This document shows, piece after piece, positions 1 through 64,000 of a stretch of DNA of 64,000 nucleotides. Every line of letters begins with the position of its first letter. The first letter of the stretch is position 1. The notes below the pieces were generated by a model. It was not told where the DNA came from, searched no databases, and saw nothing but the letters and a program-made list of their open reading frames with translations. Made by a program: the position numbers and the translations under genes. The stretch comes from Methylobacillus gramineus (lineage in GTDB: Bacteria > Pseudomonadota > Gammaproteobacteria > Burkholderiales > Methylophilaceae). Where the stretch lies: positions 310,001-374,000 of the forward strand of contig NZ_JAJAVE010000003.1 of NCBI RefSeq assembly GCF_020532675.1. The letters are read 5' to 3'.

Positions 1-854
1 GCGGCACCCAGTGCCTTCAGCTTCGCAATCACTTCCTGTACCAACACTTCTGGGGCTGATGCGCCAGCAGAGACGCCGACACGCTTCTTGCCAATGATCC
101 AGGCTGGATCCAGCAATGAGGCGTTATCCACCATATAGGACTCTATACCCTGGTTTTGCGCCACTTCTCGCAAGCGGTTGGAATTGGAGCTATTGGGTGA
201 ACCGACCACCACGACCAGATCGCAATCCTTGGCCATCACCTTGACCGCATCCTGGCGGTTCTGGGTGGCATAGCAAATAGAATCACTGCGCGGTGGGGTG
301 ATGTCCGGGAATTTTGCCTGCAGTGCACTGACGATGGAAGCTGCATCATCAATGGATAAGGTAGTCTGAGTTACATATGCCAGTTTGGCAGGATCTTTGA
401 CAATCAGGGTGGCGACATCCTCGGGCGACTCCACCAGGTACATGCCACCTTTAGACTGCCCCATCGTGCCTTCCACTTCAGGATGACCTTTATGGCCTAT
501 CATGACGATTTCCTTGCCTGCGGCACGCATTTTGGCGACTTCTATATGCACCTTGGTGACCAGTGGGCAGGTTGCATCGAACACTTGTAGTCCGCGGGAT
601 TCTGCCTCTGCACGCACATCTTTTGAAACGCCATGAGCACTGAAAATGACGGTGTTGCCTGCAGGTACCTCCTCCAGCTCTTCAACAAAGATCGCGCCCT
701 TCTTTTTCAGGTCATCTACGACAAATTTGTTGTGAACCACTTCGTGGCGCACATAAATAGGCGCGCCGAATTTCTCCAGCGCCTGCTCAACGATGATGAT
801 CGCTCTATCAACACCGGCACAAAAACCGCGGGGATTTGCTAATACTATTTCCAT
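1..854 (-). CDS. ispH: 4-hydroxy-3-methylbut-2-enyl diphosphate reductase (IspH/LytB), 3' end beyond window
   Basis: Last enzyme of the MEP isoprenoid pathway; it reduces HMBPP to IPP and DMAPP in the cytoplasm with a 4Fe-4S cluster. The minus-strand frame is open from the ATG at 854 to the window edge, covering about 284 of the roughly 310 residues usual for the family, so the C-terminus is missing. All three cluster cysteines are visible: Cys12 in GFCAGV, Cys96 in DATCPLV and Cys194 in SICYATQ. The N-terminus begins [14 protein letters not shown], typical of the family, which fixes the start. It lies 44 bp downstream of the CobD-like gene on the same strand and may be co-transcribed with it. 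Identification is secure; only the end is unseen. Confidence 0.97.
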
Positions 855-898
855 TATTTTCTCTGAGTAACTCTTGTGAGCTGCTGCAGACCTTGTAT

Positions 899-1813
899 TT
901 ACTGGCCTAGCCAGTGTGCAAACGTCAGCAACAACAATAATCCTATCATTAATACCAGTACACGCCAGACCAAGCCGACCGCGCTGCGCAGGTAATCTGC
1001 ATCAGCCTCATCTCCCAAGCCAATCTCTGGCCTGAATACCAAGACGCCTTTGAGCGGTAAAGGTTCACCCACCCTGACACCCAGCGCGCCAGCACCACTG
1101 GCGAGTATCATGCCCAGTGCCTTATCCGGCCAGCTTTCTGCCTGCGCACGCCAGCAATACACGGCATCTTCAAAATCACCCACAATGGCAAAGCTGCCTG
1201 CGGTGACAAAAGAAGGTGGCCAGTTGAGCCATGAAAATATCTTGCGGGCTAGCTGGTTGAATGGCGTTGCTTCCTGTGGTTGCCATTCCATGGTCACGAT
1301 ATGAGACAGCCTATAGAGTAACGCACCGGCCGGGCCCAGGATGACAAACCAGAAAATAGGGGCGAACAGGCCGTAGTGGGCACGGGTCAAGGTAGTTTCT
1401 ATGCTTAATTTGGCAATCTGTGCTGTATTCAGGTTATCGGTTTCCACCTTTTCCCAGTTGGCGAGCAGAATACGCGCTTCGTCTATATTGCGGTCACGCA
1501 AGGCGGCGATGATTTGTTCAGCACGTGGACCGAACTGGCTGAGTCGCAAAGTGAAATAGAGAATGACGACGCCAAACAGGATGCCGAGAATGACGTTGAT
1601 TTCAAGCAGTATGTAATACAGGATACCAATCAGCAGGCTTGGAACGAATACGGTCAATATCCACGCAGTCAGGCCTTGCAGGCGATTTCCGCCGTTGAAG
1701 TTACGTTCCAGCAGGTTGGCAAACGGGGAAACAATCTCCTGCAACCAGTCTAGCTTGTGATGTGGTCGATAGTAGGTGAGCGCTAATGCTCCAATGAGAG
1801 CGATAAAATTCAA
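899..1813 (-). CDS. CobD/CbiB-family (AmpE-like) integral membrane protein
   Basis: A 304-residue polytopic membrane protein resembling the CobD/CbiB (adenosylcobinamide-phosphate synthase) and AmpE superfamily. Hydrophobic segments are visible near residues 50-85, about 150-170 and 280-302. The central charged stretch with [16 protein letters not shown] and the following [15 protein letters not shown] resemble the CbiB core. No other cobalamin-synthesis gene is nearby, so a true CbiB role is uncertain. In beta- and gammaproteobacteria, proteins of this type are often annotated simply as CobD/CbiB-family or AmpE regulatory proteins. Its ATG overlaps the stop of the upstream GyrI-like gene by 4 bp, indicating translational coupling. 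Family assignment is fair; function is unknown. Confidence 0.75.
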
Positions 1814-2481
1814 GGCGTTACTCCTGCAGTCTTTTCAGATTGTGGGGAGGGTTCCAGCGGCATTTCTACGGATAATACACTGTCATGCACGATTTCTACT
1901 GTAGGCAGGTTCAGTGTGGTTTGCTTGGATTTCACGAACTCCAGCAGTTTTGAATAGGTTTTGCCATAAGCCAGCAGGGGGTGTGCCTTGATTTGTGCAA
2001 CGAATACCTTGCGTGTGGGTACAGTGTCGACTTTCAGTGGTGCTGCCGGGGTGGCGTCAGCAGTAATGATAAAGCCAGCCCGGGCGTGTAGTTCTTTATA
2101 GGATGTGGTCCGTGGATCACTGAATATCAGCGTGATCTCAGGGCCGGGCTTGATGTGTTGCTGTTGTAGTTCGTAGAGAACTTCCTCCTGCTTCAATGAT
2201 AGTTTGGAGTAGGGGCCTTCCGCCTCCAGATAGGCGTAGCGATAGTTGCCGCGCTCACTGATTTCAACAGTCGCTGAGGAAAACAGACCCCACCACCACA
2301 GCACCACTAGGACGGGGATCAGGAATAGCAGTAAAAAGTAGGGTAATTGTTTTTTCACGTTCTTGTGTGGCCGAGGCTGGCGGCTGTATTGATTATCTGT
2401 AGAAAAGATACCACATACCAGTGGCCTGTTCACAGCACTTTCGCAGTGCCGTATGCGCGCCATAGGGTTATATATAGTCAA
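1810..2481 (-). CDS. Membrane-anchored GyrI-like small-molecule-binding domain protein
   Basis: The region after about residue 70 (ISERGNYRYAYLEAEGPY, then IFSDPRTTSYKELHARAGF) resembles the GyrI-like effector-binding domain found in SBMC/GyrI proteins and MerR-type regulators, here without a DNA-binding domain. A single strongly hydrophobic segment at about residues 45-65 would anchor it in the inner membrane with the domain in the periplasm. The start is uncertain. The frame opens at a TTG (2481), has an ATG at 2463 and a GTG at 2358; the GTG lies just before KKQLPYFLLLF and gives the most natural membrane anchor. The stop overlaps the CobD-like start by 4 bp. Ligand and role are unknown. 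Confidence 0.7.
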   Translation of the reverse strand: MTIYNPMARIRHCESAVNRPLVCGIFSTDNQYSRQPRPHKNVKKQLPYFLLLFLIPVLVVLWWWGLFSSATVEISERGNYRYAYLEAEGPYSKLSLKQEEVLYELQQQHIKPGPEITLIFSDPRTTSYKELHARAGFIITADATPAAPLKVDTVPTRKVFVAQIKAHPLLAYGKTYSKLLEFVKSKQTTLNLPTVEIVHDSVLSVEMPLEPSPQSEKTAGVTP

Positions 2482-2504
2482 CCTGCATAGGGCTTAAATG
2501 TCAG

Positions 2505-2510
2505 TATAAT
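2505..2510 (+). promoter_or_regulatory. Candidate -10 element for purU
   Basis: A perfect TATAAT lies 33 bp before the purU start, in the divergent gap with the GyrI-like gene. The hexamer 17 bp upstream is a poor -35 match, so this would be a weak or activator-dependent sigma-70 promoter. Confidence 0.4.
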
Positions 2511-2542
2511 AGCCCTTTTGCGCCAACTCGCCTGCTGAGCCC

Positions 2543-3400
2543 ATGATGAAAAACACTGCCACACTGCTCGTGACCTGCCCAGATCGTAAAGGGATTGTTG
2601 CCTCGATTGCTGACTTCCTCTATCGGCATGATGCCAATATCCTGCATGCTGACCAGCACCAGGATGCGGAGAATAACCTGTTCCTGATGCGCGTGGAGTG
2701 GGATCTGGAGGGATCAGTGATCAATCAGGACAACTTTGCCGAGCACTTTACGCCAATTGCCGAGCAGTTCGAGATGGACTGGCAGCTCAATGCTTCACGC
2801 AAGCGCCCGCGTATGGCCATCATGGTCTCACAGTATGATCACTGTCTGGTAGATTTACTGCACCGCCATAAAAGCGGCGAGCTGGATTGCGATATTCCGC
2901 TCATCATCAGCAACCATCGGGATACAGAAAGCCTGGCAGCCTTCCACAACATCCCGTTTGTTCATATTGAAGTCACCAAGAACAATAAAGCCGATGCCGA
3001 GGCACGACAGTTCGCCTTGTTTGATGAACACCAGGTAGACCTGATCGTGCTGGCGCGTTATATGCAGATTCTTTCACCGGAGTTTGTCAGGCGTTATCCA
3101 CATCGCGTCATCAATATCCATCACTCTTTCCTGCCGGCCTTTATTGGTGCAAGACCTTATCATCGTGCATTCGAACGAGGCGTTAAATTGATTGGGGCTA
3201 CCAGCCATTACGTCACGGAAGTATTGGATGAGGGTCCTATCATTGAGCAGGATATTGCACGTATCTCTCATCGTGACCAGGTGGAAGACCTGATCCAGAA
3301 AGGACGAGATCTTGAGCGTGTGGTGTTATCACGTGCGGTGCGCTGGCATATTGAAAACCGTATCCTGCTTTATGCAAACAAAACGGTCATTTTTGATTAA
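2543..3400 (+). CDS. purU: Formyltetrahydrofolate deformylase PurU
   Basis: Hydrolyses 10-formyl-THF to formate and THF, balancing one-carbon pools and supplying formate to purine synthesis. The 285-residue protein has an N-terminal ACT domain (residues 5-85, starting LLVTCPDRKGIVASIADFL) and a C-terminal formyltransferase-fold catalytic domain. The catalytic triad is recognisable: Asn in ISNHRD, His in INIHHSFLPAF and Asp in LDEGPIIEQD. Length and domain order are those of PurU rather than of PurN or methionyl-tRNA formyltransferase. Two adjacent ATGs (2543 and 2546) make the exact start ambiguous by one codon. The gene stands alone, divergent from the GyrI-like gene. In a methylotroph this step could also feed formate oxidation, but that is inference. 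Confidence 0.95.
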   Translation: MMKNTATLLVTCPDRKGIVASIADFLYRHDANILHADQHQDAENNLFLMRVEWDLEGSVINQDNFAEHFTPIAEQFEMDWQLNASRKRPRMAIMVSQYDHCLVDLLHRHKSGELDCDIPLIISNHRDTESLAAFHNIPFVHIEVTKNNKADAEARQFALFDEHQVDLIVLARYMQILSPEFVRRYPHRVINIHHSFLPAFIGARPYHRAFERGVKLIGATSHYVTEVLDEGPIIEQDIARISHRDQVEDLIQKGRDLERVVLSRAVRWHIENRILLYANKTVIFD

Positions 3401-3822
3401 ACCTGCAAGAAAGCGTTGAAAAGTCGGCAGCTATGACGATTTTTCAGCGGCTATCACTGTGTGGGCGGGCTTTTCGGCGCCTGCTCGGAGCACGACAGGC
3501 TTGATTCATCTATAGTCCAATCGGACTAAAACCCCTTAAAAAGGTAGGTCAAACGCTGACAGTGGGCATACATGTCCTTTAGACTAGCTCGCAGAATTTA
3601 TATGCAGGCTTGCTGATTGCTGGCATGTTACTTGCGCACTGATGGTTGAAGCGTGTGGGTTGTTTTTATTGAAATACAAAAGGTTGTGCAGGGTGTGGGT
3701 TAACAATCGTTGACAATGACGGGCTTGAATCTAGGCTATATTGAAGCGACTGGATGGGTAACCATTCGCTGGCGGCGTCATCACAATCATCATTCAAATT
3801 ATAAAAATTGTAAGGGTTTAAT
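3401..3822 (+). other. Long non-coding leader upstream of the secretion operon
   Basis: About 420 bp without a credible gene. It holds a perfect 6+6 inverted repeat (3513-3528), AT-rich stretches near 3660-3680 and 3790-3812, and no clear purU terminator. The operon's ribosome-binding site (TAAGGG, 3811-3816) sits at its end. The minus-strand ORF overlapping this region is low-complexity antisense of the alanine-rich tract in the next gene. Confidence 0.5.
3513..3528. promoter_or_regulatory. Perfect inverted repeat, candidate operator
   Basis: TAGTCC-AATC-GGACTA: two perfect 6-bp arms with a 4-bp spacer, about 300 bp before the secretion operon. There is no T-tract, so it is not an intrinsic terminator. 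The size and symmetry suit a dimeric regulator such as a LuxR/NarL-type response regulator. The binding protein is not known. Confidence 0.4.
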
Positions 3823-5763
3823 GTGTTGAGCAAACGTAAACACTTCGTGCTTAAGTGCACGTGGCCTATGTTGGTGGTTTCTGCAGCTTGGGCTGCGGAG
3901 CCGCAAGGGGACCAGACAACAGCACCTGCTACGCCTTTGCAAGCTGCTTCCAGTGCGGCGCATGCAGCCGTCCAGGCAGCCAATGCCGCTGCCGTTGCAG
4001 CCACTGCTGCAGCTAGTGCTGCCACCGCAGCGGCAAACGCCGCTAGCGAGGCGGTCAGGGCAACCGAGCAGGGCATGAGACAGCCGCAACTGGTGATTGC
4101 ACCTGCTACGCCAGAACAACTTGCCAAGCCGCCTGCTGCTCCTGTTGTGGCAGTTCCCAACACCATGCAAAACCAGCCTCAACAAGCTGCCAAGCTCAAC
4201 ATCTCCCCTATTGGTTTGCAGCCGCTCAACCTGGACTTGCCTACCCAAGGGCAGTCGGTAGCAGAAGTCCGTGAATTAAGCCTGTCGCGCCTGTTCGGCG
4301 TGGGGGCGATCCCAGTGGCCGTGGCCAATGAAATTCATAATGAGTACCTGAGTAGCGAGTACGCCGATAATCGCGCATCTGATAACCCAGCCAATGTCGT
4401 GGATACCATGGATTTGCGTGGTGCAACCGATGCGGCAGTGGATTTCAGCCGGGATGTACACGTGGCGGATGAGCGTGTGAACCAGGCTGAGGCACAATCC
4501 AAGCAGGCTAGAGCCTTGCTGTTGCCTAATCTGTCTGTACGTTATGGCAAGGGCCGTGAAATTTCCTCGCCTTCTTCTGCGATTGATGCCCGTACTGGCT
4601 CGCGTATGGAAGAGTCTACCCATACTCGCACTGACCGCGCCATTACCTTGCGCCAGCCATTACTGGACTTACCATCCATTTATGACTGGAAGCGTCGCCA
4701 GGCTGTGATCAGCTCCCGCGAAGAAAGCCGTCGTGGCAGCCAGGGCGATGCATGGTTGGCTACCGTTAATGCCTATCTGGGATTGACCACTAGCCGCCTG
4801 ATTGCTGATTTGTCTCTTGGATATGAGAACCAGCTGAACGAGTTGTTCAGTTATGTGGATAAGCGCGCTAATGCAGGTGCCTCCAGCAGTGCGGATAGAG
4901 AACGTGTTCGTGCGCGTAGCCTGTCAGCCCGTTCTGCCCGCACCCAGCAGGAAGCTGCCCATTCTGCGGCCAGTGTGGAGTTTTTGCGCCTGACCAATAT
5001 GGCCCCCCAGCAAATCCAGCTGCCTGATCGCAAGGACATGGGCGTGATCCCGGAGACAGCCTCTGATGCGGTCAAAATTGCAATGAATAACAGCCCGGAC
5101 ATTGCTTCCTTGCGTGAAGAGCTAAAAGCGGCACAGATCGACCAGAATGTGGCGCGTACACGTTATGCCCCGCGTCTGGATCTCGAGCTTTCACGCCTGA
5201 CCACGAATAACGCAGGTGGCCCCGTAGGTGAGCAGGACGACAAGCGCTTTATGGTGGTCTTGAACTGGAACCTGCTGAATGGCGGTGGTGATTACTACAT
5301 GACCAAGGAAAAGTTGTCGCGCATCGAGGAAGTACGTTATCGCGTGGATGATCTGCAACGCCGTATCACCCAGGCCATGATTTCACAATATGCCATTCTC
5401 GAATCTTCCCGTGAGCAATTGGTGGCTGGGTATCGCGAGTTGAATGCGATTACCTCAGCGGCAAATTCCATGTCCGAGAAAATGTTTGCTGGTAATCAGT
5501 CTCTGCTGGATCTGCTGGATGTCTATGATCGCCGGTATCAGGCTCGCACCAGACTGGTGACACTGCATGCGCAGGAAATTGATGCCTTGTCACAAATCAG
5601 CCGTTTGCTTGGTCAATCGCAGCCTGCCACTTCCCTTGCCCTGGGTACGCCAGGGTTCAGCGCGGCTCCGGCTAAAAATGCAGAGCTTGATGAGGGTAGC
5701 ACCGTGGTGACTCCCCTGACCCCAGCTGAAGATGGCGCTGCTGTGCCATTGATCAAGGAATAA
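3823..5763 (+). CDS. TolC-like outer-membrane factor of a type I secretion system
   Basis: Forms the outer-membrane channel and periplasmic tunnel of the exporter encoded downstream. The start is GTG at 3823 with TAAGGG 7 bp upstream. A signal peptide is visible at residues 1-24 (cleavage after AWA). Residues 36-80 are an unusual alanine-rich stretch, probably helical or coiled, that ordinary TolC proteins lack. The rest (from about residue 150) shows the two repeated outer-membrane-efflux domains, with typical patterns such as ARALLLPNLSVRYG, ITLRQPLLD and MSEKMFAGNQSLLDLLDVYD. At 646 residues it is longer than standard TolC (about 470), which fits LapE/SiiC-type secretins of adhesin exporters. 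It is the first gene of the operon, with 13 bp before the next. Confidence 0.9.
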   Translation: MLSKRKHFVLKCTWPMLVVSAAWAAEPQGDQTTAPATPLQAASSAAHAAVQAANAAAVAATAAASAATAAANAASEAVRATEQGMRQPQLVIAPATPEQLAKPPAAPVVAVPNTMQNQPQQAAKLNISPIGLQPLNLDLPTQGQSVAEVRELSLSRLFGVGAIPVAVANEIHNEYLSSEYADNRASDNPANVVDTMDLRGATDAAVDFSRDVHVADERVNQAEAQSKQARALLLPNLSVRYGKGREISSPSSAIDARTGSRMEESTHTRTDRAITLRQPLLDLPSIYDWKRRQAVISSREESRRGSQGDAWLATVNAYLGLTTSRLIADLSLGYENQLNELFSYVDKRANAGASSSADRERVRARSLSARSARTQQEAAHSAASVEFLRLTNMAPQQIQLPDRKDMGVIPETASDAVKIAMNNSPDIASLREELKAAQIDQNVARTRYAPRLDLELSRLTTNNAGGPVGEQDDKRFMVVLNWNLLNGGGDYYMTKEKLSRIEEVRYRVDDLQRRITQAMISQYAILESSREQLVAGYRELNAITSAANSMSEKMFAGNQSLLDLLDVYDRRYQARTRLVTLHAQEIDALSQISRLLGQSQPATSLALGTPGFSAAPAKNAELDEGSTVVTPLTPAEDGAAVPLIKE

Positions 5764-5776
5764 AAGAGGAATATGC

Positions 5777-6541
5777 ATGCAAGTTGATCACGAACAGGAA
5801 GACAGCGGGATTTTCTGGCCAGGTTACGTCGACGCCGTCAGTAATCTGGTACTGAATCTGTTGTTTGTTGTCGTCATCATGACCATCGCCGTATTTATCT
5901 TTGCGATGGAGCTGGGACGCCGCCATGTCACTGCAGAAACCCCGGTGGCACCGCCCAGTGAGCAGCAGTTGAAAGTCTCACAATTGACCCCGTCTGATAT
6001 GGAGGCGATTGAACCTACTTCCAATCAATCGGATGACGATGCTGCCAGGTTGCGTTTGCAGGTGGATGCTTTGCAGCTGCAACTGGCAGCCTTGAAGGGC
6101 AAGGATCAGGAAGCCAAGCGTCTCAAGGAAGAGCTGGCCGCATTGCAGCATGAGAAATCCATCGGTAAAGGTGGCCCGCGTCGAGTGGTTACGGCCAGTA
6201 TCAGGGCTGAAGAACCAAGCATGACGGTACAAGGGACACAGGGTGGCTTGGTGGTGGACTTCGTGGATGATGCCATTACCATCTCCAGCGATGAAGCAAC
6301 AGGCTTGCGCGGCCCGTTGGAGGCGATTGTTGAAAGGGGTGCCGCAACGCTGGAAGTCACAGTGCCTCCAGGCTTTACCGAGGCACGCCGTCTGGCTTTC
6401 TATCGTGCCATGGCGGTGCGTAATCTCCTGATCGAGATGAAACTGCCTGCTGATCGCATCAATGTGTCTATCGTAGATGGCAATGCAAGGTCGGATAGTT
6501 CGCTGGTGTCGGTGATCCCGGCAGCAAGCAAGTCCGAGTGA
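5777..6541 (+). CDS. MotB/SiiA-like inner-membrane protein with periplasmic OmpA-like domain
   Basis: A 254-residue single-span protein. The N-terminus resembles the MotB plug/TM region: the YVD at residues 17-19 sits just before a hydrophobic helix (20-45), so Asp19 occupies the place of the proton-binding Asp of MotB and SiiA. Residues about 82-126 form a charged heptad-rich coiled coil. The C-terminus (RRLAFYRAMAVRNLLIEMK followed by LPADRINV) resembles the end of an OmpA/MotB peptidoglycan-binding domain. The start ATG has AAGAGGA 7 bp upstream. Its stop overlaps the HlyD-like gene. With the MotA-like gene two positions downstream it would form a proton-conducting stator beside the exporter, as SiiA-SiiB do in Salmonella SPI-4. 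Similarity to SiiA is by architecture, not alignment. Confidence 0.75.
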   Translation: MQVDHEQEDSGIFWPGYVDAVSNLVLNLLFVVVIMTIAVFIFAMELGRRHVTAETPVAPPSEQQLKVSQLTPSDMEAIEPTSNQSDDDAARLRLQVDALQLQLAALKGKDQEAKRLKEELAALQHEKSIGKGGPRRVVTASIRAEEPSMTVQGTQGGLVVDFVDDAITISSDEATGLRGPLEAIVERGAATLEVTVPPGFTEARRLAFYRAMAVRNLLIEMKLPADRINVSIVDGNARSDSSLVSVIPAASKSE

Positions 6542-7827
6542 TGAGCTGGGTAAGCCGTCAATGGGCTGCCATGACACCGCAGCGCGCCTTTGTACTGGTT
6601 GTGGTGCTTGCAGTTGCCAGCTTGTTGACATGGGCGGCTCTGGCACAGGTAGACCTGATTGTGCGCACAGTGGGCCGTGTTGTACCGGCAGGCAAGGCAC
6701 AGATTGTGCAGCATCTGGAAGGCGGCATCGTGCGTACCATCCTGGTTCAGGAAGGTGAAGTGGTCAAGGCCGGCCAGCCATTGGTGGAATTGACGGATAT
6801 CAAGGTGCGCTCAGATCTTGGACAAGAGCGTACCAAGCGTGATTCATTGCGCGGTCGTGAAGCGCGATTGCTGGCTGAAGCCAGGGGCAAGACCAGTATT
6901 GATTTCCCAGTCGATCTGCATGATCCTGAGGTCAGGCAAGTGGAGTCAGCGGCTTTGCAGGCGCGGGTATCCAGTGTGAATGAAGAGTCGCGCGTGTTAC
7001 GTGATCAGAGTGCGCAAAGACGTGGCGAGATTGCAGAAATTGAAACCAGGCGTAAAAACCTGGTGATTGAAATTGACCTGGCCCGCCAGCAACACAAGCT
7101 GGTTGATGGCCTGCAAAAGAATGGTGCGGCATCCAAGATGGAGTTGCTGGATGCAGAAAGCAGACTACAGCGCATGGAGTCTCAGCTTAAGGAAGCGGAA
7201 GCGACATTGCCTAGGCTGAGAGCTGCGCAATCGGAGAGTGAATCCAAAATTGGTGAGCTGTGGGCGCGCTTCCGGGCAGATGCCACCGCGCAACTCACTG
7301 ATGTGAGAGCTGAGTTACAACGCTCCACGCTTGAGTTTGAAACGAGTGCAGATCGCCTGGACCGCAATGTGGTACGTGCGCCCATGGCAGGTTTTATTAA
7401 TCGCATGATGTTGTCTACGGTAGGTGGCGTGATTCGCCCGGGTGAGCCTTTGCTGGAGATCACACCAGAAGATGAACATATCGTGGTGGAAACCAAATCC
7501 AGGCCGGATGACCGGGCCAACCTGCGCAATGGATTGCCAGCACGGGTGCGCATAGGGGCATTTGACTACGCGACCTATGGAGCATTGCCTGGCAAGGTGA
7601 CTGAAGTGAGTGCAGATACATTGTTTGATGAACACGAAGGTTATTACTACCGGGTGAGGGTAGATGTAGGGAGTATCAGTGACATCAAACTGGCCAAAGC
7701 GGCTGGGCCGATTTCTCCTGGTATGTCGGTTACAGCGGATATTGTGGTAGGCAAGCGTACGGTCCTTTCCTATCTGCTGTCGCCGATGATGCGGTTCGGG
7801 GATCGTGTATTCCGCGATCCAAGATAA
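6541..7827 (+). CDS. HlyD-family periplasmic adaptor of type I secretion system
   Basis: A 428-residue membrane-fusion protein linking the inner-membrane ABC exporter to the TolC-like channel. It has a short cytoplasmic tail, one TM helix (about residues 16-35), a lipoyl/biotinyl-like half-motif (HLEGGIVRTILVQEGEVVKAG), long helical hairpins (about residues 90-270) and a beta-barrel domain ending in PGMSVTADIVVGKRTV, all typical of HlyD/LapC/SiiD. The ATG at 6541 shares its A with the upstream TGA; an in-frame GTG at 6538 is the alternative start. It is translationally coupled to the MotB-like gene, which argues that both belong to one apparatus. Confidence 0.93.
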   Translation: MSWVSRQWAAMTPQRAFVLVVVLAVASLLTWAALAQVDLIVRTVGRVVPAGKAQIVQHLEGGIVRTILVQEGEVVKAGQPLVELTDIKVRSDLGQERTKRDSLRGREARLLAEARGKTSIDFPVDLHDPEVRQVESAALQARVSSVNEESRVLRDQSAQRRGEIAEIETRRKNLVIEIDLARQQHKLVDGLQKNGAASKMELLDAESRLQRMESQLKEAEATLPRLRAAQSESESKIGELWARFRADATAQLTDVRAELQRSTLEFETSADRLDRNVVRAPMAGFINRMMLSTVGGVIRPGEPLLEITPEDEHIVVETKSRPDDRANLRNGLPARVRIGAFDYATYGALPGKVTEVSADTLFDEHEGYYYRVRVDVGSISDIKLAKAAGPISPGMSVTADIVVGKRTVLSYLLSPMMRFGDRVFRDPR

Positions 7828-7870
7828 TTCAAGATCAATTTTAAGATTATTTGTTAAAGGTAAGATCCTC

Positions 7871-9235
7871 ATGCTTAAGCGACTAAGAATCTATTATTTT
7901 TACGCGGCATTGCCATTCGTTCTATTGTTGCTGGGCGCGGCTTTTTATCACAACGCTATTCTGAAAACTCTGGTCGAGAATCCACATCCGCAGATCAATT
8001 ATGTGATCTTTTTCATCACCCTGCTCGGTGGCATCCTGATTCTGATGACTGTGCACCGCCTGCTTAAAGAGGCGGCCAGGCTAGATGACTTCACCTCGGC
8101 GATACAATCAGGAGAAGGCCCGGCCCAACTGCAAGACAGGGCACAGGCATACGACGGAGATATTGCCTACGTGTTGCGCATGATGGCAACATCCAGTGGC
8201 CGTGGCATTGCCCACCAGGAACAAGTCGCGATTGATGCCGAGCTGAACAGCGCCGGGCGTCGCCTGGTGAACCGCAATGCCTTGCCCCAGTTCTTGACCA
8301 GCCTGCTGGTGGGTCTGGGCCTGCTGGGTACATTCATCGGTTTGTTGGCCACGTTGGATGACATTGCTTCCCTGATTTCCAGTTTTGCCACGGTTAATTT
8401 GGCGGTCGATAGCCCGGTGGAAGTATTCCGTGACATGGTGGCACGTATGCGTGCACCTATGCGCTCCATGGGGATTGCCTTCTCTGCATCACTCTATGGT
8501 TTGTTAGGTTCCATTATTTTGGGTTTCATGATGGTTGCGGTGCGTCGCTGTAGCCAGGAAGTGCTTTCCCTGCTTGGCTCTGAGGTTGCGCAACATATTG
8601 AGCAAGCCCTTACTCGTACTGCAGTTACACAACAGAATCAGGGCAATGGCCTGGTTGTGGGGGGCGCTGAACCAGTGGTGCTGGATAGCGTAGGTGGCTT
8701 GATTGGCACTGGTGGTGGACACATTGCAGGTATGGATCCAGCAGAACTCAAGTTCCGCCGTGAAATTGCAACTGAAGAAATTCGCGTATTGCGCCGTATT
8801 GAGGAGCGCCTGAGTGAATCCTCGCGTTTGCAGGATAGGGCATTGCAGGCGGAGCTGGATAACTTCAGCAAGCAGCGCAGTGAAATGATGCGTGCCATGG
8901 CCGATCACAACGAATCCGTTTCGCAGTTCCGCGGTGAGTTGCAACGTGTAGGCCGCCAGCTTGGGACGATCTTGAGCCTGATGGAACGTGGTAATGCGGA
9001 CATGCTAACCCAGCTGAATGATCATTTCTCTGAGTTGATCCAGACGACAGTACGCCAGGGGACTGACCTTGCGCGCATGAGCGACATGATGACGCGTATG
9101 ACCGATGACTCGATGGAACTGCGCACCAATATTACTGAAATGATGGGCAGATTCTCGCCCGCTGAACAGCGTGCATTGATGGAAGGCCTGCTCGAAGAGG
9201 CAAATAAACAATCCAGTGGCCAGAATCGCCGTTAA
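7871..9235 (+). CDS. MotA/TolQ/ExbB-superfamily protein, SiiB-like, with long cytoplasmic coiled coil
   Basis: A 454-residue inner-membrane protein. Predicted TM helices lie at about 12-30, 43-62, 141-160 and 202-224. The third carries GLLGTFIGL (150-158), the hallmark of the MotA/TolQ/ExbB proton-channel fold; the fourth has SLYGLLGSIILGF. Residues about 293-430 form a long charged cytoplasmic coiled coil with no counterpart in ExbB or TolQ. I chose the ATG at 7871 (AAAGG 10 bp upstream) because the frame before it overlaps the HlyD gene and lacks a plausible signal. Together with the MotB-like protein it likely forms a proton-driven unit; in SPI-4 the equivalent pair SiiA-SiiB supports adhesin function. 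ZorA of the Zorya defence system also has a long tail, but no Zor partner genes are present. Confidence 0.78.
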   Translation: MLKRLRIYYFYAALPFVLLLLGAAFYHNAILKTLVENPHPQINYVIFFITLLGGILILMTVHRLLKEAARLDDFTSAIQSGEGPAQLQDRAQAYDGDIAYVLRMMATSSGRGIAHQEQVAIDAELNSAGRRLVNRNALPQFLTSLLVGLGLLGTFIGLLATLDDIASLISSFATVNLAVDSPVEVFRDMVARMRAPMRSMGIAFSASLYGLLGSIILGFMMVAVRRCSQEVLSLLGSEVAQHIEQALTRTAVTQQNQGNGLVVGGAEPVVLDSVGGLIGTGGGHIAGMDPAELKFRREIATEEIRVLRRIEERLSESSRLQDRALQAELDNFSKQRSEMMRAMADHNESVSQFRGELQRVGRQLGTILSLMERGNADMLTQLNDHFSELIQTTVRQGTDLARMSDMMTRMTDDSMELRTNITEMMGRFSPAEQRALMEGLLEEANKQSSGQNRR

Positions 9236-9261
9236 GCGATATAGGCACCATGTTGTAAACG

Positions 9262-9281
9262 CCACCGGCTGAAGCTGGTGG
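9262..9281 (+). other. Intercistronic hairpin before the passenger gene
   Basis: Arms CCACCGGC and GCTGGTGG (one G-T wobble) enclose the tetraloop TGAA, just ahead of the passenger's strong AAGGAGT ribosome-binding site (9294-9300). No T-tract follows, so it is more likely an mRNA stability or processing element than a terminator. It could let the passenger be expressed at a different level from the transporter genes. Confidence 0.5.
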
Positions 9282-9308
9282 TAAATCGATAGCAAGGAGT
9301 ACCAGATC

Positions 9309-12300
9309 ATGGCAATTACCCAACCCGCAGTCACTGAGCAACGTAACGGACCAAGTACCAAGCAAAACCACGTGACCAACGTTACGCGCGTCAATGCCGA
9401 TGCAGATGGCGTCATCCGCCTGACGGAAAGCCACGGCGCACTGAAATCCGTCGATGTGGCCGACGTTGATCTGGTGCTAGGGTTTGCCGATGGTACTTTT
9501 GTCATTATCCCCAACGGTGCACTGGATGCCTTGGAGCCGGATGCTGCCAAAGTACAGTTCGGCGATCAGTTCAACACCAGCCTCACAGACCTGTTCAAAC
9601 AGGTGGGTACTGTGGATGCTGCTGACGCAGGCAACCTGCGTATCATCAGTGAAAACATTGATACCCGCCTCACCGAGCTGCAACCTGACGAAATTGATTA
9701 CAGCTCCCTGTTCATGGCGATGAATCCGCAAACAGCGGTTCCCGCTGCCCCTGCCGCTCCCTTGCCACAAGCACCCACCCTGCCCCAGGCATCGCAAGTT
9801 CAGCGTGGCAGCATCAATGGCCGCGGTAACAACAGCGGCGAGATGATGGACGCGATTATTCCGCCGCGGGTGGATCAGCCTGCTACTTATCGCGTTGGTA
9901 ATCGGATTGAAACGACTGAGACATTACAGAATTTACAAAACATTGGGTTTCCTGTGATTGATGGCAAGCTATACGTGAGTGCAGAGTTCAAGACAGGTAC
10001 CGCATTTAGAACTGATTTGCCAACGGGTGCTCGTGATCCCAATGATGCTACTCATACGACAAATGCTGGGGAAGCAGCAGCGCAAGCTTACCGAGAAATT
10101 ATCACAGGTAGCAATGCTGGAAATGATGTCATCACTACGAGCTCGCAATTTTCCGGCAATGAGTGGAGTAAAAATCTATTCATTTCAACCAACGGATTTA
10201 ACACGGTTGATTCATTTGTCATTATTCCTACCAATCTTCCAGCAGGTGTTACATTAAGACTCAGTACTGGAAGCCCCGGATCTATAGTCCCAACTGCTGA
10301 TGGGTGGGCCATTTCAGCCGATGCATTAGTGCAGCAGGCTGATGGGTCATTTGGTGTAAGTCTGGAAGTTGTTTATCCACTCACGGCAGATGGCATTGCT
10401 GTCATCAATCAAGACTTTACACTACAAGCGGTCATTAAAGGATCATCAGGCCCACTCAGCTTTCAGGTAGCCAAGGACTTTTATTTCAGTTATCGAGATG
10501 CAACTACTGAGGCTGATTTTGCCGCAGTTGATGCTAAAGGTAATGCATTATTTGTTTTACCAGCCCGCGGTCTTGGCTATGACATCAATGCTGGTGATGG
10601 GGATAATCGAGTCACCGCAGGTGCAGGTAATGATTCTATAGTTTCTGGCAATGGAAATAGCACATTAAATGGTGGTGCTGGTAATGACACTATCGTGGCT
10701 GGCAACGGAGATAACATCATTAATGGTGGAGCAGGCAATGATTTAATCATTGTTGGTACAGGCAACAACATTATTGATGGAGGTGAGAATACCGCTTCTG
10801 GGGCAACTAGCGATTCGGACGCTATTAGCTATATCAATGTGAGCCAGTCAGTCTTTGTTGATTTGCGTGCTGGTAGGGCATGGTGGGATGGGCTGAATGG
10901 CAGTAATACCAAGGACACTTTGAGCAATATCGAGAATGTTGTTGGCTCGGGCGGCAATGACCACTTGATTGGTGATCAAAATGCCAACTCCATTTTAGGC
11001 GGAAATGGGGATGATACGATTGAAGGTATCGCCAATACTGGAACTGCTGGCGATACCCTGGATGGCGGTAGTGGCAATAACAACACCCTAAGCTATCTCA
11101 ATGCTACAGGTACCGTTACTGTAACGTTAGGAAATGGTGACGCGAAAGGCTCCGGTAAGATTGGCTCATCTCCCGCAGATGACTTATATCATTTCACCCA
11201 TATTACCGGCTCAGCTACCGCTATCAACAACCTGACCGGTAATAATTCAAACAATAATATTCAAGGTGGTGTAGCCAATGACACTCTCAATGGCGGCGGC
11301 GGTGATGACTCATTGATTGGTGGTGGTGGTAATGACAGGTTAATTGGTGGTACAGGAAATAACAAACTGTATGGCGGTGATTTATCAAATGGCATAGGTA
11401 ACAATACTGCCAGTTATGAAACAATGAGTTCAAGCCAGCATGTATATGCATATCTGAATAATGATGGCACAGGATGGGGATATGTCAATCATGGAGCCAA
11501 TACTCCTAAGGCCATTATTACATCAACTGGAAATGTTGCGACTGATGAATACATGAATGGTATTCAAAATCTAACTGGAGGTGATGGGAACGACCTGCTC
11601 AGAGGCAATACACAGAATAATCGCATCGAAGGGGGAGTGGGTGATGACACGCTAATGGGTGGAGGAGGACAAGATACTTTGGTTGGGGGCGCTGGTAACA
11701 ATACGGTAAGTTATGAATACTCATCCGGTACAAACGCTACCAACGACTTCAGTCTGATCAACTTAAGCACCACTAATCGTACAATCACCATCGGTGGGAA
11801 TCAATACACGATTGCAGCTCAGTCTACTAACATTAAAGATACTTCAATTCCTGCCTTAAGTAGCCAAGACAGACTAGAAACTATTCAGAATGCGATCGGT
11901 ACAAGCGGCAACGACATCATTATTGGTAGCAGTGGTAGCAATCGCATTGAAGCTGGTGCTGGCAATGACTGGATTGATGCAAGGCAAGGAAAAGACACTG
12001 TTCTAGCTGGAAGTGGCAATGATACGATCTTGGGATCAGTAGATGCTTCGAATGGAGCAAATAACTTCGCCAATCGATTTGCCAGTATTGATGGTGGTGC
12101 AGATACTGACACTTTAATTCTAAGTGGCTTCAACGGCTCAGGCTATGCCCTCTCTACATTGAGTAGCCTAGTTAAAAATATTGATATATTAAACATTCAA
12201 GGCGACACCAATGCTATATCTACCACTCTGACTGTTGACTCAGCCAGCATAAAAAGTATTGTCACAGGCAGCTCAACGGCTGTCGGCAATACAGCTTTGG

Positions 12301-12482
12301 TACTCCAACATGGCGGTGAAGATAATCTCAACTTTGCGTTGAATACTGGTGAGTATATTCGTTTAGGTACTGCTCCCAATGATCCGATAGTTAGTAACTT
12401 TAATAGCCTCTCAGACGGCGTCTACACTATCTACAATAGTACTAATGTGGCAATTGCGCAGGTTACTTGGCAAACTGTCTAA
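9309..12482 (+). CDS. RTX-repeat, BapA-prefix-like surface protein (type I secretion passenger)
   Basis: A 1057-residue predicted secreted calcium-binding protein. Residues about 15-110 (VTRVNADADGVIRLTESHGA, FADGTFVIIPNGALDAL) resemble the N-terminal prefix domain of BapA/SiiE-type adhesins. A proline/alanine linker follows at about 138-160. Blocks of GGxGxDxU nonapeptides occur at about residues 427-494, 551-574, 637-688, 757-798 and 864-914, for example GGAGNDTIVAGNGDN. The C-terminal 100 residues would hold the secretion signal. There is no Sec signal peptide. A strong AAGGAGT lies 9 bp before the ATG. It is far smaller than classical giant adhesins and lacks long Ig-like arrays. From about 9890 the DNA is visibly more AT-rich than the 5' part and the flanking genes. 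The ligand or enzymatic activity is unknown. Confidence 0.85.
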   Translation: MAITQPAVTEQRNGPSTKQNHVTNVTRVNADADGVIRLTESHGALKSVDVADVDLVLGFADGTFVIIPNGALDALEPDAAKVQFGDQFNTSLTDLFKQVGTVDAADAGNLRIISENIDTRLTELQPDEIDYSSLFMAMNPQTAVPAAPAAPLPQAPTLPQASQVQRGSINGRGNNSGEMMDAIIPPRVDQPATYRVGNRIETTETLQNLQNIGFPVIDGKLYVSAEFKTGTAFRTDLPTGARDPNDATHTTNAGEAAAQAYREIITGSNAGNDVITTSSQFSGNEWSKNLFISTNGFNTVDSFVIIPTNLPAGVTLRLSTGSPGSIVPTADGWAISADALVQQADGSFGVSLEVVYPLTADGIAVINQDFTLQAVIKGSSGPLSFQVAKDFYFSYRDATTEADFAAVDAKGNALFVLPARGLGYDINAGDGDNRVTAGAGNDSIVSGNGNSTLNGGAGNDTIVAGNGDNIINGGAGNDLIIVGTGNNIIDGGENTASGATSDSDAISYINVSQSVFVDLRAGRAWWDGLNGSNTKDTLSNIENVVGSGGNDHLIGDQNANSILGGNGDDTIEGIANTGTAGDTLDGGSGNNNTLSYLNATGTVTVTLGNGDAKGSGKIGSSPADDLYHFTHITGSATAINNLTGNNSNNNIQGGVANDTLNGGGGDDSLIGGGGNDRLIGGTGNNKLYGGDLSNGIGNNTASYETMSSSQHVYAYLNNDGTGWGYVNHGANTPKAIITSTGNVATDEYMNGIQNLTGGDGNDLLRGNTQNNRIEGGVGDDTLMGGGGQDTLVGGAGNNTVSYEYSSGTNATNDFSLINLSTTNRTITIGGNQYTIAAQSTNIKDTSIPALSSQDRLETIQNAIGTSGNDIIIGSSGSNRIEAGAGNDWIDARQGKDTVLAGSGNDTILGSVDASNGANNFANRFASIDGGADTDTLILSGFNGSGYALSTLSSLVKNIDILNIQGDTNAISTTLTVDSASIKSIVTGSSTAVGNTALVLQHGGEDNLNFALNTGEYIRLGTAPNDPIVSNFNSLSDGVYTIYNSTNVAIAQVTWQTV

Positions 12483-14197
12483 TGGGAGCACCAATAACAC
12501 ACCGCCCATTTGACTCCTTATGGTTGTTACTCAAATCTCAATGGCTTGAGGTAGGCCTCTCCAGTCTTCTAATCAACAGCGGCCAAATCCTCCTGCCGCT
12601 GTTTTCCATGCTGGTGTACGACAAAATCGTCAGCAATGGCGTTTTTGAGACGCTATGGGCGCTGGTGATTGGCATGATGATCTTTATTGCGCTGGATGTT
12701 GGCATGCGCGTCACCCGTAACTGGACGGTGGAACGCGTGGCGGCAGATATGGCACGAAAGACGGATGAAGGTCTCTGGCATAAACTGCTGGCGGATCGCG
12801 ATATGCCTGCGGGTGGAGTGGCCACTTTCCTGGCGCATTATCGTGACCTGACCAACGCGCTTAATTTTGTTTCATCCACCTATTTACTCGCCATAGCTGA
12901 TTTGCCGTTTTACCTGCTTTATATGCTGGTGATCGGTTTTATCGCCTGGCCCGTGATGATTCTGGTCGGGGTGTTGACCCTGCTTTATGCTGGAATAGGT
13001 TATCTGCTTCAGCTGCAGACGCTCAGGCTTAATCGCGAGACAGAACATAAATCCACGCAGCGCATGGCGTATATCGGCGAAGTGCTGCAAGGCATGGAGA
13101 TTGTACGCACGGTGCCGGGCGTAACGGGATTGTTGCAAGGCTGGCGTACTCAATCTGAGACAGTGAGTGAGCTGGAGGCTGCGCGTCGCCTGTCTGCAAG
13201 TCATAGCAATACGTTGTCTGCTGGCATGATGACATTCACCACGGTGTCAGTACTTGCGTTGGGGGCTTACCTGATAGAGGCGCGGACATTGTCGGTGGGT
13301 GGGCTGATTGCCTGTTCATTACTTGCTGCTCGCGCCATGATGCTGGTGACGTCTTTGTACCTGGTGTTGGGAAAATGGGAAGACTTTACCCGTTCTGCCA
13401 AGCGCATGGATGGACTGCTTGAAAGTGGCAAGGAGGCGCAAGGTATAAGCAATGAGGTAGAGCAATCGGCTCCTCATGCCTCATTTGCTGTTAGTAAGCC
13501 GCAAGCTAAAGGCGATATAACCTTGTTGCGTTTGACCAAACGGTATCCTGATCGCCCTGCTGCTCTTGAAAACGTAACGTTGAACATTGTCTCTGGTGAG
13601 AAAATCGGGCTGCTGGGACGGCCTGGTGCAGGCAAGACGACATTACTCAAAGCGATTGCTGGCTTGAGTATCGTGGATGAAGGCGAAGTGCTGATTGATG
13701 GTTACGAGTTGCATGCTATTTCACCAGCAGATCGTGCCAAGTGGATGGCGTATAAACCGCAGGATCCGGTATTGTTTGCGGGTACGCTGGAAGCCAACTT
13801 GTTATTGGCAGGGGTGAAACCGCAAAGCGAGCGCATGGAGCAGGCACTGTGGGCATCCGGTCTTGATGAAGAGTTACGTCAGGGCAGGTTAACTTTGACC
13901 ATGGCGATTGCTGATCGTGGGAGCAATCTCTCAGGAGGGCAGCGGCAGAAAGTGGCATTGGCGCGAGCTTTTGCCCAACAAAGCTCCATACTTTTGCTGG
14001 ATGAGCCCAGCCTGGGCCTGGATCCAGAAGGTGAGCAGTTACTTGCGACGCGTTTACCGCAGTTGGTGGGCAACGGAAATCTTATCATGATTAGTCACAG
14101 TGCCGCCATGATGTCTGCGGTGCAACGTATTGTGGCGATGGACGGTGGAAAGATTGTGGCCGATGGGACTAAGGAAAAACTGTTGCGGCCTGCTTAA
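12482..14197 (+). CDS. Type I secretion ABC transporter (permease-ATPase fusion)
   Basis: Inner-membrane engine of the exporter, a 571-residue half-transporter. The N-terminal membrane domain (about residues 15-310) has five to six helices. The nucleotide-binding domain follows: Walker A GRPGAGKTT (about residue 378), signature LSGGQRQ (about 482), Walker B ILLLDEP (about 502) and the H-loop His in ISHS. There is no C39 peptidase domain, so no leader is cleaved, as in LapB/SiiF/HlyB-like exporters of RTX proteins. ATG 12482 shares its A with the passenger stop TAA, so it is translationally coupled; an earlier in-frame TTG (12467) is less likely. It is the last gene of the operon, followed by a palindromic terminator. 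Confidence 0.95.
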   Translation: MGAPITHRPFDSLWLLLKSQWLEVGLSSLLINSGQILLPLFSMLVYDKIVSNGVFETLWALVIGMMIFIALDVGMRVTRNWTVERVAADMARKTDEGLWHKLLADRDMPAGGVATFLAHYRDLTNALNFVSSTYLLAIADLPFYLLYMLVIGFIAWPVMILVGVLTLLYAGIGYLLQLQTLRLNRETEHKSTQRMAYIGEVLQGMEIVRTVPGVTGLLQGWRTQSETVSELEAARRLSASHSNTLSAGMMTFTTVSVLALGAYLIEARTLSVGGLIACSLLAARAMMLVTSLYLVLGKWEDFTRSAKRMDGLLESGKEAQGISNEVEQSAPHASFAVSKPQAKGDITLLRLTKRYPDRPAALENVTLNIVSGEKIGLLGRPGAGKTTLLKAIAGLSIVDEGEVLIDGYELHAISPADRAKWMAYKPQDPVLFAGTLEANLLLAGVKPQSERMEQALWASGLDEELRQGRLTLTMAIADRGSNLSGGQRQKVALARAFAQQSSILLLDEPSLGLDPEGEQLLATRLPQLVGNGNLIMISHSAAMMSAVQRIVAMDGGKIVADGTKEKLLRPA

Positions 14198-14215
14198 GAG
14201 GATATAGATAAATAA

Positions 14216-14237
14216 AAAGCCAGCAATTGCTGGCTTT
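14216..14237. terminator. Bidirectional intrinsic terminator
   Basis: A perfect 22-bp palindrome (arms AAAGCCAGCAA / TTGCTGGCTTT) with A-runs on one side and T-rich sequence on the other. It lies between the convergent ABC transporter and Pmp3-like genes and can end transcripts from both directions. Confidence 0.85.
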
Positions 14238-14245
14238 GTTGTTGT

Positions 14246-14434
14246 TTACTTCTGCATGGCTCTCTGAATTTTCTGATCTGTCTTATATTCGCTTAATGCG
14301 TATACCGACCAGATTGCAGCTGGAATCCAGCCAATCACGGTGATTTGCAAAATCAGGCAAATGATGCCGGCAATTGGACGGCCTATGGTGAAAAACTGCA
14401 ACCAGGGCAGGAAAATAGCAAGTATCAGGCGCAT
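14246..14434 (-). CDS. YqaE/Pmp3-family small membrane protein
   Basis: A 62-residue, two-helix hydrophobic protein matching the Pmp3/UPF0057 proteolipid family: a first helix with AIFLPWLQFFTIG and a second with LILQITVIGWIPAAIWSVYAL. Members are small stress- or salt-responsive membrane proteins whose biochemical role is unsettled. It is transcribed toward the shared terminator and lies 45 bp downstream of lysA on the same strand. Confidence 0.88.
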   Translation of the reverse strand: MRLILAIFLPWLQFFTIGRPIAGIICLILQITVIGWIPAAIWSVYALSEYKTDQKIQRAMQK

Positions 14435-14479
14435 TTGAATATCCTCTTCATCTTTTTCTGTGTCTTATTGAGTACCAGT

Positions 14480-15739
14480 TTAGCCCAGAATCTTTTCCAG
14501 GGCGAATAACTGCTCTATCGTTTCACGCTGGCGGATGAGATGTACTTTGTCGCCATCTACCATGACTTCAGCTGCTCTCGGGCGTGTGTTGTAATTAGAA
14601 CTCATGCTCATGCCATAAGCGCCTGCCGATAAAATGGCAAGCAAATCATCCTGTTTCAGCGACAGAGTACGATCATGACCCAGGAAATCACCGCTTTCAC
14701 ATACCGGGCCTACGATCTCGTAGACAGCGCTTTCACCGTCTGATGCTGGAGTGATCGCTGCAATGTCATGATATGCATCATAAAGTGCAGGGCGCATCAG
14801 GTCGTTCATGGCGGCATCCACAATCGCAAAATTCTTGGATTCGGTATGTTTGAGATATTCCACCTTGGTAAGCAAGGCACCTGCATTGCCGACTAATGCG
14901 CGACCAGGTTCAAACACCAGCTTGACTTTACGGTTGCCTAGTTTTGCCAGCATGGCTTGCGCATAGGCGGAAAACTCAGGAGGGGTTTCATCTGCATAAC
15001 AAATGCCGATACCACCACCGACATCAATATGTTGTATGTGAATATCAGCTGCTTCAAGTTGGTCGACCAGGACCAGTACGCGATCAAAAGCATCGAGGAA
15101 TGGGGAAAGTTCAGTCAGCTGAGACCCAATGTGACAATCAACGCCATGGACGGCAATATTGGGTAAGCGCGCTGCACGTTGATATAAGCTAAATGCATCT
15201 TCGTATGCCACGCCGAATTTGTTGTTCTTCAGTCCGGTTGAAATATAAGGATGAGTTTTGGCATCAACGTTGGGATTAACGCGCAACGACACAGGTGCTG
15301 TTTTACCTAATTGCCCTGCCACAGTATTTAATCGCTCAAGTTCACTGGCTGATTCGACGTTAAAACAATAAATGCCTGCTTGTAGTGCGGCCTTCATTTC
15401 GGCTGTAGTTTTGCCTACACCAGAGAAGACTATCTTGGCTGGATCGCCACCTGCAGCAAGCACACGTGCAAGCTCCCCGCCAGACACAATATCAAACCCT
15501 GCACCCAGGCGGGCAAACAGGTTAAGCACTGCTAGGCTGGGATTGGATTTGACTGCAAAGCAGACCATATGGTCTGTCGCTGCAAATCCGGCTTGAAACT
15601 GCGTGAATGCGGATTCCAATGCTTGTCTGGAGTACACGTAACACGGAGTACCAAATTCTGTTGCGATGTCAGTAAATGGAACATTTTCGGCGTGCAGCGT
15701 GCCGTTTTTGAGATTAAATGAAGTCAAGGGCTGGCTCAA
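14480..15739 (-). CDS. lysA: Diaminopimelate decarboxylase LysA
   Basis: PLP enzyme that decarboxylates meso-diaminopimelate to L-lysine, the final step of lysine synthesis. At 419 residues it is full length. The PLP lysine is in CFAVKSNPS (Lys64). The fold-type III barrel shows VDCHIGSQ and the phosphate-binding VGGGIGI, and the C-terminal half carries EPGRALVGNAG, CESGDFLG and the substrate/PLP Tyr in GAYGMSMSSNYN. The frame opens at TTG 15739; a second TTG at 15727 would give the more conventional MTSFNLKNG start. It lies 5 bp after lptM, a pairing common in proteobacteria. Confidence 0.96.
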   Translation of the reverse strand: MSQPLTSFNLKNGTLHAENVPFTDIATEFGTPCYVYSRQALESAFTQFQAGFAATDHMVCFAVKSNPSLAVLNLFARLGAGFDIVSGGELARVLAAGGDPAKIVFSGVGKTTAEMKAALQAGIYCFNVESASELERLNTVAGQLGKTAPVSLRVNPNVDAKTHPYISTGLKNNKFGVAYEDAFSLYQRAARLPNIAVHGVDCHIGSQLTELSPFLDAFDRVLVLVDQLEAADIHIQHIDVGGGIGICYADETPPEFSAYAQAMLAKLGNRKVKLVFEPGRALVGNAGALLTKVEYLKHTESKNFAIVDAAMNDLMRPALYDAYHDIAAITPASDGESAVYEIVGPVCESGDFLGHDRTLSLKQDDLLAILSAGAYGMSMSSNYNTRPRAAEVMVDGDKVHLIRQRETIEQLFALEKILG

Positions 15740-15744
15740 GAAAG

Positions 15745-15861
15745 TTATTTTTGCGGAGTGTTGTTTTGCGGGTACTCTTGCTCGGGGATGTATAAATCCC
15801 CTTTGGTACCACAGGCAACAAGCATTAAGCTGGCAATCAGAATGAACAGGATTGTGCGCAT
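15745..15861 (-). CDS. lptM: LptM/YifL-like small lipoprotein
   Basis: A 38-residue ORF immediately upstream of lysA. It begins with a type II signal peptide (MRTILFILIASLMLVAC) whose lipobox LVAC places the lipidated cysteine at residue 17, followed by GTKGDLYIPE, which matches the LptM family core (CGxKGxLYxP). LptM assists oxidative maturation of the LPS translocon LptD in enterobacteria. The gene order lptM-lysA is widespread, which supports the call despite the short length. The product ends in a short polar tail (Pro/Asn/Gln). Confidence 0.88.
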   Translation of the reverse strand: MRTILFILIASLMLVACGTKGDLYIPEQEYPQNNTPQK

Positions 15862-16012
15862 TGTGTAATTAATTCAAAGATTTTATTTTAGCATAAAGGC
15901 GGGAGTCCTCCGAAGATAGACCGCTTGTCTGTGCAGGATTGCCGCATATCGGCTGAGGGTGGATATGGCGTCAGTTTTTAAGGAAGATATGTTTGTAGAA
16001 AAGGGGAAGTAT

Positions 16013-16438
16013 ATGCGGTTCAGCAATAAAGGATTTACGTTGATTGAGCTCATGATTGTGGTGGCTATCATTGCAATCCTAGCGTCAATTGCTGTCCCAG
16101 CCTATTCAAGATATGTGGCTCGCGCCAAGGTGGCAGAAGCTATTTCCCAATTGTCTGATGTCAGAAACCGTATGGAGCGCAGTTATCAGGACAGGCGCAT
16201 CTATGACTGTGCCCAGGTGGCAATGCCAGCTAGTCCTGCGGTGCGATATTTCACTTATGCATGCAGTAATCCTAATGGCAATCAAACTTTCCTCATTACT
16301 GCTTCTGGAGTTGCAACAGAGGGAATGAGTGGATATGGCTTCACCATCAATCAAGATAATGCGCGACGGACTACAGAATTTCCTGAAGCAACGGTACCTG
16401 CAAATTGTTGGATTACAAAACATGGTGGCACTTGCTGA
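16013..16438 (+). CDS. pilE: Type IV pilin, PilE-like
   Basis: A 141-residue pilin with a short prepilin leader (MRFSNKG) cleaved before [17 protein letters not shown], with the conserved Glu5 of the mature protein. Two Cys near the C-terminus suggest the D-region disulfide, and the C-terminal body ([19 protein letters not shown]) resembles PilE pilins that accompany minor-pilin operons. ATG 16013 is preferred (AAGGGGAAG just upstream); an earlier GTG (15959) would add an implausible leader. It heads the fimT-pilVWXY1 operon; in many betaproteobacteria pilE instead closes it. It may be a minor or core pilin rather than the major subunit. Confidence 0.9.
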
Positions 16439-16995
16439 TGAAGGCTACATGTCAAAAAGGGCTTACCTTGGTGGAATTGGTAATCACCATGAGTATTGTG
16501 GCGATATTGCTTGCCGTTGCTATTCCCAGTTTTCGCATCATGCTTGTTAATTTCCAGATAAGGTCAGCAGCAGATGGCTTGAATAATGGGTTGCAACTTG
16601 CCAGAGCTGAAGCGATACGCCGTAATGCCAATGTGATCTTCACATTAGGTGCTGGGCCATCCTGGTCGGTGGGTTGCCAGGTGGTAGTCGCTGATAGTGA
16701 CTCAGATGGGGTTGATGATTGCCCAGAAGTCATACAGGAAAAGCCTTCAGTTGAAGGTGCAACCGCTGCGACGATAGATGCGTTGCCTGCTGCCGCGAAC
16801 AAAGTGACATTTAATGGTTTAGGGCGAGTCACTTTTAATAACGATGGTAGCAATGTATTGCGTCAGCTGGATATGAGCTCGACACAAATTGATGCAGCTG
16901 ATGCGCGCAATATGCGTATTTTGATTAGGGGTGGCAGTGTGCATTTTTGTGACCCTAATGTGACGACTGTGGGAGACCCTAGAGTATGTGCATGA
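16438..16995 (+). CDS. fimT: Minor pilin FimT/GspH-like
   Basis: A 185-residue GspH/FimT-family pseudopilin. The prepilin motif KGLTLVELVITMSIVAILL includes Glu5. The following NGLQLARAEAIRRNANV is the typical FimT segment, and the C-terminal domain ends with the usual cysteine-containing DPRVCA. Such minor pilins help prime pilus assembly, and some FimT proteins bind DNA during natural transformation. ATG 16438 overlaps the pilE stop (TGATG). Codon use is AT-rich, like the rest of this operon. Confidence 0.9.
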   Translation: MKATCQKGLTLVELVITMSIVAILLAVAIPSFRIMLVNFQIRSAADGLNNGLQLARAEAIRRNANVIFTLGAGPSWSVGCQVVVADSDSDGVDDCPEVIQEKPSVEGATAATIDALPAAANKVTFNGLGRVTFNNDGSNVLRQLDMSSTQIDAADARNMRILIRGGSVHFCDPNVTTVGDPRVCA

Positions 16996-17444
16996 AGTCT
17001 ATAGAAGAAGTTGGGAAGCTACCAATATTAAGCAAGCAGCAAGGCTCTATCTTGCTTGAAGGGTTGATAGGTATTCTGATTTTTTCCATGGGTATTCTGG
17101 CCATTGTTGGTTTACAGGCCTCAGCCATGAAAACGGTATCGGATTCTCAATATCGTCTTGAAGCGAGTTATCTTGCGAATCGATTGGTAGCCAATATATG
17201 GACAGCAGGTTCTGCAGGAATTGCCAATTACGGTTTGCCGGGCGGCACTTCGCCTGATTTGGCGTTGTGGCTTGCCGATGTAAAAACCCGTTTGCCAGGA
17301 GCAGAAAATAAAGCACCTATAGTGCTTATCGCTGGGGATGCGACAGCTGGATTTACCGCAACAGTAACTGTTTTCTGGCAAACGCCCGCAGAAACAGAGG
17401 CACATAGCTACACTACAGTTGCGTATATCAATACCAATCCTTGA
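16992..17444 (+). CDS. pilV: Type IV pilus modification/minor pilin PilV
   Basis: A 150-residue PilV-family minor pilin. The prepilin-like segment is QGSILLEGLIGILIFSMGIL, followed by AIVGLQASAMKTVSDSQYR. The cleavage-site region has Ser-Ile-Leu in place of the usual Phe-Thr-Leu, but keeps the Glu. I chose ATG 16992, which overlaps the fimT stop as ATGA; ATG 16986 in the same frame is an alternative two codons upstream. It belongs to the tip-priming complex with FimT, PilW, PilX and PilY1. Confidence 0.88.
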   Translation: MKSIEEVGKLPILSKQQGSILLEGLIGILIFSMGILAIVGLQASAMKTVSDSQYRLEASYLANRLVANIWTAGSAGIANYGLPGGTSPDLALWLADVKTRLPGAENKAPIVLIAGDATAGFTATVTVFWQTPAETEAHSYTTVAYINTNP

Positions 17445-17452
17445 GACAGATA

Positions 17453-18496
17453 ATGAAAAAAAATTATAGGGGTTTCAGTTTGGTGGAGGTGATGGTGGGA
17501 ATGGTAATAGGTCTGTTAGGCCTGTTAGTCATTGCGCAAGTGCTGTCGATTTCTCAAGATAGTAACCGGACTACCATGTCTGGTGGTGATGCTCAGCAAA
17601 ATGCGGCATTGGCTCTAATGGCGATGGAGCGAGATATTCGGCAAGCTGGCTATGGGACGAATAAAACCATGGAATTTGCCGGATGTGCAGTTAAGGGTTA
17701 TGACAATGTACATGCTAGATCCATAGCTTTTTCATTTGTGCCGGTATTGATTACTCAGGGTACAGGTACTAATCCCGATCAGATTCAAGTTAATTATGGT
17801 AGTGCCTCCATGGTGAATGTCCCGGTTGCGCTGATTGCTTCAATGACAGGGCCCTCGTCGAATTTTAGGGTAGCCAATCGATTTGGTTTCAATGGGCCGA
17901 ATGCAAGCAAGAATATTCAAGGAGATGTCCTCTTGATTGCTGAGGCTGGTAAACCTTGTGCGCTTTCCCAAGTGACTGCAACCCCATCTGCGCCATCTAA
18001 TGCGATAGAACATACAGGATCAGGTAGGTATAACCCGACAGGGGGACTCTCTCCGCCCGCCGATTTCACTTATAGCGCAAATGCCAAGTTATTTAATTTG
18101 GGTGCTCGTCCGGTGAGTAATCAACTCCGTGTCGTTGAGGGAGGCTTGCAGGTGTTTTCTGAATTTGGTGAAAACGTACCAGAGTTATTAGCGGATGGCA
18201 TAGTGGATATGCAAGCTGAATACGGTGTGAATACTGATCTTAGTAATCCACTAGTGGTTGGAAAATATACTAAGGATACTCCTGTTTCATCTCCCGAGTG
18301 GGCGCTTGTACTCGCTGTGAGGGTAGGGGTGGTTGCGCGTAGTCAAAAACGGGATGCTAGTGAAGTGACCCAGAATATTCCTTCTTGGGCTGGCGGATCA
18401 TTTGCCCATGTAGCAACATTGCCAGACTGGAAGCATTACCGCTATCGTGTTTTTGAGACGACGGTTGTGCTCCGTAACATGCTCTGGAAATCATAG
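17453..18496 (+). CDS. pilW: Type IV pilus minor pilin PilW
   Basis: A 347-residue PilW-family protein. The leader MKKNYR precedes GFSLVEVMVGMVIGLLGLLV, then the family-typical NAALALMAMERDIRQAGYG. The long C-terminal domain ends in RVFETTVVLRNM, as in other PilW proteins. ATG 17453 follows the pilV stop by 8 bp; an upstream TTG (17441) overlaps pilV and is less likely. It is part of the minor-pilin initiation complex for pilus assembly. Confidence 0.92.
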   Translation: MKKNYRGFSLVEVMVGMVIGLLGLLVIAQVLSISQDSNRTTMSGGDAQQNAALALMAMERDIRQAGYGTNKTMEFAGCAVKGYDNVHARSIAFSFVPVLITQGTGTNPDQIQVNYGSASMVNVPVALIASMTGPSSNFRVANRFGFNGPNASKNIQGDVLLIAEAGKPCALSQVTATPSAPSNAIEHTGSGRYNPTGGLSPPADFTYSANAKLFNLGARPVSNQLRVVEGGLQVFSEFGENVPELLADGIVDMQAEYGVNTDLSNPLVVGKYTKDTPVSSPEWALVLAVRVGVVARSQKRDASEVTQNIPSWAGGSFAHVATLPDWKHYRYRVFETTVVLRNMLWKS

Positions 18497-18504
18497 GGGT
18501 GAGT

Positions 18505-19101
18505 ATGAAAAATAAAGTCATTATTCATATTACTCATTCCACTCAAAAAGGCATTGTGTTGTTTATTGCCCTAGTGGTTTTGGTGGCTATGACGCTTGCC
18601 GGCCTTGCACTGTGGCGATCCGTAGATGCAGGAAATGTAATTGCGGGGAATCTCGCATTCAAACAATCATCAATCATGTCGGCAGACCGTGGAGTGCAAG
18701 CGGCTGTGACTTGGATGGATGCAAATCGTGCTTCGTTATATGAAACTAATTTAGGAAATGGCTATTATTCCAATGTGTTGAGCGTCGACCCTGATTGGAA
18801 TTCAGCCAACGCGTGGGAAAGTGCAGTTGATGTAGGGAAGGATGCGGCGGGTAATCGTGTGAAATACCTGATCCATAGGTTGTGTACTGTGTCAGGCGTG
18901 GCCTATAACCACTCGACTAATGTGTGCTCGACTTCTTTGTCTACAACTCCTGCGACTAATGCCAATATGGGATCGAGTATGACAAATGATGCGAATATTT
19001 TTCTACCTACACCATCTGTGTATTACAGAATTACTGTGCTAGTGAATGGCCCAAGAAATACAACCAGCGTCATACAGTCTGTTGTGCTGGTGCCAGTGTA
19101 A
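18505..19101 (+). CDS. pilX: Minor pilin PilX
   Basis: A 198-residue PilX-like protein: a charged leader, then QKGIVLFIALVVLVAMTLAGLA, which has the PilX hallmark of lacking the canonical Glu5 (Leu/Phe there), followed by AFKQSSIMSADRGVQAA. Start ATG 18505 has AGGGG 6 bp upstream; a GTG at 18499 is two codons earlier. It lies between pilW and pilY1 in the conserved order. PilX works with PilY1 in adhesion and surface sensing in other bacteria. Confidence 0.88.
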   Translation: MKNKVIIHITHSTQKGIVLFIALVVLVAMTLAGLALWRSVDAGNVIAGNLAFKQSSIMSADRGVQAAVTWMDANRASLYETNLGNGYYSNVLSVDPDWNSANAWESAVDVGKDAAGNRVKYLIHRLCTVSGVAYNHSTNVCSTSLSTTPATNANMGSSMTNDANIFLPTPSVYYRITVLVNGPRNTTSVIQSVVLVPV

Positions 19102-19138
19102 TTGCAGAGACAGTTGAAATTTATGGGGGATTGCAAGG

Positions 19139-22100
19139 ATGAATAAAAAAATAGTCTCGAATTGGTTGCATCAAGCTTGTAGGGCGTGTTGTGCTGTAGT
19201 ATTTTTTATCTTCTCCATGACAGCTATTGCAGCATTGACTGACCTTGCAGCTATCCCTCTTTCAACATCATCGGGTATTGCTGTTAGGCCTAATTTGATG
19301 TTTGTGTTGGATGATTCTGGGTCCATGGCATGGAGTTATATGCCTGACTATATTGATGATGCTGATACGTGTAAGCGAGCTTTTACTACACATCTTTCAG
19401 TGAGTGGGTTTTCGCGTAGCGGGTCAACTTTAACGGTGACTACATCCAATAATCATGGCTTAAGTAATGGTAGTGGTAATTATATTTATTTGTCTGCCTC
19501 GACATCTGGTGTGAGTAAATTGTATCAAGCTACCCGAGTGAGTAATGATAGGTTTACTGTTACTTCTAATGTCACTCCAGCACTTGCTAATGCTTACGTT
19601 AGCAGAGTGACATCTTCAGCCTGTGCAGAGGGAACCCCGCCTTGGTATAGCGCTGCTAATAATCAGGCTTATTATAATCCGGACATATTTTATGCTCCGG
19701 CATTAAATCCTAATGACCTGACTACTACATTACCATCAATGAGTACGTGGACAGCGGTGAGAGTAAACGGATTAGGTTTAAACTCATCAGGAAATCAGAA
19801 TTCTAGTACCATTAATATCGTTTCCGGTTATCCTGAAATTGTGTACTGTAACTCGCCTGTTGCTGATACTTCATCCTCTAATTGTCGTGCTAATACTGGA
19901 CTGGCCTCGGCGAGTGGTAATGGCTATCCATACTCATACCCTGAGCGCGGTGGCAATTTTTTTGGACAGTTTGTAGCGGCTGATTTGGATCAGACAACTT
20001 ATCTAATTCCTGTTGTCAAAAACTCTAATCCTCATTATTACAATATTGTGCCTATAGAGTATTGTACTGATTCAAGTTTACGGTCTTGCGCCTTACAAAG
20101 CAGTGCGTCTGGAAGTCATCCCACACCTTCTTATGTACGCTTTTGCAATTCCACCGCAAATGCCACTGCTACGTCCATTGGGACAGCTAATAGCAGTTGT
20201 CAACAAAAGTATAGTTCCACATTCAGATACCCACGGTATGGAAGATTTAGTCGTGTCGATATTATTCCCTCCGTAACAAACTATCCTAAAGCGATAACAC
20301 GTACAGATTGTGCCGGAACTACTTGCAGCTATGCTGAAGAAATGACCAATTTCGCCAATTGGTATGCTTACTATCGAACCCGTATTCAAACAATGAAGAC
20401 TGCAGCAGGTCGTGCTTTTGGCACTGTAGATCAAAGTTATCGAGTGGGGTTTATAACAATTAATCCTGGCGATCCCGTGTCAGCTAATAAATATTTGATG
20501 ATTGATGATTTTAATGCCAGCCATAAGCAGAGTTGGTATAAAAAACTTTATGCTGCAAGTGCCACTGGAGGGACACCTCTACGTGAAGCTTTGTCTCGTG
20601 TCGGGCGCCACTATGGTGGTTTGACTAATGGAATTAATAGTGGAATGACTCAAGATCCGGTGCAATATTCATGTCAGCAAAATTTTGCTTTACTGACTAC
20701 AGATGGATACTGGAATGGCAATGCTGGAGTGCAGTTGGATGGGGCAACTGCGATAGGAAATCAGGACAATAATCCTTTAGATGCAGACTCCAAGCGTGCA
20801 GATGGGGCGTTTGATGGTGGCGATACTACTGCATTAGGGGTAACACTTCCCGCGAGCGATACTTTGGCCGATGTTGCGATGTATTACTACAAGACTGATT
20901 TGCGATCTAGCATGACGGATAATGTAGCCGTATCTGCCAAAGATAAAAAATCTATCCAGCATATGAACACCTTTACGTTAGGACTTGGTTTGGAAGGGGA
21001 GTTGGATTATCGATCTGATTATGAGCAGGCAACATCGGGAGATTTTGCGGAAATTAAGCAAGGTACAAAGAACTGGCCCAAACCTTCTGCTGATCAGCCA
21101 TCAACTCTGGATGATTTGTGGCATGCAGCAGTGAATGGACGTGGTTTATATTTTAGTGCGAAGGATCCTAATAGCTTAACTTCAGGGCTGCAAGGTGCAT
21201 TAGCCGGTGTTTCTGCACGTAGGGGGGCTGCATCGGCGGCTGCAACGAGTAGTGCCAATATTACCGAGGTTGATAACTTCAGTTTCAGTTCTAACTACAT
21301 GAGTAATTACTGGTTTGGTGAACTTGTGGCAGAGACGATTGATACGCAAACTGGCGAGGTGAATGAGAATAGTGGTTGGTCTGCTATGACGAATCTTGAT
21401 AGTCGAGTAAGCGCAAATTCCGAGAGTAGAAATATCTACAAATTCGATGGAGAGGGGACTGGTAAGGTTAAAGCATTTATCTTTGAGAATTTGAGTGCTG
21501 AGGAGAAGCTTTGGTTTAGCAATAAATGTAATTTACTCTCCCAATGTCCTGGATTGGACAGTGATGCAAAAGCCCAGGCTAACTCTGGAGAGAATATGAT
21601 CAACTTCCTCCGGGGTCAGTCTGGCCAAACTGGCAATGAGTCGCACATCAATAAAGCTTATCGCGAGCGACTTCATGTGTTGGGTGATATTGTGAAGTCT
21701 ACTCCTGTATACGTGAAAGTGCCTCGTTTTGACTATCTTGACAATGTATCACCTACTTATCAGGAATATAAAGCAACTCAGGCTAGTACTAGAAATGGCA
21801 TGGTTTATATTGGTGCTAATGATGGCATGATGCATGCGTTTAGAGCGCAAGATGGAGTGGAGGCTTGGGCGTATATTCCGAAAAATGTCATGCCTAATCT
21901 TTATAAGCTGGCAGATAAAAATTATGGTTCGAATCATCAGTTCTATGTTGATGGGTCTTCTCGAACATTTGATGTGTACGATACGACAAGCAATAGTTGG
22001 AAGACTATTCTGGTCGGCAGTTTAAACAATGGTGGTCGTGGTTATTTCGCGCTTGATATTACCAATGAATCAGCTCCTAAAGCATTATGGGAGTTTTGTC

Positions 22101-23104
22101 ATACCGAAACATACTGCGCATTATTCGACCAAGACTTGGGGTATAGCTATGGCAATGCTGTGATAGCTAAGTTGCCTGTGGGAAATGCCAATGCAGGGCG
22201 ATGGGTAGTGATTGTTACATCCGGCTACAATAATGTGTCACCCGGTAGTGGGGAGGGTTATGTGTATATTCTCGACGCAATTACTGGGGCACTGATACAA
22301 AAAATATCAACAGGTGTAGGGACACAGGCAACGCCAAGTGGTCTTGCTAGAATTAGTGGGTGGGCGGTAAATGGTAATTTTGATGCGGCGGTAAATTATA
22401 TTTATGGTGGTGATTTGCAAGGTAATCTTTGGAAGGTGAATCTGACACAGCCATCAGCGACTATTTCAAGAATGGCGAGACTAACAGATCCTGCTGGTAT
22501 CGGGCAACCCGTTAGTACCGCACCTCAACTGGGTAAAGTGCCGAATGTGAGTGATCCTATAGTCTTTGTCGGAACAGGTAAATATTTAGGCACTGAGGAT
22601 TTGGCAGATACACAAACACAATCTTTTTATGCAATTCGAGATAATGGAACTCAATATGTGGGCCGCTCTCTGGCAGCAAGGACTATTGTGCAAGATGGGT
22701 TAAATGCCACCATCTCTGGCAGTGCTGTTGATTGGGCAGCAGGTGGATGGTATGTGGATTTCCCTGGGTCTAAGGAACGAGTGAATGTTGATCCAGATCT
22801 ATCGTTGGGAACTTTGACGGTGGCCACCAATAGTCCAGCAAATGATGCATGCTCTATTGGTGGTACTGGGTGGAAGTACGCATTTGATTTTAGTACCGGC
22901 TTAATGGTGAGGGGAGCAACTAGTTCATTTGGACAAAAAAACCAAAGTGGGATGATTGTTGGTTTAACAATCATTCGCCTCCCGGGAGGTCAGTTGAAAG
23001 CTATTATTACTGATGCTGGAGGAAACAAAACAACGGTAGGTGTTGATGTGAACTCTGCTGGTGGTGTTATTACCCGATCTGGTTGGCGTGAGATAGCCAA
23101 GTAA
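19139..23104 (+). CDS. pilY1: PilY1-like pilus tip adhesin/assembly factor
   Basis: A 1321-residue exported protein. The signal peptide covers residues 1-32. A von Willebrand A-like domain starts with the MIDAS-type motif DDSGSM (58-63) and carries several large insertions rich in Ser, Asn and Tyr (about 80-400). The C-terminal half (about 850-1300) is the PilY1 beta-propeller, with MVYIGANDGMMHAF, VGSLNNGGRGYFALDIT and YGGDLQGNLWKVNL. GGGGGA lies 8 bp before the ATG. It is the final gene of the pil operon and would sit at the pilus tip, affecting adhesion, retraction and surface sensing. I do not see a clear DxDxDG-type calcium loop in the propeller. The gene is AT-rich compared with flanking housekeeping genes. 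Confidence 0.92.
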   Translation: MNKKIVSNWLHQACRACCAVVFFIFSMTAIAALTDLAAIPLSTSSGIAVRPNLMFVLDDSGSMAWSYMPDYIDDADTCKRAFTTHLSVSGFSRSGSTLTVTTSNNHGLSNGSGNYIYLSASTSGVSKLYQATRVSNDRFTVTSNVTPALANAYVSRVTSSACAEGTPPWYSAANNQAYYNPDIFYAPALNPNDLTTTLPSMSTWTAVRVNGLGLNSSGNQNSSTINIVSGYPEIVYCNSPVADTSSSNCRANTGLASASGNGYPYSYPERGGNFFGQFVAADLDQTTYLIPVVKNSNPHYYNIVPIEYCTDSSLRSCALQSSASGSHPTPSYVRFCNSTANATATSIGTANSSCQQKYSSTFRYPRYGRFSRVDIIPSVTNYPKAITRTDCAGTTCSYAEEMTNFANWYAYYRTRIQTMKTAAGRAFGTVDQSYRVGFITINPGDPVSANKYLMIDDFNASHKQSWYKKLYAASATGGTPLREALSRVGRHYGGLTNGINSGMTQDPVQYSCQQNFALLTTDGYWNGNAGVQLDGATAIGNQDNNPLDADSKRADGAFDGGDTTALGVTLPASDTLADVAMYYYKTDLRSSMTDNVAVSAKDKKSIQHMNTFTLGLGLEGELDYRSDYEQATSGDFAEIKQGTKNWPKPSADQPSTLDDLWHAAVNGRGLYFSAKDPNSLTSGLQGALAGVSARRGAASAAATSSANITEVDNFSFSSNYMSNYWFGELVAETIDTQTGEVNENSGWSAMTNLDSRVSANSESRNIYKFDGEGTGKVKAFIFENLSAEEKLWFSNKCNLLSQCPGLDSDAKAQANSGENMINFLRGQSGQTGNESHINKAYRERLHVLGDIVKSTPVYVKVPRFDYLDNVSPTYQEYKATQASTRNGMVYIGANDGMMHAFRAQDGVEAWAYIPKNVMPNLYKLADKNYGSNHQFYVDGSSRTFDVYDTTSNSWKTILVGSLNNGGRGYFALDITNESAPKALWEFCHTETYCALFDQDLGYSYGNAVIAKLPVGNANAGRWVVIVTSGYNNVSPGSGEGYVYILDAITGALIQKISTGVGTQATPSGLARISGWAVNGNFDAAVNYIYGGDLQGNLWKVNLTQPSATISRMARLTDPAGIGQPVSTAPQLGKVPNVSDPIVFVGTGKYLGTEDLADTQTQSFYAIRDNGTQYVGRSLAARTIVQDGLNATISGSAVDWAAGGWYVDFPGSKERVNVDPDLSLGTLTVATNSPANDACSIGGTGWKYAFDFSTGLMVRGATSSFGQKNQSGMIVGLTIIRLPGGQLKAIITDAGGNKTTVGVDVNSAGGVITRSGWREIAK

Positions 23105-23119
23105 GTGGCTGGCTTATGT

Positions 23120-24055
23120 TTAATTGACTGTAGCGAGCTTGTCTAGAAAGATGCTCGCCGGGTCACAATCCGTCTGTGCCGCAATTTCCACCATCCCTGT
23201 CGGGCTGGTGACATTGATCTCGGTGAGGTGGTCGCCGATGACATCCAGACCAACCAGAAATAGGCCTTTTTGCTTTAGCACCTTCCCGACGGTATTGGCA
23301 ATGTCCCAATCGCGCTCAGTTAGTGGTTGTGCCACACCTTTACCCCCAGCCGCAAGATTGCCACGTGTTTCGCCATTCTGGGGAATACGCGCCAAAGCAT
23401 AGGGCAATGGTTCTCCGTCGATGACGATGATGCGTTTATCGCCTGCGGTGATTTGTGGCAGATAGCGTTGCGCCATGATGGTTTGTTGCCCATGACGGGT
23501 GATGGTTTCCAGAATCACGCCCAGATTGGGGTCGCCAGTTTTTAGCCTGAATACGCTGCTCCCTCCCATGCCATCCAGTGGCTTGACCACGATATCCTGA
23601 TGCTCGACAAGAAATTTGCGGATCAACTGGTGCTGGCTTGAAACCAGGAAGTCAGGTACAAATTGCGGAAAGTTGAGTACTGCGAGTTTTTCATTCCAGT
23701 CGCGGATTGATGTTGGGTTGTTGAATACGCGCGCCCCTTGTTTGACGGCCTGTTCCAGCAGGTAAGTACTGTAGAGGTATTCATTGTCAAAAGGCGGATC
23801 CTTGCGCATCAGGATTGCATCAAAATCCGTGGGATCAGCTTCTGTTGTTTCGCCCAAGGCATACCATGTGCTGCCTGTGTCGAAATAGAAAGCCTGTACC
23901 CGGATGCGCAGCTGGTCATGACGAAGCAGCAAATCGTGTTGCATGGCGATAAACAGTTTGTGACCACGATGTTCTGCTTCGCGCATGATGGCGAGGCTGG
24001 TGTCTTTGTATGGCTTGAGGCTGTCCAGTGGATCAAGAATAAATACAATACGCAT
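23120..24055 (-). CDS. gshB: Glutathione synthetase GshB
   Basis: ATP-grasp ligase joining gamma-glutamylcysteine and glycine, the second step of glutathione synthesis. Its 311 residues match the prokaryotic GshB length. N-terminal MRIVFILDPLDSLKPYKDTS and MRKDPPFDNEYLYST are family hallmarks; VVKPLDGMGGSSVFR and the C-terminal LFLVGLDVIGDHLTEINVTSPTG form the ATP/Mg site. It starts 2 bp after the gshA stop, so the pair is an operon. It converges on pilY1 with only 15 bp between. Confidence 0.97.
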   Translation of the reverse strand: MRIVFILDPLDSLKPYKDTSLAIMREAEHRGHKLFIAMQHDLLLRHDQLRIRVQAFYFDTGSTWYALGETTEADPTDFDAILMRKDPPFDNEYLYSTYLLEQAVKQGARVFNNPTSIRDWNEKLAVLNFPQFVPDFLVSSQHQLIRKFLVEHQDIVVKPLDGMGGSSVFRLKTGDPNLGVILETITRHGQQTIMAQRYLPQITAGDKRIIVIDGEPLPYALARIPQNGETRGNLAAGGKGVAQPLTERDWDIANTVGKVLKQKGLFLVGLDVIGDHLTEINVTSPTGMVEIAAQTDCDPASIFLDKLATVN

Positions 24056-24057
24056 AC

Positions 24058-25335
24058 TTAGTTTTCCGGGTCGCTTTCCTGCAGTTCAATCGCGGCTGCG
24101 AGCAAGGCAAGCCTGGCGACCACGCCATAGGCATAGAAGCGGTTAGGCGGTGCATCTGGTGCCCCGGCACAATCCGGGGTGGAGCAAGGCGTTTCAAATG
24201 CCAGCGGTTCAAAGTGCATGCCCGGGGCATTGAGGTTTTCATCTGCACCGCGCGAGGTATGCACGCGATAGAACCCGCCCACCACAAAGTGATCCATCAT
24301 ATAAATCACGGGTTCGGCGACGGCATCATTGAGGTGCTCAAACGTGTAGACACCTTCCTGAATGATCACTTCACTAACTTGTAAGCCTTCCTTGACTACG
24401 GACATCTTGTTACGTTGCTTGCGGTTGAGGTCACGGACATCGTCTGGGCTTTTCACCGTCATGATGCCCATACCATAAGTGCCTGCATCCGCTTTGACAA
24501 TCACGAATGGTTCTTGAGTGACGCCGTATTCAGCATATTTCCGCCGTATTTTCCCCAGCAGTTCTTCCACTTTTTCCGCCAGGCATTCTTCTCCGGTACG
24601 GGCATGAAAGTCGATTTCACCGCAGGTTTCGAAATAGGGATTGAGTAGCCATTCATCGATATCAATTAATTGCGCAAATTCTTTGACCACCCGGTTATAC
24701 GCAGCAAAGTGCTGCGATTTGCGCCGGGTCGCCCAACCTGCGTGCAATGGGGGAATGAGTGACTGTTCCAGGTTCTGTAATATGTCCGGAATACCACCAG
24801 ACAGGTCGTTGTTCAGGAGGACTGCGCAGCTGTCAAAATCCTCCAGCACCAGACGATTGCCCTGGCGTTTGACTGGTTCAAGCAGGATGCTATTGCCGTC
24901 ATGAGTCTCCAGGAAAGTAGGAGCTATAATTTCCGGTGAAATGCTGCCTATGCGTACTTCAAGTCCAGCCTGGCGCAATATATGGGTCAATGCGTATACA
25001 TTGCGCAAATAAAAAGTATTGCGCGTATGGTTTTCTGGAATAACCAGCAACCGGCGTGCTTCCGGGCAGATTTTCTCCACGGCGATCATGGCGGCTTGTA
25101 TACAGAGCGGCAGAAAGTCTGGATTGAGGTTATTGAAACCGCCAGGAAACAGGTTGGTATCCACGGGAGCAAGCTTGAAGCCGGAATTACGCAGATCCAC
25201 AGACGCATAGAATGGTGCGCTGTTTTCCAGCCATTGGGTACGGAACCAATGTTCAATACGCGGCATACTTTCCAGCAGGCGTTTTTCCAGGGTAAGGAGT
25301 GGACCGTTTAAAGCAGTAGTCAGGTGCGGAACCAT
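24058..25335 (-). CDS. gshA: Glutamate-cysteine ligase GshA (beta/acidithiobacillus-type)
   Basis: Catalyses gamma-glutamylcysteine formation, the first and usually rate-limiting step of glutathione synthesis. The 425-residue protein belongs to the separate GshA family found in betaproteobacteria and acidithiobacilli, recognised by FRTQWLENSAPFYASVDLRN, KLAPVDTNLFPGGFNNL and FVIVKADAGTYGMGIMTV. It is not the larger enterobacterial type. The start ATG (25335) has a poor ribosome-binding site. An inverted repeat (25353-25370) lies just upstream, possibly an operator. It is transcribed with gshB and lies downstream of the strong minus-strand terminator at 25402-25429, so it needs its own promoter. 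Confidence 0.95.
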   Translation of the reverse strand: MVPHLTTALNGPLLTLEKRLLESMPRIEHWFRTQWLENSAPFYASVDLRNSGFKLAPVDTNLFPGGFNNLNPDFLPLCIQAAMIAVEKICPEARRLLVIPENHTRNTFYLRNVYALTHILRQAGLEVRIGSISPEIIAPTFLETHDGNSILLEPVKRQGNRLVLEDFDSCAVLLNNDLSGGIPDILQNLEQSLIPPLHAGWATRRKSQHFAAYNRVVKEFAQLIDIDEWLLNPYFETCGEIDFHARTGEECLAEKVEELLGKIRRKYAEYGVTQEPFVIVKADAGTYGMGIMTVKSPDDVRDLNRKQRNKMSVVKEGLQVSEVIIQEGVYTFEHLNDAVAEPVIYMMDHFVVGGFYRVHTSRGADENLNAPGMHFEPLAFETPCSTPDCAGAPDAPPNRFYAYGVVARLALLAAAIELQESDPEN

Positions 25336-25352
25336 AAAGGATGTATTAGCCT

Positions 25353-25370
25353 GTCATTTTCTAGAATGAC
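25353..25370. promoter_or_regulatory. Inverted repeat upstream of gshA
   Basis: GTCATT-TTCTAG-AATGAC, perfect 6-bp arms around a 6-bp spacer, centred 27 bp before the gshA start on its 5' side. It could be an operator or a 5' UTR hairpin near the translation start. No matching regulator is identifiable. Confidence 0.35.
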
Positions 25371-25401
25371 GCTGATTTTAGCCTAGATGCATGTAAAGGG
25401 C

Positions 25402-25429
25402 TAAAAAAAGAGGGCGCTTAACGCGCCCT
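25402..25429 (-). terminator. Intrinsic terminator of the predicted small RNA
   Basis: On the minus strand, AGGGCGC-GTTAA-GCGCCCT forms a 7-bp GC-rich stem with a 5-nt loop, followed one base later by seven T. It does not end an ORF. It lies about 77 bp downstream of the expected sigma-54 start site, so it would end a roughly 100-nt transcript. Confidence 0.85.
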
Positions 25430-25506
25430 GAGGAGGAGGAGATAATGCATAAAACTAGGCAGTAAGATGTTCAGAGTCTTGCGACGTAAAGAGCACATTA
25501 CGCTTG
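25403..25506 (-). ncRNA. Predicted sigma-54-dependent small RNA with CU-rich anti-SD tract
   Basis: No ORF explains this stretch, yet it is bounded by a near-perfect sigma-54 promoter (start expected about 25506) and a strong terminator (25402-25429), giving a transcript near 104 nt. Immediately before the terminator stem (25430-25444) the RNA reads AUCUCCUCCUCCUCA, a CU-rich tract complementary to Shine-Dalgarno sequences and a common sRNA seed. Its last eight nucleotides (CCUCCUCA) pair perfectly with the glnK ribosome-binding region (27434-27441). The context between gshA and amtB and the NtrC-like sites upstream point to nitrogen control, comparable in logic to NtrC-activated NrsZ of Pseudomonas. 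Expression is not shown; the inference rests on the promoter-terminator pair. Confidence 0.65.
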
Positions 25507-25514
25507 CTTAATAA

Positions 25515-25533
25515 CTAGCAATTGCCGTGCCAG
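25515..25533 (-). promoter_or_regulatory. Sigma-54 (RpoN) promoter for the predicted small RNA
   Basis: The minus strand reads CTGGCACGGCAATTGCTAG: the -24 GG and -12 GC are separated by exactly 10 bp, and flanking bases match the RpoN consensus TGGCACG-N4-TTGC in full. The expected start is around 25506. No gene starts downstream on this strand before the terminator. Confidence 0.85.
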
Positions 25534-25591
25534 TTTTTTGGGGCTCAATATGAAGAATTTTCAGGGTGGAAGCGATTAAATCGTCATAAAT

Positions 25592-25619
25592 TGGTGCAAT
25601 GCTGCTCTGATTTAGTGCA
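25592..25619. promoter_or_regulatory. Candidate NtrC binding sites
   Basis: About 85-110 bp upstream of the predicted sRNA start. One full TGC-N11-GCA element spans 25603-25619 and a TTGGTGCA half-site lies at 25591-25598. This fits the NtrC consensus (GCACC...GGTGC) and the usual enhancer distance for RpoN promoters. The sites are imperfect. Confidence 0.5.
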
Positions 25620-25645
25620 CGCTGTTGCCCCCTCGCGGATAAAAC

Positions 25646-25671
25646 AAAACAGGCGCCTAGGCGCCTGTTTT
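25646..25671 (-). terminator. Intrinsic terminator of glnK-amtB
   Basis: A perfect 26-bp palindrome whose 13-bp half is AAAACAGGCGCCT, 22 bp after the amtB stop on the minus strand, with a T-run on its 3' side. It separates amtB transcription from the sRNA promoter downstream. Confidence 0.88.
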
Positions 25672-25693
25672 GCATTGTCATACCGCCTAAGGA

Positions 25694-27079
25694 TTAATAG
25701 TGGTAAGCACGTTCACCGTGTTCAGAAGTATCAAGACCTTCGCGCTCAGATTCTTCACTGGCACGCAGACCAATCACCACGTCCACAATCTTGAACAGGA
25801 TGTAGCTGCCAATACCGCCCCAGACAATGGTCACGCCCACAGCCACAGCTTGTGCGTACAGCTGGCTACTCATGGTGACGCCTTCTTCGTAGCCTACGCC
25901 ACCGAAGTCAGCACTCATCAGGATGCCGGTACCGATAGCACCGATCAGGCCTGCCACACCGTGAATGCCAAATACATCCAGGGAGTCATCGTAGCCCAGC
26001 TTGGCCTTGAGGCTGGTCACTGCCCAGAAGGCGACGATGCTAGCCACGAAGCCAAGAATGATGGCGCCAACCGGACCCACAAATCCGCAAGCTGGCGTAA
26101 TGGCAACCAGGCCTGCAACCGCGCCGGACACAGCACCCAGCAAGGAAGGCTTGCCCTTGAACAGCCATTCAGCAAACAACCAGCCTAATACAGCAGCTGC
26201 AGTAGCGGCTTGTGTGTTGATTAGCGCCAGGCCAGCAGTACCGTCAGCAGCCAGTTCACTACCTACGTTGAAGCCGAACCAGCCCACCCACAGTAAAGAT
26301 GCACCGATCATGGTCAGGGTGATGCTGTGTGGAGGCATGGCTTCCTTGCCGTATCCGACACGTTTGCCAATCACAATGGCACCTACCAGGGCAGCAATAC
26401 CAGCGTTCAAGTGAACCACTGTACCACCGGCAAAGTCAGCGGCGCCAAGTTCACCGAGGAAACCACCGCCCCATACCATGTGGGCGATTGGAATATAGAT
26501 GAAGGTGACCCACAGGGCGAGGAAAGCCAGTACCGCCGGGAATTTCATGCGCTCTGCAAAACCACCGACGATCAGTGCGGGCGTAATGGCTGCAAAGGTA
26601 AGCTGGAAGGTCACGAACACATATTCAGGGATAGTGCCGCCATCGAGCAATGTGTCAGGCTTGATCCCTGCCAGCAATGCTTTGCTGAAGCCGCCAATAT
26701 AGGCATTGAGGCTACCACCGTCAGTGAATGCCAGGCTGTAGCCATAGACTATCCAGATGACAGACATCAGCGCAGTGGTAACAAACACTTGGGTGAGTAC
26801 CGACACCATGTTCTTGGTGCGGACCAGGCCGCCGTAGAATAATGCCAGCCCAGGGATAATCATCGCCAGTACCAGCACCGTGGCCACAATCATCCAGGCA
26901 GTATCGCCAGCACTTAATGCCAGTGCAGCGTCGGCCGCAGGTACCACTTCTGCTGCGGCTGCAGGAGCCACTTCGGTGGTGACAGTTTCGTCAACGATAA
27001 CAGTTGTTTCTTCAGCCAGTGCAAAGCCTGAAAAGCCCAGTGCGCTGACCAATGCAATCATGGAGAGAATTTTTTTCAT
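25694..27079 (-). CDS. amtB: Ammonium transporter AmtB
   Basis: A 461-residue Amt-family ammonium channel. The signal peptide (residues 1-22, ending FALAEE) precedes an acidic/alanine linker and about 11 TM helices. Family motifs include LFYGGLVRTKN, GGFAERMKF, VWGGGFLGELGAADFAGG and VHLNAGIAALVGA, and the second pore-lining His lies in DVFGIHGVAG. I chose ATG 27079 (AAGGGG upstream); the longer frame runs into glnK. The C-terminal tail that GlnK contacts is present. It follows glnK by 10 bp in one operon, the standard arrangement for GlnK control of ammonium uptake. Confidence 0.97.
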   Translation of the reverse strand: MKKILSMIALVSALGFSGFALAEETTVIVDETVTTEVAPAAAAEVVPAADAALALSAGDTAWMIVATVLVLAMIIPGLALFYGGLVRTKNMVSVLTQVFVTTALMSVIWIVYGYSLAFTDGGSLNAYIGGFSKALLAGIKPDTLLDGGTIPEYVFVTFQLTFAAITPALIVGGFAERMKFPAVLAFLALWVTFIYIPIAHMVWGGGFLGELGAADFAGGTVVHLNAGIAALVGAIVIGKRVGYGKEAMPPHSITLTMIGASLLWVGWFGFNVGSELAADGTAGLALINTQAATAAAVLGWLFAEWLFKGKPSLLGAVSGAVAGLVAITPACGFVGPVGAIILGFVASIVAFWAVTSLKAKLGYDDSLDVFGIHGVAGLIGAIGTGILMSADFGGVGYEEGVTMSSQLYAQAVAVGVTIVWGGIGSYILFKIVDVVIGLRASEESEREGLDTSEHGERAYHY

Positions 27080-27089
27080 GAGATACCCC

Positions 27090-27506
<417 letters not shown>

Positions 27507-27515
27507 CTAGCCTGT

Positions 27516-28316
27516 TTAGAAAGTCTTTTGTACGAAGACTGTCCAGTTTTCCTTACCGGAGAACACTGGGCCATAAGTAAATGCACTACGGTCAGCATCG
27601 GTATCAGTGTAGTAACCACCAACGACTACGCCGTTATCCCAAGCCTTGCTCAAGCCCAGCTTCCAGTCAGTATAGTCAAAATGGCTAGGGCCGTTACCGA
27701 ATTCCTGACGACCCACGTGAGCGATCGCACTGTAGCCACTGTCACCGAATGGAATTTCAGCTGTCAGATCGACGTAGCTTGCACCACGGCCTTCAAAACC
27801 GAAAGCAGACTTGCTTGGGGACCAGGAGTATTTAGCTGAAACCCACTTGTATGCCAAGCCGCCGTAGATTTCGGTTGTATCTGCGTTATAACTGCCGCTA
27901 ACGGAGTTTCTACGACCAGGGTAAATGTACTGTAATACACCTACATCATACGTAATGCCAGTTTCACCGATTTCAGCAGTGTAACCACCGTACAAGTCCA
28001 ATTCCATGCTGGAGCTATTGTAAGCACGATCACCACCTGCGCCGTCAGCGCCTGTATCGCCCAACCAGCTGATACTGGAAGCCCAAGTACCTAGATAGAA
28101 ACCGCTTGAGTGGGAGTAATCTACACCACCTTGCACAGCTGGGCGGTCACCGGATTGGCTGGTACCACGGAAGATGTAGTTGCTGGTGAGGCCAATGTTA
28201 TAAGTCACGGTATGTGGTGAGGTTGGCTCGGCAGCTGGAGCAGCTTCTTCGGCCATCAGAGCGGCAGGTGCTGCAAAAGTGCCAAGAATGGCAGCAAGTA
28301 GAAGCGAAGTACGCAT
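27516..28316 (-). CDS. TorF-family putative outer-membrane porin
   Basis: A 266-residue outer-membrane beta-barrel protein with a signal peptide (residues 1-22, AALMA-EE). The barrel shows alternating aromatic/polar strands: TYNIGLTSNYIFRGTSQSGD, VQGGVDYSHSSGFYLGTW and the terminal NWTVFVQKTF with C-terminal Phe. This matches the TorF/Gcw_chp conserved family often found directly upstream of glnK-amtB in proteobacteria. The substrate is not established; the location and sigma-54 promoter suggest a role in nitrogen-compound uptake. AAAGGG precedes the ATG. The gene leads the nitrogen operon. Confidence 0.88.
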   Translation of the reverse strand: MRTSLLLAAILGTFAAPAALMAEEAAPAAEPTSPHTVTYNIGLTSNYIFRGTSQSGDRPAVQGGVDYSHSSGFYLGTWASSISWLGDTGADGAGGDRAYNSSSMELDLYGGYTAEIGETGITYDVGVLQYIYPGRRNSVSGSYNADTTEIYGGLAYKWVSAKYSWSPSKSAFGFEGRGASYVDLTAEIPFGDSGYSAIAHVGRQEFGNGPSHFDYTDWKLGLSKAWDNGVVVGGYYTDTDADRSAFTYGPVFSGKENWTVFVQKTF

Positions 28317-28376
28317 GATTTACCCTTTCAAGGATTTTAAAATTAACAACAACGAGAATTCTGCATGGGTTAATAA

Positions 28377-28390
28377 GCAACACCTGTGCC
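28377..28390 (-). promoter_or_regulatory. Sigma-54 (RpoN) promoter for porin-glnK-amtB
   Basis: The minus strand reads TGGCACAGGTGTTGC (28391-28377), with GG and GC separated by 10 bp and full match to TGGCAC-N5-TTGC. The expected start is near 28365, about 50 bp before the porin ATG. AT-rich DNA upstream (28395-28440) could accept IHF; no clear NtrC palindrome is visible. Confidence 0.85.
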
Positions 28391-28568
28391 ATAAAAACAA
28401 CATTTATATAAAACAATGAGTTAGTGATATTTTTGTATGGTTTTCGCTATGAAATCGCGGATATTTACCTGATAAATATCGATAAGTGATTGAGTTAATT
28501 GTTTTTAATGGGATTTTTTCTATGAAAAAACCTGATAAACTTCATTCGTTTTTCTAGGGAAATTAAAA

Positions 28569-28811
28569 ATGGATTCAGTTTTTTTTGATGATTTATCTAA
28601 AAAAATCAAAGAGATGTATTCTTCTGTGCCAGCAGGGGGCGTAGAGCGTAATTTGAATGCACTGTTACAGGGCGCATTCACCAAACTGGAGCTTGTTTCA
28701 CGCGAGGAGTTTGATGTGCAAACTGAAGTGTTGCGCCGCACCCGTGAAAAACTGCAGCAATTGGAAAAACAGGTAGCCGAATTAGAAGGTCGTGTGGGGT
28801 CTAAAGCCTGA
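28569..28811 (+). CDS. ubiK: Ubiquinone biosynthesis accessory factor UbiK (YqiC/BMFP family)
   Basis: An 80-residue mostly helical protein. The N-terminal half (FFDDLSKKIKEMYSSVPAG) and the C-terminal coiled coil (FDVQTEVLRRTREKLQQLE) match the BMFP/YqiC family. UbiK assists the UbiJ-containing complex of late ubiquinone synthesis in proteobacteria. It is divergent from the porin operon and ends 1 bp before the yifB start, a common pairing. Confidence 0.9.
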   Translation: MDSVFFDDLSKKIKEMYSSVPAGGVERNLNALLQGAFTKLELVSREEFDVQTEVLRRTREKLQQLEKQVAELEGRVGSKA

Positions 28812-28812
28812 G

Positions 28813-30303
28813 ATGTCCTTAGCTGTTCTGCATAGCCGCGCGCTGGTAGGAATGGATGCGCCCGAGGTGGTCGTGGAAGTCCATTTAGCCAATGGCCTGC
28901 CTAGTTTTACCATCGTGGGTTTGCCTGAGGCTGAGGTGAGGGAAAGCAAGGACAGGGTTCGCGCTGCCTTGCAGACAGCCCGTTTTGATTTCCCCGCTCG
29001 ACGCATTACCGTCAACCTGGCACCTGCCGACTTGCCCAAGGAAAGTGGCCGCTATGACCTGCCGATTGCCCTGGGCATTCTGGCTGCTTCGGGCCAGATT
29101 CCTGCCAGTCAGCTAGATCATTATGAGGTGGCAGGGGAGCTGGCATTGACGGGCGAGCTAAGAGCCATCCGTGGTGCGTTGGCCATGACGCATAAAGCCA
29201 GCCGCAGTGGCCGCGCATTTATTCTGCCCCATGATAGTGCATCAGAGGCATCGCTAGTGGGTGACGCTGTGGTGTTGCCAGCAAAAAGCCTGTTAGAGGT
29301 TTGTGCCCACCTTGCAGGGCATACATTGCTTGGGCAGCATGAAGTGACGGAGCTGCCGGGCGCAGCAGATTACCCGGATTTCGATGAAGTTAAAGGCCAG
29401 TTGCAAGCCAAGCGAGCGCTGGAGATTGCAGCGGCAGGTGGGCATAGCCTATTGATGTCAGGCCCGCCTGGCACGGGTAAGTCCATGCTGGCCGTACGCT
29501 TCCCCGGCATCTTGCCTGCGATGACAGAGGAGGAGGCGCTGGAATCCGCGGCCATTCAATCGCTCAATGGGGCATTCCGGCATGAGGCCTGGCGTAAGCG
29601 GCCTTACCGTGCGCCTCATCACACGGCTTCTGGCGTTGCCTTGGTAGGTGGTGGCGGTATTCCTCGGCCGGGCGAAATCTCCCTGGCCCATCATGGTGTA
29701 TTGTTTCTGGATGAGTTGCCTGAATTTGATCGCAGGGTGCTGGAGGTGCTGAGAGAGCCGATGGAATCTGGGCATATCACCATTTCTCGAGCAGCGCGCC
29801 AGGCGGATTTCCCAGCAAGATTCCAGCTGATTGCCGCAATGAATCCCTGCCCATGTGGATATTTAGGTCATTTCAACGGCAAATGTCGATGCACGCCGGA
29901 TCAGGTGGCGCGCTATAAAGCCAAAATATCCGGCCCGTTGCTGGACCGGATAGATATGCATATAGAAGTGCCCGCCTTGTCTGAGGATGAGCTGGTCAGT
30001 GCGGCAAGTGGTGAGCGCAGTGCGGTGATCCGGCAACGGGTGGAAGCCGCAAGAACGATGCAGCTCAAGCGTCAGGGGAAAGCCAATTTTCTGCTGGGCA
30101 GCAAGGAAGTTGATGCACTGTGCCAACCAGATGTGGCTGGCCAGGCTTTACTCAGGCAGGCAATTCAGCGATTAAATCTGTCAGCACGGGCATATCAGCG
30201 CATTCTTAAAGTAGCACGCTCTATTGCTGACCTGGCTGGCGTAGAGCAGATTGCACCCATGCATATCGCTGAAGCCGTGCAATATCGCCGGTTCGAGGGT
30301 TGA
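28813..30303 (+). CDS. comM: YifB/ComM-family Mg-chelatase-like AAA+ ATPase
   Basis: A 496-residue AAA+ protein. The N-terminal Lon-protease-like domain (AVLHSRALVGMDAPEVVVEV, GLPSFTIVGLPEAEVRESK) precedes the Mg-chelatase core, with Walker A SGPPGTGKSML, Walker B GVLFLDELPEF and FQLIAAMNPCPCG followed by a Cys cluster (CPCGYLGHFNGKCRC). ComM is a hexameric helicase promoting branch migration during natural transformation in Vibrio and relatives. Start ATG 28813 lies just after the ubiK stop. Together with the nearby type IV pilus genes it may indicate competence, but pilQ/pilT and comEA are outside the window. Confidence 0.95.
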   Translation: MSLAVLHSRALVGMDAPEVVVEVHLANGLPSFTIVGLPEAEVRESKDRVRAALQTARFDFPARRITVNLAPADLPKESGRYDLPIALGILAASGQIPASQLDHYEVAGELALTGELRAIRGALAMTHKASRSGRAFILPHDSASEASLVGDAVVLPAKSLLEVCAHLAGHTLLGQHEVTELPGAADYPDFDEVKGQLQAKRALEIAAAGGHSLLMSGPPGTGKSMLAVRFPGILPAMTEEEALESAAIQSLNGAFRHEAWRKRPYRAPHHTASGVALVGGGGIPRPGEISLAHHGVLFLDELPEFDRRVLEVLREPMESGHITISRAARQADFPARFQLIAAMNPCPCGYLGHFNGKCRCTPDQVARYKAKISGPLLDRIDMHIEVPALSEDELVSAASGERSAVIRQRVEAARTMQLKRQGKANFLLGSKEVDALCQPDVAGQALLRQAIQRLNLSARAYQRILKVARSIADLAGVEQIAPMHIAEAVQYRRFEG

Positions 30304-30304
30304 T

Positions 30305-31345
30305 ATGCCGCATGGATTGAACAATTGGCGCGAGGAAAAACGCGCGGTATATCTCTATCATGTGATTGCCGCAATTGAGAAGAGTCACGTCATACGCACC
30401 ATGTTTGTCGGGCTTGCACATGAAGCGGCAAAACAGGCCGCAATCTGGGAACACGCGCTTGTTCAGGCTGGGCATTCAGTGCCGGTCTATACACCCGATT
30501 TGCGCACACGCTTGTTGGGTTTTCTATTGCGTAGATTGGGAGTGCTGCATGTCCGGCATATGCTCGCTGCCAGCAAGATACGTGGGCTTTCTGTGTATTC
30601 TAGCAAACGCACAGTGGCGGACCATGCCATCCCTACCAGTCTGGAAGACGTAGGCGCGCGGCATCACACACTGGGAAATAGTGGGGGATTGCGTGCGGCG
30701 GTATTTGGGGTGAATGATGGGCTCGTGTCCATTGCTTGTCTTGTATTGGGAGTGGCTGGTGCCGCCACCAGTGCGCAGGTGATTCTGCTCACCGGGATTG
30801 CCGGTTTATTGGCCGGGGCTTTTTCCATGGCGGCGGGTGAATATATTTCCATGCGCTCGCAACGCGAGATGTTTGAATATCAGATTGGTCTGGAGCGAGA
30901 AGAGCTAGAGCATTATCCCGAGCAGGAGGCCGCAGAACTGGCGCTGATCTATCAGGCGCGAGGTTTGAATCCAGAGGAAGCGCAGGCACTGGCGCAACGC
31001 ATGATTGCCGACCCTGAGTTGGGGCTGGATACCCTGACGCGTGAAGAGCTGGGTCTGAATCCTGATGAATTGGGTTCGCCCTGGCTGGCGGCGATCTCCT
31101 CTTTGATGGCATTTCTGCTGGGCGGTGTGATTCCCTTGTTGCCCTGGTTGATGGCGATGCAGCGCTATACGCTTGAAACAGCGATTGCCTTGACCGCCAC
31201 GGCTTTGTTGGTGGTTGGCGCCATGCTGGCGCTGTTCAGTGGACGCAGCATGCTTTACGGAGGTGTGCGTATGTTATTGATTGGCGCCACGGCAGGTTGG
31301 CTGACCTATTGGATAGGCAGTTTGCTTGGTGCCACTCTGACTTAG
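30305..31345 (+). CDS. Ferritin-like/VIT1-CCC1 fusion, MbfA-type membrane protein
   Basis: A 346-residue fusion. Residues about 5-95 form a helical ferritin/rubrerythrin-like region (EEKRAVYLYHVIAAIEKSHV, then HEAAKQAAIWEH) with candidate Glu/His metal ligands. Residues 125-346 are a VIT1/CCC1 iron/manganese transporter, beginning HHTLGNSGGLRAAVFGVNDG and AGAFSMAAGEYISMRSQREM, with five TM helices. This resembles membrane-bound ferritin A (MbfA), an iron exporter in alphaproteobacteria. ATG 30305 follows the comM stop by 1 bp with GAGGGTT upstream. The ferritin part is shorter and less canonical than in MbfA, so di-iron chemistry is uncertain. Confidence 0.82.
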   Translation: MPHGLNNWREEKRAVYLYHVIAAIEKSHVIRTMFVGLAHEAAKQAAIWEHALVQAGHSVPVYTPDLRTRLLGFLLRRLGVLHVRHMLAASKIRGLSVYSSKRTVADHAIPTSLEDVGARHHTLGNSGGLRAAVFGVNDGLVSIACLVLGVAGAATSAQVILLTGIAGLLAGAFSMAAGEYISMRSQREMFEYQIGLEREELEHYPEQEAAELALIYQARGLNPEEAQALAQRMIADPELGLDTLTREELGLNPDELGSPWLAAISSLMAFLLGGVIPLLPWLMAMQRYTLETAIALTATALLVVGAMLALFSGRSMLYGGVRMLLIGATAGWLTYWIGSLLGATLT

Positions 31346-31446
31346 CAAACACGGTGCAGCATTGACCCAAAGTGGAATGTGTATATTTATGACAGAAATA
31401 CAGAGGTTTAGTGGGCTGATGAGTGCCCTCACCGCCAGAGGTGTTT

Positions 31447-31452
31447 TATAAT
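31447..31452 (+). promoter_or_regulatory. Candidate -10 element for metH
   Basis: A perfect TATAAT lies 59 bp before the metH start in the 165-bp gap after the VIT gene. The -35 region (near 31424) is a poor match. No cobalamin or SAH riboswitch could be recognised in this leader. Confidence 0.4.
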
Positions 31453-31510
31453 CACGTCCTGACATTTTCGGTATGGTCGTTAATCCGGCCGCCAGTTTTT
31501 AAGGTTCTGC

Positions 31511-34500
31511 ATGACACAAGACGTGATTTCCCCAACTGAAACGCTATTGCGTGACATATTGTCGCGCCGCATCATGATTCTGGACGGTGCGATGGGGACC
31601 ATGATCCAGCAATACAAGCTGACGGAAGAGGATTACCGTGGCGGTCCCAATGGTCGTTTTGCCGATTTTGCAGCGCCTGCCGGCGAGCGTGAGTTGTTCG
31701 TCAAGGGTAATAACGAGTTGCTCACCATGACGCAGCCGCAGATTATTCAGGAAATTCACGAGAAATATCTGGCGGCCGGTGCCGACATCATAGAAACCAA
31801 TACCTTTGGTGCGACCAGCGTGGCCCAGGATGACTATTTCATGTCCGAGCTGGCCTATGAGATGAATGTGGAAGCAGCCAAGCTTGCGCGGGCTGCCTGT
31901 GATAAATATTCCACTCCGGACAAGCCTCGCTTTGTGGCGGGTGCACTGGGCCCTACGCCCAAGACTGCCTCCATTTCCCCGGATGTCAACGATCCTGCAG
32001 CACGTAACGTCACCTTTGACCAGCTAGTGGCATCGTATCTAGAGCAGACGCGTGGCTTGGTGGCGGGGGGTGCTGATATTCTCATGGTGGAGACTATCTT
32101 TGATACGCTCAATTGCAAGGCGGCGCTGTTTGCCATAGAAACTTATTTTGAGGAAGCTGGCAAACGCTGGCCCATCATGATTTCCGGTACGGTGACCGAT
32201 GCCTCTGGCCGTATTCTTTCAGGGCAGACCGTCCCCGCCTTCTGGAACTCTGTACGCCATGCCCGCCCACTGACTATCGGACTCAACTGTGCGCTGGGTG
32301 CTGCACTGATGCGGCCTTATGCCGAGGAGTTGAGCAAGATTGCCGACACCTTTGTCTGCATCTATCCCAACGCCGGGCTGCCTAACCCCATGTCGGATAC
32401 CGGGTTTGATGAAGAACCGGCAGATACTTCAGCGCTACTCAAGGAGTTTGCCGAGAGTGGCTTTGTGAATATCGCCGGGGGGTGCTGTGGTACCACGCCT
32501 CCTCATATCCAGGCGATTGAGGAAACCATCAGGAATATCCCGCCGCGCCGCTTGCCGAAAATTCCAGTTGCCACTCGGCTGGCCGGGTTGGAGCCATTCA
32601 CCATTGATGAGGATTCGCTCTATGTGAATGTGGGTGAACGCACCAATGTGACAGGTTCCAAAGCCTTTGCTCGCATGATTCTCAACGAGCAGTATGAAGA
32701 AGCCTTGGTGGTAGCACGCCAGCAAGTGGAAAATGGTGCTCAGGTCATCGATATCAATATGGATGAAGGCATGCTGGATGCGATTCATGCCATGACGCAT
32801 TTCCTCAATCTGGTGGCTTCGGAACCGGATATCGCGCGTGTCCCCATCATGATCGATTCATCCAAGTGGTCTGTGATTGAAGCGGGTCTCAAGTGCGTGC
32901 AGGGTAAATCCATCGTCAATTCAATCTCCATGAAGGAGGGCGAAGAGGAATTCCTGCGGCAGGCCAGGCTTTGTCGTCGTTATGGTGCGGCCGTCATTGT
33001 CATGGCGTTTGATGAGGTTGGCCAGGCAGATACCTTTGCGCGCAAGACGGAGATTTGCAAGCGGGCGTATGACTTGCTGGTGGAAAAGGTGGGCTTCCCA
33101 CCTGAAGACATTATTTTTGACCCGAATATTTTTGCCGTTGCCACCGGTATTGAAGAACACAACAATTATGCAGTGGACTTTATCAATGCCACGCGCTGGA
33201 TCAAGGAAAACCTGCCATATGCCCGTATTTCAGGCGGGGTATCCAATGTCAGCTTCAGCTTTCGTGGCAATGAAGCCGCCCGCGAGGCCATTCATACGGT
33301 CTTTCTTTACCATGCGATCAAAGCCGGTATGACCATGGGCATCGTCAACGCCGGCATGATAGGCGTATATGACGATCTGGCCCCTGAGCTGCGTGAGCGG
33401 GTGGAAGATGTGGTGCTCAATCGCCGTGAAGATGCAACCGAGCGCATGATTGAAATTGCTGCCAATCTGGTTGCTGGGGGCAAGAAGCAGGAAGCGACGC
33501 TGGATTGGCGTGGCACCGAGGACAGCCCGGTTACTGTGGAAAAACGCCTGGCACATGCCATGGTGCACGGCATTACCGAGTTTATCGTTGAAGATACCGA
33601 AGAAGCCCGGCAGAAAGTCATGAATAACGGCGGTCGTCCCATACACGTGATTGAGGGGGCCTTGATGGATGGCATGAACGTGGTCGGTGACTTGTTTGGC
33701 CAGGGCAAGATGTTCCTGCCTCAGGTCGTGAAGTCGGCGCGCGTCATGAAACAGGCAGTGGCTCACCTGGTACCGTTTATCGAGGAAGAAAAGCAGGCAG
33801 AGGAAGCACGTACCGGTATCGTCTCCAAGCCCAAGGGAAAAATGGTGATTGCTACCGTCAAGGGTGACGTCCACGATATTGGCAAGAATATTGTCTCCGT
33901 GGTGCTGCAGTGCAACAATTTTGAAGTGGTCAACATGGGTGTGATGGTGCCCTGTGCCGAAATTCTCGAGCAGGCCAAGGCAACCGGGGCAGATATCATT
34001 GGCCTGTCCGGATTGATTACCCCCTCACTGGAAGAAATGGCCTACGTCGCCCGCGAGATGCAGCGTGATCCCTACTTCCATGGCCTGAAAATGCCACTGC
34101 TGATCGGTGGGGCTACCACTTCACGTGCCCATACTGCAGTCAAGATTGCGCCGCATTATGATGGCCCGGTGATCTACGTGCCGGATGCTTCACGCTCGGT
34201 GTCTGTGATGCAATCCTTGCTGACGCCTGAGCAACGCGATACTTATATTGCGGATATTGAGCTGGATTATGAGCGCGTACGCACCCAGCATGCGAACAAA
34301 AAGGGTGTGCCCATGCTGACCATTGCGGATGCACGAGCCAACAAGGCCAAACTGGAGTTCATAGGCGAGTATGCGCCGATTAAACCCAAGTTTATTGGCA
34401 GGCGCGTGTTCAAGAATATCGATCTGGCGACAATAGCCCAATATATTGACTGGGGCCCCTTCTTCCAGACTTGGGATCTTGCAGGGCCGTATCCTGCGAT

Positions 34501-35299
34501 CCTGAAAGATGAGGTTGTCGGTGAGGCTGCCACCAAGCTGTTTGCCGAGGGGCAAGCCATGCTGAAAAAAATCATTGATGGCCGATGGTTGACGGCCAGC
34601 GGGGTGGTCGCCTTGTTACCAGCCAATACTGTCCATGAGGATGACATCGAGATCTATACCGATGACAGTCGTAGCGAGATCGCCTTTACTTATTATGGCA
34701 TGCGTCAGCAGACGCAAAAGCCCATGGTGAACGGCGAGCAAAGGCCCAATCAGTGTCTGGCAGATTTTGTTGCGCCCAAAGCCTCAGGGGTGGCGGACTA
34801 TATCGGCATGTTTGCCGTCACTGGCGGACTGGGCATAGAAAAATACGAAAAACGGTTTGAAGATGCGCATGATGATTACAGCAGCATCATGCTGAAATCG
34901 CTGGCAGACCGCCTGGCTGAGGCATTTGCCGAATATCTGCATGAGCGTGTGCGCAAGGATTTATGGGGCTTTGCCAGCGATGAAGCCTTGAGCAATGAAG
35001 AGCTGATCAAGGAAAAATACCGTGGCATTCGCCCTGCACCTGGGTATCCCGCCTGTCCCGATCACACGGTGAAGCCAGACATGTTCAATGTCATGAAGTG
35101 TGAAGAGATTGAAATGATATTGACCGATTCGTTTGCCATGATGCCGGGTGCTGCTGTGTCCGGGTTCTACTTTGCCCATCCAGAAGCCAAATATTTCAGT
35201 GTGGACAAGATAGGTGAGGATCAGTTGCTCGATATGGCGGGTCGTCGGGGATTACCAAAAGAATATCTTGAACGCTGGCTGGCACCGAACCTGTCCTAG
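31511..35299 (+). CDS. metH: Cobalamin-dependent methionine synthase MetH
   Basis: Transfers a methyl group from 5-methyl-THF via cobalamin to homocysteine. The 1262 residues are full length, with all four modules: homocysteine-binding barrel ([11 protein letters not shown], Zn cysteines in [10 protein letters not shown]), pterin-binding barrel ([14 protein letters not shown]), cobalamin-binding domain ([12 protein letters not shown], the B12 His near residue 788; GLSGLITPS), and the C-terminal AdoMet reactivation domain (PGYPACPDH). AAGG precedes the ATG. It implies the cell makes or imports B12. It is followed by mpl in the same direction after 52 bp. Confidence 0.98.
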
Positions 35300-35351
35300 C
35301 CAGTCAGACTGACTTTGCTACAATGAACCTAACCAAATAATCACTATAGAT

Positions 35352-36737
35352 ATGCATATCCACATTCTCGGCATCTGCGGTACTTTTATGGGTGGTATCG
35401 CTGTGCTGGCCAAGCAGGCTGGTCACCGCGTCACCGGTTGTGATGCCAATGTCTATCCGCCGATGAGCACGCAACTTGAGGCCCAGGGCATAGAGCTGAT
35501 AGAAGGGTTTTCTCCTGAGCAGGTGTCCCTCAATCCGGATATCTACGTGATCGGCAATGTGGTGTCACGCGGTAATCCGCTGATGGAAGAAATACTCAAT
35601 CGCGGTTTGCCCTACATCTCGGGCCCGCAATGGCTGGCAGAAAATATCTTGCAAGTGCGTAATGGTGAGCCTGGTAAGTGGGTACTTGCTGTGGCTGGCA
35701 CGCATGGCAAGACTACCACCAGCTCCATGCTGGCCTGGATATTGGAATATGCGGGTTTGGCGCCAGGGTTCCTGATTGGTGGCGTGCCGCAGAATTTCGG
35801 CATTTCCGCACGCCTGCCTGGCGTACCTCAACAGGATGCGCATAGCATTTCGCCTTTTTTCGTGATTGAGGCGGATGAATATGACACCGCCTTTTTCGAC
35901 AAGCGTTCCAAGTTTGTACACTATCGCCCCCGCACGGCTATCTTGAATAATCTGGAATTTGATCATGCGGATATCTTTGCCGATCTTGAGGCTATAGAAA
36001 CCCAGTTCCACCACCTGGTGCGTACCGTGCCGCAGAATGGGCTGGTGGTAGCCAATGGCAAGGAAGATAGCCTCAGGCGGGTGATAGACCGTGGCTGCTG
36101 GACCCCGGTGGAGTTTTTTGGCAGTGACTGGAAGGCGTATGAGGTGGATGCGGCGGGTAGTTTCAGCGTGAGCCTCAAGGGTGAACCGCAAGGCCGGGTG
36201 GGGTGGGACTTGCTGGGGGAGCATAACCGCATGAATGCCCTGGCCGCGCTGGCAGCCGCACGTCATGCCGGTGTTGCCGTGGCAACGGGCATTGCTGCCC
36301 TGACTGAATTCAGGAACGTCAAGCGGCGCATGGAAGTGCGTGGAATAGTGAGTGACGTGACGGTATATGATGATTTTGCCCATCATCCAACCGCGATTGC
36401 CACGACAGTTGCAGGCTTGCGGGCAAAAGTGGGGAAGGCCAGAATCCTCGCAGTATTGGAGCCACGTTCCAATACGATGAAGCTGGGAGTCATGAAAAAT
36501 GCCTTGCCTGATAGCCTGCATCAGGCTGACCAGGTGTTTTGCTATGGCGCCAATCTGGGATGGGATGCCGCACAAGCTTTACAGCCTATCCAGCACAAAG
36601 CCACCACTTTCGACGATTTGTCAGTGTTGGTTGAGGCCATAGTTGCAGAAACCCAGCCCGGGGATCATATCCTGGTGATGAGCAATGGGGGCTTTGGCGG
36701 CATTCATGAGAAGCTGCTGACAAGGCTGGCGCAGTGA
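35352..36737 (+). CDS. mpl: UDP-N-acetylmuramate:L-Ala-gamma-D-Glu-meso-DAP ligase Mpl
   Basis: A 461-residue Mur-ligase-family enzyme of murein recycling that attaches the recovered tripeptide to UDP-MurNAc. The N-terminal HILGICGTFMGGIAVLAKQAGH distinguishes Mpl from MurC. The central P-loop is AGTHGKTTTSSML, EADEYDTAFFDKRSK is the Mpl-typical stretch, and the C-terminal domain has YDDFAHHPTAI and EPRSNTMKLG. It overlaps the TonB-like start (GTGA). Confidence 0.96.
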   Translation: MHIHILGICGTFMGGIAVLAKQAGHRVTGCDANVYPPMSTQLEAQGIELIEGFSPEQVSLNPDIYVIGNVVSRGNPLMEEILNRGLPYISGPQWLAENILQVRNGEPGKWVLAVAGTHGKTTTSSMLAWILEYAGLAPGFLIGGVPQNFGISARLPGVPQQDAHSISPFFVIEADEYDTAFFDKRSKFVHYRPRTAILNNLEFDHADIFADLEAIETQFHHLVRTVPQNGLVVANGKEDSLRRVIDRGCWTPVEFFGSDWKAYEVDAAGSFSVSLKGEPQGRVGWDLLGEHNRMNALAALAAARHAGVAVATGIAALTEFRNVKRRMEVRGIVSDVTVYDDFAHHPTAIATTVAGLRAKVGKARILAVLEPRSNTMKLGVMKNALPDSLHQADQVFCYGANLGWDAAQALQPIQHKATTFDDLSVLVEAIVAETQPGDHILVMSNGGFGGIHEKLLTRLAQ

Positions 36738-37684
36738 CCTTTGCCAGCCTGAAAAGCATGGGAGTGCTAGGCTGGACTTTGGCATTGTCAGCCGTCTTTC
36801 ATCTCATCCTGATCCTGGCAGTCAATTTTGAAGTCCCTGCACTGAAATTCATCAAGGACAAGATTCCTCCGCTGGATGTGGTACTGGTCAATGCCAAGAC
36901 AACCACCAAGCCCAAAAAGGCAGATGCACTGGCACAGGCTAATCTAGACCGTGGCGGCAATACCGATGCGGACCGCCAGATGAAGACAGCCCTGCCCCCG
37001 CCGCAAAAGAAAAAGACGGAAGTGGCACCCAAGCAAGCCGCAGAAGCTTCTGCGGCTTCACGCCCTGGAAGGGAGCAAAAAGAGCAGAAACAACAGGATA
37101 AAGTGGCAGAGCTGGAGCGCCAGGCGCAAGAGCTGATGACGCAGCTCAATGCCAAGAAGAAGCTGGAGTCTGCACCGGCACAGAGCACCACCACTTCCAC
37201 GCCAGATAATGGCCAACAGCAGGATGCGCCAAAGAACCTGAATGCGAGGGATTTACTGGCTAGCAGTCTGGATATTGCCCGACTGGAGGCGCAGATTGCC
37301 AAGCAGCAGGATGAGTACCAGAAGCGTCCCAAGCGCAAGGAGCTAGGGGGGCGAACCCAGGAATACCGTTTTGCAACCTATGTGGAATCCTGGCGGCAAA
37401 AGGTGGAGAAAATAGGCAATCTCAATTATCCCGAGGTTGCCAAGGCACAAAAGTTATACGGTAGCCTCCAACTTTCGGTGGATATCCGCGCGGATGGATC
37501 CATCGAAAAAATCACTATCACCAAGAGTTCTGGACATAAAGTGCTTGATGATGCTGCCAAGCGCATTGTGGAAATGGCGGCACCTTATGCGGCTTTCCCT
37601 GAGGATATCCGCAAGGATTTCGATATCATCGGGATTACCCGTACCTGGAGTTTCACTCGAGAAGATAGTCTGGCAACCCAATGA
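36734..37684 (+). CDS. TonB-family energy-transducer-like protein
   Basis: A 316-residue inner-membrane protein with one TM (about residues 12-30), a long charged Lys/Gln/Ala-rich periplasmic linker (60-210, with coiled-coil potential) and a C-terminal TonB-like domain (LYGSLQLSVDIRADGSIEKI, DDAAKRIVEMAAPYAAFPED). No exbB/exbD lie adjacent, and the linker is Gln/Lys rather than Pro-Lys repeat rich. It may be a TonB paralogue working with distant ExbBD, or a TolA-like linker. Start GTG 36734 overlaps the mpl stop; an ATG at 36758 (MGVLGWTL) is the alternative. Its stop overlaps the ferredoxin-like gene. Confidence 0.8.
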   Translation: MTFASLKSMGVLGWTLALSAVFHLILILAVNFEVPALKFIKDKIPPLDVVLVNAKTTTKPKKADALAQANLDRGGNTDADRQMKTALPPPQKKKTEVAPKQAAEASAASRPGREQKEQKQQDKVAELERQAQELMTQLNAKKKLESAPAQSTTTSTPDNGQQQDAPKNLNARDLLASSLDIARLEAQIAKQQDEYQKRPKRKELGGRTQEYRFATYVESWRQKVEKIGNLNYPEVAKAQKLYGSLQLSVDIRADGSIEKITITKSSGHKVLDDAAKRIVEMAAPYAAFPEDIRKDFDIIGITRTWSFTREDSLATQ

Positions 37685-37992
37685 GCCATCATTTTGAACA
37701 TCATGTATTTTTCTGCTTGAACCAGCGTGAGGACGGCAAGAGCTGTTGCGGCAACCTGGGTGCGGAAGAGGCTTTTAATCACATGAAGTCACGCATCAAG
37801 CAGCTTAAGCTGAGTGGCAAGGGGAAAGTGCGCATCAACCGGGCAGGTTGCTTGGATCGGTGCAGTGTTGGACCCTTGCTGGTAATTTATCCGGAAGCCA
37901 TTTGGTATCAGTTCCGCGATAATCACGATATTGACGAGATTATTGACAGTCATATCCAGCAGGGCCGGATCGTTGAGCGCCTTGTGGTGTAG
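37681..37992 (+). CDS. Thioredoxin-like 2Fe-2S ferredoxin
   Basis: A 103-residue protein of the thioredoxin-like 2Fe-2S ferredoxin family (Aquifex Fd / NuoE-related). It has four conserved cysteines in the family spacing: Cys12 in VFFCLNQ, Cys22/23 in KSCCGNLG, and the Cys pair in AGCLDRCSVGP. The closing PEAIWYQF and IVERLVV are typical of small cytosolic (2Fe-2S) ferredoxin proteins in betaproteobacteria. The partner is unknown. ATG overlaps the TonB-like stop (ATGA), so it is the last member of the mpl transcript. Confidence 0.9.
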   Translation: MSHHFEHHVFFCLNQREDGKSCCGNLGAEEAFNHMKSRIKQLKLSGKGKVRINRAGCLDRCSVGPLLVIYPEAIWYQFRDNHDIDEIIDSHIQQGRIVERLVV

Positions 37993-38060
37993 CCAAGTTT
38001 AACTTTGTTAGCCCTACCCAGCTGGAATGTCATGCGCTTTGTGAGGCCCTGGCTGGCTGA

Positions 38061-38498
38061 TCATAGTGCGAATACCTGTTCACCCTGATTCAATCTGCGC
38101 TGAACGGCTGTTTTCAATGCACTCGCCACAGATGGGTCAAGCACCTGCGGCAGTGATTCGCGGCGACTCTGGCCCCAGATCGGGTTGGGAAAGTGGCGAT
38201 CACGTTTGAAACGCGGGATCACATGCCAATGTACATGGGGGGTCATGTTGCCCAAGCTTGCCAGATTGATCTTATCTGGACGCATCACTTCACGGATGGC
38301 TTCCTCAACGGCAAATACCACGGTCATCAAGTGTTCACGATCGGCCGGTAATAAGTCGCTCAGTTCCTTGATGTGGCGGTTAAGAATGACGCGGCAAAAG
38401 CCGGGATAGTCTGCATCTTCAATGCGAACCACGCGACAGAGCGCACTCTGCCAGATAAGCTCACCGCCAGGAGTGGAGCATAATTCGCAATTCTTCAT
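38061..38498 (-). CDS. HIT-family (histidine triad) nucleotide hydrolase-like protein
   Basis: A 145-residue HIT protein. The histidine triad PHVHWHVIPRF is present, along with YPGFCRVILNRHIKELSDL. An N-terminal CxxC plus later Cys (NCELCSTPGG) suggest a structural zinc site. HIT proteins hydrolyse nucleoside phosphoramidates or diadenosine polyphosphates; the precise substrate is not inferable. I chose ATG 38498 (GAGAGA upstream), not the longer frame. It is transcribed convergently with the ferredoxin-like gene. Confidence 0.9.
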   Translation of the reverse strand: MKNCELCSTPGGELIWQSALCRVVRIEDADYPGFCRVILNRHIKELSDLLPADREHLMTVVFAVEEAIREVMRPDKINLASLGNMTPHVHWHVIPRFKRDRHFPNPIWGQSRRESLPQVLDPSVASALKTAVQRRLNQGEQVFAL

Positions 38499-38557
38499 AT
38501 ATTCATCTCTCTGATAACGCCTTATTTTATTTATTGGCATAATATATGGCTGAAAGT

Positions 38558-38574
38558 TTCCAGCATTGCTGGAA
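38558..38574. promoter_or_regulatory. Palindrome in the HIT/YjiK divergent gap
   Basis: TTCCAGCA-T-TGCTGGAA: perfect 8-bp arms with a 1-bp spacer in the 180-240 bp gap between divergent genes. There is no T-run, so an operator is likelier than a terminator. The binding factor is unknown. Confidence 0.35.
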
Positions 38575-38734
38575 CTCTGCATGCTTCAGCCCAGTCTTTT
38601 ATGTGCCTGATGCAAGCTTGTAAGTCCATATCGTCTGTTAAAGCGCATAGGCCTGCACTCCACCCAAAGGATTATAAATTACTATTGCTCAATATCTTCC
38701 AGGCCGGCGTGCCACCTGGCTATTCATCAGTCTG

Positions 38735-39589
38735 TTGCTGGTGCTGACTACTGCTTACTTCTTCAGGCTGGAAGCGATTGCCTTGCACTTCTGGAGCAGT
38801 ACTTCTCCGCATTCCCAGTCTGGCCTCAACCTCAAAGACTACGTGGTTGAGCGGGAGGCGGTCAAGATTCCAGGGGTAGGGGCTGACCTGTCCGATTTAA
38901 GTTATAACCGTGAAACCAATACCTTGTTCACTGTTTCGAATGCCCAGCCCTGGATTGTCGAACTGGGGCTGGATGGCAGGGTATTACGCAAGATCAATGT
39001 CAAGGGCATCAAGGATATGGAGGGGATTGCCCATATCCGGGGAAATCAATTTGTCCTGTTGAATGAACGGGAACATAAGTTGATTTTGACCAGCATCAAG
39101 GATGGCGTGGCTGAGATAGATGTGAGTCATGACCCAGAACTGACACTGGCCATGTATGCCGTGGATAACAAGGGATTCGAAGGCGTGGTCTGGGATGCGG
39201 ATCACCACCGACTGCTCTTGGTGAAAGAGCGTTCACCCAAGCGTGTGATAGCGATTCATGGCTTTGCCGATGCATTGCCTCACCAGCCCATACAGCTACG
39301 CATCGAAAAACTGGCGCAGACTGCGTCCTGCGGCTTACGTGATCTGTCAGCCGTCAGTTATGACCATGTCAGCGGCAATGTACTGTTATTAAGTGACGAG
39401 TCACGCATGGTGGCCGAATACGATGATCAGGGAAATATGCTGGGAACGCTGGCACTTTGGCGTGATTTTCAGGGGCTGAAGCGCAATGTACCTCAAGCCG
39501 AAGGACTGGCCATCGGCCCGGACAAACGTATTTATGTGATTAGTGAGCCCAACCTGTTTTATGTGTTCAAACCTGCCCTGGCAAGCTGA
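38735..39589 (+). CDS. SdiA-regulated/YjiK-family protein
   Basis: A protein of at least 284 residues with an N-terminal membrane anchor and a beta-propeller-like domain (GADLSDLSYNRETNTLFTVS, DMEGIAHIRGNQFVLLNERE, GFEGVVWDADHHRLLLVKE, AEGLAIGPDKRIYVISEPN), matching the SdiA-regulated (YjiK) family. Function is unknown; such domains bind Ca2+ in some relatives. The start is a problem. TTG 38735 has no ribosome-binding site, whereas the open frame continues to an ATT at 38678 with AAAGG 7 bp upstream and yields a full anchor preceded by Arg-Arg. The true start may be that ATT. It converges with the FMN reductase gene. Confidence 0.82.
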   Translation: MLVLTTAYFFRLEAIALHFWSSTSPHSQSGLNLKDYVVEREAVKIPGVGADLSDLSYNRETNTLFTVSNAQPWIVELGLDGRVLRKINVKGIKDMEGIAHIRGNQFVLLNEREHKLILTSIKDGVAEIDVSHDPELTLAMYAVDNKGFEGVVWDADHHRLLLVKERSPKRVIAIHGFADALPHQPIQLRIEKLAQTASCGLRDLSAVSYDHVSGNVLLLSDESRMVAEYDDQGNMLGTLALWRDFQGLKRNVPQAEGLAIGPDKRIYVISEPNLFYVFKPALAS

Positions 39590-39596
39590 ACCCCCG

Positions 39597-40151
39597 CTAC
39601 ACCTTGTCAGTGAACTTGGTAAATTCCTGAATAAAGTGCTGTAGTTCTTGCTTGATGCGTTTGTCCTGCAATTGCCCCTCGCTGTCAAACACCTCATGAG
39701 CGCGCGACACCAGCAGGCGCCCAGAGGTCCAGTGATAGGCGCCGAGTTGCCTCAGTACAGAGAGCCATGCATTCTGCGACAGCAGGGTGCCAAACCCTGA
39801 GGGTGTGGCACCCACCAGGGCAAATGCACGCTGGCCGAACACTTGCTGGATATCCGCAGATGGCCGGGACAGCCAGTCAATGGCATTCTTGAAGACGCCA
39901 GGAATACTGTTGTTATATTCCGGCGTGGCCAATATGACGCCATCACTACCAATGATTTTCTGCTTGAGTGCCTGCACAGCTGGCGGAATCCCTTCCTGTT
40001 CTTCAAGGTCGCCGTCGTAAAGCGGTATGCCATGCAGGGTGACTACCTCAATGGTGACCCCGGCTGGTGCCAATGCACTGGCTGCATGCAAGAGCGCGGT
40101 GTTGTAGGACTGCTTGCGCAGACTGCCCGATATACCTAGCAATGTAGTCAT
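39597..40151 (-). CDS. NAD(P)H-dependent FMN reductase (flavodoxin-fold)
   Basis: A 184-residue flavodoxin-like protein of the NADPH-dependent FMN/quinone/chromate reductase family. FMN phosphate loop GISGSLRKQSYNTALL is at residues 6-21, and the classical TPEYNNSIPGVFKNAIDW lies near residue 80-100. These enzymes reduce quinones, chromate or azo compounds by two electrons. The downstream SGR...VSRAHEVFD region is typical. It is co-directional with the PNPOx-like gene upstream (33 bp gap). Confidence 0.92.
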   Translation of the reverse strand: MTTLLGISGSLRKQSYNTALLHAASALAPAGVTIEVVTLHGIPLYDGDLEEQEGIPPAVQALKQKIIGSDGVILATPEYNNSIPGVFKNAIDWLSRPSADIQQVFGQRAFALVGATPSGFGTLLSQNAWLSVLRQLGAYHWTSGRLLVSRAHEVFDSEGQLQDKRIKQELQHFIQEFTKFTDKV

Positions 40152-40184
40152 GAGCGATGTTCCTTTGGATGGCTGATGATAGGG

Positions 40185-40853
40185 TCAGGCATCACCTTTC
40201 ATGACGAGTTCCGCATATTGTTCAAAGGTGATGGTGCCGCCCATGGCATCCACCAATTGTTTCTCATCGCTGGGCAGCACATCCTGCACGCTATCCAGGC
40301 GTTTCCATTGTGGTGTGGGAGTTTCACAGCCGGATTGTGGTACATATTTTGAAGCTGCTACACGTGCATGTTTGTGAATGTAGCGTGGGCAATTGATAAA
40401 TATTTCTTCTATATTGACCCTTACTACCAATTCCGCTTCCGGAAATTCGGAGAGTAGCGGGTCGTGCTGGTCTATGCTGGCTGTCCCATGTACACGGACG
40501 CGGTGTGGGGTTTCAAAATCAATGAACAACATGCCTATTTTGTGATTGAGGGTGATATTGCCCATGGATAGATACATGCTGTTGCCATCAAGGCTGGGGA
40601 ATGCCAGCGTCTTGTCGTCTACTATCTTCACAAAGCCAGGTTGCCCGCCCTTGTATGAGCACGTAGGGAAGCCACGATGGTCAATGGTGGAAAGGAAGAA
40701 AAAATCCCGACTGCTGATAAAGCCTGCATGTTCTTCTGCAATGGTAGGGGTAACGATCAGGTCTCGTACCCGGTCTGCCATATTGACGCTGTCAAAATGC
40801 CGTTGCCATGCACGATGTTGCTCTCCATAGATTTCACTCAATATCTCACTCAT
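40185..40853 (-). CDS. Pyridoxamine 5'-phosphate oxidase-related FMN-binding protein
   Basis: A 222-residue protein of the PNPOx-like split-barrel family. SRDFFFLSTIDHRGFPTCSY and GGQPGFVKIVDDKTLAFP form the FMN-binding barrel, then KIGMLFIDFETPHRVRVHGT. It is longer than minimal PNPOx-like proteins and has a C-terminal helical extension. The actual reaction is unknown; it is not PdxH. It probably shares a transcript with the FMN reductase gene. Confidence 0.88.
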   Translation of the reverse strand: MSEILSEIYGEQHRAWQRHFDSVNMADRVRDLIVTPTIAEEHAGFISSRDFFFLSTIDHRGFPTCSYKGGQPGFVKIVDDKTLAFPSLDGNSMYLSMGNITLNHKIGMLFIDFETPHRVRVHGTASIDQHDPLLSEFPEAELVVRVNIEEIFINCPRYIHKHARVAASKYVPQSGCETPTPQWKRLDSVQDVLPSDEKQLVDAMGGTITFEQYAELVMKGDA

Positions 40854-40875
40854 CTCGCGCTCCTGCCCAGTGTGG

Positions 40876-40894
40876 TTGACCGGTGATTGACCGG
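40876..40894. promoter_or_regulatory. Tandem direct repeat upstream of czc operon
   Basis: TTGACCGG occurs twice with an 11-bp period (40876-40883 and 40887-40894), in the 180-bp gap between the divergent PNPOx-like gene and czcI. One-turn spacing suits tandem binding of an OmpR/CzcR-type response regulator, and each copy also resembles a -35 hexamer. Confidence 0.35.
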
Positions 40895-41033
40895 GTTATT
40901 GAAAGGGATAGTTGTATTGTTTTTATCAGCACATGGTAGTGACAAGCGCGGGGCATCGTCAATCATGACGTTGGAATCGCGGGCAATTAAGGCTAAGATA
41001 TGGCCTTCTGTTGTTTCAGCCAAGCCCGGAAAA

Positions 41034-41375
41034 TTGAAAAAACTTTTGCTGACATTGATGATTCTGCTGCTGCCACTACACTCTGTGTGGTCGATCGCGG
41101 CTGGCTATTGTCAGCATGATGCAGCAGATAGCCAGGCACACTTTGGCCATCATACGCACCAGATGGATGCGGATAATAGCGCTGATAATGACAGTCCTGA
41201 TGGCAGTTCCCTCACAGCAGGCGTTCATCATGACTGTAATATCCACATGTTGAGTTGGCAATTGCTGGAGCTGTTGGACATCCACGCAGGTTCGGCTTTT
41301 CTTTCTGATTTCCCCGCCTACCATTTTATCTTTCCCGGACGCATAGACCGCCCCAACTGGCAATCCGCTGCCTGA
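41034..41375 (+). CDS. czcI: CzcI-like cation efflux regulatory/accessory protein
   Basis: A 113-residue exported protein whose signal peptide (KKLLLTLMILLLPLHSVW) is followed by AAGYCQHD, FGHHTHQMD and HHDCNIH, matching the Cys/His-rich layout of CzcI, the small periplasmic protein encoded before czcCBA. The start is uncertain: TTG 41034 gives a clean signal peptide with GGA upstream; an ATG at 40965 and a TTG at 40887 would add unlikely N-terminal sequence. CzcI is believed to modulate czc expression or metal handling. Confidence 0.78.
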   Translation: MKKLLLTLMILLLPLHSVWSIAAGYCQHDAADSQAHFGHHTHQMDADNSADNDSPDGSSLTAGVHHDCNIHMLSWQLLELLDIHAGSAFLSDFPAYHFIFPGRIDRPNWQSAA

Positions 41376-41470
41376 TCCAGCGGCGCTGTGCCAACCTCAG
41401 GGTCATCAGATCCTGAACCTGTCATCTTGATCGCACCGCTGGATTCTTCTTGGATTTTTGGGAGAACGTG

Positions 41471-42730
41471 ATGCGAATTATCTATTGTTTTACCAGCATG
41501 TTGCTGGCTCTGCCTTTGATGGTGATGGCTGCTGACAGCGGCTTTTCCGTCAGCAAGGCCACAAATAATACATTGAATCTACATGATGCCCTGATGATGG
41601 CATTGGCGGCCAATCCGGCTATCTCAATAGCGGAGCGTGAGCGTGAGGCCAATGAGGGCATGCAGATGCAGGCGGCAACGCGGCGCAATCCGTTGATTTC
41701 CTCTTCCATTGAGGATACGCGCAATGCTAACCGTCTCACCACCATACAGATAGACCAGCCACTGGAGTTAGGCGGCAAGCGCCAAGCCAGGATGGAAGCT
41801 GCCAGTGCTGGGTTGAGTGCGGCAGAGAGCGATATCGTGACACGTAAGGCAGAGATTGCGGCTGCCGTCACCATGGCTTTTTATGAGGTGTTGGCGGCAC
41901 AGGAACGCATGCAATTGGCCGCTTCATTTGTCAGCCTGGCAGAAGGCGCCACTCGAATAGCGGTGCGGCGCGTCGAGGCGGGTAAAGTCTCACCAGTCGA
42001 GGAAACCAAGTCACGCGTCGCAGAATCATCGGTGCGTATCGAGCAAAACCAGGCAGGACGTGCTTTGAACATGGCACGCCAGCGTTTGGCAGCGCTTTGG
42101 GGTGGTAGTGCAATGGATATCGGGGAGGCCGAGGGCAATCTTGAGTCTTTACCCTTGCTGCCAGAGAATACAAGCCTGCAGGATGATCTGCTGCAATCCC
42201 CCATGATGAAACGTGCGCGCCTGGAAATAGAGCGTCGAGAAGCCATTACGCGCCTGGAAACCAGTAAACGTGTGCCTGACCTGACCGTCAGTTTGGGCGC
42301 GCAGCGCAACCAGGAACTAGGCATTAATCAGGCCGTACTGGGGTTGTCCATTCCTATCCCTGTATTTGACCGTAATCAGGGCAATATCCATGAGGCTATC
42401 AGTCGCGCTGACAAGGCACGTGATGAACTGCTGGCCTTGCAGCTCAATATCCGTACCAATCTATCAACTGCTTATGAGCAGTGGCTGGCGAGCAGCCAGG
42501 AAGCAGAGGCTCTGAAGCAGGACATATTGCCAGGGGCGCGTAGCGCATTTAATGCGGCGAGCAAGGGATTCGAAATGGGGAAATTCAACTTTCTCGAAGT
42601 GCTGGATGCCCAGCGGACCTTGTTCCAGGCGCAATCACAATACCTGAACGCCCTGCTTGGCGTGCATAGGGCTCATGCCGAAATTGGACGTTTGCTGGGC
42701 CACTTCCTGCCAGCGGCAGAGCCAAATTAA
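41471..42730 (+). CDS. czcC: CzcC-like outer-membrane efflux factor
   Basis: A 419-residue TolC-family outer-membrane protein of a heavy-metal RND pump. The signal peptide ends at VMAADSG. The outer-membrane-efflux repeats start NLHDALMMALAANPAIS and include IQIDQPLELGGKRQAR, VRRVEAGKVSPVEETKSR and FEMGKFNFLEVLDAQRTLF, all CzcC-like. ATG 41471 has GGGAG upstream, which I prefer to the earlier in-frame start. It heads the CBA core after czcI. Confidence 0.93.
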   Translation: MRIIYCFTSMLLALPLMVMAADSGFSVSKATNNTLNLHDALMMALAANPAISIAEREREANEGMQMQAATRRNPLISSSIEDTRNANRLTTIQIDQPLELGGKRQARMEAASAGLSAAESDIVTRKAEIAAAVTMAFYEVLAAQERMQLAASFVSLAEGATRIAVRRVEAGKVSPVEETKSRVAESSVRIEQNQAGRALNMARQRLAALWGGSAMDIGEAEGNLESLPLLPENTSLQDDLLQSPMMKRARLEIERREAITRLETSKRVPDLTVSLGAQRNQELGINQAVLGLSIPIPVFDRNQGNIHEAISRADKARDELLALQLNIRTNLSTAYEQWLASSQEAEALKQDILPGARSAFNAASKGFEMGKFNFLEVLDAQRTLFQAQSQYLNALLGVHRAHAEIGRLLGHFLPAAEPN

Positions 42731-42753
42731 AAGTCAGTGAGAAAGTACTTACT

Positions 42754-47429
<4,676 letters not shown>

Positions 47430-47440
47430 AAAAAGGGGAA

Positions 47441-48646
47441 TTACTTTCTGCCAGGTAGTGGCAATAAGCCCAAAGCGTAACGAATTACCTGATGCTTGAT
47501 TGGGCTCTGATGATTGGCAAGTCTCAGCCCAAGGTTACGTACAAATCGCAGGGGTGCTATGTCATTGCTGAAGCCATAACTGAAGGCATCCATAGCTCGT
47601 TGCATCAGATGATTCGCGAGTTTGCGCTGCCGTTCGTATTGTCTCAGGAGGCTTAAAGCATTGATGGGATGGTGTTCCTGCCAAGCGTTGAGCAATAACT
47701 GACTCAGTGCCTCAGCATCCTGGAATCCCAGGTTGACTCCCTGGCCAGCCAGCGGATGGATGGTGTGAGCGGCATCCCCAATCAGTGCCACGCCCTGGCG
47801 GACATAGTGGGTGGCATGGCTACGTGTGAGTGCGAAACTGCCGCGGTGCACCAATCCGGTAATCTCAGGTAAGGCCTTGGGGAAGTGCTGGCGGAATGCA
47901 TCCAGTAAAGCGGTATCATCAAGCGCGAGCAGGCGTCGCACCTCACTCGGGCGGTGATACCAGACCAATGAGGCATAGTCTCCCGGGAGTGGCAGCAGGG
48001 ATTGCGGGCCATCTGGGGTGAAGCGCTGCCAGGTGATATCGCGTTCGCCACCATGAATGCTGACTGTCGCCACCAAGGCATGCATGGGGTATTGCTGGCT
48101 ATCGAGTGCAATACTGGCGGCCTTACGCACTTGGGAGTTTGCTCCGTCTGCCCCTATCAATAAGGCTGTCTCAAACGTTTGTCCGCTTTTCAGTTGGATA
48201 TGACTGCTTTCAGGCTGATAGCTAATCTGGCTGATGTCGTCAGGGCAGAGTACGGTGGCGTTGTCGTAGGATTTAAGTGATTCTAGACAGGCGAGTTGCA
48301 CCAGGCGGTTTTCCACGATATGGCCCAGCCATGGTGCACCAATTTCACCTGCATCAAACAGGGTGCCTTGATCCGGTCGGTTTTCCCATACATGCATACG
48401 CTTGAAAGGAGCACTGCGCATCGTGGTAATCGCAGTCCAGGCATTTGCGGACTCAAGAAAGTCGATGGAGGCTGGACTCAAGGCAGACACACGCAGATCG
48501 GGCGTGCTGCTTGGGTCAAAATCCGCTGGTACGTGGTTTTCCAGTAGGGCAATGCGCATACCACTTGGGGCCAGTCTCGCTGCCAGCGCACTCCCTACCA
48601 TGCCACCACCTACGATGAAAATATCGACAGCTGTTACTTTAGTCAT
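47441..48646 (-). CDS. UbiH/UbiF/COQ6-family FAD-dependent hydroxylase
   Basis: A 401-residue flavin monooxygenase of ubiquinone ring hydroxylation. The dinucleotide fold FIVGGGMVGSALAARLA begins at residue 10; the DG motif LLIGADGANSQVRKA and the family-defining GDAAHTIHPLAGQGVNLGFQDAE are present. The regiospecificity (C1, C5 or C6) cannot be told from this sequence. It overlaps the CorC-like gene by 8 bp and converges on czcA. Confidence 0.92.
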   Translation of the reverse strand: MTKVTAVDIFIVGGGMVGSALAARLAPSGMRIALLENHVPADFDPSSTPDLRVSALSPASIDFLESANAWTAITTMRSAPFKRMHVWENRPDQGTLFDAGEIGAPWLGHIVENRLVQLACLESLKSYDNATVLCPDDISQISYQPESSHIQLKSGQTFETALLIGADGANSQVRKAASIALDSQQYPMHALVATVSIHGGERDITWQRFTPDGPQSLLPLPGDYASLVWYHRPSEVRRLLALDDTALLDAFRQHFPKALPEITGLVHRGSFALTRSHATHYVRQGVALIGDAAHTIHPLAGQGVNLGFQDAEALSQLLLNAWQEHHPINALSLLRQYERQRKLANHLMQRAMDAFSYGFSNDIAPLRFVRNLGLRLANHQSPIKHQVIRYALGLLPLPGRK

Positions 48647-49949
48647 GATGTGGTTTGGGGTGTATGCGCACCAGGATGATACGCGGACCGTTCATTTTCT
48701 TGACGACGATATCAAACTCGTTGAAATGGATACTGTCACCTTCATTGGGAATGTCGCCCAGCTTGGAAAGCACCAGGCCGCCTACGGAGTCGACTTCATC
48801 ATCATTGTCTATTTCCACACCCAGTGCGCGTTCCAGCGTGAAGATGGGCAGGCTGCCCTTGCCGATCAGGGTGCCATCGTCCAGCTTGGTCCAGTCGTTC
48901 TGGCTCTGGCGGAATTCATCACGGATTTCACCCACCAATGCGCCCAGCATGTTATCTAAGGTAATGAAGCCAACTGGCTCCTGACCTTTGCGTCCTACAA
49001 TGGCAAAGTGTGTGGCCTTGCCTTCACGGAAGCGGCGGAATAGCTCTATGGCGGGCATATCAGGCAGGACAAATGGAGCAGGATGGACAAAACCACTGAG
49101 GTCTTGCAGTTCCTCTGCTTCAAATTTTGCCAGGAACAGGCTTTTCAGGTGGATCACGCCTTTGACCTTGCCGTTCTTTTCAACAAAAGGATAGCGGCTA
49201 TAACGATGCTGGGAAATGATCTCCAGATTCTGCTCGAAAGTGTTATCTGCCGAGAGTGAAATCGCTTCATTGAACGGGCGCATCAGGTCAGCGACTTCAA
49301 GATCACTGAAATCCAGCGTGTGCGCCAGGATATTCCATTCATCCTTGGTCAGCTCTTCTGAAGCGCGACTGCTGCGCAGGATGAGTTTCAGCTCGTCAGC
49401 GGAATACTGCGCATCGGCAGCATGGCCAGTGCTGAGCCCGGCTTTCTGCAGTATCCAGTTGGAACTGGTGTTCAGCATCCAGATAGCGGGATACATGATC
49501 CAGTAAAACGCATAGAGCGGGGCGCCCGTCCATAAGCCCACGCGTTCTGCCTGGCGGATGGCAATGGATTTTGGTGCCAGTTCGCCCAGCACGATATGCA
49601 GATAGGATATGGTGAAAAACGCAATGATGAAGGAGGCGCCATGCAGAATCTCCGGGGAATCGACACCTATGCGATGCAGCAAGGGCTCCAGTAATTCTGC
49701 AAATGCAGGTTCACCTACCCAGCCCAGCCCCAGTGAGGCCAGGGTAATGCCTAATTGACAGGCAGAAAGATAGGCGTCAAGTTGGGCATGGACTTTGGCC
49801 AGGATGCGGCCACGCCAGCCGTAAGTTTTGGCAATGGCTTTGACGCGGGTTTGCCTGAGCTTGACCAGGCTAAATTCAGCCGCCACAAAGAAGCCGTTAA
49901 GAAGAACAAGGAAGAATGCGAGAAGTATGAGTAAAAAGTTGCTTTCCAT
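48639..49949 (-). CDS. CNNM/CorC-family protein (DUF21, CBS pair, CorC domain)
   Basis: A 436-residue membrane protein. The DUF21/CNNM membrane domain (residues 1-200; AFFLVLLNGFFVAAEFSLVK, GELAPKSIAIRQAERVG) precedes two CBS domains (about 215-340, MRPFNEAISLSADNTFEQ) and the CorC/HlyC C-terminal domain (360-430, VGGLVLSKLGDIPNEGDS). Family members act in Mg2+/Co2+ efflux or its regulation; the older label haemolysin is misleading. It overlaps the ubiquinone hydroxylase start. Confidence 0.92.
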   Translation of the reverse strand: MESNFLLILLAFFLVLLNGFFVAAEFSLVKLRQTRVKAIAKTYGWRGRILAKVHAQLDAYLSACQLGITLASLGLGWVGEPAFAELLEPLLHRIGVDSPEILHGASFIIAFFTISYLHIVLGELAPKSIAIRQAERVGLWTGAPLYAFYWIMYPAIWMLNTSSNWILQKAGLSTGHAADAQYSADELKLILRSSRASEELTKDEWNILAHTLDFSDLEVADLMRPFNEAISLSADNTFEQNLEIISQHRYSRYPFVEKNGKVKGVIHLKSLFLAKFEAEELQDLSGFVHPAPFVLPDMPAIELFRRFREGKATHFAIVGRKGQEPVGFITLDNMLGALVGEIRDEFRQSQNDWTKLDDGTLIGKGSLPIFTLERALGVEIDNDDEVDSVGGLVLSKLGDIPNEGDSIHFNEFDIVVKKMNGPRIILVRIHPKPHHD

Positions 49950-49972
49950 GATGGTTAGCCGCGGTCAGGCGG

Positions 49973-50947
49973 TCAGAGCTTGATCCCCGCTTGTTGTGCC
50001 TGGTTATCGGCATGATAGGAAGAGCGTACCATGGGGCCGCATGCTGCATGGGTAAAGCCCATGGCCAGTGCTTGTTTTTCAAACTCGGCAAATACCGCAG
50101 GCGTGACGAAGCGCTTGACCGGTAAATGATGAGGGCTGGGCTGTAAATACTGGCCCAGGGTCAGCATGGTGACATTGTGCCTGCGTAAGTCCTGCATGAC
50201 TTCGAGGATTTCTTCATCGGTTTCCCCCAGGCCCAGCATGAGGCCGGACTTGGTGGGAACATCAGGATGCATGGCACCGAATTCCTTGAGCAGGGTCAAC
50301 GAGTTCTGATAGTCAGAGCCGGGACGCGCTTCCTTATACAGGCGTGGCACAGTTTCCAGGTTGTGATTCATCACATCAGGAGGCGCTGCGGTGAGAATTT
50401 CTATGGCTCTATCCAGGCGACCACGGAAATCCGGCACCAGAATCTCTACCTTGATAGTGGGCGAGTGAGTGCGCACTGATGCAATACAATCGACAAAATG
50501 CTGGGCACCACCATCCCGCAGGTCATCCCGGTCTACACTGGTAATCACTACATATTTGAGTCGCATCTGGGCAATGGTGCGGCCCAGGTTTTCTGGCTCG
50601 TTCACATCTGGTGCCAGGGGTTTGCCGTGAGAGACATCACAGAACGGGCAGCGACGGGTGCAGATGTCACCCAGGATCATGAATGTGGCAGTGCCACCGC
50701 TAAAACATTCCCCAATATTGGGGCAGGAGGCTTCTTCACATACCGTGTGCAGGTTATTGTTGCGGAGAATTTGCTTGATCTCCTGAAAGCGCGCGCTATC
50801 GGGCACCTTCATACGTATCCATTCCGGCTTGCGCATGGCAGGCATAGGAATAATCTTGATCGGGATGCGCGCCATTTTTTCGGCGCTAGTTTCCTTGACT
50901 CCGGCTACCTTGCGGGCGGGGGCAATTCTATCGGCTGTTTCTGTCAT
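49973..50947 (-). CDS. lipA: Lipoyl synthase LipA
   Basis: A radical-SAM enzyme of 324 residues that inserts sulfur into octanoylated lipoyl domains. The auxiliary cluster cysteines lie in [13 protein letters not shown], and the radical SAM cluster motif is [10 protein letters not shown]. The start ATG overlaps the lipB stop by 4 bp. The gene pair lipB-lipA is the standard endogenous lipoylation pathway. Confidence 0.97.
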
Positions 50948-51585
50948 AAATTCTTCTCGTGCAAGCAGTCAGTATAGCCTAACTGCTGTGACAATTTCTC
51001 AAGCAGGCGCTCACCTGCGCTAGCCAGTGTTAACCGCAGGCCCAGATTGATGGTCTGGGTGACTTGCAGTCCTTGATATCCGCAAGGGTCAATTGCGAGG
51101 AAAGGTGTGATATCCATGTCGATATTGAGCGCCAGGCCGTGGTAACTGCACTGGTTCTTCAAACGTAAGCCCAGTGATGCAATCTTGGCGCCTTGTACAT
51201 AAACGCCAGGTGCATCCGCACGGGCCAAGGCTATGACGCCTTCTTCAGCCAGCAATGCAATGATTGCATTTTCCATGGCACTGACCAGCTGTCGTACATT
51301 GATGCCTTGACGCTTGAGATCTATCAGCAGGTAGATCACGACTTGGCCGGGGCCGTGATACGTGATCTTGCCACCGCGATCCACTGGAACGAGTGGGATG
51401 TCACTGCGGGTGGGCAGCCGCACATCCTTGCGGTTCAGGCCTAGCGTATAGACCGGTGCGTGCTCTGTCAGCCAAATCTCATCCGGTGTTTGGCCGTGAC
51501 GGCTGGCGGTGAATGCCTGCATGGCATGCCAGGTGGCAGCATAATCCGAGCGCCCTAGATGGCGAATGATCAAGGATGGGGACAT
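50944..51585 (-). CDS. lipB: Octanoyltransferase LipB
   Basis: Transfers octanoyl from ACP to lipoyl domains. A 213-residue protein with [20 protein letters not shown], the active-site Cys in [14 protein letters not shown] and Lys in [11 protein letters not shown] chose ATG 51585 ([11 protein letters not shown]); an upstream ATG at 51618 in the same frame would add 11 residues. Neither has a strong ribosome-binding site. It is followed immediately by lipA. Confidence 0.95.
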
Positions 51586-51720
51586 GGATGAGGTTCTATC
51601 CAGCGTACCTACATGCATTTATGACAGAGGCTATGGGTGTGCCATGACTAGGAGAATGCTCAATCATGGCGGCAAGTCGATCTATCAATAATGCATTGGC
51701 GAGCGCACGGGATAGCATGG

Positions 51721-51990
51721 TTAGAGGACGTATTTAACCTTGGGATGCGAGGTCAGCGTGCGATAAATATCATCCAGTTGTGGCTTGGAGTGCACTTCAA
51801 CCGTGCAGGTGAGGCTGACATACTTGCCACCACTGCTGGTGCGCATGTCGATGCGGCTGGCGTCGAAAGCCGGCAGATGCTGCTGGATCAGTACCAATAT
51901 GATGTTGGCGAATTCATCATGAGTTTCGCCCATGATCTTGATCGGAAAGTCGCAGGGGAATTCTAAAAGTGTTTCTATGTCTTCAGCCAT
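51721..51990 (-). CDS. ybeD: YbeD-family DUF493 protein
   Basis: An 89-residue protein matching the YbeD/DUF493 family: LLEFPCDFPIKIMGETHDEF and SSGGKYVSLTCTVEV. It has an ACT-like fold of unknown role, though genetic order near lipB and dacA is conserved in E. coli (dacA-ybeD-lipB). Here it overlaps the end of dat by 8 bp and precedes lipB with a 135-bp gap. Confidence 0.93.
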   Translation of the reverse strand: MAEDIETLLEFPCDFPIKIMGETHDEFANIILVLIQQHLPAFDASRIDMRTSSGGKYVSLTCTVEVHSKPQLDDIYRTLTSHPKVKYVL

Positions 51991-52858
51991 GGGGCACCTG
52001 TTGTCTCATTACTGTGTTCTTGAAATTCTGGTACAGCGTGTACATTCGCTTGAATAGCGGGCCCGGCTGTCCGGTGCCAATCGGCTGGTTATCCAGGCTG
52101 ATGATGGCAAGTACTTCCTTGGTGGATGATGTCATCCATAATTCATCTGCAGTACGTATTCGTGCTTCGCTGACCGGGCCTATGCTGACCTCGATGCCGT
52201 TGGTCGCAGCCAGTTCCAGCACCACATCGTAGGTAATGCCTGGCAACATGTGCTGATCTTTCGGCGGTGCCAGCAGCACGCCCTGTTCCACAGCGAAAAT
52301 ATTGCTGCTGGTGCCTTCTGTCAGCATGCCCTCACGGAACATGATGGTCTCAGCCACACCCGCATCCACGGCTTGCTGCTTGAGTAAAACATTGGCCAGC
52401 AGCGATATGGCTTTTATATGGCACCTGTCCCAGCGGATATCAAGTGCACTGATGGCCTCTACACCTTGTGCTACCAGGGATTTTGCTGGAGTCTCCAGTG
52501 GCAGGCTCATCACCAACACCGTAGGAGCAAGCTCTGCAGGCGGAAATGCCTGATCACGCGGTGCGACGCCACGCGTGATATGCAGATAGAGGGATTGGTC
52601 CGTCAATTCTGCATTGGCCTTGACGATGCTGAGTGTGATTTCGTGCCATTGTTCCAGGAGTAACGGGTTGCGAATGCGCACAGCCTGCAAGCTTTGTTGC
52701 AGGCGCTGCAAGTGTTCATCCAGGCGGAATGGCTGGCCGGAATATACCGGGATGACCTCATACACACCGTCACCAAAGATAAAGCCACGATCCAATACCG
52801 GGATCGTGGCTTGGTCTAGAGGCAGGAATGTGCCGTTCAGGTAAACGGTCTGGCTCAT
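51983..52858 (-). CDS. dat: D-amino-acid aminotransferase-like PLP enzyme (class IV)
   Basis: A 291-residue class IV aminotransferase. MSQTVYLNGTFLPLDQATIP, LDRGFIFGDGVYEVIPVYSG and the PLP lysine in CHIKAISLLANVLLKQ are typical, and EGTSSNIFAVEQG forms the phosphate site. The D-amino-acid transaminase (Dat) assignment rests on resemblance to beta/gammaproteobacterial Dat and on its place between dacA and ybeD; it could be an aminodeoxychorismate lyase-like relative. D-Ala/D-Glu supply for the wall would suit the neighbouring genes. Confidence 0.85.
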   Translation of the reverse strand: MSQTVYLNGTFLPLDQATIPVLDRGFIFGDGVYEVIPVYSGQPFRLDEHLQRLQQSLQAVRIRNPLLLEQWHEITLSIVKANAELTDQSLYLHITRGVAPRDQAFPPAELAPTVLVMSLPLETPAKSLVAQGVEAISALDIRWDRCHIKAISLLANVLLKQQAVDAGVAETIMFREGMLTEGTSSNIFAVEQGVLLAPPKDQHMLPGITYDVVLELAATNGIEVSIGPVSEARIRTADELWMTSSTKEVLAIISLDNQPIGTGQPGPLFKRMYTLYQNFKNTVMRQQVPHG

Positions 52859-52885
52859 CCCTGCCTGCTGTCCTTAGCCATTGGA

Positions 52886-54049
52886 TTATTCAAACAGCAA
52901 TTTAATGCTATCCAGCATGCGACCAAAGATACCTGCAACTTCCACTCCCTTGGCAGCAACCAGCTTCTGTTCAGCAATCACTTTGTCATCCAGGGTGAAT
53001 TCGATCTTGCCTACTTGCTGCCCAGCACTGATAGGTGCAACCAGCGGTTGCTGGCTGGTGACCTTGGCTTTTACACGGGCATATTCGCCTTTAGGCAGGG
53101 TGATGGATACATCCTTCGCCACGGTGGCGACCACCGTATTTTCTGCGCCTTTCCAGACTTTAAGCGTGCTCACCACGGTACCGCGTTTGTAAACCAGTTT
53201 GGATTCATAGAACTGGAAGCCGTAATTGAGCAGTTTTTGACTCTCGGTGGCACGGGCAGAGTCGGAAGGCGCGCCCAGTACCACAGAGACCAGGCGGGTA
53301 TCACCGCGCTTGGCGGAGGTCACCAGGCAATAGCCAGCGGACTTGGTATGGCCGGTTTTCATGCCGTCAACGTATGGATCCAACCACAGCAAGCGGTTGC
53401 GATTAGGCTGGCTGATCTTGTTATAGGTGTATTCCTTCATGGAATAGAGGCGTTTGTACTGGTCCGGGTAATCGCGGATCAGTGCCGTTGCCAGCAAGGC
53501 CAGATCATGTGCCGTGGTGTAGTGTTGGGGGTCTGGCAGACCGGTGGAGTTGACGTAATGCGTATCACGCATGCCCAGTCTTGCAGCTTCCTTGTTCATG
53601 AGGTCGGCAAAGCCTTCTTCAGAGCCAGCAATGCCTTCAGCCAGTGCAATCGATGAATCATTGCCTGATTGAATAATGGTGCCATGCAGCAGTTCATCCA
53701 CGGTCACCGGCTTATTGGGCTCGATAAACATCTTTGAGCCTTCCACTTTCCAGGCCTTGACGCTGACCGGCAGGGTTTGCGTGGGGGACAGATGGCCATT
53801 CTTCAATGCCTTGAATGCGAGGTAGGCCGTCATGATTTTTGTCAGTGAGGCTGGCTCTACCCGGGAGCTACCATCTTGTTCGGCAATGACACGGTCACTG
53901 TTGAAGTCGTAGAGCTGGTAAGACTTGACGGCGAGGGCTGGTGGCGGTGGAATATCCGCGGCTTGAACGCTCAGCGATACCATGCTGAAAATAGCGGAGG
54001 AAATCAGGGCCGTCACGGGCCTGGCATAGCAATTAAATAGGTCAGACAT
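52886..54049 (-). CDS. dacA: D-alanyl-D-alanine carboxypeptidase, PBP5/6 family
   Basis: A 387-residue low-molecular-mass PBP that trims pentapeptide side chains. The signal peptide ends at VQAADI. The active-site triads are SLTK (Ser68/Lys71), SGN in TIIQSGNDSSIAL and KTG in GMKTGHTKSAGY. The C-terminal beta-rich domain and terminal helix (FGRMLDSIKLLFE) anchor it to the inner membrane. It is in the same direction as dat, ybeD and the lip genes and 28 bp before dat. Confidence 0.95.
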   Translation of the reverse strand: MSDLFNCYARPVTALISSAIFSMVSLSVQAADIPPPPALAVKSYQLYDFNSDRVIAEQDGSSRVEPASLTKIMTAYLAFKALKNGHLSPTQTLPVSVKAWKVEGSKMFIEPNKPVTVDELLHGTIIQSGNDSSIALAEGIAGSEEGFADLMNKEAARLGMRDTHYVNSTGLPDPQHYTTAHDLALLATALIRDYPDQYKRLYSMKEYTYNKISQPNRNRLLWLDPYVDGMKTGHTKSAGYCLVTSAKRGDTRLVSVVLGAPSDSARATESQKLLNYGFQFYESKLVYKRGTVVSTLKVWKGAENTVVATVAKDVSITLPKGEYARVKAKVTSQQPLVAPISAGQQVGKIEFTLDDKVIAEQKLVAAKGVEVAGIFGRMLDSIKLLFE

Positions 54050-54100
54050 ATCTTCTTTTACTCAAACTTAAGGAGGGGGTGTTGTTCATCAACATACACG

Positions 54101-55051
54101 TTATTGCCGGATCACAATGGCATTGGTATTCAGTGCCTGCTTGATTTTTGCCGCAGCGGCTTCGGCCTGCTGACGGCTGCTATATGGCCCCAGGCGCACG
54201 CGATAAGTTCCGGCATTATACCAATTCTCAACCTGAACGTTGTCTGCCAGCTTTTGCTGTTGCAGCGTTTCCACCAGGCGATCGCCATTGGCCTTGAGGG
54301 AGAAGGCTCCCACTTGAACATAATCGCCAGACACTGCCTGGTTGACAGCGGGTTCGTTCATGGCGTTGGTGCTGGTGGGCGCATTGCGCTCTGCAGGAGG
54401 TGCAGGCAATGGCTTGGCACTCTGCTGTGCAGGTGGTGCACTTTGCGGCAGCGGTATCACCTTGCCGTTGGCATCCAGGGCTTCAACATCCACAATGCCG
54501 CTGCCTTTCTCTATCAGGCGTAGTTTGTAAGCGGCGGCATAAGAGAGATCAATCAGTCTGTCGTCGTGAAATGGGCCGCGGTCATTGATGCGGACGACCA
54601 CGGAGCGACCATTTTCAGGGTTGGTGACGCGGACATAGCTAGGGAGAGGCAATATGGTATGCGCGCCTGTCATGCCATACATGTCGTAAATTTCACCGCT
54701 GGAGGTTTTTTGCCCGTGATAACGCTTGCCATACCAGGAAGCCACGCCGCGTTGTTTGTATGGGCTGTGCTCGGTCATGGGGGTGTAGCGGTGGCCTAGT
54801 GCGCTGTAAGGCCGGTTGGCACGGGGCAAAGGTGTTTCTGCGCGTGGCACTGCATCAGGAATGTTGTCGATATCGCCAGGCGGGTTATCGCCCGGACCGT
54901 CATCCAGATAATAGCCTCCTTTTTTTGAAGGGGCTTTCTGGGTACTGGGGGGTTGCGCCTTGCCAGTTTCAGGTTTGACAGCCGTGCCGCCGCCACAGGC
55001 GACCAGTAGCACACTCAGGATAGCGGGTAAAACGTAACGAGCTGAATTCAT
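54101..55051 (-). CDS. rlpA: RlpA-like lipoprotein lytic transglycosylase with SPOR domain
   Basis: A 316-residue outer-membrane lipoprotein (lipobox LLVAC, Cys19) with a Pro-rich linker, the RlpA double-psi barrel (HSPYKQRGVASWYGKRYHGQ, SGEIYDMYGMTGAHTILPLP, VRINDRGPFHDDRLIDLSYA) and a C-terminal SPOR domain (VQVGAFSLKANGDRLVETLQ) that binds denuded septal glycan. RlpA cleaves naked glycan strands in Pseudomonas. Start ATG 55051 is chosen for the lipoprotein signal; the frame also opens at 55099. Confidence 0.93.
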   Translation of the reverse strand: MNSARYVLPAILSVLLVACGGGTAVKPETGKAQPPSTQKAPSKKGGYYLDDGPGDNPPGDIDNIPDAVPRAETPLPRANRPYSALGHRYTPMTEHSPYKQRGVASWYGKRYHGQKTSSGEIYDMYGMTGAHTILPLPSYVRVTNPENGRSVVVRINDRGPFHDDRLIDLSYAAAYKLRLIEKGSGIVDVEALDANGKVIPLPQSAPPAQQSAKPLPAPPAERNAPTSTNAMNEPAVNQAVSGDYVQVGAFSLKANGDRLVETLQQQKLADNVQVENWYNAGTYRVRLGPYSSRQQAEAAAAKIKQALNTNAIVIRQ

Positions 55052-55100
55052 GGATGTGATGCAAAATGCAGAAAGCGCATTTTGCGTTTCTCCTTTCATG

Positions 55101-56201
55101 TCATGAGGTGACGAGTTTCTTGTGGGTGTGAATACTCATCAAAATACCAAATCCCACCAACAGGGTCACCAATGAGGTGCCGCCGTAGCTGATCAGGGGT
55201 AATGGAACACCTACCACCGGCAAAATGCCGCTGACCATGCCTATGTTAACAAACACATAGGTAAAGAAAGTCAGTGTGATGCTGCCAGCCAGCAGGCGAC
55301 TGAAGGTGTTTTGTGCCTGCGCGGCAATCACCAGCCCACGCGCAATGATGAGGGTGAATAGCATCAGCAGCAACAGATTGCCGAGCAAGCCGAACTCCTC
55401 GCCGAACACGGCAAAGATGAAGTCGGTGGTACGCTCAGGCAGAAAGTCCAGTTGGGATTGTGTGCCATTGAGCCAGCCTTTGCCCGCCAGCCCGCCAGAG
55501 CCTAATGCAATGCTGGCCTGTATGGTGTGGTAGCCTGCGCCAAGCGGATCTTGGTAGGGGTCAAACAGGATTTCAATCCGCTTGCGCTGATAATCATGCA
55601 GCATGCTCCAGAGTATGGGCGCCATCACGCCAAAACTGACCGCAGCGCCAATAAGAAGGCGCCAGCTCAGGCCTGCCAGGAACAATACATAAAAACCGGA
55701 TGCGCAAATCATGAGTGAGGTCCCAAGGTCTGGTTGCTTCATGATAAGCCCGACCGGGACTGCCAGTAATATGGCGCCTATCAGGTGGTCCTTCATGGCA
55801 GGCATGGAGTCACGGCGTGAGAAGTACCATGCCAGTAACATGGGCATGGCAATTTTCAGCAATTCGGAAGGCTGGATCTTGGCCACGCCGATATGCAGCC
55901 AGCGACGTGCGCCATGGCTGATTTCACCAAACAGCGCTACACCAACCAGTAACAGCACACCTATGATATAGGCGGGTAATGCAATGCGCTCCAGGTGTTT
56001 GGGCGGTACATTGGCGGCTAGCCACATCAGGCTCAGGGCAACCGTGATGTTGATGAGTTGGGAGATAATCTTGTCCATGCTTTGCCCGGAAGCGCTGTAA
56101 AGCACACACAGGGCCACCAGAATGGTCACGATGAGGCTGCCCATCAGGAAGCCATCGATATGCCGGACGACACGCTTGAGCAGCTTATTCAACATGGACA
56201 T
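55101..56201 (-). CDS. rodA: Rod-shape peptidoglycan glycosyltransferase RodA
   Basis: A 366-residue SEDS-family polymerase with ten TM helices that works with PBP2 (MrdA) in the elongasome. Motifs include PSELLKIAMPMLLAWYFSR, RRWLHIGVAKIQ, KQPDLGTSLM and ILPVVGVPLPLISYGGTSL. ATG 56201 has GGAAGAAC upstream and overlaps the end of mrdA. The longer frame to 56357 lies in mrdA and is not real. It precedes rlpA by 49 bp. Confidence 0.96.
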   Translation of the reverse strand: MSMLNKLLKRVVRHIDGFLMGSLIVTILVALCVLYSASGQSMDKIISQLINITVALSLMWLAANVPPKHLERIALPAYIIGVLLLVGVALFGEISHGARRWLHIGVAKIQPSELLKIAMPMLLAWYFSRRDSMPAMKDHLIGAILLAVPVGLIMKQPDLGTSLMICASGFYVLFLAGLSWRLLIGAAVSFGVMAPILWSMLHDYQRKRIEILFDPYQDPLGAGYHTIQASIALGSGGLAGKGWLNGTQSQLDFLPERTTDFIFAVFGEEFGLLGNLLLLMLFTLIIARGLVIAAQAQNTFSRLLAGSITLTFFTYVFVNIGMVSGILPVVGVPLPLISYGGTSLVTLLVGFGILMSIHTHKKLVTS

Positions 56202-58119
56202 GTTCTTCCGTAGTCTGTGGGCTCTCAGCGCTGGGCGCTTCGATGGGTGGTTGCGTGGGTTTGGGTTCCTTGCCCAGCAAGTAATAATCCATGACGCGGC
56301 GGGCGATCGGGCCTGCGGTAGAGCCACCATGCTTGCCGTTTTCCACGATGACCGCAATCGCTATCTTGGGGTCTTCAGCGGGCGCGTAGGTAATAAACAA
56401 GGCATGATCCAGGTGGCGTTCAGCAACCTTGCTTTCGTTGTATTTCTCGTTCTGCTTGATGCCGATCACTTGTGCTGTTCCGGTCTTGGACGCCATCAGG
56501 TATTCAGCATCTGCTCCCAGTCGTGCTGCCGTGCCGCCTGGTAGCGTGACATCCATCATGCCTTGTTTGACCAGCTCCACGTTCTTTGGGTTAAGCGCGA
56601 TCTGGTCAGCGACGACCAGCGGCACCGCGTGTATGCGGCCGCCCTTGTTTTCCTGAATGCTGCTCACCAGATGGGGCCGCATGGCTTTGCCATTGTTGGC
56701 AAGAATGGCCGTGGCTTGCGCCAGCTGCATAGGGGTGACCAGCGTGTAGCCCTGGCCGATACCGACAATCACGGTTTCCCCGGGATACCACTTCTGCTTG
56801 AAACGGCGCCCTTTCCATTCCGGAGTGGGCAGCAAGCCACCCATTTCGCCTTTAAGGTCTATGCCTGAGGGTTTGCCAAAGCCGAAATGACGCACAAAGG
56901 CCGCCAGTTTTTCAATACCAAGCTCAACTGCCAGGCCATAGAAGAAGGTATCACAGGAGACCGCAATCGCTCGGCGAATATCCACCATGCCATGCCCGCC
57001 TGCTTTCCAGTCACGGTAGCGATGTGTATTGCCGGGTAGGGTGAAATAACCGGGATCGCTGATGCTGAAAGGGGGCGCGCGCTTGCCTGCTTCCAGTCCT
57101 GCCAGCGCAACAAAAGGCTTGAAAGTGGAGCCGGGTGGATAAATGCCCCGCAGCGGGCGATTGATCAAGGGCTTGTCCAGTGATTCATTCAGTTCTTTCC
57201 AGCTTTCGCTGTCTATGCCATCAACAAACAAGTTGGGGTCGAAATTAGGTTTGCTGACGTAAGCCAGCACCTCTCCCGTGCTGGGCTCAATCGCGACCAG
57301 CGCGCCGCGGTAATTGCCAAAGGCCTCTTCGGCTATATGTTGCAGCTTGCTGTCTATGGAGAGAATCAGGTTATTGCCCGGAGTCGGGGGGGTGCTCGAT
57401 AGCACGCGGACAGCGTGGCCGCCAGCATCAATTTCCACCTGCTGGAAGCCGGTGATGCCGTGTAACTGTGACTCATAATATTGTTCCAGTCCGCTTTTGC
57501 CAATATGGTCTGAGCCTTTGTAATTGGAAAGATCGCCCGACTCTTTCAACTGCTCCAGATCGCGGTCATTGATACGCCCGATATAGCCCACCAGGTGAGA
57601 GCCTAGTTCTCCTTGCGGGTATTGGCGAAACAGGCGCGAGTGGATTTCCACCCCAGGGAAACGATAGCGGTTGACCGCGATTTTGGCGGCCTCTTCCTCG
57701 TTCAGGTGGATGCGGATAGGCACGCTCTCAAAGCTGTGAGTCTGCGAGCGTAATTTCTTGAAACGCTTGCGGTCTATATTGCTCACCTCGATCAGCTTGG
57801 CCAGCTCATCAATGGTTTCCTCGACATTGTGTTCCACTTTGGCCGGGGTTATTTCCAGTGTGTAGACAAAGGAATTCTGGGCCAACACCACGCCGTTGCG
57901 ATCCATGATCAGGCCGCGATTGGGCACAATAGGCACCAGCGAGATGCGGTTGTTCTCCGCCATGGTCTGGAAGTAGTCGTACTTCGAGAACTGCAGGAAC
58001 ACGAAGCGACTGGCCAGGATGCCAAAGCAGACCAAGACCAGAGCGGCACCAGTCGCCAGTCGGATACGAAAGTCGTACTGTTCTTTTTTGTAGTTCTTGA
58101 GTTCTGAGCGCGGGTTCAT
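56185..58119 (-). CDS. mrdA: Penicillin-binding protein 2 MrdA
   Basis: A 644-residue class B PBP and elongation transpeptidase. One N-terminal TM helix (about 21-42) precedes the dimerisation/pedestal domain and the transpeptidase domain with active Ser in YPPGSTFKPFVALAG, second motif SCDTFFYGLA and KTG in MASKTGTAQV. I chose the ATG at 58119, one codon inside the frame's GTG. It overlaps rodA by 17 bp. The order mreB-mreC-mreD-mrdA-rodA is the conserved shape cluster. Confidence 0.96.
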   Translation of the reverse strand: MNPRSELKNYKKEQYDFRIRLATGAALVLVCFGILASRFVFLQFSKYDYFQTMAENNRISLVPIVPNRGLIMDRNGVVLAQNSFVYTLEITPAKVEHNVEETIDELAKLIEVSNIDRKRFKKLRSQTHSFESVPIRIHLNEEEAAKIAVNRYRFPGVEIHSRLFRQYPQGELGSHLVGYIGRINDRDLEQLKESGDLSNYKGSDHIGKSGLEQYYESQLHGITGFQQVEIDAGGHAVRVLSSTPPTPGNNLILSIDSKLQHIAEEAFGNYRGALVAIEPSTGEVLAYVSKPNFDPNLFVDGIDSESWKELNESLDKPLINRPLRGIYPPGSTFKPFVALAGLEAGKRAPPFSISDPGYFTLPGNTHRYRDWKAGGHGMVDIRRAIAVSCDTFFYGLAVELGIEKLAAFVRHFGFGKPSGIDLKGEMGGLLPTPEWKGRRFKQKWYPGETVIVGIGQGYTLVTPMQLAQATAILANNGKAMRPHLVSSIQENKGGRIHAVPLVVADQIALNPKNVELVKQGMMDVTLPGGTAARLGADAEYLMASKTGTAQVIGIKQNEKYNESKVAERHLDHALFITYAPAEDPKIAIAVIVENGKHGGSTAGPIARRVMDYYLLGKEPKPTQPPIEAPSAESPQTTEEHVHVE

Positions 58120-58151
58120 CACTGGCGGGTTATCTCGGCTGACTGCCAGTC

Positions 58152-58631
58152 TCAGGCTTTATTGGAGCGGCCATCAATATTGATGCGCGAGAAAATGACA
58201 AACTGCCACAGCAGGATGCCGCTGATGCTGGGAAAGAAATATTCCCAGCCCGGAATCTCGCCACCAGAGAACAACTTGAGGATCAACACGATGATCTGGG
58301 TGAAGACCAGCAGCAGGAAAACGTAGCCTGCCTGCTGCCATATATTGAACAGTGCCAGACGCCGTTGGTAGGACACGGCAAAAAATGCGGTCAAGGCGAA
58401 TGCCAGCGCATATTGACCAAACAGTCCGCCCGTAATCAGGTCTACCACCAGTCCAGCAAACCAAGCAGTACCAATATTACATAAATGCGGTGCGCGTAAT
58501 GCCCAGTAGAGCAAGGTTAGGAGAATGAACTCTGGCCGTATCACCAGGCCTACCCCAGACCATGGCAGCATCTGCAGCAGCAATGCGACTCCGAGGGAGA
58601 AATAAACAGGTTTCAGGCTATTGGTTCGCAT
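58152..58631 (-). CDS. mreD: Rod shape-determining protein MreD
   Basis: A 159-residue integral membrane protein with about five TM helices: FSLGVALLLQMLPWSGVGLV and GTAWFAGLVVDLITGGLFGQ match MreD. It scaffolds the MreB-MreC-PBP2-RodA elongasome. It overlaps the end of mreC by 14 bp. Confidence 0.93.
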   Translation of the reverse strand: MRTNSLKPVYFSLGVALLLQMLPWSGVGLVIRPEFILLTLLYWALRAPHLCNIGTAWFAGLVVDLITGGLFGQYALAFALTAFFAVSYQRRLALFNIWQQAGYVFLLLVFTQIIVLILKLFSGGEIPGWEYFFPSISGILLWQFVIFSRINIDGRSNKA

Positions 58632-59556
58632 GACGCTTCGCCGGGGCGACTTTCTTGGTACGAGTGGCTGCTGGACTTTCCATAGCGTTATTGCTGAGCG
58701 GACGTTCAGTCTTGGGGATGCTGACCAGCAGCAACTGCCTGTGCTTTTCTATGCCTGCCAGCGGTTTACACACGATATGGGCAAACGGGGAGTCAGGTGT
58801 CGTATCCATCAACACGACCTCTGCGACTGCCAGGCCAGGCGGATATACGCCATCAATTCCTGAGGTAATCAGTTTGTCGCCCTTGCGAATATCTACATTG
58901 GCAGGTAACGATGGCAGCATCATGGTGGAGTCTCGGCCTTGACCAAAGGCAATCGCACGCAGGCCGTTGCGTTCGACCTGTACGGGTACCGCCAGATCTT
59001 TGTCGGTGACCAGCGTGACTTCGCTGCTGAATGGATAGACGCGAGTGACCTGGCCAACCACCCCTGTTTCATCAATCGCAGCCTGACCGGCGATAATGCC
59101 TTGGCGCGTGCCTAAATTGACCACGACCTTGTGCGAAAAAGGGTCGCGCCCCATGTGCAGTATTTCTGCCAGCCGTGCCGGTTGGTTAGAGCTCTGGGCT
59201 GCCCCTAGCAAGTTGCGCAAACGCTCATTTTCTGTTTCCAGTGCCCGAAAACGTTGCAATTCGGCAGCGTGTTCCAGGGATTGTGTTTTTAGCTGGATAT
59301 TTTCCTTCACTACCGTGGATTGGGTGTGCAGGTACTCACCGGTATTCTCGGCGAGGCTCAGCGGCGCATTGGCAATCACTTGCAATGGGTGTAGCAGCGC
59401 GATGAAACCTTGACGTACTTCCACCAGGTAATGCAGCCTGGCATCGGTGGCGATCAGCACGAGTGACAGTACGGCAAAGAAAAACAGCCGAGCAGTGGCA
59501 CTCGGGCCACGGATGAAAAATCCACTATGGTGTTGATGTTCTAAGGCGCGTGCCAT
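58618..59556 (-). CDS. mreC: Rod shape-determining protein MreC
   Basis: A 312-residue bitopic protein with a TM helix (about 20-40), a coiled coil (about 78-115, QLKTQSLEHAAELQRFRALE) and the paired beta-barrel domain (VVNLGTRQGIIAGQAAIDET, VTRVYPFSSEVTLVTDKDL, GIDGVYPPGLAVAEV). It links cytoplasmic MreB to periplasmic PBP2. A short Lys/Arg-rich C-tail is unusual but not rare. It is downstream of mreB with a terminator-like hairpin between. Confidence 0.95.
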   Translation of the reverse strand: MARALEHQHHSGFFIRGPSATARLFFFAVLSLVLIATDARLHYLVEVRQGFIALLHPLQVIANAPLSLAENTGEYLHTQSTVVKENIQLKTQSLEHAAELQRFRALETENERLRNLLGAAQSSNQPARLAEILHMGRDPFSHKVVVNLGTRQGIIAGQAAIDETGVVGQVTRVYPFSSEVTLVTDKDLAVPVQVERNGLRAIAFGQGRDSTMMLPSLPANVDIRKGDKLITSGIDGVYPPGLAVAEVVLMDTTPDSPFAHIVCKPLAGIEKHRQLLLVSIPKTERPLSNNAMESPAATRTKKVAPAKRHANQ

Positions 59557-59628
59557 CAGGCGCTTTTCCTGCCGCGTGTGTCGGTCAATTCGCTAGTGGC
59601 CATTGGGATAATGAAAAAACCGGCCGAT

Positions 59629-59657
59629 AAAAAACAGGCCATTGTGACATGGCCTGT
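59629..59657 (-). terminator. Terminator/attenuator between mreB and mreC
   Basis: On the minus strand ACAGGCCAT-GTCACA-ATGGCCTGT (9-bp stem, 6-nt loop) is followed by five T. It lies 22 bp after the mreB stop. Partial readthrough would make MreB more abundant than MreCD, as known for E. coli mreB relative to mreCD. Confidence 0.8.
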
Positions 59658-59679
59658 GTTAAAGCAATTGTGTCTGTGT

Positions 59680-60792
<1,113 letters not shown>

Positions 60793-60798
60793 TCAAGT

Positions 60799-60804
60799 TA
60801 TAAT
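60799..60804 (+). promoter_or_regulatory. Candidate sigma-70 -10 element for gatCAB
   Basis: TATAAT 39 bp before gatC, with a modest CTGAAG -35-like hexamer 18 bp upstream. It lies in the 120-bp divergent gap with mreB. Confidence 0.5.
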
Positions 60805-60843
60805 ACCCGATATCTCATAGAAATTTAAGATTTGGATTGATAA

Positions 60844-61131
60844 ATGTCACTGAGTACAACTGACGTGAAACGGATTGCCCATCTGGCACGCATCGCAGTC
60901 AGCGAGGCTGAAGCCGAACAGACCTTGCAAAAGCTTTCCGGCATTCTCGGTCTGATCGAGCAGATGCAGGCTGTAGACACCACCGGTATTGCCCCCATGT
61001 CGCATTCGCAGGATGTTACACAACGCCTGCGTACCGATGTGGTGACCGAATCAAACCAGCGCGAGCTGCTGCAGTCCATTGCCCCGGCAGTGGAAAATGG
61101 TCTCTACCTTGTTCCCAAAGTTATCGAATAG
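60844..61131 (+). CDS. gatC: Asp/Glu-tRNA amidotransferase subunit C
   Basis: A 95-residue GatC that wraps around GatA-GatB and stabilises the amidotransferase. The N-terminal [20 protein letters not shown] and the C-terminal [20 protein letters not shown] are family signatures. It leads gatCAB, which makes Gln-tRNA(Gln) or Asn-tRNA(Asn) from the mischarged forms. Confidence 0.96.
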
Positions 61132-61143
61132 TTTCCCTGGATC

Positions 61144-62616
61144 ATGATAAATAAAAGCCTCAAACAGCTGGCCGCCATGCTTGCCAGCAAGGATATTTCC
61201 AGCGTTGAACTGACGCAGGAATATTTAAACCGCATCGATCGCTACAATCCTGAGATCAATGCCTATATTGCACTGGATCAGGAGAAAACCCTGGCACAGG
61301 CTACTGCCGCCGACCAGATGCTGGCGCAGGGCAAGGCTTCTGCGCTGACGGGCATTCCGATTGCGCAGAAAGATATTTTCTGTGCCAAGGGCTGGCAGAC
61401 TACCTGTGGCTCCAAAATGCTGGAGAATTTCATCGCGCCTTATGACGCGGGTGTTATTGAACGTTTCAATGCAGTAGGTTCAGTCAATCTGGGCAAGACC
61501 AATATGGATGAGTTTGCCATGGGTTCTTCCAATGAGACATCTTATTACGGCAAGGTGCAGAATCCCTGGGATCGTAGTCGTGTGCCGGGTGGCAGCTCCG
61601 GTGGCAGTGCTGCTGCGGTGGCGGCGCGCCTCTGTGCGGCGGCCACTGGTACCGATACTGGTGGGTCCATCCGTCAGCCTGCTTCCCTCTGTGGTTTGTC
61701 TGGCCTCAAGCCTACCTATGGCCTTGCTTCACGCTATGGCATGATTGCCTTTGCATCCAGCCTGGACCAGGCAGGCCCCATGGCCAAGTCCTGTGAAGAC
61801 ATGGCGCTGATGATGAATGTGATGACGGGCTTTGACGAACGTGACTCCACCAGTCTCAACCGTGAGAAAGAGGACTACGCGCGCGATCTGGGCAAGCCAT
61901 TGGCTGGCCTCAGGGTTGGCTTGCCAAAAGAATATTTTGCCGAAGGCCTGGAAGCAGGCGTTGCCAAGGTGATTGAAGCAGCCATAGACGAATATCGTCA
62001 ATTGGGTGCTGAAATCGTCGATATCAGCCTGCCCAACACCATGCTTTCCATCCCGGTCTACTACGTGCTGGCACCAGCTGAAGCATCCAGCAACCTCTCA
62101 CGCTATGACGGTGTGCGTTTTGGTCATCGTGCTGCAGAGTATGACGATCTGATGGAGATGTATTGCAAGAGCCGTGCTGAAGGTTTTGGCGCTGAAGTGA
62201 AACGCCGTATCCTGATTGGCACTTATGTCTTGAGCGCTGGTTACTATGATGCTTATTACCTCAAGGCACAGCAGATCCGTCGTCTGATTGCACAGGATTT
62301 TGAGCGTGCTTTCGAGCAGTGCGACATCATCCTCGGCCCTACCGCACCTTCCACCGCTTTCAAGGCAGGTGAAAAAGCCGATGATCCGGTTGCCATGTAT
62401 TTGCAGGATATCTACACCATTGCCGTTAATCTGGCAGGTTTGCCCGGCATGAGCATCCCCGCTGGATTTGCTCCTGCCGACGATGGCAAAGAGTTGCCGG
62501 TGGGCTTGCAGATCATAGGCAATTATTTTGATGAAGCACGCATGCTCAATGCCGGGCATGCCTATCAACAGGTCACTGATTGGCATACCCGCATGCCTGA
62601 AGGAGTTACATCATGA
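61144..62616 (+). CDS. gatA: Asp/Glu-tRNA amidotransferase subunit A
   Basis: A 490-residue amidase that releases ammonia from glutamine. The catalytic Lys76 is in [10 protein letters not shown], and the Ser-cisSer-Lys triad continues in [15 protein letters not shown] and [14 protein letters not shown]. It is full length, begins 12 bp after gatC and overlaps the gatB start by 4 bp. Confidence 0.98.
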
Positions 62617-64000
62617 GCGATTGGGAAGTCGTCATCGGGCTGGAAACCCATACCCAGCTCAACACTAAATCCAAGATTTTCTCTGGCAGCAGTATTGCCT
62701 TTGGTGCAGAGCCAAACACCCAGGCGAATGTGGTGGATATTGCTATGCCGGGTGTGTTGCCTGTGCTGAACAAGGAAGCCGTGCGTTGTGCCATCCGTTT
62801 TGGCTTGGCGGTGGATGCTGAAATTGCCTCGCGTTCGGTGTTTGCGCGCAAGAATTATTTTTATCCTGATTTGCCCAAGGGCTACCAGATCAGCCAATAC
62901 GAGCTGCCGGTGGTGGGCAAGGGTGCTCTCACCATCCAGGTGGGGGAGCAGGAAAAAACCATACGCATTACCCGTGCGCACCTTGAGGAAGATGCAGGCA
63001 AGTCTATGCATGGCGCTAGTCCTGGCCAATCAGGCATCGACTTGAACCGTGCCGGTACGCCTTTGCTGGAAATCGTGACCGAACCAGACATGCGCTCTGC
63101 TGCAGAGGCTGTGGCCTATGCGCGCAAACTGCATGATCTGGTGCAATGGATCAATATCTGTGACGGTAACATGCAGGAAGGCAGCTTCCGCTGTGACGTC
63201 AATGTGTCCGTGCGGCGCAAGGGTGATGAGAAGCTGGGTACGCGTCGCGAAATCAAGAACCTCAACTCCTTCCGCTTTATGCAGCAGGCGATTGAGTATG
63301 AAACTCGCTGGCAGATAGAAACACTGGAAGATGGCGGCAAGATAGAGCAGGCTACGGTGCTGTTCAACCCCGATACGGGTGAGACCCGTGCCATGCGGAG
63401 CAAGGAAGAGGCCAATGATTACCGCTACTTCCCTGATCCGGATTTGTTGCCGCTGGCCATTTCAGCAGAAGAAATTGAATCGATCAGAAGCGAAATGCCT
63501 GAACTTCCAGCCGCGATGAAGTCTCGCTTTGAAGAGGCTTACAGCTTGTCTGCTTATGATGCCTCTGCGCTTACGGCTTCACGCAATGTGGCTGATTACT
63601 TCACTGCCACTTTGCAGGCTTTTGGTGGAGAAGCCAAGCTGGCGGCAAACTGGGTGATGGGGGGTGTCAGTGCCAAGTTGAATGAAGAAGACAAGAATAT
63701 TGCTGACTCGCCAGTATCACCTGAATTGCTTGCCGGTTTAATCAAGCGCATTGCCGATAACACCATTTCCAGCAAGATGGCCAAGGAAGTATTTGAGGCG
63801 ATGTGGGCCGGGGAAGGAACTGCGGACCAGATTATCGACAAGAAGGGCCTGAAGCAGGTCACCGACAGCGGGGCGATCGAGACCATTGTTGATGAAGTGC
63901 TGGCAGCTAATCCGGCCATGGTTGAGGAATTCAAGGCGGGTAAGGAAAAAGCTTTCAATGCGTTGGTGGGCCAGGCCATGAAGGCTTCCAAGGGCAAAGC
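62613..64000 (+). CDS. gatB: Asp/Glu-tRNA amidotransferase subunit B, 3' end beyond window
   Basis: Activates the mischarged tRNA with ATP and receives ammonia from GatA. The frame from ATG 62613 is open to the window edge (about 462 codons of the usual 475-480). N-terminal [20 protein letters not shown] and [20 protein letters not shown] are diagnostic. The C-terminal tail/YqeY-like domain is nearly complete. It overlaps gatA (ATGA) and has AGGAG upstream. Confidence 0.97.

Follow-up and report, generated by a model that had tools for sequence, protein, structure and literature searches.

A predicted sigma-54-dependent small RNA with an anti-Shine-Dalgarno stretch between amtB and gshA in Methylobacillus gramineus and related Methylophilaceae

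What does the interval between the ammonium transporter gene amtB and the glutamate--cysteine ligase gene gshA encode in Methylobacillus gramineus? The window analyzed here, a stretch of 64,000 nucleotides, carries amtB at 25694..27079 (TIGR00836, 453.9 bits against a cut-off of 343.3) and gshA at 24058..25335 (TIGR02049, 640.8 bits against a cut-off of 293.9), both on the minus strand, and the identities of these genes and of glnK were confirmed with NCBIfam models. A preliminary description had placed between them a minus-strand RNA of about 104 nt, made from a full-consensus RpoN promoter and ended by an intrinsic terminator with seven T. Few lineages are known to have small RNAs that NtrC and sigma-54 switch on when nitrogen is scarce. 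Both signals are present: the sigma-54 promoter box TGGCAC-N5-TTGC (TGGCACGGCAATTGC; 25518..25532, minus strand) has 0 mismatches, and a terminator scan returned a seven-T terminator at 25403..25429 on the same strand, whose stem (25429-25411) has 7 pairs, 6 of them GC, and is followed by CTTTTTTT. With its start placed from the -12 element, the predicted sRNA spans 25403..25505 on the minus strand, about 103 nt. The amtB transcript had been credited with a terminator of its own, and an inverted repeat with 21-nt arms, 86% complementary, indeed lies at the amtB end (25638..25679); the minus strand is T-rich after it, and it is probably the amtB terminator, although it is absent from the output of the terminator scan.

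By itself the exact box is weak evidence, as the window holds two such boxes where 0.46 are expected and at least two occurred in 9 of 100 shuffles, which is not significant in 64 kb. The other exact box, at 28391-28377 on the minus strand, comes before a gene for a TorF-like porin (TIGR02001), which is itself followed by glnK and amtB; inspection by eye of the 180 bp preceding this box found no complete NtrC-like palindrome. The genome encodes rpoN, ntrC, and hfq.

Conservation sets the locus above chance, for the box, the RNA, its CU-rich stretch, and the terminator are all retained among relatives. A DNA similarity search of 61 genomes gave matches in 12, and box, RNA, and terminator are kept together beside gshA in 10 of these; within the genus this holds for all six genomes found by DNA similarity. 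Among these six Methylobacillus genomes the mean pairwise identity of the sRNA is 88.9%, rising to 92.1% for the portion up to CUCCUCC, compared with 31.5% in the 60 bp that precede the box, 45.4% in the 44 bp 3' of the terminator, and likewise 45.4% for gshA fourfold sites. The stem and T-run of the terminator are kept in 10/10 sequences of alignment A1, where conservation is conditional, as it is in alignment A3, because the members of both (10 and 18 loci) were selected by similarity. A covariance model (R1), built from the RNA alone without the promoter and searched against 187 genomes of the family, matched 32 of them at E<=0.01. All 19 matches at E<=1e-5 carry a sigma-54 box, and the distance from the start of the box to that of the model is 27 nt for 17 of them and 28 and 38 nt for the other two; the nine matches that were not part of the model all carry a looser form of the box. 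Among the 11 weaker loci (L033-L043), five have a box, and amtB adjoins four of those five. The neighborhood is retained as well, as gshA adjoins 23 and amtB 23 of 26 loci examined, with both present at 20. The preliminary description had made its proposal depend on whether sister species keep the promoter and terminator. The six genus genomes do, and the nine new model matches elsewhere in the family carry the box. Finally, the pattern of box, seed, and T-run was sought in 84,980 named species and turned up in 15 stretches. Title or contig identity with genomes of the family assigns 14 to Methylophilaceae, and one comes from a Bacteroidetes bin; the titles include Methylobacillus, Methylovorus, Pseudomethylobacillus, Methylotenera, and Methylophilaceae, and two betaproteobacterial bins fit genomes of the family.

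Upstream sites point to NtrC as the probable activator. NtrC-like sites had been placed 85-110 bp before the RNA start, and what survives is one palindrome (GCACTAAATCAGAGC; 25604..25618, minus strand), which matches 7/8 half-site letters of the consensus GCAC-N7-GTGC and lies 99-113 bp 5' of the predicted start, whereas the second is by reading of the sequence a weak half site with 5/8 letters (GCACCAATTTATGAC; 25583..25597, minus strand). Matches of 7/8 are not rare, with 30 in the window where 45 are expected, and therefore the palindrome counts solely through its conserved position among relatives. This position was evaluated at 26 loci that had been selected by the looser box, which takes the exact form at 18: a match of at least 7/8 begins 70-115 bp upstream of the box at 22 loci, where shuffles predict 0.81, and all eight letters match at 15, where 0.02 are expected. 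Counting matches in the coding end of amtB would raise the first figure to 25/26, but 22/26 is the one to be used; outside that coding end L028, L031, and L036 lack an NtrC-like site, and at L003 the site is at -183. Thus the two marks of an NtrC/sigma-54 sRNA, a sigma-54 box at the RNA start and upstream NtrC-like sites, are both found here.

The RNA itself folds somewhat better than shuffled sequences (z -2.08; 4/200 shuffles as good), and predicted folds of 18 sequences all begin with a hairpin region, which an unpaired linker joins to the terminator. Within the structured 5' half, a small hairpin, GUC-GCAA-GAC (25476..25485, minus strand), has a covariation score of 0.456 in A3 compared with 0.265 in shuffles, none of 500 of which reach it, a score that the relatedness of the 18 sequences can inflate; 81.7% of its cells are paired in A3, and a fourth, outer pair fails in 10/17 sequences including that of the window. 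The best-conserved part of the sRNA is a CU-rich stretch, UUAUCUCCUCCUCCUC (25430..25445, minus strand), which is complementary to Shine-Dalgarno sequences. Within it UUAUCUCCUCCUC is invariant in 10/10 sequences of A1 and CUCCUCCUC in 18/18, and the mean unpaired probability predicted over 18 sequences is 0.96 for CUCCUCC and 0.49 for the part preceding it. Conserved letters are also found elsewhere in the 5' half. In its predicted folds the RNA thus displays the conserved, unpaired CUCC-rich stretch of anti-Shine-Dalgarno sRNAs.

Based on these sequence features, we consider it probable that the locus encodes a trans-acting anti-Shine-Dalgarno sRNA of about 103 nt, driven by phosphorylated NtrC and sigma-54, and that the genome has at least one more sigma-54-driven RNA of this design. 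It would probably be switched on under nitrogen shortage. From the palindrome, some 100 bp upstream, phosphorylated NtrC would under nitrogen limitation activate RNA polymerase with sigma-54 bound at the box (25532-25518). The transcript would have three parts, namely a 5' hairpin that drifts in sequence, the unpaired CU-rich linker with UUAUCUCCUCCUC, and the terminator, and the linker would pair with GAGGAGGAGAUAA-like Shine-Dalgarno sequences in a group of mRNAs and block their translation, probably with assistance from the Hfq that the genome encodes.

As a possible mark of targets, the motif GGAGGAGA-N3-10-ATG has six matches in the own genome against two for the control. Four of the six begin open frames, 72 to 416 aa long, which by reading of the sequence include genes for a second ammonium transporter, a CBS-domain protein, and a small membrane protein; over six genomes it has 47 matches against 23 control matches, and this motif-ATG search revealed no convincing target set conserved across the genus. 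The apparent second ammonium transporter gene (L111; G000:C1:391255) has a strong GGAGGAGA ribosome-binding site with a pairing energy of -16.4 and is a candidate target. Pairing of the seed with glnK has energies of -8.4 to -14.3 in seven named records (-14.2 in the window), which is not exceptional, as 7/48 window ORFs, with uncertain starts, match or beat it. The lack of a clear conserved target set, together with the additional conserved letters of the 5' half, would agree with a real RNA that works chiefly by sponging up, say, a protein or a different RNA and not by pairing with Shine-Dalgarno sequences. We regard such a role as unlikely, given that the CU-rich stretch is both the best conserved and unpaired and that it recurs in sister RNAs that are otherwise different.

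Less probable still is that the box feeds gshA and that the RNA is a sigma-54 leader whose terminator acts conditionally as an attenuator. The arrangement is suggestive, as gshA follows in the same orientation at 23/26 loci and only about 67 bp separate the terminator from the gshA start codon in the window. However, a -10-like element, TAAAAT (25375..25380, minus strand), lies 3' of the sRNA terminator and is probably part of gshA's own promoter; elements of the form TA(A/G/T)AAT occur within 75 bp past the terminator at 23/26 loci, comprising 22/23 of those adjoining gshA and, in addition, L030. Furthermore, the RNA is kept before another gene (ArsR-like by reading of the sequence) at L036 and L042 and before gshB at L030, and in the predicted folds CUCCUCC is unpaired and no anti-terminator was seen. 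We therefore judge the leader improbable, chiefly on account of the -10-like element past the terminator.

The preliminary description was mistaken in stating that there is no ORF between box and terminator, as a 26-codon ATG ORF spans 25418..25498 on the minus strand, and the transcript could in principle serve as a short mRNA that encodes a small protein. Yet start codons, frames, and peptides differ among the 18 sequences, frame and peptide are kept in none of 17 relatives, and L002, L003, and L005 have no ATG at the position; we reject this reading as highly improbable and judge the ORF fortuitous. That box and terminator have come together by chance, with no RNA made, would agree with the non-significant number of exact boxes in the window but is the least credible reading of all, given the conservation of box, RNA, and terminator.

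The sRNA that we favor has a sister within its own genome. A second predicted RNA with a sigma-54 box, CUCCUCC, and a terminator lies between glgA and orn (G000:C1:942897; L044:1501-1589), neighbors named by NCBIfam, and combines the box, a hairpin AGCUUU-CUCC-AAAGCU, CUCCUCC, and the terminator in about 62 nt. In other genomes glgA is the neighbor at 15 further loci, and, with a single exception, the next gene along is orn or glgP. No NtrC-like site occurs within 200 bp at any of 17 glgA-type loci (1.42 expected), a count that leaves out an eighteenth locus, L060, whose T-run missed the filter and which is likewise missing from the list of folds; alignment A4, which does not include L056 and L070, has poor register and was for that reason not used for pair counts. 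The glgA-orn RNA would be a second sigma-54-driven RNA of the same design, which, having no NtrC-like site, probably answers to another activator. This sister RNA, the anti-Shine-Dalgarno stretch, and the short ORF are absent from the preliminary description.

Across the family, the pattern box-N28..88-CUCCUCC occurs in 104/187 genomes and 22/24 genera, with three matches for the reversed control, and some matches, for example L068 and L072, which have no T-run, look like chance. Units of box, hairpin, CUCCUCC, and terminator are found in a third place, at glyA (L053-L055, L102, and L103, in genera g10 and g14; the neighbor was named by NCBIfam for L054 and read from the sequence for L102), and L053-L055 have NtrC-like sites at -96 to -99. 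With a stricter pattern, 40/384 genomes of the order outside the family match, against nine control matches, and a T-run comes next at 4/17 loci returned by the pattern search and at 13/15 picked by eye. Loci L090-L098, from other families of the order, have in common a box, a hairpin-like stretch, UCUCCUCCGAGAGCGGUU, and a terminator, and an Rfam scan of L090, L091, L092, L094, and L097 gave no match. Some of these out-of-family loci precede transporter genes and may be leaders, and thus a wider distribution is only a lead. Within the family, rpoN is present in 176/187 genomes and an ntrC match exceeds the cut-off in 152/187. Genera g13 and g15 and part of g7 have no pattern, and most g13 and g15 genomes keep rpoN and many ntrC; co-occurrence with the regulators therefore gives no support to the link. 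Loss of the RNA in streamlined genera through loss of rpoN or ntrC is not borne out either, as each of the two regulators is found in many g13 and g15 genomes.

How does this sRNA relate to known ones? The CcsR, or cuckoo, RNAs of Rhodobacter share a CCUCCUCC-type motif with it, and they are alphaproteobacterial and driven by stress sigma factors. Rfam holds no family that matches above threshold either the window sRNA or the 18 loci with related RNAs. MmgR of Sinorhizobium (RF00519) resembles it in that its Rfam consensus has a hairpin, an unpaired UUUCCUCCCU-like stretch, and a terminator, but the score of 20 bits is below the gathering score of 41 and MmgR is alphaproteobacterial. MmgR is described as induced by nitrogen depletion (PMC9049629), and the title of a paper cited there speaks of positive NtrC regulation. 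NrsZ of Pseudomonas is described as a nitrogen-regulated sRNA made by NtrB/C and RpoN, about 226 nt long and processed, which lies in the ntrC-PA5126 region and activates rhlA translation (PMC8395346). The type of control, suggested here by the sites, would be in common with NrsZ as so described, whereas place and description set the two apart: the present RNA has about 103 nt, the amtB-gshA locus, and a CU-rich anti-Shine-Dalgarno stretch, and ntrC lies about 34 kb past the end of the window. The alpha-r14 RNAs, including NfeR1, are nitrogen-responsive and carry CCUCCUCCC anti-Shine-Dalgarno motifs in unpaired regions; they are reported to have three hairpins with a motif in each, to be repressed by NtrC, and to have a promoter without a sigma-54 signature (PMC10746234), whereas in its predicted folds the present RNA has a single CU-rich stretch, unpaired and flanked by a 5' hairpin on one side and the terminator on the other. 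By score and by design, then, it belongs neither to the Rfam mmgR family nor to the alpha-r14 type. Bordetella S17 was set aside, being made from a sigma-A promoter (PMC11722255). We found no description of the sRNA in the open-access literature, the body of work to which the search was confined, and a term search of the main text of a transcriptome paper (PMC3728764) found no instance of small RNA, ncRNA, non-coding, or intergenic. On these two grounds, no Rfam match and no open-access description, the suggestion that the RNA might be undescribed stands, and it appears to be so.

We tentatively raise the possibility, for which we would not claim even odds, that in this family, and perhaps in Betaproteobacteria, sigma-54 has a dedicated post-transcriptional arm, in which short anti-Shine-Dalgarno RNAs of the same design at the unrelated loci amtB-gshA, glgA-orn, and, in some genera, glyA would let each activator silence a shared pool of mRNAs. 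If the reading of the amtB-gshA locus is true, methylotrophs would gain an sRNA regulator of nitrogen starvation under NtrC and sigma-54, and the place of the sister RNA next to glgA hints that sigma-54 and nitrogen may be tied to the storage of glycogen.
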